A stretch of 39,999 bases of DNA from contig NZ_JAHOPH010000007.1 of NCBI RefSeq assembly GCF_019798055.1, positions 86,539 to 126,537 of the forward strand, written 5' to 3'. Source of the DNA: Salsipaludibacter albus (lineage in GTDB: Bacteria; Actinomycetota; Nitriliruptoria; Nitriliruptorales; Nitriliruptoraceae). Numbering within the stretch: the first letter of the stretch is position 1; each line of letters opens with the position of its first letter. Position numbers and translations under genes: made by a program. The notes beneath the pieces were generated by a model. It did not search any database and had not been told where the DNA came from. It saw nothing but the letters and a program-made list of their open reading frames with translations. Positions 1 through 39,999 of the stretch are shown piece after piece.

Positions 1-151
1 GAGGCGCCGTGAGCAGCGCCTTCTGTTCGGCGGACAGGCGGGTGGGCCAGTTCTCCCCGACCGTCTGCACGTCGAGGGCACCGGCGGCCAGGAAGGGTCC
101 GTCCGGCACCAACAGGTCGATCCACCCGTGACTTGACTCGGCTCTCGCCAC
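1..151 (-). CDS. N-terminus of unidentified protein, possibly DISARM methyltransferase DrmMI (cut by window edge)
   Basis: The reverse strand is open from a GTG at 151-149 to the left edge. The start is supported by a GAGGAG ribosome site about six bases upstream. The peptide begins MARAESSHGWIDLLVPDGPF (first 20 residues) and continues with a TRLSAEQKALL-like helix, so it reads as real protein, not shadow. It lies downstream of, and on the same strand as, the DrmD-like helicase gene. In class 1 DISARM the gene after drmD usually encodes the adenine methyltransferase DrmMI. Identification as DrmMI rests mostly on this position; only about 50 residues are visible and no catalytic motif is in view. 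The start is divergent from the PLD gene beginning at 277. Confidence 0.55.
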   Translation of the reverse strand, partial: MARAESSHGWIDLLVPDGPFLAAGALDVQTVGENWPTRLSAEQKALLTAP

Positions 152-276
152 CTCGTGCTCCTCGAACCAGTGGACGCGAATCGGGAGTGTCGCCCGCCAG
201 GAGGCATACCGTAGGACCTGCTGAGACATCGGGCGGAGTAGTCGGGTCCTTTCACTCCCATAGAGGAGCACTGATA

Positions 277-1362
277 GTGGAACTGAGCTTCATCGGCCAG
301 CCCCAATCAGGCCATGTGCTGCACAGCCTCGGCATGCAAGTCGACCTTGGCCTGTTCGACACGGTCCGCGCTGCCATCGCCTACGTCACCGTTGGCGGCG
401 TACGTGACCTGGTTGCACGGATTGACCCTGGGGCTTTGGACGCAGCGGACAAGAGGTGGCTCGTAGGTATCGACTGGTTTCGATCGGATCCGTCGGCGCT
501 ACAAGCGCTGGACGACATGGTCCAGAGTGAGGTTCGCGTCTTTGATGGCCTGCGGGTCAGCCAGCGCGAGTCATGCCACCCATACACCTCGTTCCATCCC
601 AAGTGTTTCCTACTTCGAGGTCCTGGCGAGATGGTCATGTTGGCCGGGTCTGCAAACGCGTCGTCTAATGGCTTTCACTGGGGTGTCGAGGTCGATCTCC
701 TCATCGAGGTCATGGCCGGTGGGGAGGGGGAAGCCCAGATCGACGCTGCAGAGGACTGGTTCGATCGGCTATGGGCGACGGCAACTCCGTGGCCGACCAT
801 CGCACATGCCTACGGAGTGGCCCACGCTTCTGCGAATGCCGCGCGACCGCCACGCGGGGACGATGACGCAGCGCCCTCGGACCGGATCGGAGGGCCGCGT
901 CGGTTCTCCGTGGATGATCTCGCCAGATTGCGGGCCGCCGACGACTTCTGGATCGAAGCCGGCAACCTCCATGCCAACCGTGGCGACGGGCTCCCTGGCA
1001 ACCAACTGATGCTGCGGGCCATGACGCGCGTGTTCTTCGGATTTCCTGCTGCCGACGTGGCCCAAGACACGCTTGTCGGCAGCCTATCCGTGGTGGTAGG
1101 AGGACAGACCCACCCGGATCGGACGCTTCGCTTCTCGAACAACTCCATGGATGTGCTCTCGCTGCCGGTTCCCGGAGCCGCCGGCGCACCTGCGGCTTAC
1201 GACCAGGAGACTCTCGTATTCTCGCGCCGGGCAGGCACCAGCCCTGCGTTGTTCGGCCTCCGGCTTGCCCGACAGGGCGAACTCCGACAGTTGAGAGCTA
1301 GCAGCCGAGCGCAAGGGTCACACTGGACGATGACCTCTGGCCGAGAGTTCGGAGTCTCTTGA
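277..1362 (+). CDS. PLD-fold (HKD) nuclease-like protein
   Basis: A 361-residue protein of the phospholipase D superfamily. The visible active-site half is H107-x-K109 (FHPKCFLL) followed by GSAN at 124-127 and an acidic residue near 138; there is a single HKD copy, so the enzyme would act as a dimer, as in PLD-type restriction nucleases. The C-terminal half (about 200-361) is not recognised; it could be a DNA-recognition or specificity domain. The GTG at 277 is chosen because GAGGAG lies nine bases upstream; the frame is open further upstream to 133 but that part looks noncoding. The gene sits convergent to the DrmD-like helicase and divergent from the gene at 1-151. DISARM has a PLD protein (DrmC), but this one is longer than I expect for DrmC and lies on the opposite strand, so I call it only PLD nuclease-like. 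Confidence 0.75.
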   Translation: MELSFIGQPQSGHVLHSLGMQVDLGLFDTVRAAIAYVTVGGVRDLVARIDPGALDAADKRWLVGIDWFRSDPSALQALDDMVQSEVRVFDGLRVSQRESCHPYTSFHPKCFLLRGPGEMVMLAGSANASSNGFHWGVEVDLLIEVMAGGEGEAQIDAAEDWFDRLWATATPWPTIAHAYGVAHASANAARPPRGDDDAAPSDRIGGPRRFSVDDLARLRAADDFWIEAGNLHANRGDGLPGNQLMLRAMTRVFFGFPAADVAQDTLVGSLSVVVGGQTHPDRTLRFSNNSMDVLSLPVPGAAGAPAAYDQETLVFSRRAGTSPALFGLRLARQGELRQLRASSRAQGSHWTMTSGREFGVS

Positions 1363-1393
1363 GATTGGGACAAGTCTTCGCATCTGAATGTCG

Positions 1394-4300
1394 CTACGAC
1401 AGATGAGGATGCAGGAATGTCACCGCAATGGGGAAGACGCGGACGTCCTGTGTGGCGTAGCGCTCGCGCACGCTGGTGATCTCGGTGCGGACCTTGTCTC
1501 GGATGGTCTCGTAGCGGGCCTGGAGCCGGTCGTAGTCGTGCTCGAGCTGCTCGGCTTCGTCGTCGGCGAACAGCGAGATCTGGGCGCTGTCGAGCTGGTT
1601 GCGTGTGCGGTCGAGAGCCTCTCGCATGGCGTCGGCGGCACGGTCGACGTCGGATTCGAGGCGGGCGAGCTCCTCCTCCATGCGCGTCTGGAGTGCCTTC
1701 TGCTTGATCTCGGCGAGGCGCTGGCCGCGTCGTTCGAGGTTCGAAACGAGGTCCTCGGCCACCTTGTCCCACTGGGCGTGCAGCTCGCGGTCAGCCTCGA
1801 CCGCGTCCGGCCGTCGGGCGGCCCAGAGCCCGTCGGCGTGGACGTCGGCGTCGAGCTGTGCCCACCGACCGTCGCGGAACCGGGCGGCACGGGCGACGAC
1901 CTGCTCGTGGAGGCGGTTGCCGTCCGCGCCGGTGATCAGCACGCGAGCATGGGCAACGACGGCGAGGTCGCCGATCCAGTCGTAGTCGCCCTCGACCGCG
2001 GCAGGGTCGTAGGCCCGGCTGGTGACCCGATGCAGCTGGTCCTGGGTGGTCGTCGTCCAGACCTGCGACCGCAGCAGCGCGGTCGCGTGGGCCACGAATG
2101 GATGGTTGAGGTGCGCGAGGATCGGTCCGGGTGCGGGCTCGGCCAGCCTGGCGTCGAAGGTGACGAACCGGCGGACTTTGCTGATCGGGTCCACGAGGTC
2201 CTTGAGGTTCTCGATCCACTCGGCGGACAGGCTTGGGACGCTGAACAGACCCGGCGTGGTCGGGTGCGGCTGCAAGGTCGGCTGGTGCGACAGGGCGAGG
2301 GCCACGTCGACCGTGTGCCGGACCTCGGCCGGGTCGGCGTCGAGCTCGGCACGGGTCGCGTCGAGCCGCGTCCGGACGTCGTCGAGCAGGGCTCGGAGTT
2401 GGCGTTCGGTGGCACGCAGTGCGGTCTTGGAACGGTGGGCCTCGACGTCGGCGTCGTAGCGGTCCAGGTCGATGGTCTCACCGGTGCGCAGGGCATCCTT
2501 CTGCGCGACCTCCAGCTGATCGAACAGCGGGTTGGCGCCGCCCAGGTCGGTCAGCACCGTCGAGAGCTTGTCGGCTACGCGCCGCTCGATCCGTGTGTCT
2601 CGACCGATGCTCGTCTCACCGAGACCGGTGAAGTGGTGGATGTCCGCGGTGTCGGACGTCTGCCCGTGCCGGTCGATGCGGCCGTTGCGCTGCTCCATCC
2701 GTGAGGGGTTCCACGGCACGTCGTAGTGGATGAGGTCGTGGCACTGCTGGTGGAGGTCGATGCCCTCCGACGCGGTATCCGTGCACAACAGGATGCGGAC
2801 GGTCGTGCCGGCGTTCGCGTCGTCGCCTGGCGGGTGGTTGAACAGCTCGGCGATGTGGACGCGGTCCTCGTCGCGCATGCCGCCGCGCAGCTCGCGGATG
2901 CGGGTCTTGTCGACTCCGCCCGCGACGAGCTTCTCGTACAGGTACTTGTGGGTGTCGAGGTACTCGGTGAAGACGATCAGCCGACCGTCGGTCCAGTTCT
3001 TGCCGTCGCGGCAGACGTCATCGATCAGCGCCCGTAGCGTGTCCAGGCGACCCGACTCAGAGCGGTCGTGGCGGGTGCCCCACTCGATGAGCCACTCGAG
3101 CTCAGCGAGCAGGTCGTCGTCGTAGACCAGCGCGTGCGCCGCCAACTCCACGGCGTCACGCGCGGCCGCTGCGGCGTCCTCGTCGGTCTCGTAGCCCTCC
3201 GCTGCCGCGTCGATTGCATCCAGCAGGGCACGGCTCGATGGCTGGGCGGCGGCGACCGGGCCGTTCTTGAGGTTGTGGCCCTTGGTGGTCAACGTCTCAT
3301 GGTGCTGGAGGATCGTGCCGGCGAACGCAGCCGGGGATGACAGCAGCCGCTTGCGGAGCGTCTCGCCGACGAACCGGACCGACGACTTCGCGGCCTTGCG
3401 GTTGACGTTGAGCTTCTCCAGCCGGTCGAGGTAGGCCAGCAGACGTTCGTAAGCGTCGGCCTCGTGGTCGTGGTAGCGAACCTCCTCGGCGTGCAGCTCG
3501 CGCCGTGGGAACGGGACCGTCTCGTCGACCTTGCGGATGTCGGCCTTCAGGCGGCGGACCATCACGCGGTCGATGTCCTCGCGGGACGGCTCGACGTTCT
3601 TGTCGAACCGGCGCGGGTCGAGCAGCTCCAGCAGCGCATGGAACGAGCTGCTGTGGCCGTTGTGCGGCGTGGCCGTGAGGAACAGGCGGTGCTCGAAGTA
3701 CGGGGCGACGTGCTTGATGATCTGGGTGCGGTCAGAGTCGATGGCGTAGTTCGCGCCTGCCGGCGCGGCGAGGTGCGCCTCGTCGAGGATGAGCAGGTCG
3801 AACGGACGCGGGAACTCGTCGGGGTCACCGATGAAGGCGTCGTCGAGCATCCGGCCGCGTTCAGGGCGCTTGATCCAGTCGATCGACGTGATCAGGTGCG
3901 GGTAGGCCTTCAGCGGGTTGAGGTGAACGTTGCGACGACGCACCTCGGTCACGAAGTCCGAGTTGCAGATGCGGAACTCGATGCCGAACCGCGAGCGCAT
4001 CTCCTTCTGCCACTTGTCCTGCAGGCCGGCCGGGCACACGATCAGGCAGTTGCGCATCCGGTGGCGAAGGTCCAGCTCCTGCGCGATGAGCCCGGCTTCA
4101 ATGGTCTTTCCGAGGCCGACGTCGTCGGCAATCAGCAGGGAGATGCGCGGCATGTCCAGCGCACGGACGAGTGGTTCAAGCTGGTAGTCGACGATGTCGA
4201 TGCCAGAGCGGTACGGCGACTCGAGGACGTCGGCATCCGCGTTGGTGATCGCGCCCCAGCGGACCGCGTTGAGGAACGCGTCCAGCGTGCGCGGGTCGTC

Positions 4301-4549
4301 GACGACCAGGTGCCCGTCGTCGTCGAGCGACGGCGCCGGCAGATGGACCGCGTCGAGCACCTTTGCGTCCGGCTCGACCTGCCAGAACAGCCTCGCCGTC
4401 TCCCCGTGCCGATCATCGGACACGCTCAGGAGCTTGACCAGATGTTGGACCCGCCCGTCCGTCACCTTCGTCGGGCTGATGTCGGTAGCGATCCACACAT
4501 CACCCCGGGCGCGGACGAGCGCGCCACGTGTCGGGACTTCCGTCGTCAA
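1394..4549 (-). CDS. drmD: DISARM-type SNF2 helicase DrmD-like
   Basis: A 1051-residue superfamily 2 SNF2-like helicase. Motif I is DDVGLGKT (142-149), motif II DEAH (256-259), motif III TATPHNG (293-299); the C-terminal RecA domain has FTEYLDT near 527, TDTASEGIDL (590-599) and QRNGRIDRHGQ (620-630). The lead-in SGIDIVDYQLEPLVRAL and the SIDWIKR block match what I recall of DrmD, the helicase of class 1 DISARM phage defence, which acts with a methyltransferase, DrmA, DrmB and DrmC. Beyond about 700 there is a long charged, helical region. The TTG start at 4549 has GAGGAG upstream. The neighbours needed to prove DISARM would lie left of the window. It is divergent from the UvrD-like gene across 108 bp. 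An orphan SNF2 helicase is the alternative. Confidence 0.8.
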   Translation of the reverse strand: MTTEVPTRGALVRARGDVWIATDISPTKVTDGRVQHLVKLLSVSDDRHGETARLFWQVEPDAKVLDAVHLPAPSLDDDGHLVVDDPRTLDAFLNAVRWGAITNADADVLESPYRSGIDIVDYQLEPLVRALDMPRISLLIADDVGLGKTIEAGLIAQELDLRHRMRNCLIVCPAGLQDKWQKEMRSRFGIEFRICNSDFVTEVRRRNVHLNPLKAYPHLITSIDWIKRPERGRMLDDAFIGDPDEFPRPFDLLILDEAHLAAPAGANYAIDSDRTQIIKHVAPYFEHRLFLTATPHNGHSSSFHALLELLDPRRFDKNVEPSREDIDRVMVRRLKADIRKVDETVPFPRRELHAEEVRYHDHEADAYERLLAYLDRLEKLNVNRKAAKSSVRFVGETLRKRLLSSPAAFAGTILQHHETLTTKGHNLKNGPVAAAQPSSRALLDAIDAAAEGYETDEDAAAAARDAVELAAHALVYDDDLLAELEWLIEWGTRHDRSESGRLDTLRALIDDVCRDGKNWTDGRLIVFTEYLDTHKYLYEKLVAGGVDKTRIRELRGGMRDEDRVHIAELFNHPPGDDANAGTTVRILLCTDTASEGIDLHQQCHDLIHYDVPWNPSRMEQRNGRIDRHGQTSDTADIHHFTGLGETSIGRDTRIERRVADKLSTVLTDLGGANPLFDQLEVAQKDALRTGETIDLDRYDADVEAHRSKTALRATERQLRALLDDVRTRLDATRAELDADPAEVRHTVDVALALSHQPTLQPHPTTPGLFSVPSLSAEWIENLKDLVDPISKVRRFVTFDARLAEPAPGPILAHLNHPFVAHATALLRSQVWTTTTQDQLHRVTSRAYDPAAVEGDYDWIGDLAVVAHARVLITGADGNRLHEQVVARAARFRDGRWAQLDADVHADGLWAARRPDAVEADRELHAQWDKVAEDLVSNLERRGQRLAEIKQKALQTRMEEELARLESDVDRAADAMREALDRTRNQLDSAQISLFADDEAEQLEHDYDRLQARYETIRDKVRTEITSVRERYATQDVRVFPIAVTFLHPHLS

Positions 4550-4616
4550 GCGTCACTCCTCGGAGATCGAGTCGCAGAGCAGTTCTGTCGTCCGAGACTA
4601 GGTACCTCACGGTTCC

Positions 4617-4622
4617 TATGCT
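4617..4622 (+). promoter_or_regulatory. Candidate -10 box for the RelE/UvrD-like gene
   Basis: TATGCT lies 35 bases upstream of the GTG at 4658 in the 108-bp divergent spacer, with a GAAAGAGG ribosome site between. It fits the TAnnnT pattern seen before several genes here. No clear -35 hexamer is visible. Confidence 0.4.
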
Positions 4623-4657
4623 CTGGCCCCACGCTCAGATGCCACGAAAGAGGACTC

Positions 4658-6826
4658 GTGTCCTATGCCTTGGTCTACACCAGCCGCTTCAAGGACTGCG
4701 TCGAGGCTTATCAAAAGGATGACGCCCGGTACCTCGCCGAACTGTGGCACGTCGTGCTGGAGGTCAGCAGGAAGCCGTTCGGCAACTCGAAGTTGCAAAC
4801 CCATCCCATGAAGGGGGTCGTCGGGCAGAAGCGCTACATCAGCTACGCCGGCGGCTCCAAGGGTCGGCGGCTGATCTGGGCCCGCGCCCACGAGACCATC
4901 ATCCTGCTGCTGTACGGAGAACACGACGTCGAACAGCAGGCCGAACGCCTGGTGATCGAGCCTGACACGGCGTCGGGAGCCATCACGATCCGGGAGGTCA
5001 GTGCGGAGGAAGGCCAGCCGGCGCCCCGGCCGTACACGAGCGAGCCTGATCCCGGCCAGCTCTTCATGGCCTGGACCGACGACGAGCTGGCCGAGCTGGG
5101 CTTCGGCGAGCAGGAGGTACCCCACCTGCGGCGGCTGGACACCGAAGCCGAGCTGCTCGAGCTCAACATGAGCGACCAGTCCTTCAGGCTGGCCTACGAC
5201 CTGCTGGCGCCACAGGAGCCGGAGGGGGAGGTGGCCGCACGCACGACGGACGAGGGCCGGCAGGCCGCGCAGTCCCGCACGGAGTCGTTGCGACAGGACG
5301 AGGTGGAACTGGAGAAGCGCGTCCACAGCCCGCTCGCCCGGGAGAACTTCCTGGCGATCGAAACCGACGAGCTGCAGGCGCTGCTGGCCGCCCCAATCGA
5401 GGACTGGATGGTGTTCCTCCATCCGGACCAGGCGCAGTTGGTCGAGCGCAGCTTCAGCGGCCCGGCGCGCGTACGTGGCGGCGCCGGCACCGGCAAGACG
5501 GTCGTGGGCCTGCATCGCGCACGGCACCTCGCCCGCGAGGGTGATGGTCCCGTCCTGTTCACGACCTATGTCCGCAACCTGCCGCCGGTCTTCGGTGAGC
5601 TCTTCACGCGCCTCGAACGCAGCAGCGAGGGTCGAGTCGACTTCCTCAACCTCCACAAGGTGGCACACCGGCTGGTCAGTGAGGTGGAGGGCTCTCCCTC
5701 CATTGACCTGCAGGGGACCAACGCGGTCTTCGCCAACGCGTGGCGACGAGCGACGCGAGGCGAGTCCGAGCTGGAAGCTCGAGGGTTGAGCCGCAACTAC
5801 GTCCGCCAAGAACTCGACTGGGTAATCAAGGGCCGGGGCCTGACGTCGCTGGACAACTACCTGGCACTCCCCCGCACCGGCCGCGGCACGCCGCTGGGAC
5901 CGGATGCGCGGCGAGAGGCATGGGACCTGTACGTGGACTACCAGGGCCAGTTGCAGCAGCTCGGGCTGATGGACTTCAACGACCTGTTGAACCGAGCCAT
6001 CGAACTGCTGCTCCTGGGGAGGATCGCGCCGCCGTATCGAGCCGTCATCGTGGACGAGGCACAGGACCTCACCGAGATGGGACTTCGGCTGACGCACCTG
6101 CTCGCAGGCCCGGATCGCGACAACAACCTGTTCATCCTTGGTGACGGACAGCAGGCCGTCTACCCGGGCGGCTTCAACCTGTCGAACATCGGGATCGACA
6201 TCATCGGCAGGTCGTCCGTGCTGCGGGTCAACTATCGCAACCCGGAGGAGGTTGATGCCTTCGCCTGGTCGCTCGTGTCGGGTTCGAGCTACGAAGACCT
6301 CGATGGGGAGCCCCAACCCGGTACGCGCGAGGAGACCACGCTGGTGCGCCAGGGCGGCGAGGTGGAAGCCACGGGATTCGACAGCCTCGACGAGCACGAC
6401 ATGACCCTGATCGCGCGGATCGACGAACTCGCCCGTCGGGGCGACACCGGCCCCGGGGACATCGCCGTGCTCGTCCCGACCAACGCCATGGTCACGGAGT
6501 ACGCATCACGGATCGAGGGACTCGGGCTGCGAACACAGAAGTTGCAGCAGTACGACGGTGTCACGAACGAGCTCGTGAAGGTGGGCACCTACCAGCGAGC
6601 GAAGGGCCTGGAGTTCAAGCGGGTCTTCGTCCCCCGCCTGGACGCCGATGGCTTGAACGATCACCCGTTCGAGGGTGAGGACGAGACCAGCCGCCACGAG
6701 CGCATGGAACTCATCCGCCGTCAGGTCTTCGTCGCCGTGACGCGTGCACGCGACGGTGTGTGGGCCGGATGGGTCAGTGAGCCCAGCGAGCTGCTGTGCG
6801 CGATCGACGAGATGCCACCGGAGTAG
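4658..6826 (+). CDS. UvrD/Rep-family helicase with N-terminal RelE-like domain
   Basis: A 722-residue fusion. Residues 1-about 100 resemble a RelE/ParE-type fold (LVYTSRFKD start, then basic strand KRYISYAGG and RRLIWAR), normally found in toxins or their inactive relatives. Residues about 250-722 are a superfamily 1 helicase core: GGAGTGKT (274-281), VIVDEAQD (463-470), LGDGQQAVYPGG (495-506), VNYRNPEE (524-531), TYQRAKGLEFK (644-654) and FVAVTRAR (691-698). The enzyme should translocate on DNA using ATP. The GTG at 4658 has GAAAGAGG six bases upstream and is preferred to the long upstream open frame, which is antisense to the DrmD-like gene. It is a single-gene unit next to a defence helicase. 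Whether the RelE-like part cleaves RNA, or serves as a docking domain, cannot be told. Confidence 0.85.
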   Translation: MSYALVYTSRFKDCVEAYQKDDARYLAELWHVVLEVSRKPFGNSKLQTHPMKGVVGQKRYISYAGGSKGRRLIWARAHETIILLLYGEHDVEQQAERLVIEPDTASGAITIREVSAEEGQPAPRPYTSEPDPGQLFMAWTDDELAELGFGEQEVPHLRRLDTEAELLELNMSDQSFRLAYDLLAPQEPEGEVAARTTDEGRQAAQSRTESLRQDEVELEKRVHSPLARENFLAIETDELQALLAAPIEDWMVFLHPDQAQLVERSFSGPARVRGGAGTGKTVVGLHRARHLAREGDGPVLFTTYVRNLPPVFGELFTRLERSSEGRVDFLNLHKVAHRLVSEVEGSPSIDLQGTNAVFANAWRRATRGESELEARGLSRNYVRQELDWVIKGRGLTSLDNYLALPRTGRGTPLGPDARREAWDLYVDYQGQLQQLGLMDFNDLLNRAIELLLLGRIAPPYRAVIVDEAQDLTEMGLRLTHLLAGPDRDNNLFILGDGQQAVYPGGFNLSNIGIDIIGRSSVLRVNYRNPEEVDAFAWSLVSGSSYEDLDGEPQPGTREETTLVRQGGEVEATGFDSLDEHDMTLIARIDELARRGDTGPGDIAVLVPTNAMVTEYASRIEGLGLRTQKLQQYDGVTNELVKVGTYQRAKGLEFKRVFVPRLDADGLNDHPFEGEDETSRHERMELIRRQVFVAVTRARDGVWAGWVSEPSELLCAIDEMPPE

Positions 6827-6880
6827 TCGGCCAGGTCGGCCACGCCCGGACCTGTCGGCGGAGGGCACGCCCGGGCCGAC

Positions 6881-7327
6881 TCAGTGGTTTAGCACGGCAT
6901 TTCTGAGCAGGTCGAAATCGTCCGCTGAGATCTCGATTGGGGACGCACGGAAGTACGAACCCCATGACTCGGGCCTCCGCACCATCTCCAGCCGTTCGAC
7001 GAGTGGTCGAACATGTGGGCCGTGACGCTCGTCCATAAGCATCTCAGGCTCGTGTCCGACCGTCCAGGTGAAGTCTCGGCCGGCGATGACGAGCGCGTCG
7101 TCGACCTGTCGTGGGTCGCTGGTCACGCGAGTAACGCCCGCAAGGTGGGCCCGGTCCCGAGTCGGGTTGTGGAACGCCCCGCGAGTGACATACAGGATGG
7201 CGCGGTCACCTGGCTCCATCCGAGAGATTCGGCCGGCAGCATGTTCGGGGAAGGCCATCCGATCGTGTTCGAGCACCCAGCGGAGACCGTCGATCTCACC
7301 GAAGACCCAGACCCAGTGACGCATCAT
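6881..7327 (-). CDS. EVE-domain protein
   Basis: A 148-residue protein that appears to be a single EVE (PUA-like) domain: it opens with RHWVWVFGEID, has GDRAILYVTRG (40-50), GVTRVTSDP (64-72) and ends with FRASPIEIS. EVE domains bind modified bases in DNA or RNA and are common in restriction and defence loci. It is the last gene of a leftward operon: its ATG at 7327 overlaps the TGA of the preceding gene (ATGA), implying translational coupling. A second ATG follows at once (7324). The coupling to two unknown proteins is the only clue to its partner. Confidence 0.75.
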   Translation of the reverse strand: MMRHWVWVFGEIDGLRWVLEHDRMAFPEHAAGRISRMEPGDRAILYVTRGAFHNPTRDRAHLAGVTRVTSDPRQVDDALVIAGRDFTWTVGHEPEMLMDERHGPHVRPLVERLEMVRRPESWGSYFRASPIEISADDFDLLRNAVLNH

Positions 7328-8175
7328 GCCCCCAGCACATGCCAGCGATGCCGTCCACGGAACCAGCCCCCGGTCTCCTTGGACCGACGGTAGGTGCCGA
7401 GCCAACCGATGGGCTTGCAGACGACATCGACCCGAACCGAACGATCGTCCGGCGTCCGGTCGGGACTGACCTTCGTCAACCGCCGATACCAGCCTGCGTA
7501 CGCGTCGACGAGGAGCACGCGTTGGCGACTGTCGCCATCCGGCTTGAACTCGCGCTGCCTGCCGGTGGTCTCGCCTTCGAGCGGCGATTGGCAGTGGCGC
7601 GAGAGGTGCAGCCCGTCGGTCCCCCCGTGCCACTCGACGACCTCGTCTTCCGTTGGAACTGGTGGCGCGTCGAAACGCGTCCAGGGCCCCTCGTGGGCCA
7701 ACGCTGCGGCCCGCGCGTGAAGCGGGCCGCTGGAGGCGGCCCACCGAACGAACTCGGGCAGATCGCGCCCCCACCATGCCTCCACGACCTCGAGGATCGG
7801 GTCCTTGGTCGGGCGTCCCATGTCGATCCAACGCTGGAGCCCGAGGTCCGCTCTTGTCCATCCAAGCCCGAAATGGAGGAGGTGCAGGAGCGGTCCCCAG
7901 AACGCGCACTCTCGCTCTACCAGGTCCCCCGACCTCGGTGCCCGTGGCCGCGACGGGATCGCCAGACGGTAGGCAGCAGGCAACGAAGCGGCCTGCCACG
8001 CGAGGGGGAGGTAGCGCACCCAAGGGTCATCCTCGCCGAGCGCGGGCTCAGTGGTCACCCTGACCATGAGTTCCTCCATCCATTGGTCGCTCGGCCAGAC
8101 TAGGGATACGGGACCAGCGCCCCACGCGCCAGGGAGATCCTGGGCCGAGACAAGCCCAAGATCACTCTTAGGCAT
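7324..8175 (-). CDS. Uncharacterised protein, middle gene of EVE operon
   Basis: A 283-residue protein I do not recognise. It is tryptophan-rich (DQWMEELM, WVRYLPLAW, CAFWGPLLHLLHFGLGW) without predicted membrane helices of full length or a signal peptide. The C-terminal third is basic and polar (SRQRVLLVDAYAGWYRRL, then WLGTYRRSKETGGWFRGRH), which could contact nucleic acid, but no catalytic motif stands out. It follows the 455-residue gene by 62 bp and overlaps the EVE gene by four bases, so the three are probably one transcript. The ATG at 8175 has only a weak ribosome site (GGGAT). Confidence 0.6.
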   Translation of the reverse strand: MPKSDLGLVSAQDLPGAWGAGPVSLVWPSDQWMEELMVRVTTEPALGEDDPWVRYLPLAWQAASLPAAYRLAIPSRPRAPRSGDLVERECAFWGPLLHLLHFGLGWTRADLGLQRWIDMGRPTKDPILEVVEAWWGRDLPEFVRWAASSGPLHARAAALAHEGPWTRFDAPPVPTEDEVVEWHGGTDGLHLSRHCQSPLEGETTGRQREFKPDGDSRQRVLLVDAYAGWYRRLTKVSPDRTPDDRSVRVDVVCKPIGWLGTYRRSKETGGWFRGRHRWHVLGA

Positions 8176-8237
8176 TTCATCCCAGCCACGGCGGGAACCG
8201 GTGGCTCAGCGTCGCGGCCGACACCCAACGGGGACTG

Positions 8238-9605
8238 TCACACGAGCTGACGGATCCGATCCAGGAGCGCATCGACGTAGGTCGTGGCGTCCAGGTCCGC
8301 GTGGCCGAGCGCATCCCGCAACAGCCCGACATCGCGTGGCAGGCCCTTGCCGTCCTCCCAGTTCCGCTGGATCCGGTCGGCGATGGGCGCGGCATCTGCG
8401 CCGAAAGCCGCCTGGGTGTCGAAGGCCCGAACGAAGCCGGGGAGGCGCTCGTCACGCGAGGATGTCGGCAGCGTCTCGGACGTCACGCCCGGTGGAGGTT
8501 CACCCGGGCCCAGGTGTCCACTCCAGGTCGGCCCAATGACCGGCTCCTCGCCCCACAGGAGCGCGGCGGCCGGCCAGCTCATCGGGTGCCAGTCGTTCTC
8601 TTCGGCGAAGTCTCGCCACGACACCGTGGACGCAGTGTCGGCCTTCGGCAGGGACCAGTACGAGATGCTTCCGTTGTACTGCCAGTATCCGGTCGCCGGG
8701 CCAGGCACGAACTGCAGTTCGTTTCGGCGCCACAGGTTCCCGAGCATCCTCGGCAGGTACCCGGACAGGGTGAACTCCAAGGGATGGTCGACAGCGATGT
8801 GGCCGAACCGCCGGTACAGGAAGAGATAGTCGTCCACGTTGGCGTAGGCGAACGCGTGCTCGACGATCCCGTACTCGATGCAGGGTCCAGCTCTCCGGGT
8901 CGCCTCCTCGACGGCATCGACCAGCTTGTCGTAGAGCTGCAGTTCGCCGACGAGTGTTCCCTCTCCGTCGCCCCCGGAGAAGACCGTGCCACTCCGGGAC
9001 CCGCCCGCCGGTTCAAGGTCCCACGGGAGCGCGGCATCGAATTCGAGGTCCTGCAGCACGGGCCGCACACGAGTTGCCGCCACGGCAACGATCGCAGCCC
9101 CCAACTTGTCGGCCGGAAAGGACGCACAGGCCTGCGGAGCATGGATAGGACAACTCGTCGACAGCTCGGCACCCGACGAAGCCAGCCAGTCGCGAACCGG
9201 GCCACCGGCGTAGTACCGGACGGCCGCCCCGCCGACGGGAGCCGCCACCCAGGAACTCGAACGCTGGGTGGGCAGGGTCAGGAGTCCGTGAGCATCGTCG
9301 TCGACACGGAACGTCAGTGGAAGCGAGGCCGGATCATCCTCTCCGCCTGGAGCATCGAGCCACCGCGCAGTGATCGCGTCTGACCCGGTGACGACCCCGA
9401 CGCTGACTGGGCGGTCACCCACGAGGACCTCGAAAGCCAACGCATCCTCGGCGCGGGTAACTGAACGGATCGTCACCGGACCGAACCGACGTGCCACCGC
9501 GTCGTCCCCCCTGTTGCCGTCACCCTGTCGTGGTGAACGTAGCCATGCTCCGCAACCATCACTCTGGAACCACGTGGGTCCTGCGGGCTCGACCTCCCAT
9601 GTCAC
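8238..9605 (-). CDS. Uncharacterised 455-residue protein, first gene of EVE operon
   Basis: A soluble-looking protein of unknown family. The middle has an aromatic, well-structured stretch (EYGIVEHAFAYANVDDYLFLYRRF, seen here in part as VDDYLFLYRRF; then YLPRMLGNLWRRNELQF and TGYWQYNGSISYW), and the C-terminus ends in a helix DALLDRIRQLV. No nucleotide-binding or nuclease motif is evident. The GTG at 9605 is the first start with a GAGG nearby, although the spacing is short. It begins the leftward operon with the 283-residue protein and the EVE protein and is divergent, only 44 bp apart, from the EEP pair, so the two units may be controlled together. Confidence 0.6.
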   Translation of the reverse strand: MTWEVEPAGPTWFQSDGCGAWLRSPRQGDGNRGDDAVARRFGPVTIRSVTRAEDALAFEVLVGDRPVSVGVVTGSDAITARWLDAPGGEDDPASLPLTFRVDDDAHGLLTLPTQRSSSWVAAPVGGAAVRYYAGGPVRDWLASSGAELSTSCPIHAPQACASFPADKLGAAIVAVAATRVRPVLQDLEFDAALPWDLEPAGGSRSGTVFSGGDGEGTLVGELQLYDKLVDAVEEATRRAGPCIEYGIVEHAFAYANVDDYLFLYRRFGHIAVDHPLEFTLSGYLPRMLGNLWRRNELQFVPGPATGYWQYNGSISYWSLPKADTASTVSWRDFAEENDWHPMSWPAAALLWGEEPVIGPTWSGHLGPGEPPPGVTSETLPTSSRDERLPGFVRAFDTQAAFGADAAPIADRIQRNWEDGKGLPRDVGLLRDALGHADLDATTYVDALLDRIRQLV

Positions 9606-9615
9606 GGGCCTCTAC

Positions 9616-9621
9616 TACTGT
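9616..9621 (+). promoter_or_regulatory. Candidate -10 box for the EEP pair
   Basis: TACTGT in the 44-bp divergent spacer, followed 19 bases later by GGAGG (9641-9645) and the TTG start at 9650. The spacer is so short that the promoter of the leftward operon must overlap it or lie inside this gene pair. Confidence 0.35.
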
Positions 9622-9649
9622 CCCGTGGCGCGCACAGACAGGAGGAACC

Positions 9650-10576
9650 TTGGGGACTGATGGTCTCCGCATGTGCGGGCTCAACCTTCGGGCCTACCCG
9701 AACCCGGACAGCCAGCAGATCCATCGAATGGCCCGCCTGGTGGCCGCCCGGGAACCCGACGTCGTGCTGCTGCAGGAATGCAAGCGGGGTTGGCTGGAAC
9801 CCGTCTGCGAACCGGCCGGGCTCGACGGCGTCCATGCGCATCACGTCGCGCCGGACACGCCACGGTCGGCCTATCCGCCGGACGGGACCGCCATCGCCGT
9901 CCGAGCACCGCTGCGCATCGAGCGCGCCTGGCGGATCCCACCAGAGGACTTCCTGCCCAAGACCGTGCAGGAGCAGCTGTTCGAAGAGCCGCCGCACGAC
10001 CTCGAACCGTTGCCCGACCGGCTCGCCCAGCGCTACTCCGGGCGGTCACTGCTCGCCGAGATCCATGGCGGGAGCCAGCCGTTCGTGGCCGGGTCGTTCC
10101 ATGCCACGCCCGGCACCAGCACGGTCGGCGGGGCTCGCGTGCACGAGCGCAAGCCGTTCTTCCACGGCGCCGTGGCGCTGCACCTCGCCCAGCTCGACCA
10201 ACCGTTCGTGTTCGCCATCGACGCGAACGAGCCCCTGACCGAGTCGGCGGACTCCGTCGGCTTCCACTGGGCCGACGGTCGCAGCGGTGTCGAGAAGTTC
10301 CGCGCGCTGCTCGGCCTCGAGCCGATCCACCGTGGCCGTGACCTCTTCCGGGAATGGCATCACGGCTCGGGCCTGGTCGCAGCCTCGCCGGACCTGCTCG
10401 TGCCGACCTACGCCCCCGGGCCCGACTTCCAGCGCCGCTTCGACTCGATATGGGCGACGCCGGACTTCACCGTGGACGACTTCGTCACCGAGTTGGCGGA
10501 CGTCGTGGCTGCCGGAGGCGACCACGCGATGCTCGTGGCCGACCTCCGACTCCGGCCCGTCGGGGCAGCGGCATGA
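9650..10576 (+). CDS. EEP-fold phosphatase/nuclease family protein, first of pair
   Basis: A 308-residue member of the endonuclease/exonuclease/phosphatase fold. Landmarks in order are GLNLRAYPN near the N-terminus (metal/phosphate Asn), VLLQECKRGW (metal-binding Glu), AIDANEP (Asp and Asn), RFDSIWATPDF and GGDHAMLVADLRL (catalytic Asp-His). The family cuts phosphodiesters or phosphomonoesters with Mg2+; the substrate is unknown. The TTG at 9650 is chosen because AGGAGG sits four bases upstream; an ATG at 9671 is an alternative. The stop overlaps the next ATG (ATGA). It is unusual to find two different EEP enzymes coupled this way. Confidence 0.75.
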   Translation: MGTDGLRMCGLNLRAYPNPDSQQIHRMARLVAAREPDVVLLQECKRGWLEPVCEPAGLDGVHAHHVAPDTPRSAYPPDGTAIAVRAPLRIERAWRIPPEDFLPKTVQEQLFEEPPHDLEPLPDRLAQRYSGRSLLAEIHGGSQPFVAGSFHATPGTSTVGGARVHERKPFFHGAVALHLAQLDQPFVFAIDANEPLTESADSVGFHWADGRSGVEKFRALLGLEPIHRGRDLFREWHHGSGLVAASPDLLVPTYAPGPDFQRRFDSIWATPDFTVDDFVTELADVVAAGGDHAMLVADLRLRPVGAAA

Positions 10577-11427
10577 CCACCCCGCACCGGTCCCGTGGCG
10601 TGTCGCTGGTGAGCTGGAACGTCAACGGTGGCCCGTGGCGCACCCACGTCGAGGACCTCGAAGTCGACGTGGCCCTCCTCCAGGAAGTCGTGCGCCCATC
10701 CCTGTCGGAAGCCGGACTCGAGGTTGTCCCGAGCCCCGACACGGCGTCATGGCACACCACCGGGTGGAAGACTCGCCCCTTCCGGACCGCGATCGTCCGC
10801 CTGTCGGACCGCGTGTCCCTGCACCCGCGCCCGACCGGTGACCTGTCCGATCCCGACCGCAGCCTCCTGTCGGTGAGTCGGGCCGGCACCCTCACCGCCG
10901 CGGACGTGGTCGTGGACGGTGCCGTGTTGTTCACCGCGGTGTCGTGGTACGCGACCTGGGAACACCCACCGGGCAGCGGCGAACTCCTCGGTGCGGACAC
11001 GTCGGCGCATCGGCTGCTGTCGGACCTCGGCGGGCTGGTCAACAGCTCTCGCGGTCACCGCATCGTCGCGGCCGGCGACCTCAACCTGCTTTACGGGTAC
11101 GGGGACTATGGCAACCCCTACTGGGCCCGGCGCTACGCCACGGTGTTCGACCGTGCCGACGCGATGGGCCTGGTGATGGTCGGGCCGCAACATCCGCACG
11201 GGCGGCCGGCCGATCCATGGCCCGAGGAACTGCCGCCGGACAGCCGCAACGTGCCGACCTACCACACCGCCGCGCAGGGTCCTGCCGGCGCGACACGGCA
11301 GCTCGACTTCGTGTTCGCCTCCAGGGCTATCGCCGACCGGGTGCACGTCCGAGCCCTGAACGAACCCGACGAGTGGGGACCAAGCGACCACTGCCGAATC
11401 CGCATCGACGTCGACCTCCCGACGTGA
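10573..11427 (+). CDS. EEP-fold phosphatase/nuclease family protein, second of pair
   Basis: A 284-residue EEP protein. It has LVSWNVNGG (about 12-20), VALLQEVVRP (metal Glu), VAAGDLNLLYG (catalytic Asp/Asn), RQLDFVFAS and EWGPSDHCRI (catalytic Asp-His), so the full catalytic set is present. Its ATG at 10573 lies within the stop of the first EEP gene, giving translational coupling and near-equal synthesis, which suggests a heterodimer or sequential action. The two proteins share the fold but little sequence, so they are old paralogues or of separate origin, not a recent duplication. A 7-bp stem-loop follows the gene. Confidence 0.8.
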   Translation: MTTPHRSRGVSLVSWNVNGGPWRTHVEDLEVDVALLQEVVRPSLSEAGLEVVPSPDTASWHTTGWKTRPFRTAIVRLSDRVSLHPRPTGDLSDPDRSLLSVSRAGTLTAADVVVDGAVLFTAVSWYATWEHPPGSGELLGADTSAHRLLSDLGGLVNSSRGHRIVAAGDLNLLYGYGDYGNPYWARRYATVFDRADAMGLVMVGPQHPHGRPADPWPEELPPDSRNVPTYHTAAQGPAGATRQLDFVFASRAIADRVHVRALNEPDEWGPSDHCRIRIDVDLPT

Positions 11428-11444
11428 CGACGTGTGTCTCCAGG

Positions 11445-11474
11445 CGGTGGTGGATTCCTCCTGAACGACCACCG
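11445..11474 (+). terminator. Possible stem-loop after the EEP pair
   Basis: CGGTGGT (11445-11451) pairs perfectly with ACCACCG (11468-11474) across a 16-base loop, 18 bases after the second EEP stop. There is no U-run, so it could be a weak terminator, an RNA structure or chance in GC-rich DNA. The rest of the 158-bp gap to the next gene holds no gene that I can see. Confidence 0.25.
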
Positions 11475-11585
11475 GGCCATTCCTGACGCCATCCCTGGAC
11501 TCACTCGAGATCCGTTTCATGGGGAGACCGATGCCGAGGTTCTCATGTGGTTTCATGGCGCCGACAACCGCGCACAGGAGAAGAA

Positions 11586-12956
11586 TTGGACAGCGACCGA
11601 GAAATCGAGCCTGTGGGTGACGAGGTGGCGATCATCGAGGAGGCAGGGGTCGTCGTGCTCAAGGGTCCGGCGGACCTGGTGGAACGCCTGGCTGCCGGTG
11701 AGGTTGCGCTCTCCTCGGCCCGCCGCATCGAGCCCGTCGGTGGCGCGGCATCGGGGGCCCTCGCAGCTCTCTCCGCCGCGCTCCCGGTCATGCAGGGCTC
11801 GTCCCAGGTCGCGTTCCAGCTCAACGACGCGGGCATGAAGATGTTCCAGGCCGGGCAGCTTGCCAACTCGTCGGCGGGTGGAGGGTGGCTGCGCGCCTTC
11901 GGGCACGGCGCCGACGGGATCAGCGGCCATGCCTCGATCAAGCCGATGGCGATTCCACCGCAACAGCTGCTCTCGGCCCAGCTCGCGATGGCGACGATCG
12001 CCCTGACCGCCGCCATCAAGGAGGTGCAGGCCGCGGTGGAGCGGGTCGAGGCCAACGTCGAGCGCCTGTCGGACCTGGTCGAATCCCAACGGGAAGGACA
12101 GATCACCGGGATCCACGACGACCTCACCATGCGGGCTGAGGCGGTTGCGTTCAACGGCACGCTGTCCGAGACGGACTGGCACGCCATCGACGACCTCAGT
12201 TCCGCGATCCGCACGCAGCTGCGCTCGTTGCGGGCGTTCGCACGCCGCCGCCTTGCCGCGGCCGAGGATGCGGGTGCCGGCATCGGAGACCGAGCCGACG
12301 CGCTGGGCCACGTCGGCGACCTCGCCGAGACACTTGCCCTGCTCACCGTGGCCCAGGACAACCTCTTCCTCTACCAGCAGCTTCGCCTGGTCCGGATGCG
12401 CGACCACGAACCGCACCACCTGGACGCCGCGATCGCCGAGGTGAAAGCCCTGCTGGCGAAGGAGTCCGAAGCCGACCAGGACCTCCTGGAGCGCGTGCGG
12501 GCCGTCGTGTCCGAGCGTGTGACCGTCGGTGCCCTGGAGATCCACCGCGTCATCAGCGCACGGGCCGTCCTGACGCGCGCGACCGAGGTCGACGGACTCC
12601 TCACCTGGTTCGCCACCCAACGGTCCCTGAGCTACGACCCGATCGAGGTTCCCCCGCTCCCGGGCATCGGTGACGCCATCGGCGAGGCGCGGGATCGTGG
12701 CGGCCGAGCCGTGGGGAGCGCCCGCGAACTCGCTGGGGGCGTGACCGGTCGGCTTCGACGTCGTGAGGACCCCGCTCCTCTCGAGGCAGGCGACTCACCC
12801 GAGGCGATCACGGCCGGCGACGATTCCGACGACGGCGACTCCGAGTCTTCATCCGGGAGGCTGGCTCGCCTCCGATCCGCAGCAGGCTCTCGGCTTCGGT
12901 CACGCGGCGAAACGGGTGGAGAACCCGACGAAGATCCATCCGGTGGTACCCCGTGA
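11586..12956 (+). CDS. Uncharacterised coiled-coil protein, first of pair
   Basis: A 456-residue protein of unknown family. It has an Ala/Gly-rich apolar segment (about 70-90, SGALAALSAALPV), then a second apolar stretch running directly into a heptad-like helix (about 140-185: LAMATIALTAAIKEVQAAVERVEANVERL), a long helical middle part and a charged acidic-basic tail (from about 380) ending SGGTP. The arrangement of apolar segment plus coiled coil recalls membrane-remodelling or pore-forming proteins, but this is only a resemblance. The TTG at 11586 has AGGAG five bases upstream; an upstream in-frame ATG at 11547 lacks a site. The stop overlaps the next start (GTGA). Confidence 0.65.
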   Translation: MDSDREIEPVGDEVAIIEEAGVVVLKGPADLVERLAAGEVALSSARRIEPVGGAASGALAALSAALPVMQGSSQVAFQLNDAGMKMFQAGQLANSSAGGGWLRAFGHGADGISGHASIKPMAIPPQQLLSAQLAMATIALTAAIKEVQAAVERVEANVERLSDLVESQREGQITGIHDDLTMRAEAVAFNGTLSETDWHAIDDLSSAIRTQLRSLRAFARRRLAAAEDAGAGIGDRADALGHVGDLAETLALLTVAQDNLFLYQQLRLVRMRDHEPHHLDAAIAEVKALLAKESEADQDLLERVRAVVSERVTVGALEIHRVISARAVLTRATEVDGLLTWFATQRSLSYDPIEVPPLPGIGDAIGEARDRGGRAVGSARELAGGVTGRLRRREDPAPLEAGDSPEAITAGDDSDDGDSESSSGRLARLRSAAGSRLRSRGETGGEPDEDPSGGTP

Positions 12957-13444
12957 GTCCTCCCGCCAGCGGGTCAGCCGCGCAGGTGCAGAGGCTGTCG
13001 CGTGCCGCGGTGGCCAAGGTCAATGAGGTCATGCAGGATCCGGAGACGCGGGACAGGGTCCTGGAGAACGGCCGCACCCTGCTCGACCTGGCGCAACAGT
13101 GGCGCGACGAGCGACGCCGGCGCACATCGGAGCGAGACGGGCCGGGGATTAGCGAACGACTCAAGTCGCGGACGTCGCAGCGGTTCGGTGTCGGCAGGTT
13201 GAAGGCGCGGGTCGATCGACTGGGCGAAGCGCTCGACACCCTTGGCGCACGCAGTCCCGAATTGGTCGAGGAACTCGGTGCAATGCGGTCCCAGGTGCGG
13301 GACGTCGAACTTCGCCTCCCTGTAGCCGAGGCGCTGAGCGGACGACCTCGTCGTCGGATGCTCAAAGCCTTCGACCGTCGGCTCGATGCCCTCGAGGGGA
13401 CCTTGGCGGACGCGCTGCTGCCCTCCTCCGACGACCAGGGATAG
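12953..13444 (+). CDS. Uncharacterised helical protein, second of pair
   Basis: A 163-residue, strongly charged, probably all-helical protein with heptad-like stretches (RLKARVDRLGEALDTL, then MRSQVRDVELRL). No signal peptide, membrane helix or catalytic motif is seen. Its GTG at 12953 overlaps the stop of the 456-residue gene, so the two are translated together and may bind each other through coiled coils. Function unknown; partner, regulator or immunity factor for the larger protein are all possible. Confidence 0.6.
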   Translation: MSPPASGSAAQVQRLSRAAVAKVNEVMQDPETRDRVLENGRTLLDLAQQWRDERRRRTSERDGPGISERLKSRTSQRFGVGRLKARVDRLGEALDTLGARSPELVEELGAMRSQVRDVELRLPVAEALSGRPRRRMLKAFDRRLDALEGTLADALLPSSDDQG

Positions 13445-13561
13445 AGCCGGCGTGACGATCAAGCCGGGTCGTCCGTCATGCTCACCAACCGACTCTCCCG
13501 GCGACGCGGCAGGCCCGCCGTTGATCGGAAGTTGGCCCACCTGAAAGCGTGATGGGGAATC

Positions 13562-14293
13562 GTGAAGCGTCTGAGCCGACCAAAGGGCAATCCGCAGATC
13601 CGACGCCAACTACGCGGCGAGATCCGTGCGCTGGTGCGCAGCAACTGGATGATCGTCGCGGGACTCGTCGTCCTGTGGCTTGGCAGTCTGGCTGTCGTCA
13701 CCGCGATGTTCGTCGTGACCGGCGGTTGGGACTTCCGGGCTGGCCTGTTCATTGGGGTGTGGATCGCTGTCGCCGTGTGGTGGCTGCACTACTTCTTGGC
13801 CTGGACCGGGTTCCGGCATCGCCAGATGGGGCTGTCGGCCGAAGCCGAGACGGGCCGGATCCTCGGCCGGCTCGGCAACGACTGGCATGTCGTCGCGAAC
13901 CTGTTGATCGACGATCGCTACGACATCGACCACGTGGTGATCGGCAGCGACCGGGTGTATGCCTGCGAGACCAAGTGGACGTCGGTGGAACCGGACATCG
14001 ACCGCTGGATGTCGCGGGTTGCGCGCGGGCGGGCGGATGGACTTCAGCGTGTCCTGGCCAACCAAGGCGTCGACGTCGAGGTGGTACCAGTCCTGGTCTT
14101 GTGGGGGCGCGAGACTGCCCGACTCGCTCCCGACGTCCAGATCGATGGCCGTCGGGTTCGCATCGTCGCCGGCACGGAGTGGCGGACCTGGCTGCCGAAG
14201 CTCAGCGCGTCAGGGGGCGGCCACGAGCCGCGCCAGGACGTCATCGATGCCATCGACAAACTCCGCATGGCTTCGGCACTTCCGGCCGACTGA
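13562..14293 (+). CDS. Membrane-anchored NERD nuclease-related protein
   Basis: A 243-residue protein with two N-terminal membrane helices (about 29-52 and 61-84) and a cytoplasmic NERD domain, a PD-(D/E)XK-like fold. The NERD signature reads YDIDHVVIGSD (120-130) followed by VYACETKWT (132-140), giving the acidic/lysine set D121 or D123, E136 and K138. NERD proteins are thought to process nucleic acid, but the substrate is unknown. The GTG at 13562 has GGGGA upstream. It is followed after 43 bp by the winged-helix/PD-(D/E)XK gene, and both carry related nuclease cores. Confidence 0.75.
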   Translation: MKRLSRPKGNPQIRRQLRGEIRALVRSNWMIVAGLVVLWLGSLAVVTAMFVVTGGWDFRAGLFIGVWIAVAVWWLHYFLAWTGFRHRQMGLSAEAETGRILGRLGNDWHVVANLLIDDRYDIDHVVIGSDRVYACETKWTSVEPDIDRWMSRVARGRADGLQRVLANQGVDVEVVPVLVLWGRETARLAPDVQIDGRRVRIVAGTEWRTWLPKLSASGGGHEPRQDVIDAIDKLRMASALPAD

Positions 14294-14301
14294 CGGGCCC
14301 T

Positions 14302-14307
14302 CTATGG
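14302..14307 (+). promoter_or_regulatory. Candidate -10 box for wHTH/PD-(D/E)XK gene
   Basis: TATGGT begins nine bases after the NERD stop; about 15 bases later GGGGAAGG forms a ribosome site for the GTG at 14337. This supports starting the protein at 14337, not at the ATG inside the box (14304). Confidence 0.35.
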
Positions 14308-14336
14308 TGAGTTTCGGTCGGGGAAGGATTCGAATC

Positions 14337-15173
14337 GTGGGGGCTCGCGAAGACCTGCTCGATGCCGCGAGGGCGCTGACCGAACGTGGACGATCACCGT
14401 TCTCACCCAGCGACTTGATTCGCGAGGCTCGCGCCCAGGGCAGTGCCTACAAGTCCTCGACGCTCCGAACACACATCGTCGGCTATATGCGCGAGGGGGC
14501 GAAGAATCACTGGGGCACCAAGTACGAGGACTTCCGACGCGTCGGTAGTGGTCGATACGTCCTGACCGAGCAGGCCGGCCGGCCTGACAGCCGCACGGAC
14601 CCCGAGCCGACTCAGGACGGGCCACCCAACGCGGCCATGGCCACAAGGGCCGATGAGCCAGTCACCGATCACCGGGCCGAGTGGTCCTGGGAGGGCAACG
14701 TCCAGTCCTCGGTCGTCGCACACCTGTCGGCTGAGCAGTGGAAGATCCTGCGAGTGGCGGACACGCACTCCCGTGAACACGGGATCGACGTCCAGGCCAA
14801 GCGCCGTCGCACGCAGCTGTCGGTCGAGGTCAAGGGCTACCCGTCTTCGGTCTATGCCCGAGGACCGAAGGCCGGCCAGCCCAAAGTGCACAACCTGGCT
14901 TCCCAAGCACGTGCCTACTTCAGCGACGCACTCCTGACCGGGTTGGTCATGCGCGGTGACGACTCGAACGCCAGGGTCGTCCTCGCCTTCCCGCGCTTCA
15001 CCACCTACGAGAACCTCGCTGCGCGGACGATCGCACCCCTCGCCTCCGCTGACATCGAGGTCTGGTTCGTCGACGAGGGCGGGACCGTGACGCCTTTCGA
15101 CGTGGGTGCGGGCCCGGCAGGCGGCGATGCCCCCGTCCCGCCACCGGCTCCAGACCTCACCACCGACGCCTGA
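14337..15173 (+). CDS. Winged-helix protein with PD-(D/E)XK nuclease-like domain
   Basis: A 278-residue two-domain protein. Residues 1-80 look like a winged-helix domain (DLLDAARALTERGRSPFSP, then SDLIREARAQG and TLRTHIVGYM) of a type often found with restriction enzymes. After a Pro-rich linker, residues about 115-260 form a restriction-endonuclease-like core: GID151, then LSVEVKG with E164 and K166, the PD-(D/E)XK metal and catalytic residues. The likely role is sequence- or structure-dependent DNA cleavage; methylation sensitivity is possible given nearby EVE proteins. The C-terminal tail is Pro/Ala-rich and probably disordered. The start was chosen by GGGGAAGG and the -10 box upstream. 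Confidence 0.7.
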   Translation: MGAREDLLDAARALTERGRSPFSPSDLIREARAQGSAYKSSTLRTHIVGYMREGAKNHWGTKYEDFRRVGSGRYVLTEQAGRPDSRTDPEPTQDGPPNAAMATRADEPVTDHRAEWSWEGNVQSSVVAHLSAEQWKILRVADTHSREHGIDVQAKRRRTQLSVEVKGYPSSVYARGPKAGQPKVHNLASQARAYFSDALLTGLVMRGDDSNARVVLAFPRFTTYENLAARTIAPLASADIEVWFVDEGGTVTPFDVGAGPAGGDAPVPPPAPDLTTDA

Positions 15174-15423
15174 GCTGACGATGGCAGCGGCACGGCCGCA
15201 CGTCGCGAGGTGCGTCGGCGAGCCGTGCACAGTGCAATCTCGCGACCACGGTCGATCGGTGATCGCCACCACCTTCGTGCATGACCTTCTCGATCCGCCA
15301 GCTCCTGCGGGCAGGCGCTGGCCGTCGGACTGGGGTCGCGTGGAGACGGGACCGACGTCCCGGCTCGTTCCAGATCTCCGGGGCTAGGGTCACCGCGTCA
15401 CGGGTCGAATGACGAGATGAGAC
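15174..15423. other. 250-bp gap, no gene seen
   Basis: Frames in this gap are short or lack homology that I can recognise. A TAGGGT near 15386 may be the -10 box of the J-domain gene. The reverse frame here gives a Cys/His-containing peptide, but it is not convincing as a gene. Confidence 0.4.
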
Positions 15424-16509
15424 GTGGAACCACACGAGGTGCTGGGCGTGTCCCCCGACGCGGATCCCGACGAGTTGCGCGCCGCCCACGGTCGGCTGGT
15501 CCGGCTCCACCATCCGGACCGGCACGCCTCGGCGTCACCCGAGGCGCAGGCCGCGGCCGCCCGTCGCACCGCCGAGGTCAACGAGGCCTTCCAGCTGCTG
15601 CGGGACCCGCACGCGATGGCTCGCCAACGTGCGCGCACCCACCGTGCAGCAGGCACGGGAGGCTCGACCGACACACGTGATCCCAGCCCTCCGACGGATC
15701 GTGAGCCGAGCGACCGGTCCGACGAGCGGCCGGATGTCGACCGTCGTCGTGCGTCGGCCAGCGCATCCACCGGGTCCAGCCAGGCCACGACCGGACGGTG
15801 GGACCGGACTCCCCCACCACCCCAGCCCCGCCCCGCTCCTCCGAGCCGCCCGGCTCGCCCCGCTCGCCAGGACAGGCCGCCTCGCCGTCAGCGGACCAGG
15901 CGATCGTTCGGGTCCGGGCAGGCGGTGGGCTGGATGCTCGTCGCGGCCGCGGTTGGTGCGGGACTGCTGCTCGGCACCGACACCGGCCGGGATCTCCTGG
16001 ACGACCTGTCCGGGTCGGGCTCCGCCGAGCCGGCCACGGTCGAGCAGCCGCCGCCGGCGGAGCCTGCCGGTGTGGAACCGGGCGTCGTCGACCCGCTGGA
16101 CCGGGGAACCGGCGTGACCGAGGCCTCGGTGCTGGAGACGGGCTCGTGCTACGACTCGACCGTCGCCGACGGTGCGACCGGATCGCTCGACGTGACCGGG
16201 GTCACCGAGCGGGACTGCTGGGAGCCGCACCAGAACGAGGCGCTCGTCGTGGTCCAGTTGGACGCCGACCGGGCCGTGCCGTATCCCGGCGCCGACACGC
16301 TGATGGACTACCTCGCCCCGACCTGCGAACGCGCCCGGGAGCGGGTGCTCGGGCCGGAACCGGGTCCCGAGTGGGCGTCCGCGACCCTGTACCCGTCGCC
16401 CGACAGCTGGGCGGCCGGCGACCGCCAGGCCGTCTGCGAGGTCTCCCTCGAGGACGGATCGCTGTTGGAGGGTCCCCTCGCCGAACCACCGGAGGACCCC
16501 ACCGGGTGA
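15424..16509 (+). CDS. J-domain membrane protein with extracytoplasmic C-terminal domain
   Basis: A 361-residue protein. Residues 1-about 66 form a J domain with the HPD tripeptide at 30-32, which stimulates Hsp70/DnaK ATPase. A long Pro/Arg/Ser-rich linker (about 75-165) follows, then one membrane helix (about 166-185, AVGWMLVAAAVGAGLLLG). The C-terminal part (about 225-361) has four Cys (GSCYD, ERDCWEPH, PTCERAR, AVCEVS) and resembles the septum-formation-like domains of actinobacterial membrane proteins, where such Cys pair as disulfides outside the cell. It could link cytoplasmic DnaK to an envelope event. There is no DnaJ zinc finger. The GTG at 15424 has no strong ribosome site. Confidence 0.7.
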   Translation: MEPHEVLGVSPDADPDELRAAHGRLVRLHHPDRHASASPEAQAAAARRTAEVNEAFQLLRDPHAMARQRARTHRAAGTGGSTDTRDPSPPTDREPSDRSDERPDVDRRRASASASTGSSQATTGRWDRTPPPPQPRPAPPSRPARPARQDRPPRRQRTRRSFGSGQAVGWMLVAAAVGAGLLLGTDTGRDLLDDLSGSGSAEPATVEQPPPAEPAGVEPGVVDPLDRGTGVTEASVLETGSCYDSTVADGATGSLDVTGVTERDCWEPHQNEALVVVQLDADRAVPYPGADTLMDYLAPTCERARERVLGPEPGPEWASATLYPSPDSWAAGDRQAVCEVSLEDGSLLEGPLAEPPEDPTG

Positions 16510-16744
16510 CACCGGGCGAGGGAGCGGTCGTCGGGGCACGTTCCCTCCGGGCGCACAGTCCCCGGTCCGGTACGTGAACGTCCCCACCGCCTGACCCTCC
16601 GGACGACCGTCCTCCGTCCCATCGGCGGCCTATCGTCCCCGGGCAACGACATGATGCACGTGAGCCGATCCCTCGATGACTGGTCCCCCGCGGGACGACC
16701 AGGCTCTGGGCGACCGGTCCGACCGACGACTGATGGGAATCGCG

Positions 16745-17401
16745 ATGACCGGTGCTGCCTGCCAGCGGTGTGGCGAGACCAACGAGATCGAGGTCGAGCA
16801 GTACGTCGCCGACGACGGGCGGAGGATGGTCCGGGTGACCTGTCACCAGATCGTCCACGAGGAGCCGGTCGAGACCCACATGGAGGACCCCCGGTACGCC
16901 ACCGTGGGCGACGTTTCGACCTCGACGGCCGGGTTCGGCGACACCGCCATCGTGTGCACCTGGAACCCGGACCTCGCCGACGACCTCCCGGACGAGCAGC
17001 GAGCAGCGGCGGTCGACGCCACGCGCAGTGGCGAGCCGGCGAGGTTCGACTGGAGCATCGGGACCCACCGCCACAACATCGGTCCCGGGACGACCGCGTG
17101 GCTGTTCCGCCAGGGCAACGAGCGCGGCATCGTGGCGCGGGGCAGGGTCGCGTCCCTGCCGTTCGAGGACGCCCACTGGGACGGCTCAGAGCGCTCCGCG
17201 CGGTACGTCACGGTCGACTGGCACGTCATGCTCCCGGACGCCGACGTCCTGGCGGTCGACGTCCTGCTGGAGGACGTGCCCGACGGCAACTGGAACGGCC
17301 GGTACCAGTCGGGGTCACCCATCGGACCGTCCGCGCATCGCGACCTCGATGCGCGTTTCGAACGTCACCTCGACGAGGTCGGCTGGCCGGCGACCAACTG
17401 A
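16745..17401 (+). CDS. EVE-like (PUA-like) domain protein with N-terminal Cys pair
   Basis: A 218-residue protein. The N-terminus has C6-x2-C9 and a later C33-H34/H38 group, a possible small zinc ribbon. From about 75 the sequence follows the EVE-like domain often fused to HNH nucleases: TWNPDLADD, WSIGTHRHNIGPGTTAWLFRQG in two blocks (RHNIGPGTTAWLFRQG), RGIVARGRV, HWDGSERSARYVTVDW and DGNWNGRYQSG. Such domains read modified or flipped bases. No HNH motif remains, so this would be a reader without the usual nuclease. The ATG at 16745 follows GGGAA; in-frame ATGs at 16733 and 16676 are alternatives. A TATCGT box lies at 16631. Confidence 0.6.
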   Translation: MTGAACQRCGETNEIEVEQYVADDGRRMVRVTCHQIVHEEPVETHMEDPRYATVGDVSTSTAGFGDTAIVCTWNPDLADDLPDEQRAAAVDATRSGEPARFDWSIGTHRHNIGPGTTAWLFRQGNERGIVARGRVASLPFEDAHWDGSERSARYVTVDWHVMLPDADVLAVDVLLEDVPDGNWNGRYQSGSPIGPSAHRDLDARFERHLDEVGWPATN

Positions 17402-17440
17402 CGCGAGCGGCACGTGCGCTGGACTGCGGTCCTGTCGAAC

Positions 17441-18040
17441 CACGACTGTCCACAGCCCGGCGAATCCCGCCCCTCCCGCGGGCTGCTCGCGCGTAGCGTC
17501 CGCCGACATGGACCACATCGACGAATGTTTCCTCGACGTCCCGGAGCCGCCGCCCTGGCCACCCGGGCAGGCCGTCCCCCTGGACCTCGAGTACGGGACG
17601 CCGGGGTGGAAGCGCAAGCGACGCCTGCATCGGCTCGCGAGGCTCAACGGCGCCTGCCCGGAGTGCGACGGCGGACCGGAGGAGCCGAGCGTGCAGGAGT
17701 TCCTCCGCGGCCTGGCCCGACCGCGACCGATGAAGCCCGACGAAGTGCCGGTCGACGGCGGCCTGCTGACCCCCGAGGGCGAGGTCGCGTCGTTCGTGCA
17801 CGGCACGCCCGAGGTGGAGGACCGTGAGGCGTTCACGCGCTGGGCCCGGTCGGCACTGACCCCCGTCGGCCAGGCGTTCGCCCACGTCGCGAGCGTGGAC
17901 GGCGTCCCGTGGCTCCGGGCGCTGCTGTGGTTCGCCGACGACGACCGCCTGCACGTGGAGGCATCGAGCCTGGACCGGTACTTCCACGTCGAGGTCACCC
18001 TCGAGTACCTGTGGCCCCCGGTGTACCGAGGCAGCCGCAT
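17441..18040. repeat. Left copy of a direct repeat of at least 600 bp
   Basis: This segment matches 39400-39999 in the same orientation, with a constant offset of 21,959 and no gaps. I count about 22 mismatches in 600 bases, and the last 150 or so are identical. Similarity begins sharply at CACGACTGTCCACAGCCCGG and includes the promoter and the first 178 codons of the gene at 17508. The right copy is cut by the window end, so the full length is unknown. Confidence 0.9.
17494..17499 (+). promoter_or_regulatory. Candidate -10 box, leaderless arrangement
   Basis: TAGCGT ends eight bases before the ATG at 17508. With transcription starting about seven bases downstream of the box, the mRNA would begin at or next to the start codon. 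The same box is kept in the right repeat copy (39453-39458). Confidence 0.5.
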
Positions 18041-18188
18041 CCTGTCGCGCCTGGACGAACGCCTCGACGCGCCGTTCCGCCCCGAGTGGCCGGCACCACC
18101 CGTGGAGGCATCCGTCTTCACGCGCCTGACCCCGATCGACCCGTCGGACGTCACCCCCGCTGGCGGCTCGACGCCGGGGCAGGACTGA
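17508..18188 (+). CDS. Uncharacterised CxxC protein, duplicated in window
   Basis: A 226-residue protein of unknown family with an acidic, Pro-rich N-terminus, a basic helix (GWKRKRRLHRLARLNG, 33-48) leading into C50-x2-C53 (CPECDGG), and a C-terminal part rich in aromatic residues (ALLWFADDDRLHVEASSL, then YFHVEVTLEYLWPPVY). A nearly identical copy starts at 39467: in the shared 178 residues only about five differ (positions 4, 17, 22, 61 and one near 118), so the copies are recently separated. There is no ribosome site; the -10 box is placed for leaderless translation. Function unknown. Confidence 0.7.
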   Translation: MDHIDECFLDVPEPPPWPPGQAVPLDLEYGTPGWKRKRRLHRLARLNGACPECDGGPEEPSVQEFLRGLARPRPMKPDEVPVDGGLLTPEGEVASFVHGTPEVEDREAFTRWARSALTPVGQAFAHVASVDGVPWLRALLWFADDDRLHVEASSLDRYFHVEVTLEYLWPPVYRGSRILSRLDERLDAPFRPEWPAPPVEASVFTRLTPIDPSDVTPAGGSTPGQD

Positions 18189-18221
18189 GCAGCGGAGTAT
18201 CCCACATGGCATGTTCAGTGG

Positions 18222-18227
18222 TACGTT
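18222..18227 (+). promoter_or_regulatory. Candidate -10 box of vapBC, leaderless
   Basis: TACGTT ends six bases before the ATG of vapB at 18234, and no ribosome site is present. GTAtccCAC and GTGgTAC halves just upstream (18197-18225) form an imperfect inverted repeat that could be the VapB operator. Confidence 0.45.
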
Positions 18228-18233
18228 CCGGGC

Positions 18234-18479
18234 ATGAGTGGGACGTACACCGTGTCGATGGGTGACCGGGGCCGGCTCGTGGTCCCTGCCGAGCTGCGCG
18301 CGGCCGGCGGATTCGACCCCGGCGACGTGCTGGTGCTCATCGACACGCCGGGTGGCGTCCTGATGGTGGGCCGCGAGCGCCTGCGCGAGCTCGTGCGCCA
18401 GGACCTCGAAGGAACGGACCTCGTGGCCGACCTGCTGCGGGAGCGTCGCGCCGCGTCTGCCTCGGAGGACCCGGCGTGA
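18234..18479 (+). CDS. vapB: VapB-type antitoxin, AbrB/MazE family
   Basis: An 81-residue protein with a SpoVT/AbrB-type DNA-binding N-terminus: YTVSMGDRGRLVVPAELRAA (5-24), then GFDPGDVLVLI and GVLMVGRE. The C-terminal part (about 45-81) is helical and charged and should wrap around the toxin. It would neutralise VapC and repress its own promoter. The stop overlaps the VapC start (GTGA), the usual type II toxin-antitoxin layout. Confidence 0.85.
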   Translation: MSGTYTVSMGDRGRLVVPAELRAAGGFDPGDVLVLIDTPGGVLMVGRERLRELVRQDLEGTDLVADLLRERRAASASEDPA

Positions 18480-18841
18480 TCGTGTTGGATGCCTCTGCCC
18501 TGCTGGCGTTCCTGCAGGGCGAGCCCGGGACGGACGACGTCGAGGTCGCCTTGCAGGACGCCGCCGCCTGTGGCGCCGCGAACTGGTCCGAGGTCGCACA
18601 GAAGGTCCGGTCGGTCGACGGCGACTGGGACCTGGCCCGCGCGCTGTTGCTGAGTTACGACCTCGAGGTGGTCGACGTCACCCTCGCCGACGCGGAGCGG
18701 GCCGCGTTGGCGTGGCAACGCGGCAGCGGACTGTCGCTCGCCGACCGGTTGTGCCTGGCCCTCGGTGACCGACTGGACGCCGAGGTGTGGACCGCCGACC
18801 GTGCCTGGGGTGAGGACGGACGTGTCCGCCAGGTCCGCTGA
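18476..18841 (+). CDS. vapC: VapC-type PIN-domain ribonuclease toxin
   Basis: A 121-residue PIN-domain protein. The acidic residues expected for metal binding are present: D5 in MIVLDASALLAFL, E40 in NWSEVAQK, D91 in SLADRLCLAL and D107 in WTADRAW. It should cut tRNA or other RNA when VapB is degraded. The GTG start at 18476 is inside the end of vapB. The module lies inside the interval flanked by the direct repeats, where it could select against loss of the segment. Confidence 0.88.
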   Translation: MIVLDASALLAFLQGEPGTDDVEVALQDAAACGAANWSEVAQKVRSVDGDWDLARALLLSYDLEVVDVTLADAERAALAWQRGSGLSLADRLCLALGDRLDAEVWTADRAWGEDGRVRQVR

Positions 18842-19021
18842 GGACGCTGAATCACGGCAGCCCCCACGCGGGAGGGTCGGGGCCGACCGCCCGGACCCGC
18901 GATTCGTCGGCGAGCGCCGTCCCGGACGAGCCGGTGGCCACGGGCCAGCCGTGACATCCCGCACCTGCCCTGGAACACGGCACGCGTCTCGCACTCCGCT
19001 GGATGATCCGACTCCGGCGCT

Positions 19022-19038
19022 GATCACGAACGGTGATC
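19022..19038. promoter_or_regulatory. Inverted repeat upstream of the pRiA4b-like gene
   Basis: GATCAC (19022-19027) and GTGATC (19033-19038) form a perfect 6-bp inverted repeat with a five-base spacer, just upstream of TAGCGT (19041-19046), a candidate -10 box. This could be an operator. No other gene lies between vapC and 19074. Confidence 0.35.
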
Positions 19039-19073
19039 GAGTAGCGTTGCCTCCCTGGTGAGCGGGGTGGACG

Positions 19074-20366
19074 ATGGCACGTTCCTGGTTGATGATCCGG
19101 GTCGAGCTGGTGGGCGGTCGCGGTGAGTACTGGTGGCCCCGCCCGGGCCGCGAGATCGTCGCACGGCGGACCTCCACGTTCCGCGAGCTCGCCCGTGCCA
19201 TCGACGCCGCCTTCGGGCGCTGGGACCTGTCGCACCTGCACCGGTTCGTCCTCGACGACGTCGTCCTGGTCCCGCTCGACGTGTGGGACGACCCGCCGCG
19301 CGGCGCGGCCGACGACACCTCGCGGCTGTCGATCCTCGAGCTCGGCCAGCAGTTCGCCTACGAGTTCGACATGGGTGACGGGTGGGAGCACCTGTGCACG
19401 GTCGAACCCCAGCGCGTCGACCCGTGGGAGGTGCTCGGGGTCGAGCCGGACCGTCCCACCGTCGCGTTCGGGTGGGGCGACCTGCCGGACCAGTACGGCC
19501 GCCGGTTCGCCGACGACGACGGCAACGGCCCGCTCCCCGACCAGCCGGACCCGCCGACCGCCGACCTGCCCCCGCTGCTGCCGCACTGGGGTGACTGGAC
19601 GCCTCCCACCGATGACGAGCGGCTCGACGGATTCGTGCCGATGCAGGACTGGGACGACGAGTCGTGGCGCACGCTGCTGGGTGCGGTCCACCGGGGCGAC
19701 GGTTTCGAGGTCGTGTCCCTGTCTCGGACACATGACGCGCTGGAGGTCGCCCAGCTCGCCGGCCAGGGACTGCTGGCCGCGCTGGCCCAGGGGGTCGAGG
19801 AGGCGTGGGCCATGGCCTGGCGGCTCGCCGACGACCTGCGCGACCGCATGGGGCCCGGCGACGACGAGCTGGCCGACGAGCTCGACGCCGTCCGCGGGGT
19901 GGGCAGCCGCCACGTGGACAGTCCTTCGCTGCGCGCGGTCCCGGTCGACCTCGAGGAGCTGGCCACGCACCTGGAGGGCGACCTGCTGGGCGCCGAGCCC
20001 TGGTACCTCGACCTCGAGACCGGCCAGCTGTGGCCCGACGACCCGGTCGGGATGACCGGCGAGGAGCCCGCGGGCTGGGGCGACGACGGTCGCTGGCTGT
20101 CGATCACCTCAATCGGGTCGCGCGACGCCTGGGAGGACATGCGCGACTACATCGACCGGATCGAGGACGCCGACCTGGCCGAGAGTCTCGAACGCGCGAT
20201 CCACGGCCGCGGCGCGTTCCGCCGCTTCAAGGACGAGCTGTTCCGCCACGAAGACCTCGGCCGGGCCTTCCAGCGATACACCGACGACCGCCAGCGCGGC
20301 CGCACCCGTGCCTGGCTGGCGATGCAGGGCCTGCGGCCGGCCCGACCCGGCGAGCGAGACGGCTGA
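19074..20366 (+). CDS. pRiA4b ORF-3-like domain fused to UPF0158-like domain
   Basis: A 430-residue protein. Residues 1-about 160 match the pRiA4b ORF-3-like fold (IRVELVGGRGEYWWPR, then FRELARAIDAAFGRWDLSHLHRF in part as AIDAAFGRWDLSHLHRF, and FAYEFDMGDGWEHLCTVE). Residues about 290-430 resemble UPF0158: WYLDLETGQLW, YIDRIEDADLAESLERAI and GAFRRFKDELFR. Neither domain has a firm biochemical role; pRiA4b-like proteins occur on plasmids and some mobile elements, which is why databases call some of them TnpR-like, but there are no transposon ends here. GGGGTGG lies before the ATG. It is a single-gene unit at the border between the defence and catabolic parts. Confidence 0.7.
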   Translation: MARSWLMIRVELVGGRGEYWWPRPGREIVARRTSTFRELARAIDAAFGRWDLSHLHRFVLDDVVLVPLDVWDDPPRGAADDTSRLSILELGQQFAYEFDMGDGWEHLCTVEPQRVDPWEVLGVEPDRPTVAFGWGDLPDQYGRRFADDDGNGPLPDQPDPPTADLPPLLPHWGDWTPPTDDERLDGFVPMQDWDDESWRTLLGAVHRGDGFEVVSLSRTHDALEVAQLAGQGLLAALAQGVEEAWAMAWRLADDLRDRMGPGDDELADELDAVRGVGSRHVDSPSLRAVPVDLEELATHLEGDLLGAEPWYLDLETGQLWPDDPVGMTGEEPAGWGDDGRWLSITSIGSRDAWEDMRDYIDRIEDADLAESLERAIHGRGAFRRFKDELFRHEDLGRAFQRYTDDRQRGRTRAWLAMQGLRPARPGERDG

Positions 20367-20446
20367 AGTGCGTCGCGTGGCCTGCCCGGCGAGCCGATCC
20401 CGATGTCGGCGTGCCACGCCGATTTGATCCGAACGAGCCATGGCTG

Positions 20447-20464
20447 AACGAACGTGTGTTCGTT
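20447..20464. promoter_or_regulatory. TetR-like operator palindrome overlapping a promoter
   Basis: AACGAAC-GTGT-GTTCGTT is a perfect 7-bp inverted repeat with a four-base centre, followed at once by TACTCT (20464-20469), a good -10 match, and a GAAG-CA-CTTC mini-palindrome. Its form fits TetR-family operators. No TetR gene lies in the window, and no clear gene starts just downstream. Confidence 0.45.
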
Positions 20465-20737
20465 ACTCTTGAAGCACTTCATCACAATCCACGATCATCA
20501 CGAATCCTGAAGGTCCGTCGGGGGCGACAGACACAGGCAAGCGCGACATGTCCACCACCCTCGACACCCCGGTCTCCGGACCGCCCCGACCCGACGGTCA
20601 CGCCGTGACCGCTCCGGGATGCGCGGGCGTGCTGGACGACGGCACGGAGGTGGTGGGCGGTGACGCCGCGGCGGGCCGCGCTGTCGTGGACCCCGGTTGC
20701 CAGGACGCGACGAGCGACGACGCACCGGGCCGCGGCT

Positions 20738-20754
20738 GTTCCGCTCAACGGGAC
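20738..20754. promoter_or_regulatory. IclR-type operator, esterase site 1
   Basis: GTTCC-gctcaac-GGGAC: 17 bp, one mismatch from the perfect GTTCC-N7-GGAAC palindrome found at 20849 and 22628. It lies 239 bases before the esterase start. Confidence 0.55.
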
Positions 20755-20848
20755 ACCGGGCAAGAAGTTCTTGACCGCTGCGCTGGCCGGTGCTCGGTTG
20801 AGGATGGTCGAAGCCCGTCCCTCCCGCGCATCAACCGATGGCGTCGTT

Positions 20849-20865
20849 GTTCCTTTGAACGGAAC
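20849..20865. promoter_or_regulatory. IclR-type operator, esterase site 2
   Basis: GTTCC-tttgaac-GGAAC, a perfect outer palindrome, 111 bases from site 1 and 112 bases before the esterase ATG. Two sites before one gene suggest cooperative binding or looping. Confidence 0.65.
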
Positions 20866-20976
20866 AAGCACGTCCCCCACATGGCGTCCCGGCGGGTGTC
20901 CGACCCGCGGCCGGCACGATCGCCCCGCCCCGGCGTGCCGGCCGCGCCCCCCACCCTCGACCTGAATGGGGTCGCC

Positions 20977-22485
20977 ATGACGCGTCGTCCCATCATCCTC
21001 CTGGTCAACGTGCTGCTGGTCGCGTCGGTGTTCGCGGTCGGATCGGCGGCCGCGGCGGACCCGCCTGGGGACGACCGGGTGGCGACCTGCGAGCGCCTCG
21101 GGCAGGCGACCGCGAACGCCGAGGTCGAGGTGGTGGATGCCTCGGCGGCCCTGCCCGAGTACTGCCGGGTCGCCGGACAGTTGGCCGGCCGGATCGGTTT
21201 CGAGGTGCGGATGCCGACCACGACGTGGAACGGCAAGTTCTACATGACGGGCTGCGGCGGGTTCTGCGGCAACGTCAACGCGGACGCCTGCAACGCCGCC
21301 CTCGCCCGCGGCTATGCGATCGCGGCCTCGGACGGCGGCCACACCGCCTCGTCAGGAGACGGCTCGTGGGGCTACGACGACACGCGCGCCGAGGTCGACT
21401 ATGCCTTCCTCGCCGTCCACAAGACCGCCGTCCACGCCAAGGCGCTCATCCGGCGCCACTACGGACAGGGTCCCTCGTATTCGTACTTCGCCGGCTGTTC
21501 GGGCGGCGGGCGCGAAGCACTGATGTCGGCCCAGTCCTACCCGAACGACTTCGACGGGATCATCGCGGGCGCACCGGCGAACCGCCAGGCCTATCTCGCC
21601 GGCGTCTCCCAGGCCTGGATCGAGCAGGCCCAGTTCGACGCCGACGGCGCACGTGTGTTCACGGTCGCAGACGCCCAACTGGTCGGACAGGCGGTCTATG
21701 CGGCCTGCGACGACGTCGACGGCCTCGCCGACGGGGTGATCGACGACCCGCGCAACTGCGACGTCGAGCCGGGTGACCTGGCCTGCCCGTCCCCCGACCC
21801 GTGCCTCGATCCCGAGGCCATCGCGGCCCTGGCCAAGATCTGGGACAGCCCACGCGACAGCGGTGGCGCCGCGCTGTACCCGGGCGGCCTGCCGGCCGGG
21901 TCCGAGCCGCTGTGGCCGGGCTTCAGCGTAGGGTTCGGCGCCGGGCTCTCTGGCGGGGGCAACTTCGCCCAGGAGTACCTGCGCTACCTCGCCTTCCCGA
22001 GGGACCCCGGGCCGGACTACTCGCTGTTCGAGTTCGACTTCGACACCGACGTGAAGGACCTGCGACCGCGCGCCAACCTGTACAACGCGACGTCCGACGA
22101 CCTGTCGGGCTTCGAGGCCAACGGTGGGAAGCTGATCCTGTACCACGGGTGGGCAGACCCGCTCATCACGCCGTACGGCACCGTCGCCTACTACGAGGAC
22201 CTCGTGGAGAACTCCGGCGGCCTGGCTGCAACCCAGCAATGGGCGCGCCTGTTCACGTTCCCCGGCATGGGCCACTGTTCAGGTGGGCCCGGACCCAACC
22301 AGTTCGACGCGCTGGCCCTGCTCGAGGACTGGGTCGAGGACGGCCGGGCCCCTGAGCGCATCGTCGCCACCGGCGGAGTGGTCCCCGACCGCACGCGCCC
22401 GGTGTTCCCCTACCCGGCCGTCGCGCGCTACGACGGCTCCGGTTCGATCGACGACGCCGACAACTTCGTGCCCGTGACGCCGTAG
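20977..22485 (+). CDS. Secreted tannase/feruloyl-esterase-family hydrolase
   Basis: A 502-residue alpha/beta hydrolase. Residues 1-about 27 are a signal peptide (basic MTRRP, apolar core, AAAAD cleavage region). The nucleophile is S175 in GCSGGG, with D394 (YHGWADP) and H433 (GMGHCSGG) completing the triad. C174 and C434 next to Ser and His form the disulfide typical of the CS-D-HC tannase family. DVDGLADGVIDD (246-257) is the family's calcium loop. The enzyme should hydrolyse an ester of an aromatic or carboxylic acid outside the cell; feruloyl, galloyl and phthalate-type esters are all family substrates. Start: GGGG seven bases before the ATG and the signal peptide. Two operator-like sites upstream tie it to the IclR regulon. 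Confidence 0.88.
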   Translation: MTRRPIILLVNVLLVASVFAVGSAAAADPPGDDRVATCERLGQATANAEVEVVDASAALPEYCRVAGQLAGRIGFEVRMPTTTWNGKFYMTGCGGFCGNVNADACNAALARGYAIAASDGGHTASSGDGSWGYDDTRAEVDYAFLAVHKTAVHAKALIRRHYGQGPSYSYFAGCSGGGREALMSAQSYPNDFDGIIAGAPANRQAYLAGVSQAWIEQAQFDADGARVFTVADAQLVGQAVYAACDDVDGLADGVIDDPRNCDVEPGDLACPSPDPCLDPEAIAALAKIWDSPRDSGGAALYPGGLPAGSEPLWPGFSVGFGAGLSGGGNFAQEYLRYLAFPRDPGPDYSLFEFDFDTDVKDLRPRANLYNATSDDLSGFEANGGKLILYHGWADPLITPYGTVAYYEDLVENSGGLAATQQWARLFTFPGMGHCSGGPGPNQFDALALLEDWVEDGRAPERIVATGGVVPDRTRPVFPYPAVARYDGSGSIDDADNFVPVTP

Positions 22486-22627
22486 CTCCCGGGGCCCGGA
22501 GGACCCGTGTCCGACGCAGATCGCGTCGTTCCCCCAGTCGGAACGTGCAACCTGCACGGGGGTCATGGCATCGGCGCCAAGACCCAAGCTGCCGCGGGTG
22601 GCCGCGGCCCAGGGCCACTCCAGCACC

Positions 22628-22644
22628 GTTCCTTCCAACGGAAC
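22628..22644. promoter_or_regulatory. IclR-type operator of the CaiB operon
   Basis: GTTCC-ttccaac-GGAAC, the best copy of the motif, 143 bases after the esterase stop. A TAGCGT -10 box follows at 22685-22690, so the site lies near position -50 to -70, where it could activate or repress. Confidence 0.65.
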
Positions 22645-22652
22645 GCTGCGCG

Positions 22653-23951
22653 ATGTGGGAGCCCGTCTCCGACCCGTCCAGCGCTAGCGTCGAGCATGCA
22701 CCACCACCCGCTCCCGGAGGTCGATCCATCGCCAAGCCGCCGGACGACGACCCGGCCTCGGGCCCGCTCAGCGGGCTGCGGGTGCTCGATGTCTCGACGA
22801 TCCTTGCCGGCCCCCTGTGCTGCCAGATCCTCGGGGACTACGGCGCCGACGTGATCAAGGTCGAACACCCCCAGTACGGCGACGGCATGCGCGGCCACGG
22901 TGCCGCCAAGGACGGCGTCGGCGTGTGGTGGAAGGAAATCTCCCGGAACAAGCGCACCATCGGCCTGAACATCGGCGACGAGCGGGGTGCGGAGATCCTT
23001 GTCGCGCTCGCGGCCGAAGCAGACGTCCTGGTGGAGAACTTCCGGCCGGGCACGCTGGAGCGGTGGGGCGTGGGACCCGAGGTGCTCCACGAGGCCAATC
23101 CCGGGCTGGTGCTGGTGCGGATCTCCGGCTTCGGCCAGGATGGCCCCTACGCCTCGCGCCCGGGCTTCGGCACGTTGGCCGAGGCGATGAGCGGGTTCGC
23201 CCACCTGACCGGGCAGGCCGACGGGCCCCCCACCCTTCCCGCATTCGGGCTCGCCGACTCGATCTGTGCGATCGCGGCGTCGTCGGCCACCATGATGGCG
23301 CTGTACCACCGCGACGCCCGAGGCGGCGCAGGACAGGTCATCGACCTGAGCATCCTCGAGCCCATCATGACCGCGGTCGGGCCCGGACCGATCGCCTACG
23401 ACCAGCTGGGGATCGTGGGGCAACGCCACGGCAACCGCTCCACCAACAACGCCCCGCGAAACACCTACCGGACCGCAGACGATCGATGGGTCGCGGTGTC
23501 GACCAGTGCCCAGTCCATCGCCGAACGAGTGATGCGGCTGGTCGGCCACCCCGAGGTCATCGACGAGGAGTGGTTCGCCAGCGGCCGGCAGCGCGCAGAG
23601 CACGCCGATGAGCTGGACGAGATGGTTGGTGACTGGATCGCCCAGCGCACCAGGGATGAGGTGATCGAGGCGTTCGCGGAGGCTGGAGCTGCGCTCGGGC
23701 CCGTCTACGACGCGGCCGACATCGTCGCCGACCCCCACGTGCGTGCCACCGAGATGCTCACCCGGGTGGACGACGACGACCTCGGCCAGATGGTCCAGCA
23801 CAACGTGATGTGGCGGATGTCAGCCACGCCCGGCGCGATCAGGTTCACGGGCCGCAATCTCGGTGCCGACACCCACGACGTGCTGGTCGGCGACCTGGGC
23901 ATGGACCCCACCCGGGTCGATGCCCTCCGCGACGCCGGCATCATCGCCTGA
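22653..23951 (+). CDS. CaiB/BaiF family CoA-transferase
   Basis: A class III CoA-transferase that moves CoA from a donor acyl-CoA (often succinyl-CoA) to a carboxylate. Family motifs: GPLSGLRVLDVSTILAGP near the N-terminus, LGDYGADVIKVE, KRTIGLNI, VRISGFGQDGPYASRPGF and GLADS, whose Asp (D202 from this start) is the predicted acyl-anhydride residue. The start is unsure. The ATG at 22653 is the best canonical one (432 residues), but a perfect GGAGG at 22716-22720 stands seven bases before an ATC at 22728, which would give a family-typical length of about 407. It is the first gene of a four-gene operon; GAAGGAGG for the next gene begins at its stop. Confidence 0.85.
   Translation: MWEPVSDPSSASVEHAPPPAPGGRSIAKPPDDDPASGPLSGLRVLDVSTILAGPLCCQILGDYGADVIKVEHPQYGDGMRGHGAAKDGVGVWWKEISRNKRTIGLNIGDERGAEILVALAAEADVLVENFRPGTLERWGVGPEVLHEANPGLVLVRISGFGQDGPYASRPGFGTLAEAMSGFAHLTGQADGPPTLPAFGLADSICAIAASSATMMALYHRDARGGAGQVIDLSILEPIMTAVGPGPIAYDQLGIVGQRHGNRSTNNAPRNTYRTADDRWVAVSTSAQSIAERVMRLVGHPEVIDEEWFASGRQRAEHADELDEMVGDWIAQRTRDEVIEAFAEAGAALGPVYDAADIVADPHVRATEMLTRVDDDDLGQMVQHNVMWRMSATPGAIRFTGRNLGADTHDVLVGDLGMDPTRVDALRDAGIIA
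22685..22690 (+). promoter_or_regulatory. Candidate -10 box for the CaiB operon
   Basis: TAGCGT, the same box as before other genes here. Transcription would start near 22697, after the ATG at 22653, which argues that translation begins at the GGAGG-ATC site (22716-22730). Confidence 0.4.
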
Positions 23952-23962
23952 AGGAGGCCCCC

Positions 23963-25504
23963 GTGGCACACCACGACGAACACCCCGACCAGGCCGGCGA
24001 CGACGGCATGGCGGCGAGCGACCTCGTCATCACCAACGTGCGGGTGGTCCGCCCCGGCAGCGACACGACGGTCGACCACGACATCGCGATCCGCGACGGC
24101 CGCATCGCGGCGGTCGGACCCGGGTTGGCCGAGGCGGCCGCTGAGGGCACCGAAGTCATCGACGGCCGTGGACTGGTCGCGCTGCCCGGACTGGTCGACG
24201 CCCACCAGCACTGGGGGATCTACAACCCGCTGGAGGAGGACACCGTCACGGAGAGCCGTGCCTGCGCCCAGGGTGGCGTGACCACCGGAATCACCTACAT
24301 CCGCACGGGCCAGTACTACCTCAACACCTCCGGGCCCTACGCCGACTTCATGCCCGAGGTGCTCGATCGGTCCGGCGGCCGCTCCCACGTCGACCACGCC
24401 TTCCACGTCGCACCGATGATGCGCAGCCACATCGACGAGATTCCGTCGCTGGTGTCGGACTTCGGGATCACCTCGTTCAAGATCTTCATGTTCTACGGCG
24501 GCTACGGCCTGCACGGCAAGTCGTCGTCGCAGAACGAGTTCCTGATGATCCCCGAGGACGAGTCCTACGACACCGCCCACTTCGAGTTCGTCATGCGGGG
24601 CGTGCAGCGGGCCCGCGAGGCCCACCCTGACATCGCCCACCAGATCTCGCTGTCTCTGCACTGCGAGACCGCCGAGATCATGGCCGCATACACCGACCTG
24701 GTCCACCAGGACGGCGAGCTGTCGGGGCTGGAGGCGTACTCGGCATCGCGGCCGCCGCACTCCGAGGGCCTGGCGATCTCGATCGCCTCGTACCTGGCAC
24801 ACGAAACCCAACTCCCGACCATCAACCTGCTGCACCTGTCGTCGGCCAAGGCGATGGACGCGACCCGTCGCATGGCACAGGCCTTCCCGCACGTGGACTT
24901 CCGGCGCGAGGTCACCGTCGGCCACCTCACCCGTGACTTCACCCAGACCGGGATCGGCGCGAAGGTCAACCCGCCGATCCGCTCACGCGACGATGTCGAG
25001 GCCCTGTGGGACGCCGTCCTGGACGGCGAGGTCGACTGGATCGTCTCCGACCACGCCTGCTGTCGGGACGAGATGAAGTTCGGCGAGGACCGCGAGGACG
25101 TGTTCTTGGCGAAGTCGGGTTTCGGCGGCACCGAGTACCTGCTGTCGGGAGTGTTCACCGAGGGCTCGCGCCGCGGCCTGGGGCTGGGCCGGCTGGCGGA
25201 ACTGCTGAGCACGAACCCCGCGCGACGGTTCGGCCTCGACACCAAGGGCGAGCTCGCGGCGGGCTTCGATGCGGACGTGGTGCTGTTCGACCCCGACGCC
25301 ACGTTCACCGTCGACGCTGCCGACTCGGAGTCGTCCCAGGAGTACACCCCGTTCGAGGGGATGGAGCTGACCGGCAAGGTCGTCGACGTGTTCCTGCGAG
25401 GCGAGCGGATCGTCGCCGACGGCAGCGTGGTCGGCGAGCCCACCGGCACCTACCTGCGACGGCCCACCACGCGACCAGCCGTCACGAGGGACCCGACGCC
25501 ATGA
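23963..25504 (+). CDS. Dihydropyrimidinase/hydantoinase-like amidohydrolase
   Basis: A 513-residue cyclic amidohydrolase of the dihydroorotase/dihydropyrimidinase branch. The binuclear metal site is complete: H81-x-H83 (DAHQHWG), the probable carboxylated K173 (SFKIFMFYGG), H233 (SLHCETAE), H291 (LLHLSSAKA) and D363 (VSDHACC). The family opens cyclic amides or imides such as dihydropyrimidines and hydantoins; the unusual loop YGLHGKSSSQNEF suggests a different substrate. The GTG at 23963 has AAGGAGG five bases upstream. It is coupled through ATGA to the cyclase gene, which suggests two hydrolytic steps in sequence. Confidence 0.85.
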   Translation: MAHHDEHPDQAGDDGMAASDLVITNVRVVRPGSDTTVDHDIAIRDGRIAAVGPGLAEAAAEGTEVIDGRGLVALPGLVDAHQHWGIYNPLEEDTVTESRACAQGGVTTGITYIRTGQYYLNTSGPYADFMPEVLDRSGGRSHVDHAFHVAPMMRSHIDEIPSLVSDFGITSFKIFMFYGGYGLHGKSSSQNEFLMIPEDESYDTAHFEFVMRGVQRAREAHPDIAHQISLSLHCETAEIMAAYTDLVHQDGELSGLEAYSASRPPHSEGLAISIASYLAHETQLPTINLLHLSSAKAMDATRRMAQAFPHVDFRREVTVGHLTRDFTQTGIGAKVNPPIRSRDDVEALWDAVLDGEVDWIVSDHACCRDEMKFGEDREDVFLAKSGFGGTEYLLSGVFTEGSRRGLGLGRLAELLSTNPARRFGLDTKGELAAGFDADVVLFDPDATFTVDAADSESSQEYTPFEGMELTGKVVDVFLRGERIVADGSVVGEPTGTYLRRPTTRPAVTRDPTP

Positions 25505-26361
25505 CACCACGCCCCGACGACCACGACGCACCCCAACAGTCGACGCCGTCCTCGGATCCCCTGCTGGCGCTCGTCCAGGCCGGCGTGCGCACCTTCGACC
25601 TCGGCCGGCCCCTGTTCATCGGGATGCCCCAGTCCCCCAACCACCCGGCGTACTGGCACTCCCTGCCCCGGCGTCATGGCGACATGGTCCGCCCCGACGG
25701 GGGTTCGGCCGCCAACGACGTGATCATCACCGGAACCCACGTCGGCACCCACATCGACGCCATCAGCCACGTCAGCCAGGACGGTCGCCTGTTCGGGGGT
25801 GTCGACGCGAACCAGGCCCAGGTCGGCGGACGCTTCGACGAGCTCGGCATCCACACGGTCACGCCGCACCTCGGCCGCGGTGTCCTGCTCGACCTCGAAG
25901 CGGTCGTTGCCGGGGGGATCGCGCCGGACCACGAGGTGACGCCCGACGAGCTCGAGGCCGCGGTCGACCGCCAGCACCTGGAACTCCGCGATGGTGACGT
26001 GGTCCTGCTGAGGACGGGGTGGGGACGCCACTTCGAGGACGGCGCACCGTTCGTGGGTCGCGACACCGGGACGCCCGGGGTCGGCGCCGCCGGAGCCAGC
26101 TGGCTGGCCGAGCGAGCCCCGTTCGCCGTCGGGGGCGAGACCATCGCCTTCGAGCGGACCGCTCCGGGTGCCGGTCACGCCGTGCTGCCGGCCCACCGGA
26201 TCCTGCTGGTCGAGCACGGCATCCACGTCATCGAGACGATGGACCTGGAGGCGCTGGCCACGGCCGGCGTCCACGAGTTCCTGTTCGTGCTGGTCCCGTT
26301 GCCCCTCGTCGGTGCGACCGGGTCCCCCGTGCGACCCCTGGCGGTGGTCGCGGATGGCTGA
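25501..26361 (+). CDS. Cyclase-family metal-dependent hydrolase
   Basis: A 286-residue member of the cyclase/kynurenine-formamidase-like family. The metal-binding signature GTHVGTHIDAISHV (about 79-92) supplies the His/Asp ligands, and GDVVLLRTGWGRHF is the second conserved block. Members open formamide, lactone or isatin-type rings. The ATG at 25501 overlaps the amidohydrolase stop, and the end overlaps the MmgE/PrpD start by eight bases. It probably acts on the product of, or in parallel with, the amidohydrolase. Confidence 0.85.
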   Translation: MTPRPDDHDAPQQSTPSSDPLLALVQAGVRTFDLGRPLFIGMPQSPNHPAYWHSLPRRHGDMVRPDGGSAANDVIITGTHVGTHIDAISHVSQDGRLFGGVDANQAQVGGRFDELGIHTVTPHLGRGVLLDLEAVVAGGIAPDHEVTPDELEAAVDRQHLELRDGDVVLLRTGWGRHFEDGAPFVGRDTGTPGVGAAGASWLAERAPFAVGGETIAFERTAPGAGHAVLPAHRILLVEHGIHVIETMDLEALATAGVHEFLFVLVPLPLVGATGSPVRPLAVVADG

Positions 26362-27802
26362 GCACCGGCCCGCAGCGGCCACCGGGTCCGGCGACGCGCC
26401 CCTGTCGGCACGCTTGGCCGCGTTCGCCACCGATGCCCGTGACCACGGACTACCCGACGAGGTCGCTGCCAGCGTGCGCCAGCGAATCCTGGACATCCTC
26501 GGCATCTGCGTCGCCGCCGCGCGGCTGGACACCAGCCGAGCCGTGGTGCAGCACGTCGCCGACCAGGGCGGTGCGGCGCAGTCGTCGGCGGTGACCCTGT
26601 CCGACCGGGTCCCTGCCAGCCAGGCCGCCTTCGTCAACGGCGTGCTGGCCCACTCCCTGGACTACGACGACACCCATCTCCCGTCGATCCTGCATCCCAG
26701 TGCCTCGGTCGTGCCGGCCGCCCTGGCCACCGCGGAGCTCGCCAGGTCCGGCGGTGCCGCCCTGCAGGCCGCCGTGGCAGCTGGCCTCGAGGTGACGGTT
26801 CGGTTGGGGATGGCCGGCTACGACCGCGACGCGGGGAACTCGCTGTTCTTCGAACGTGGACAGCACGCCACCTCCATCTGTGGGGCGATCGGCGCCGCCG
26901 CCGCGTCCGCGTTGCTGCTCGGCCTGGACACCGACGGGGTCGACGACGCGATCGGGATCGCGGTGTCGATGGCTTCGGGACTGCTGGAGGCCAACCGCAC
27001 CGGCGGCACCGTCAAGCGTCTGCACTGCGGCTGGGCCGCGCATGCTGGCGTCTCGGCGGCCCAGCTGGCCAGCCGTGGCATCACCGGCCCACCGACCGTC
27101 CTCGAGGGACGATTCGGCTTCTACCAGGGCTTCCTGGACGGCGAGTTCCATCCCGAGGAGATCACCGACGGCCTGGGCGACACGTGGAGTGTCCCCGACA
27201 TCCACTTCAAGCCGTACCCCGCGAACCACTTCACCCACACCGGCATCGACGGCGCCGTCCGGCTGCGCGAGCGCGGCATCGGCCCCGACGACGTGGCTGC
27301 GCTTCGCCTGGGTGTCGCCGCCCCCACCGTGCGCACGATCGGGGAGCCGCTGGACGTCAAGCGCACCCCGGACACCGGCTACCAGGCCCAGTTCAGCGGC
27401 CCCTACACCATCGCCGCCGCACTGCTGGGCGGGTCCGGGCTGGCGCTGGGGCTCGACGACTTCACGGACGAGTTGGCGCGTGACCCGCAACGGCGAGCGC
27501 TGATGGCCAAGGTCGACGTCGTCGCGGACCCGCGTTGCGACGAGCGCTACCCGGACGAGTTGCCCGGCGTGCTCACCGCAACGTTGACCAACGGTGACGA
27601 GGTCGTCGAGGAGGTCTGGGCGAACCGCGGTGGCCCGAGCCGCCCACTGGACGCCGACGAGCTGGCCACGAAGTTCCGCGACAACGCCCTGCGTGGACTG
27701 GACGGCGACGCCGTGGCGATCATCGAGGACCAGGTCTTCGGGCTCGGACAGGTCGGCGACCTCGGACCCGTCATGGCCGCCCTGCGATCGTCGCACGGCT
27801 GA
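26354..27802 (+). CDS. MmgE/PrpD family protein, copy 1
   Basis: A 482-residue member of the family that includes 2-methylcitrate dehydratase and cis-aconitate decarboxylase. The conserved active-site blocks are intact: HSLDYDDTHLPSILHPSA (Asp and His), GGTVKRLHCGWAAHAGVSAA (Lys and His), GPPTVLEGRFGFY, and FKPYPANHFTHTGIDG. It should dehydrate, hydrate or decarboxylate a di- or tricarboxylate. It ends the CaiB operon and is convergent with the ABC importer, 31 bp apart. The overlap with the preceding gene indicates coupling. Confidence 0.85.
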   Translation: MAEHRPAAATGSGDAPLSARLAAFATDARDHGLPDEVAASVRQRILDILGICVAAARLDTSRAVVQHVADQGGAAQSSAVTLSDRVPASQAAFVNGVLAHSLDYDDTHLPSILHPSASVVPAALATAELARSGGAALQAAVAAGLEVTVRLGMAGYDRDAGNSLFFERGQHATSICGAIGAAAASALLLGLDTDGVDDAIGIAVSMASGLLEANRTGGTVKRLHCGWAAHAGVSAAQLASRGITGPPTVLEGRFGFYQGFLDGEFHPEEITDGLGDTWSVPDIHFKPYPANHFTHTGIDGAVRLRERGIGPDDVAALRLGVAAPTVRTIGEPLDVKRTPDTGYQAQFSGPYTIAAALLGGSGLALGLDDFTDELARDPQRRALMAKVDVVADPRCDERYPDELPGVLTATLTNGDEVVEEVWANRGGPSRPLDADELATKFRDNALRGLDGDAVAIIEDQVFGLGQVGDLGPVMAALRSSHG

Positions 27803-27833
27803 CCCTGCCGGTCGACGGACCAACCCGACGGGC

Positions 27834-28535
27834 TCACAGGCCGAGGTAGGCACGGCGGACGTCGTCGCTGGCCAGCAACTCGTCGCCGGTGCCCGACAGG
27901 TGGATCTCGCCGGACTCGATCACGTAGCCGCGATCAGCGGTCTCCAGCGTGCGCTTGGCGTTCTGCTCGACCAGCAACACCGTGATCCCCGTCGACCGGA
28001 TCCGGTCGATCGTGGCGAACACGTCCGCGACCAACTTCGGGGCCAGGCCCATCGAGGGCTCGTCCATCAGCAACAGCCGTGGCCTGGCCATCAGGGCCCG
28101 GCCGATCGCCAGCATCTGCTGCTGGCCACCGCTCATCGTCTCGGCCTTCTGCTGGGCCCGCTCCTCGAGGATCGGGAACAGCTCGTGGACCTGGTCGAGC
28201 GACTCGCCACGCTCGTCAGCCGACCGTGTGAAGGCCCCCATCACGAGGTTCTCGTACACGGTCAGGGCGCCGAACAGCTCGCGATCCTCCGCCACCATCA
28301 CCACCCCTCGCCGCACGAGGTCGTGTGGACCGAGCCCCACGACCGACTCACCCTCGAGCTCGATGCGGCCGGCGGACGGGACCAGCAGTCCGGCGATCGT
28401 GCGCAGGGTGGTCGTCTTGCCGGCGCCGTTGGCACCCACGAGGGCCACGACCTCGCCCGCCTCCACCTCGAGGCTGACCTCGTGCAGCACCTGAAGGCCG
28501 CCGTAGCCGGCGTTGACCTGGTCAAGAACCAGCAA
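27834..28535 (-). CDS. livF: Branched-chain-type ABC importer ATPase, LivF family
   Basis: A 233-residue ABC ATPase with Walker A GANGAGKTTT, signature TMSGGQQQMLAIGRALM and Walker B LLLMDEPSMGLAP; it ends in the LivF-type block IVLLVEQN. It powers uptake with the LivG protein. The TTG at 28535 is preferred to a GTG at 28550 because GAGGAGG lies six bases before the TTG. It overlaps livG by 14 bases and is last in the leftward operon. Confidence 0.88.
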   Translation of the reverse strand: MLVLDQVNAGYGGLQVLHEVSLEVEAGEVVALVGANGAGKTTTLRTIAGLLVPSAGRIELEGESVVGLGPHDLVRRGVVMVAEDRELFGALTVYENLVMGAFTRSADERGESLDQVHELFPILEERAQQKAETMSGGQQQMLAIGRALMARPRLLLMDEPSMGLAPKLVADVFATIDRIRSTGITVLLVEQNAKRTLETADRGYVIESGEIHLSGTGDELLASDDVRRAYLGL

Positions 28536-29253
28536 GTTGTTCCTCCTCACCCAGGTAGGCCTCGATCACGTCCGGATCGCTGGTGACCTCGTCGGGGGTC
28601 CCCGCCGCCAGCAGCTGCCCGTGGTGGAGGACGAGGATCCGCTGCGACAGGCGCATCACGGCAGCCATGACGTGCTCGACCAGCAGCAGGGCCCGGCCCT
28701 CGTCGGCGATCTCGACCAAGAGCTCCAGCAGGGGCTCGCGCTCGGCCGGGGTCAGGCCCGACAACACCTCGTCCAGCAGCAGCAGTTGCGGGTCCAACGC
28801 CAGCGCACGCGCCAGCTCCAGCCGCTTGCGCGCAGCGGTCGGCAGCGCGCCTGCGAACTCGTCGGCCATGCCCGCCAGGGCGACCCGGTCCAGGACCGCG
28901 TCGGCCAGTTCCCGAGCCGTCTCGAGGCGAGGGCTGGACGATGCGGCGGCCACCGTGACGTTGTCGCGGACCGTCATGGAAGCGAACGGTCGCATGAGTT
29001 GGAAGGTCCGCCCGATCCCTCGCCGAGCGATGGCGTGGGGCGTCCAACCGGTGATGTCCTCCCCGTCGAAGACCACCCGGCCGGTGTCGACCGGGATGCG
29101 CCCGGCCACGAGGTTGAACAGGGTGGTCTTGCCGGCACCGTTGGGTCCGATCAGCCCGACGATCTCGCCGGCCTCGACCTGGAAGTCGACGTCGTCGACC
29201 GCTCGCAGGCCCGAGAAGGACTTCGACAGGTGGGTGACCTCCAGCAGGCTCAT
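28522..29253 (-). CDS. livG: Branched-chain-type ABC importer ATPase, LivG family
   Basis: A 243-residue ABC ATPase. Walker A is GPNGAGKTTLF, the LivG block GRTFQLMRPFASMTV is present and Walker B is LLLLDEVLSGLTPAE. The usual LSGGQ-type signature is replaced by LPTAARKRLELARAL, a degenerate form that I know in part from this subfamily. The ATG at 29253 overlaps the livM stop. With LivF it forms the ATPase pair. Confidence 0.88.
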   Translation of the reverse strand: MSLLEVTHLSKSFSGLRAVDDVDFQVEAGEIVGLIGPNGAGKTTLFNLVAGRIPVDTGRVVFDGEDITGWTPHAIARRGIGRTFQLMRPFASMTVRDNVTVAAASSSPRLETARELADAVLDRVALAGMADEFAGALPTAARKRLELARALALDPQLLLLDEVLSGLTPAEREPLLELLVEIADEGRALLLVEHVMAAVMRLSQRILVLHHGQLLAAGTPDEVTSDPDVIEAYLGEEEQLAGS

Positions 29254-30251
29254 CGTCGGAACCGCTCCGCCAGCGAGCCGTAGACACCCTTGGGCAGGAA
29301 CAGCAGGATCAGGATCAGCAGGGTGGCGAAGACCATCAGGTCGATGCCGGACCTGCCGGCCACGAAGTCGAGGAACGGCGGTGGGTCGCGCACGATCTTG
29401 GAGGTCCACTCCCCCAACGGGATCAGGATGGCCGCGCCCACGATCGGCCCCCAGAGCGTCCCGGTGCCACCGACGACCGCGGGCAGGAGGATCGCGACGG
29501 ATTCGGCCGGGCCGAACGCCAGGGCCGGGTCGATGAAGAAGAAGACCTGGACGAAGAAGGTCCCCATCACGGCCGTCATGGCACCGCTGACCGCGACCGC
29601 CATGACCTTGTGCGCCGTGGCGTCGACCCCGGAGGCCTCGGCCCCCTCTTCGTCTTCGCGGACAGCGACGATGAACATGCCGCGGCGACCGTGGAACAGC
29701 AGGATCGTGATCGCCTGCAGCACCACCAGCAGCCCGAGCCCCACCAGGAAGTAGTTGGGCGAGGTGGTGGAGAACTGGAGCATCCACCACGACGACTCGG
29801 CCAGCACCGGGACCTGCAGCCCCTGGGTGCCGTTGAGCCACTCCTGGCCCTGGACCACCAGCCGAAGCATCTCGGCGAACGCGAACGTCGCCAGGGCGAA
29901 GTAGGCGCCGCGCAGCCGGTACCGGAAGGACAACCAGCCGGTCAGTGCCCCGAACGCGGCGGCAAGCACGGCCCCGACCGCCATCCCGATCCACGGAGAG
30001 ATGCCGTGGTCGACCAGCAGATACGCGCTGGAGTAGGCACCGATGCCGAAGTAGGCGGCATGGCCGAAGCTGAACTGCCCCGCGAAGCCCCCCATGACGT
30101 TCCACCCCACGCCGACACCGGCCGAGATGATGATGCGGATCATCACGGTCCGTGCGGATCCCTCCAGCCAGAACGGCACGGTGGCGAGGAGCGCCGCCAG
30201 ACCGGCCAGCACCAGCAGTTGCCCACGTGCGTCGCGCAGCACCGTGCTCAT
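29250..30251 (-). CDS. livM: Branched-chain-type ABC importer permease, LivM family
   Basis: A 333-residue integral membrane protein with about eight to ten helices. The LivM landmark GGFAGQFSFGHAAYFGIGAY is at about 54-73, and EDEEGAEASGVD is the cytoplasmic EAA-like loop that docks the ATPase. The ATG at 30251 overlaps the livH stop, and its own stop overlaps the livG start, so subunits are made in step. Confidence 0.88.
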   Translation of the reverse strand: MSTVLRDARGQLLVLAGLAALLATVPFWLEGSARTVMIRIIISAGVGVGWNVMGGFAGQFSFGHAAYFGIGAYSSAYLLVDHGISPWIGMAVGAVLAAAFGALTGWLSFRYRLRGAYFALATFAFAEMLRLVVQGQEWLNGTQGLQVPVLAESSWWMLQFSTTSPNYFLVGLGLLVVLQAITILLFHGRRGMFIVAVREDEEGAEASGVDATAHKVMAVAVSGAMTAVMGTFFVQVFFFIDPALAFGPAESVAILLPAVVGGTGTLWGPIVGAAILIPLGEWTSKIVRDPPPFLDFVAGRSGIDLMVFATLLILILLFLPKGVYGSLAERFRR

Positions 30252-31303
30252 TCGGCACCGCCCCCGAACAGGCCCTCGGGCTTGAGGAACAACGTGGCGA
30301 TGAAGATGATGAACACCGGCAGCAGCTTGCTCTGGCCCGGGAACAGCAGGCCGCCGATCTCCTGGGTGAGCCCGATCAGGATCCCGCCGACCAACGCCCC
30401 GCCGATGTTGCCGAGCCCTCCGAGCACCACGATGACGAACGACAGGATGTTGAACTGGGTGCCGGTGGTCGGCTCCAGGGTGAGGAACGGCAGGACGAGG
30501 ACTCCCGCGGCCGCGGCGACGGCGGTGCCCAGCCCGAAGGTCAGGACCTGGATGCGGTCGACGTTGACGCCGACCAGCGAGGCGCCGGTCCGGTTCAGGC
30601 CAGCGGCGCGGATGGCCGTGCCGACACGGCTGCGGTTGAGGAACGAGAACAGCGCCCAGGCGACCGCCAACCCTCCCACGAAGGCAACGATGCGTGGCAG
30701 CTCGATGATCGCCCCGCCGATGCGCAGTGGGAACTCGACCGGCCCGATCGACGCGTTGGCGTAGTCCAGCCTGACCGATCGCGGATTGGCGGAGAAGGCA
30801 AGCAGGAGAGCGTTCTCGATCAGGATGGACAGGGCGAAGGTCAGCAGCAACTGGTTCTCGAGCGGCTGCCCCATGGCAGGGTTGATGACGACCTTCTGGA
30901 CGGCCGCTCCGACCAGGAACATCAACAGTGGCGTGATCAGCAGGGTCAGGTACGGGTCGATGCCCACACCATCGGCCAGGACCCAGGTCAGGTACATCGC
31001 CAGGGTCAGGAACGCACCGTGGGCGAAGTTGATGATCTCCAGTACGCCGAAGATCAGCGACAGCCCCATCGCCACCAGTCCGTACACACCGCCGATAAGC
31101 AGCCCCGTGGTCAGGGCTTGCAGCGCGATGGTGCGACCGGCCGGCGTCACCGCCAGGTCGCTCACCTCGGTCCAGCGCCACAGCAGCACGACCAACGCGA
31201 GGACCACCCCCCAGACCCACCGCGGGACGTGCAGGCGGGTCTGGAGACGGCCGGTCCTCGACGATGCGCCGGCGTCGCTCACCGAGGCATCCGGGTGGCG
31301 CAA
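30248..31303 (-). CDS. livH: Branched-chain-type ABC importer permease, LivH family
   Basis: A permease of up to 351 residues with about eight membrane helices. Family marks: GLVAMGLSLIFGVLEIINFAHGA and GTAIRAAGLNRTGASLVGVN, the ATPase-docking loop. The frame opens at a TTG (31303) with no ribosome site; a GTG at 31282 (345 residues) is an alternative. The N-terminus is longer than in typical LivH and contains an extra apolar segment (WVWGVVLALVVLLWRW). It follows the binding protein gene by about 20 bp. Confidence 0.85.
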   Translation of the reverse strand: MRHPDASVSDAGASSRTGRLQTRLHVPRWVWGVVLALVVLLWRWTEVSDLAVTPAGRTIALQALTTGLLIGGVYGLVAMGLSLIFGVLEIINFAHGAFLTLAMYLTWVLADGVGIDPYLTLLITPLLMFLVGAAVQKVVINPAMGQPLENQLLLTFALSILIENALLLAFSANPRSVRLDYANASIGPVEFPLRIGGAIIELPRIVAFVGGLAVAWALFSFLNRSRVGTAIRAAGLNRTGASLVGVNVDRIQVLTFGLGTAVAAAAGVLVLPFLTLEPTTGTQFNILSFVIVVLGGLGNIGGALVGGILIGLTQEIGGLLFPGQSKLLPVFIIFIATLFLKPEGLFGGGAE

Positions 31304-31322
31304 CCAGGGGCGGCCGTCGGAA

Positions 31323-32639
31323 TCACTGCCACGGAACCGCCGGGAACTGCGGCTCGGCCTCCGCGAACTCCTCCGGGTAGACCTGCAGGACCTCGCCCTC
31401 CTGCACCTGCATCAGGACCGGCTGGGCGTTCTCGTTCTCGCCACTGTCGTCGAAGGTGATCGGGCCGGGGAAGGTCAGCAGGGGTTCGGGCACCTCGACC
31501 TCCTGGATGGCGGCGGCGATGTCGGCACCGTCGCACGAGGCCGCGCTCCGGGCTGCCGTGGCGATCACCTCGACCGCCTGGTAGGCCAACACGGCCGCGG
31601 TGCGCATCGCGTCACCGTTCTCCTCCTCGAAGCGCGACCGGATGTCCTGGACGCGTTCCTTGGTGGCATCGAAGTGGTAGTTGGAGTCGAAGATGCCGTT
31701 CGAGGCATCCGGGGTGTCCTGCGGGAACTGCGGCAGGTCGTAGGCGCCCTGGGCGACCCCGACGATGGCGTTGACGTCCGGCTGCACCGACGCGGCGGTC
31801 TCGGCCACCAGCACCCCGTCGTTGTAGTAGCCGGTCACGACGAGGGCATCGGGGGCAGCGGCGGCGACCCGCTGCATCTCGGTCGTCACGTCCTGCACCT
31901 CGAAGGGGTTGTAGGCGATCGTCTCGAGGATCTCGATGCCGACGTTGCCGGCCTCGGCCTCGAACGCCGCCAGCACGGAGGTCCCGAACGAGGTCTCGTC
32001 GTGCATGTAGACCACGGTCTCGATCGGCTCCCCGGCGTTCTCGCCCAGTGCCTGCAGGTACTGCGCCCCGAAGGTCCCCATCGCGGTGGCGTTGGGCTGG
32101 ATGCGGAAGACGTAGTCGTTGTCCTCCGACGTGATCGCGTCGTCCACGGCGACGTCGATGACCAACGGAACCTGCTCGCGCTGGGCGACCGTGGCCAGGT
32201 TGGTGGTCACCGCGGACTGGTAGGTGCCGACCAGCGCGTTCGCGCCCTCCTGGATCAGGCGTTGCGCCTCGGTCTGGCCGATCTCGGGCTCCCCCTGCGA
32301 GTCGGCCGAGGCGATCGTGATCGACAGCCCGTCGGTCGACAGGTCGTCGGCAGCCATCTGGGTCGCGGCGTCCATCTGCGTGCCGTCGAGTGCCAGGCCC
32401 CCGGTCAGCGGGTGGACCGACCCGATGACCAGTTCGGCACACCCCTCGCCGCTTGCCGTGCCGGCCTCCGTCGGACTGGCCGCGGCGGTCTCGGTCGCCT
32501 CCTCGGTGGGTGCCTCGGTCGACGTCTCCGTGGCGGCGCCGTCCTCGGTCGCCTCCTCCGGATCGGCCTCGTCGCCACCACAGCCGGCCAGGGCGATCGT
32601 CAGGGCCAGTCCCACTGCCAAGTATCGCGTGCGTCGCAT
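31323..32639 (-). CDS. Substrate-binding lipoprotein of the ABC importer (LivK/LivJ-like)
   Basis: A 438-residue periplasmic-type binding protein, anchored as lipoprotein: signal peptide 1-19 with lipobox LAGC and lipidated C20, then a Thr/Glu/Ala-rich linker (21-65) typical of Gram-positive surface lipoproteins. The binding fold starts at LVIGSVHPLTGGLA, with GTYQSAVTTNLATVA and YVFRIQPNATA as ligand-binding blocks. These proteins also bind aromatic acids and amides, so the family name does not fix the ligand. AAGGTG precedes the ATG. An operator-like site (32712) lies 73 bases upstream. First gene of the leftward transporter operon. Confidence 0.88.
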   Translation of the reverse strand: MRRTRYLAVGLALTIALAGCGGDEADPEEATEDGAATETSTEAPTEEATETAAASPTEAGTASGEGCAELVIGSVHPLTGGLALDGTQMDAATQMAADDLSTDGLSITIASADSQGEPEIGQTEAQRLIQEGANALVGTYQSAVTTNLATVAQREQVPLVIDVAVDDAITSEDNDYVFRIQPNATAMGTFGAQYLQALGENAGEPIETVVYMHDETSFGTSVLAAFEAEAGNVGIEILETIAYNPFEVQDVTTEMQRVAAAAPDALVVTGYYNDGVLVAETAASVQPDVNAIVGVAQGAYDLPQFPQDTPDASNGIFDSNYHFDATKERVQDIRSRFEEENGDAMRTAAVLAYQAVEVIATAARSAASCDGADIAAAIQEVEVPEPLLTFPGPITFDDSGENENAQPVLMQVQEGEVLQVYPEEFAEAEPQFPAVPWQ

Positions 32640-32711
32640 CTGCTGCACCTTTGTCCGTCGTCCACGACCCGCGCCCCGAGATGAATCCCTGACCGTGTGT
32701 TCCGGTCGAGT

Positions 32712-32728
32712 GTTCCGACAAGCGGTAC
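32712..32728. promoter_or_regulatory. IclR-type operator of the ABC importer operon
   Basis: GTTCC-gacaagc-GGTAC, the same 17-bp layout with one mismatch from the perfect palindrome, in the 243-bp spacer between the transporter and iclR-like genes. It is 73 bases from the binding-protein start. Confidence 0.6.
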
Positions 32729-32864
32729 ACATTGTCACAGGCGCCTTCATGCAGTATGGCAGCCTGCACTCCATGATGGCAAGGAAACGCGACGGATATC
32801 CCCCTAAGATGCCGTGTTGCCCGAGATTTGCCTGCATGACCGGCCTTGTCGGGCGGAATGGGTG

Positions 32865-32881
32865 GTTCCCTTGAGCGAAAC
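32865..32881. promoter_or_regulatory. IclR-type operator at the regulator start
   Basis: GTTCC-cttgagc-GAAAC, the weakest copy, directly before the ATG at 32883. Its place at the start codon suggests autorepression. Confidence 0.5.
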
Positions 32882-32882
32882 A

Positions 32883-33719
32883 ATGAGACCAACGCCGTCC
32901 GTACCCGACGGCGGCACCGTGGCTGCGGCACGCGTGGCGGACGTGTTGTTGGCCGTGGCGGCTGATCCGGACCCCGTCGGTGTGACGGAGGTGGCACGAC
33001 GTCTCGGCCTGAGCAAGGCCGTCGTGCACCGGATCCTGCAGTCCCTTGCGAGCCGCGACCTGCTGAGCTTCGACCAGGTCACGAGGACCTACCAAGTCGG
33101 GCCGGCAGGCGTCATCCTCGGATCGCGTGCGTTGCGGGACCAGGAGTTGCGACGTGCGGCGCTTCCGGTGCTGCGCCAACTCCACACCGCGACCGGCGAG
33201 ACGACCACCGTGTCCGCCCTGGTGGGCACGGCGCGCATCTACCTGGACCAGGTCGTCAGCCAGCGGGAACTCAAGATGATGGTCGAGATCGGACGGCCGT
33301 TCCCCCTGCATGCCGGGTCCTCGAGCAAGGCCATCCTGGCAAACGTGGGACGCGACCTGCGCGAACAGGTCCTGGCGCAGGAACTGCCCGAGCTGACGCC
33401 ACGGACGATCACGACCCGGGCCAGGCTCGAGGACGAACTGGTGGCGGTCCGGCGTCGCGGAGTCGCGGTGTCACGCGGAGAACGCCAGCACGGTGCCGGC
33501 AGCATCGCCGCGCCGGTGCGCGATCCGCATGGCGACGTGATCGGCTCGCTGAGCATCTGCGGCCCGATCAACCGCTTCACCAGCCAGGTCCTGCGCCAGT
33601 ACGCCCCCCTGGTCCGTCGCTCAGCGGACGAGGTGACGCGCATCCTCGCCGACCGGTTGAACGGCGCATCGGACGACGATCCCGTGCCGAACGAGGTGGC
33701 CGGGGACGTCGATGGATGA
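32883..33719 (+). CDS. IclR-family transcriptional regulator
   Basis: A 278-residue regulator. The N-terminal winged helix is at about 14-75, with recognition part VTEVARRLGLSKAVVHRILQSL (written here as two overlapping helices) and wing DQVTRTYQVG. The C-terminal effector domain contains PFPLHAGSSSKAILA and VSRGERQHGAGSIAAPV, standard IclR ligand-pocket blocks. Effectors are often the pathway substrate or product. It is divergent from the importer and first in the second catabolic operon; its end overlaps the MmgE/PrpD gene by eight bases. The repeated GTTCC-N7-GGAAC sites are its likely targets. A TTG at 32871 is an alternative start. Confidence 0.9.
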   Translation: MRPTPSVPDGGTVAAARVADVLLAVAADPDPVGVTEVARRLGLSKAVVHRILQSLASRDLLSFDQVTRTYQVGPAGVILGSRALRDQELRRAALPVLRQLHTATGETTTVSALVGTARIYLDQVVSQRELKMMVEIGRPFPLHAGSSSKAILANVGRDLREQVLAQELPELTPRTITTRARLEDELVAVRRRGVAVSRGERQHGAGSIAAPVRDPHGDVIGSLSICGPINRFTSQVLRQYAPLVRRSADEVTRILADRLNGASDDDPVPNEVAGDVDG

Positions 33720-35088
33720 TCCGCTGGCGGCACTCGACGACCTGGGCAGCTTTGCCGCGGGCCTGGCCTGGGACGACGTGCCAGCGGCCGTCCAGGCGCG
33801 CCTGGCCATGGTGCTGTTGGACCATCTCGCGGTGACGATGGCCGGGCATGGAACCCCGGAGGGCGGGCGACTGGTCGCCACGGTCGATCCGTCCGACGGA
33901 CCCGCCCCGATCCCGGGGACCGGACGGAGCGGATCGGTCGAGCAGGCCGCGTGGCTGAACGGCGTCGCCGGCTGCGGGCTCGAACTCGACGAGGGGAACA
34001 AGTACGCGCGTGGCCATCCCGCTGCCCACGTCGCCCCGATCGCACTGGCACGGGCTGCAGAAGCACGGGTGACCGGCCAGGAGCTCGCAGCCGCCCTCCT
34101 GGCGGGCTACGAGGTCGCGGCCCGTGCCGGGGCCGCCACCCGGCTGCATCCCGGCGTCCACCCGCACGGGAACTGGGGTGCGCTGGGTGCCGCTGCGGCG
34201 GTGGCGCGGCTGGCCGGCGACGACGCCGCCACGACCACGGCCGCCATCGGGGCGGCCGGCGGACTGGTCCTGGCCACGCCGTTCGCGACCGTCCTGGCCG
34301 GCAACCGCGTCCGCGATGCCTGGATCGCCCACGCCAACCTCGCGGGGTTGCACGCCCGCAGCCTGGCAGCGGCCGGTCTCGCGACGGCCACGGCGACCGT
34401 CGACCACACGCTGGGCGGCCTGCTCGGCGAACTGGACGAGGCGGTCCTGGCCGACGACCTGGGCGAGCGCTGGACCGTGACCGAGGGCTATTTCAAGCAG
34501 CACGCCTCGTGCTCCTACACCCACCCGCCCGCCGACGCGGTGCTGGAACTACGCGAAGACGTCGATCCGGACGCCGTGCGTGCCGTCCGTGTCCGTACCC
34601 ATCACCTCGCCGCCGGCCTCGCCGCCCTCCGCCGGGACGACCGACTGGGCGCGATGTTCTCGATCCCCTGGGTCGTCGGGGTCGCCCTGGTGCACGGAGA
34701 CTGTGCACCGGCCCGCTTCTCCGATGCCGGCCGCCGGGACTCCACCGTGGCACGGGTCGCCGAACGTGTGGCGGTCGTGCACGACCCCGCTCTCGACGAC
34801 CGCCTGCCGGCCGAGCGCGTCGCCATCGTCGAGGTGGAGCTCGAGGACGGCACGACCAGGCGGGTCGAGGCTCCCAACCCGGTCGGCGATGCCGACCACC
34901 ACCCCTTCGACCGGGACCGCCTCGAGCGCAAGGCCCGCGACCTGCTCGATCCGTTGGGCTTGGACGTCGCCGTCCTCGTCGGGGTCGTCGACGAGCTGTT
35001 CCAGGCCGACGACGTGGCCCCGGTCCTCGCCCGGTTGCCCGGGCCGCCCGATGTCGCCACGACCGTCCCCCCGAATCCCGTTCCCTGA
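33712..35088 (+). CDS. MmgE/PrpD family protein, copy 2
   Basis: A 458-residue MmgE/PrpD protein, clearly different from copy 1. The first active-site block is kept as GLELDEGNKYARGHPAAHVAP (Glu/Asp and His), but the second block reads AGNRVRDAWIAHANLAGLHA, where copy 1 has Lys; Arg replaces it here, so the chemistry or substrate probably differs. HPGVHPHGNWGALGAA is the His-rich mid segment. It overlaps the regulator gene and lies 14 bp before the racemase-like gene. Confidence 0.82.
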   Translation: MDDPLAALDDLGSFAAGLAWDDVPAAVQARLAMVLLDHLAVTMAGHGTPEGGRLVATVDPSDGPAPIPGTGRSGSVEQAAWLNGVAGCGLELDEGNKYARGHPAAHVAPIALARAAEARVTGQELAAALLAGYEVAARAGAATRLHPGVHPHGNWGALGAAAAVARLAGDDAATTTAAIGAAGGLVLATPFATVLAGNRVRDAWIAHANLAGLHARSLAAAGLATATATVDHTLGGLLGELDEAVLADDLGERWTVTEGYFKQHASCSYTHPPADAVLELREDVDPDAVRAVRVRTHHLAAGLAALRRDDRLGAMFSIPWVVGVALVHGDCAPARFSDAGRRDSTVARVAERVAVVHDPALDDRLPAERVAIVEVELEDGTTRRVEAPNPVGDADHHPFDRDRLERKARDLLDPLGLDVAVLVGVVDELFQADDVAPVLARLPGPPDVATTVPPNPVP

Positions 35089-35102
35089 CCACGAGGTCCC
35101 CC

Positions 35103-35756
35103 GTGCGCGTCCGCAGCATCACCCCCATCCGCGTCCCCGACGACGAGCTGGCCCGGCGCCGTACGCGCTACGACCAGCTCGCCCCGGACGGTGTCGAGGT
35201 CCACCTCGACAACCTGGCCGATGGCCCCACGACGCCATGGCAGCTCGACACCGACGAGGACGTGGCGACGTCCAACGACCTGGTGCTCGCCATGGCGCTG
35301 GACACCGAGGTCGAGGCGTACGACCTCGTGCTGCCGGACTGCGTGCTCGACCCGGCGGTCCGCCGGGTGGAGGTCGAGCCGGTCCCGATCGTCGGGATCC
35401 TCCAGCTCGCGTCGACCCACCTCGCCCTGCTCGGACGAGCGTTCAGCGCGGTGACGCGCAACCGGGCGATCGCCGACGAACTGGCGGATCGTGTCCACGC
35501 CTACGGGGTGGCCGACCGGTTCCTGGGGGTGGACGTCCTGGACCTCGACTTCGCCGCCATCCAGGACGAGTCTCGATGGCACACCGCACTGGCACCGGCA
35601 CGCTTGGCGGCGACCGAGCGCGGCGCATCGGCGGTCATCAACGGGTGCTCCGCCGTGGACGTGCAGCCGGACGACGCCGGTGCGCCAGCGGTGGACCCCA
35701 CCGCCATGGCGCTGCGGCTGCTCGGTGCGACGGCGGACGTGTGGGGGCGAGCGTGA
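35103..35756 (+). CDS. Asp/Glu/hydantoin racemase-superfamily protein
   Basis: A 217-residue protein with the two catalytic Cys of the racemase/isomerase superfamily: C80 (LPDCVLD) and C182 (INGCSAVD). Relatives are aspartate/glutamate racemases, hydantoin racemase, maleate cis-trans isomerase and arylmalonate decarboxylase; all use Cys acid-base or nucleophile chemistry on carboxylates. A hydantoin-type racemase would suit the hydantoinase-like enzyme at 23963, and a maleate-type isomerase would suit the dicarboxylate enzymes. GTG at 35103 has GAGG six bases upstream; the stop overlaps the flavoprotein GTG. Confidence 0.75.
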   Translation: MRVRSITPIRVPDDELARRRTRYDQLAPDGVEVHLDNLADGPTTPWQLDTDEDVATSNDLVLAMALDTEVEAYDLVLPDCVLDPAVRRVEVEPVPIVGILQLASTHLALLGRAFSAVTRNRAIADELADRVHAYGVADRFLGVDVLDLDFAAIQDESRWHTALAPARLAATERGASAVINGCSAVDVQPDDAGAPAVDPTAMALRLLGATADVWGRA

Positions 35757-37123
35757 CAGGCGGACCCGACGTGGACGTGCTCGTGGCGGGTGCCGGTGCC
35801 GCCGGCACGGCGGCAGCACTCGCGGCCGCCGACCACGGACGCACGGTGGTGCTGGTGGAGGCCAACGAGTCGTTCCGGCGGGGCAGCAACACGGCCATGA
35901 GCACCTCCATGGTCCCGGCCGGCGGCAGTCGTTGGCAGCGCGATGAAGGCATCGACGACAGCCCCGACGACTTCCTCGCCGACGTCATGGCCAAGACGAA
36001 CGGGCACGCAGACGAGGTCGTTGCCCGGGCCCTCGTGGACGTCGCGCCCCGGCTGGTGGCATGGCTCGCCGATGACTGCGGCGTGCCCCTCGCGCTGGTG
36101 ACGGACTTCCGCTATCCCGGTCACCACGCCGACCGCTGCCACGCGGTGGCGGACCGGGCCGGGGCGACCCTCCACGGACACCTGCTGGAAGCCGTCGCTG
36201 CCCGCGACACGATCACGCTCATGGTCCCGATGCGCCTGGCGACGCTGGAAGCCGAGGAGGCCGACGGCACCTTCACGGCCCTGCTCGAAACCCCTGACGG
36301 CACCACCCAGAAGGTGACCGCCGGTGCGGTGGTGCTGGCCACGAACGGCTTCGGGGCCGACCAGGACCTGGTCGCCGAGTTGCTCCCTGACATCGCCGGT
36401 GGCGTCTACCACGGGGGCGACGGCAGCACGGGGGACGCCCTGCGGATCGGTGAGGACCTCGGGCTGGACACGGGCTTCCTCGACGCCTACCAGGGCCACG
36501 GGTCGCTGGCCGTGCCCGACCGCGTCCTGCTCACGTGGGCGTTCGTCATGCACGGCGGCGTGCTCGTCAACGTGCACGGCGATCGGTTCGGCGACGAGAC
36601 GGTGGGCTACTCCGAGTTCGGGCCCGCCGTGGTCGGCCAGCCCGAGCAGACCGCGTGGGCGATCTTCGACGAGCGCATCCACGGACTGCTCACCGACTTC
36701 AAGGACTACAACGACTTGCTGGACCAGTCGGCCGTGCGGTTCTGCGACGATGTCGACGAGGTGTCGGCCGCCACGGGGATACCCGTCGCGACGGTCGGCC
36801 CGCTGCTGGACGAGGTGGCGTCGTACGCCCGCGGCGACGCCGAGGACCCGTGTGGACGCACCGACTTCGAGGCACCGTTGACGGCGCCGTACGCCGTGGT
36901 GCAGGTGACCGGAGCGCTGTTCCACACCCAGGGTGGCCTGCGGGTGGATGGTCGGGCACGGGTGCTGCGTGACGGCGAACCGGTGGCAGGGCTGTATGCC
37001 GCCGGGGGCGCGGCGGTCGGGATCTCCGGCCACGGCGCGGACGGGTACCTGGCCGGCAACGGCCTGCTGGGTGCGCTCGGGCTGGGCTACCTGGCGGGTC
37101 GTGACATCGGGAGGTCGACATGA
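35753..37123 (+). CDS. FAD-dependent oxidoreductase, fumarate reductase/tricarballylate dehydrogenase type
   Basis: A 456-residue flavoprotein. The FAD site is GAGAAG (13-18) and, near the C-terminus, LYAAGGAAVGISGHGADGYL. The middle TWAFVMHGGVLVNVHGDRFGDE is the capping-domain block of fumarate-reductase, 3-ketosteroid-dehydrogenase and TcuA-like enzymes, which add or remove a double bond next to a carbonyl or carboxyl. It would make or use an unsaturated acid for the MmgE/PrpD enzymes. No heme or quinone domain is attached, so the electron partner is unknown. It is coupled on both sides (GTGA before, ATGA after). Confidence 0.82.
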   Translation: MTGGPDVDVLVAGAGAAGTAAALAAADHGRTVVLVEANESFRRGSNTAMSTSMVPAGGSRWQRDEGIDDSPDDFLADVMAKTNGHADEVVARALVDVAPRLVAWLADDCGVPLALVTDFRYPGHHADRCHAVADRAGATLHGHLLEAVAARDTITLMVPMRLATLEAEEADGTFTALLETPDGTTQKVTAGAVVLATNGFGADQDLVAELLPDIAGGVYHGGDGSTGDALRIGEDLGLDTGFLDAYQGHGSLAVPDRVLLTWAFVMHGGVLVNVHGDRFGDETVGYSEFGPAVVGQPEQTAWAIFDERIHGLLTDFKDYNDLLDQSAVRFCDDVDEVSAATGIPVATVGPLLDEVASYARGDAEDPCGRTDFEAPLTAPYAVVQVTGALFHTQGGLRVDGRARVLRDGEPVAGLYAAGGAAVGISGHGADGYLAGNGLLGALGLGYLAGRDIGRST

Positions 37124-37866
37124 GCGTGGCAGTGGTGGTCGGAGCGACCGGCGCGATCGGCCGCGTCGTCGTCGCACGGCTGGTCGCGGAGGACCACAGC
37201 GTCCTGGCGGTCGGGCGCGACCTGGACCGGCTCGCCGAGTTGGCGGCCGTGGGCGACGAGGTCGAGACCTGCCGACTGGACCTGGCCGACCCGGGCTGCG
37301 GGGCCGTGCTGGTGTCCGCGCTGGACGGGCGATCGGTCCGGCTGTTGGCGCACCTGGCGTCGGCACCCCTGGGCGGGGACATCCTCGACACGCCAGACGA
37401 CGTCCTGCGCGCGGCCCACGAGGTCAAGGTGATCGGGTTGCTGCGACTCGTCCGCGCCCTGGTCGGGCACTTCGACCATCCCGCCCGGATCGTGGCCGTC
37501 GGCGGCAACCTCGGCTTCGATCCGGTGCCGCACGCCTCGACGGCCGGACTTGCCAACGCCGCACAGGCCAACCTCGTCCGCCAGCTCAACCGGCGGCTCG
37601 CCCCCGACGGCGTGACCTGCCACACCATCGCCCCGGGACCCGTCGCGACCGCACGACACCGTGACCTGCTCGAGCAGGAGGCCGAAGCCACCGGCCGGGG
37701 CGTGGACGAGTTGCTCGCCGCGGCGACCGCCGGAGCACCGCTGGGTCGCCTGACGCGGCCCGAGGAGGTCGCGTGGGCCGTGACCCGACTGCTGGACGAC
37801 GAAGCGGCCGCGCTGGCCGGCAGCACGCTGCTGCTGGACGCCGGCCGCCGCACTGCGCTCCCGTGA
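37120..37866 (+). CDS. SDR-fold protein lacking the usual Tyr-Lys pair
   Basis: A 248-residue Rossmann protein with cofactor motif GATGAIG (8-14) and the classical SDR length and C-terminal PGPVATARH block. Where SDR enzymes have YxxxK, the sequence is HASTAGLANAAQANLVRQL; alignment puts Ala and Asn at the Tyr and Lys positions, and the NNAG block reads LAHLASA. So it may be catalytically altered or an NAD(P)-binding partner. GGGAGG lies five bases before the ATG, which overlaps the flavoprotein stop. Probably functions with that flavoprotein. Confidence 0.78.
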   Translation: MSVAVVVGATGAIGRVVVARLVAEDHSVLAVGRDLDRLAELAAVGDEVETCRLDLADPGCGAVLVSALDGRSVRLLAHLASAPLGGDILDTPDDVLRAAHEVKVIGLLRLVRALVGHFDHPARIVAVGGNLGFDPVPHASTAGLANAAQANLVRQLNRRLAPDGVTCHTIAPGPVATARHRDLLEQEAEATGRGVDELLAAATAGAPLGRLTRPEEVAWAVTRLLDDEAAALAGSTLLLDAGRRTALP

Positions 37867-37953
37867 CCGTTTCGCGGTGCCTGCCCACCACTCGTGTCCT
37901 GACCACCCCAGCATCGCCATCCACGCACCATCCCCGACGATCGGACCACCCAG

Positions 37954-38268
37954 ATGGAGTTCCTGGTCAACATCGAGATCCAATGGCCGCCCGACGGTGA
38001 CGACGACCTGCGGGAGGAGATCTTCCAAGCCGAGCTCGCTCGCGGGCAGGCACTGGCACGGGCCGGCGTGATGCGTCGGCTCTGGCGGGTGCCCGGCCGG
38101 TGGGCGAACTGGGGGCTGTGGGAGGCCGAGGACGCCACGGCGTTGCACGACGCGCTGTCGTCCCTGCCGCTGTGGCCGTGGATGGACATCACGGTGCACC
38201 CGCTGGCACGCCACCTCAACGACCCGGCCGACATGGAACTGGACGAGCCGGGTCCGGGCACTGGCTGA
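37954..38268 (+). CDS. Muconolactone isomerase-like protein
   Basis: A 104-residue protein that matches the small muconolactone delta-isomerase fold: MEFLVNIEIQWP start, EIFQAELARGQALARAGVMRRLWRVPG helix-strand region (cited in parts), NWGLWEAEDATALHDALSSLPLWPWMDITVHPL. Such proteins shift double bonds in unsaturated lactones of the beta-ketoadipate pathway; relatives with other roles exist. It is 87 bp after the SDR gene with no clear ribosome site and could have its own promoter or leaderless start. Confidence 0.75.
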   Translation: MEFLVNIEIQWPPDGDDDLREEIFQAELARGQALARAGVMRRLWRVPGRWANWGLWEAEDATALHDALSSLPLWPWMDITVHPLARHLNDPADMELDEPGPGTG

Positions 38269-38297
38269 CCACCGCTGGACTGGGCCCGCGGAGTTGG

Positions 38298-39167
38298 TCA
38301 GCCGTCCGCTGCACTGACGTCGGCGAGCTCGAGGGTGAGGCGAGCACGCCGGACGACCGCCTCGTCGACCATCCTGCCCCGATCATCGATGACGATCCCC
38401 CGGCCATCGTCAGTCGCCGCCTCCAGCCGCGCGACCAGATCGCGTGCGCGCTCAACCTCGGCGCGGCTTGGCGTGAACGCCGCGTTGATGACCGGGACTT
38501 GTGCGGGATGGATGGCCGACCGCCCGACGAACCCCAGCCGTCGCAAGCGATCGGTCGATCGTCGAAGGGCAGCGAGATCTCGGTAGTCGGTGGATGTCGA
38601 TCCGACGGGAGGGCGCAGGCCGGCCGCTGCCGACGCGACGACGACTGCCGTGCGGATTGGCTGCAGCTCCGTTTCATCGTCCGACGGATCCAGGTGCAGG
38701 TCGGCCCGCAGGTCCGCCTCCCCGAGTCCGAGGTGGGCCAGGCCAGGGGTGGCCGCGAGGTCCACGACCTTGGCGACGCCCAGGGCGTCCTCGACCAGTC
38801 CCGCGATGCGTGGGGTCGGCAGGGTTTCGGCCGCCTCCAACACCCCGTGGACCGTCGCGATGGCGCTCGTCGATGCCTTGGGCACCACGATGCCGTCGAT
38901 GGGTTGGCCCACGAGCTCCGCGAGGTCCGCGTCCTGCCAGGGGCCGGCGGCGTTGATCCTCACCCACACCTCGACCCGGCGGCCCTCGCTGGCATTCGTC
39001 GCACGCTCGTCCAGCCACGCAAGGACGGTCGCTCTCGCCTGCTCCTTGACCGAAGGGACGACCGAGTCCTCGAGGTCGACGATGACGGCGTCGGAACCCC
39101 GTTCCAGCGCGCCGTCGAGCTTGTCGCGCGCGTCGCCCGGCACGTAGAGCCACGAACGGTTGAGCAC
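38298..39167 (-). CDS. CitE/HpcH-like acyl-CoA lyase
   Basis: A 289-residue aldolase of the HpcH/HpaI, citrate-lyase-beta family. It begins NRSWLYVPGDARDK and has VIVDLEDSV (metal and substrate Asp/Glu), VRINAAG, GLVEDALG, LGLGEADL and the closing block GRSAIHPAQV, all standard for malyl-, citramalyl- or beta-methylmalyl-CoA lyases. It should split a hydroxyacyl-CoA made from the CaiB product into acetyl- or propionyl-CoA and an oxoacid. The GTG at 39167 has GAGGAG four bases upstream. It is convergent with the IclR operon; no palindromic operator is seen before it. Confidence 0.85.
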   Translation of the reverse strand: MLNRSWLYVPGDARDKLDGALERGSDAVIVDLEDSVVPSVKEQARATVLAWLDERATNASEGRRVEVWVRINAAGPWQDADLAELVGQPIDGIVVPKASTSAIATVHGVLEAAETLPTPRIAGLVEDALGVAKVVDLAATPGLAHLGLGEADLRADLHLDPSDDETELQPIRTAVVVASAAAGLRPPVGSTSTDYRDLAALRRSTDRLRRLGFVGRSAIHPAQVPVINAAFTPSRAEVERARDLVARLEAATDDGRGIVIDDRGRMVDEAVVRRARLTLELADVSAADG

Positions 39168-39399
39168 GGGGCTCCTCACGGTCCGGCAACGTCGCCACCC
39201 AGACTGTAGGCCGGGACAGGGCTCGGTCGACGTGACTGTGCGGGGGCGGCCAGCCGATCCCAAGTTCGACAGTTTCTGTGGGCGGCCAAACATGACGACC
39301 GGCGGCCCCGGTGGCGATGTCGTGTCTCCCAGCGAGCCCGCTCGACCCACGCCGGTCAGGTCGAGGGTGTCGTCGCTTTCAGCTGCGCGTCCTGGGCGG

Positions 39400-39999
39400 C
39401 ACGACTGTCCACAGCCCGGCGAATCCCGTCCCTCCTGCAGGCAGCTCGCTCGTAGCGTCCGCCGACATGGACCACACCGACGAATGCTTCCTCGACGTCC
39501 CGGAGCCACCGCCGGGGCCACCCGGGCAGCCCGTTCCCCTGGACCTCGAGTACGGGACCCCGGGGTGGAAGCGCAAACGACGCCTGCATCGGCTCGCGAG
39601 GCTCAACGGCGCCTGCCCGGAGTGCGACGGCGGACCGGAGGAGCCGACCGTGCAGGAGTTCCTCCGCGGCCTGGCCCGACCGCGACCGATGAAACCCGAC
39701 GAGGTGCCGGTCGACGGCGGCCTGCTCACACCCGAGGGCGAGGTCGCGTCGTTCGTGCACGGCACGCCCGAGGTGGAGGACCGTGAGGCGTTCACGCGCT
39801 GGGCCCGGTCGGCACTGATACCCGTCGGCCAGGCGTTCGCACACGTCGCGAGCGTGGACGGCGTCCCGTGGCTCCGGGCGCTGCTGTGGTTCGCCGACGA
39901 CGACCGCCTGCACGTGGAGGCATCGAGCCTGGACCGGTACTTCCACGTCGAGGTCACCCTCGAGTACCTGTGGCCCCCGGTGTACCGAGGCAGCCGCAC
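39400..39999. repeat. Right copy of the direct repeat (runs off the window)
   Basis: Same orientation as 17441-18040, ungapped, about 96% identical, including the TAGCGT box. Between 39168 and 39399 there is no gene, only the presumed promoter of the CitE-like gene and the border where similarity to the left copy begins. Confidence 0.9.
39467..39999 (+). CDS. Second copy of the CxxC protein (3' end outside window)
   Basis: The first 177 codons of a protein nearly identical to the gene at 17508. It keeps the basic helix, CPECDGG (50-56) and the aromatic segment. Changes include Ile4 to Thr, Trp17 to Gly, Ala22 to Pro and Ser61 to Thr. The TAGCGT box at 39453-39458 is placed for leaderless translation. 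The frame is intact to the edge; whether it is complete beyond is unknown. Confidence 0.75.
   Translation, partial: MDHTDECFLDVPEPPPGPPGQPVPLDLEYGTPGWKRKRRLHRLARLNGACPECDGGPEEPTVQEFLRGLARPRPMKPDEVPVDGGLLTPEGEVASFVHGTPEVEDREAFTRWARSALIPVGQAFAHVASVDGVPWLRALLWFADDDRLHVEASSLDRYFHVEVTLEYLWPPVYRGSR

Follow-up and report, generated by a model that had tools for sequence, protein, structure and literature searches.

Do five adjoining genes, encoding an EVE-domain protein, two proteins of 283 and 455 amino acids (p283 and p455) and two dissimilar EEP-fold enzymes (EEP1 and EEP2), make up one new anti-phage system? The sequence-only reading of this locus had proposed that they do, with the EVE protein recognizing modified nucleic acid and the EEP enzymes acting on it or on a nucleotide signal. 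We consider it probable instead that the locus, which lies in a 39,999-nucleotide stretch of DNA (the window) on a 145,779-bp contig of a genome of the class of Euzebya (Nitriliruptoria), is a mosaic anti-phage island anchored by DISARM and carrying two separate accessory units, a helicase-linked p455-p283-EVE unit and an independent EEP1-EEP2 nuclease pair.

The block and its surroundings

The sequence and its open reading frames divide the block into two transcription units. The leftward unit runs from p455 (8238-9605, minus strand, GTG start at 9605) through p283 (7324-8175, minus strand) to the EVE gene (6881-7327, minus strand), and the rightward unit comprises EEP1 (9650-10576, plus strand), whose TTG start at 9650 lies 4 nt behind a Shine-Dalgarno sequence, AGGAGG (9640-9645), and EEP2 (10573-11427, plus strand). 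An ATGA overlap joins p283 to the EVE gene and another joins EEP1 to EEP2. Because each of the five reading frames has relatives elsewhere or a domain match, they are not chance ORFs. This anatomy is the one that the sequence-only reading had described, and its account of a coupled but dissimilar EEP pair also holds, as EEP1 and EEP2 share no BLASTP similarity and no convincing profile similarity. The two proteins that it had called unknown, p283 and p455, indeed match nothing in Pfam, NCBIfam, PADLOC or PHROGs. Of the "44-bp promoter spacer" claimed between the start codons of p455 and EEP1 (9606-9649), the 44 bp stand and the promoter is at most putative: a scan limited to promoters of the sigma-70 type found none there.

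The EVE gene product is a stand-alone EVE-domain protein of 148 aa. Its Pfam match (E=1.3e-4, 22.4 bits) falls just below the cut-off of 23, it matches UPF0310-type models of NCBIfam, and the solved protein PH1033 (PDB) matches it over positions 4-144 (E=1.8e-5); the PH1033 and Pfam matches place it in the EVE superfamily, with its EVE/PUA-like fold and UPF0310 homology. It is a predicted modified-base binder and may read such a base in this setting.

Immediately to the left of the block lies a complete class 1 DISARM operon (drmD, drmMI, drmA, drmB, drmC), which spans L002:2045-16443, to the left of the window, and window:1394-4549. The drmD gene (1394-4549, minus strand) encodes a SNF2/BrxHII-like helicase (PADLOC DrmD, 1026 bits), and the genes outside the window score 1266 (DrmMI), 937 (DrmA), 247 (DrmB) and 161 bits (DrmC). 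A 2,115-bp part of drmMI occurs twice, the copies being 99.6% identical, and a third copy of 131 bp sits at the left edge of the window, by a 96-N assembly gap; the region was either duplicated in tandem recently or misassembled.

Between DISARM and the block is the gene of an ArmD-like helicase of the UvrD/GajB type (4658-6826, start approximate, plus strand), which matches the UvrD-helicase family of Pfam and GajB models and which here adjoins DISARM, not being inside an ARMADA II operon. The protein is 31.8% identical to the product of a UvrD gene that follows an N-6 methylase and a DEAD/DEAH helicase in a plasmid operon of Haematobacter (L052), an operon with the gene content of ARMADA II, and 27% identical over 676 positions to the ArmD of a second ARMADA II-type locus (L040). 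By eye its N-terminus is RelE-like; Pfam reports no such domain. Its nearest relatives, from Embleya (41%), occur singly, with no match to DISARM, ARMADA or p283. To the right of the block the island continues on the plus strand (window:11547-15173) with proteins of 469 and 163 aa for which no library match passes the cut-off. Also encoded there are a NERD-domain protein (13562-14293) and a DUF7669 protein (13959-15173) whose C-terminal half is nuclease-like by eye. The window also holds a 599-bp direct repeat at 96.3% identity (window:17441-18039 and window:39400-39998). With a complete DISARM operon next door, and with defence genes beside the relatives of EEP1, EEP2 and p283 described below, the earlier proposal that the block is defence-related is supported; its role in phage defence, its substrates and its complexes are inferred.

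p283 and its helicase neighbours

The one lead worth following from this locus, and the new part of the finding, is the p283 family. Five relatives were found (L016, L039, L040, L045 and L046), two of which (L039 and L040) match p283 over its full length at about 40%, and a conserved C-terminal motif, GWLGxYRxSRxTGxWFRGRHRxHxLG, is kept across distant genomes. All five lie beside defence-type genes and four of them beside helicases, a raw count that we take as a strong lead and not as a statistic. At L040 the p283 relative starts 3 nt after the stop codon of ArmD, in an operon of DrmD/BrxHII-like, PglX-like, YprA/DruE-like and UvrD (ArmD) genes, which is the content of ARMADA II. At L039 the relative is near Druantia II (DruF2, DruE2), a PADLOC PDC-S48 gene and an HNH gene; at L016 it is near a PDC-S37/Hhe/MkoA-like helicase, at L045 47 bp separate it from a divergent ORF that matches MkoA-like helicases, and at L046 it is near a Type ISP R-M system and GmrSD. 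The L046 protein (L046:7728-9929, minus strand, 733 aa) is itself a fusion in which a p283-like domain is joined by a TY-Chap3 domain and a C-terminal stretch of no assigned family; a uracil-glycosylase-like domain seen in it by eye was dropped, as neither Pfam nor the PDB supported it. No clear p283 relative was found in 65 other genomes of the class, and none in plasmids (tblastn, also with two p283 relatives as queries), in phages or, with the C-terminus or the full length, in viral contigs. p283 has no recognized fold, and its single-sequence AlphaFold model, with a pLDDT of 34, was set aside.

These neighbours suggest that p283 would be a helicase-associated accessory protein working with helicase-nuclease machines of SF1/SF2, such as the ArmD-like helicase, DISARM, ARMADA and Druantia. 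In this genome it would be co-expressed with the small EVE reader, which may help p283 to tell modified or foreign DNA; a possible part for p455 is that of a partner that binds DNA or regulates. A bolder version, which we put forward tentatively and consider possible but not probable, is that p283 founds a family of accessory or adaptor proteins common to helicase-nuclease defence machines (ARMADA II, DISARM with an ArmD-like helicase, Druantia II and MkoA/Hhe-like helicases), paired here with an EVE reader that would steer the helicase to modified phage DNA. With five relatives whose neighbours differ, the helicase link could be the ordinary clustering of defence islands.

A narrower alternative would make p455-p283-EVE a specific accessory operon of DISARM or ARMADA, a fixed partner of the ArmD-like helicase, and the EEP pair unrelated cargo. 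p283 does adjoin an ArmD-type helicase in two distant genomes, that of the window and that of L040. A fixed partnership is nevertheless unlikely, as the other four p283 loci (L016, L039, L045 and L046) have no convincing ArmD match, the Haematobacter operon with ARMADA II content is without p283, and in the window p283 and the helicase are on opposite strands. A 282-aa hypothetical gene in the Haematobacter operon was considered as a p283 relative and rejected, having no tblastn match to p283.

If helicase-based defences do share p283 as a portable partner, islands with ARMADA, DISARM and Druantia would be linked through a protein that lies outside all of the libraries searched, and p283 would be a small, testable factor in the choice of DNA by such helicases. 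If they do not, the locus is a useful negative, one in which a tight divergent layout and matching enzyme themes do not make a system.

The EEP pair, p455 and co-occurrence

Both EEP proteins score above the gathering cut-off of 24.5 for PF03372 (Exo_endo_phos; EEP1 33.3 bits, EEP2 34.8 bits) and carry the catalytic N, E, DxN and DH residues, which places them in the EEP superfamily. In EEP1, an EEP-fold phosphodiesterase/phosphatase, the catalytic residues are N12, E43, H151, D191/N193 and D291/H292, invariant with the relative at L015, and in EEP2 they are N16, E38, Y126, D169/N171 and D272/H273, invariant with the relative at L025. Histidine versus tyrosine, at a position matched here by eye, separates DNase I-like from ExoIII/APE-like members of the superfamily. 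EEP1 has the DNase I-type histidine (SFHATPG), and in EEP2, which also gives weak ExoIII matches, the ExoIII/APE-like tyrosine replaces it (SWYATW) with the GDLN and PSDH motifs intact; neither has a close solved relative. EEP1 would be expected to nick or degrade nucleic acid in the manner of DNase I, and EEP2 to act like an AP endonuclease. The two would be metal-dependent phosphodiesterases whose work, most likely carried out apart from p455-p283-EVE, is the nicking or trimming of foreign or processed DNA. No signal synthetase turned up among the scanned proteins, which makes a role in nucleotide signalling less likely.

EEP1 has one clear relative among 396 genomes of the phylum (L015, 52%, all motif residues kept) and no clear one in 65 other genomes of the class. 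The L015 relative adjoins a Type I R-M system and a UDG-family gene, and no EEP2, EVE, p283 or p455 was found in the 19.5 kb of sequence that make up this locus. There it belongs to a run (L015:9216-11298, minus strand) with the UDG-superfamily gene and an unknown 232-aa protein that is PD-(D/E)XK-like by eye, possibly a pairing of base excision with an AP nuclease. EEP2 likewise has one close relative among the sampled genomes (L025 of genome G049, 55%), which adjoins an AbiJ-NTD4/PDC-S32 gene, and no EEP1, p283 or p455 was found in that genome. A scan of genome contigs with an EEP1 alignment returned nothing, as did searches of plasmids (tblastn) and viral contigs with both proteins.

In p455, residues ~205-350 form a conserved domain whose complete relatives are stand-alone proteins of ~200 aa. 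Relatives of this domain occur in Euzebya and in four further genomes (G047, G001, G094 and G277), in reading frames that lack the other parts of p455; for the N-terminal 200 and C-terminal 100 residues no relatives were found. The plasmid search gave one match, in Euzebya, and neither a scan of genome contigs with p455 nor a scan of viral contigs with its domain gave any. Its single-sequence AlphaFold model (pLDDT 36) was likewise set aside. For one stand-alone p455-type protein, with an N-terminal zinc ribbon by eye (L033:8328-9743, minus strand), the gene immediately upstream matches PADLOC PDC-S48 weakly (E=3e-4), and an unrelated EEP gene is about 3 kb off.

The sequence-only reading had named the families occurring mostly apart as what would speak against one system, and apart is how we found them. 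In about 1,950 genome look-ups together with plasmids, phages and viral contigs, a search whose yield of relatives is small since the families are rare, no relative locus held two of the families p455, p283, EVE, EEP1 and EEP2; EEP1, EEP2, p283 and the p455 domain were separate in every relative found. At all five p283 loci, tblastn found no p455, EEP1, EEP2 or EVE neighbour. A single five-gene system, in which EVE would mark modified nucleic acid, p283 and p455 would activate and the EEP pair would destroy DNA or a nucleotide signal, has in its favour the tight divergent layout with its 44-bp spacer and coupled genes, and an EEP gene at L046, though this belongs to a different EEP subfamily, has no tblastn match to EEP1 or EEP2 and is transcribed away from the p283 relative. 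Given the separate families, and with no signal synthetase among the proteins scanned, interpretation as one coherent five-gene system is not supported, and we hold it to be very unlikely. That the block is random island debris, recently acquired orphan genes with neither a joint nor a defence function, would fit the rare and patchy families (the class genomes lacking clear relatives of p283 and EEP1, and the one close relative of EEP2) and is highly improbable in view of the intact reading frames, the ATGA coupling, catalytic motifs kept at 52-56% identity to relatives and a p283 motif kept in distant genomes.

Comparison with known systems

Two units in a DISARM-anchored island, the reading we favour, resemble several described systems in part. 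DISARM class 1 (drmD-drmMI-drmA-drmB-drmC) is itself present in full as the left-hand neighbour of the block, but none of EVE, p283, p455, EEP1 and EEP2 is a DISARM core gene. ARMADA type II (ArmA-D) has been described (PMC12458937) as a strict series in which a BrxHII-like helicase, a PglX-like methylase and a YprA helicase with a C-terminal nuclease are followed by a UvrD helicase that is GajB-like and bears a RelE-like N-terminal region. The window shares with it the ArmD-like helicase, and at L040 a p283 relative lies 3 nt behind ArmD. Unlike ARMADA II as so described, the window has only the ArmD-like gene, beside DISARM, which takes the place of the ArmC/YprA-Vsr gene, none of which was recognized in the window; in the consulted parts of that description p283 is not mentioned (PMC12458937).

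As in EVE-containing Type IV or modification-dependent restriction (PMC7641849, PMC7897488), an EVE reader stands here within a defence setting. Unlike the EVE-fused nucleases of that kind, with their HNH, PD-(D/E)XK or McrB-type effectors, the 148-aa protein has the EVE fold only and is fused to no HNH, McrB or other nuclease; stand-alone EVE proteins adjoining R-M or SNF2-helicase systems have already been described (PMC7641849). The EEP enzymes, finally, share with the ExoIII/AP endonuclease and DNase I branches of their superfamily the Exo_endo_phos domain and the intact N, E, DxN and (S/G)DH motifs, and differ from them in that two dissimilar EEP proteins are here coupled in one operon.
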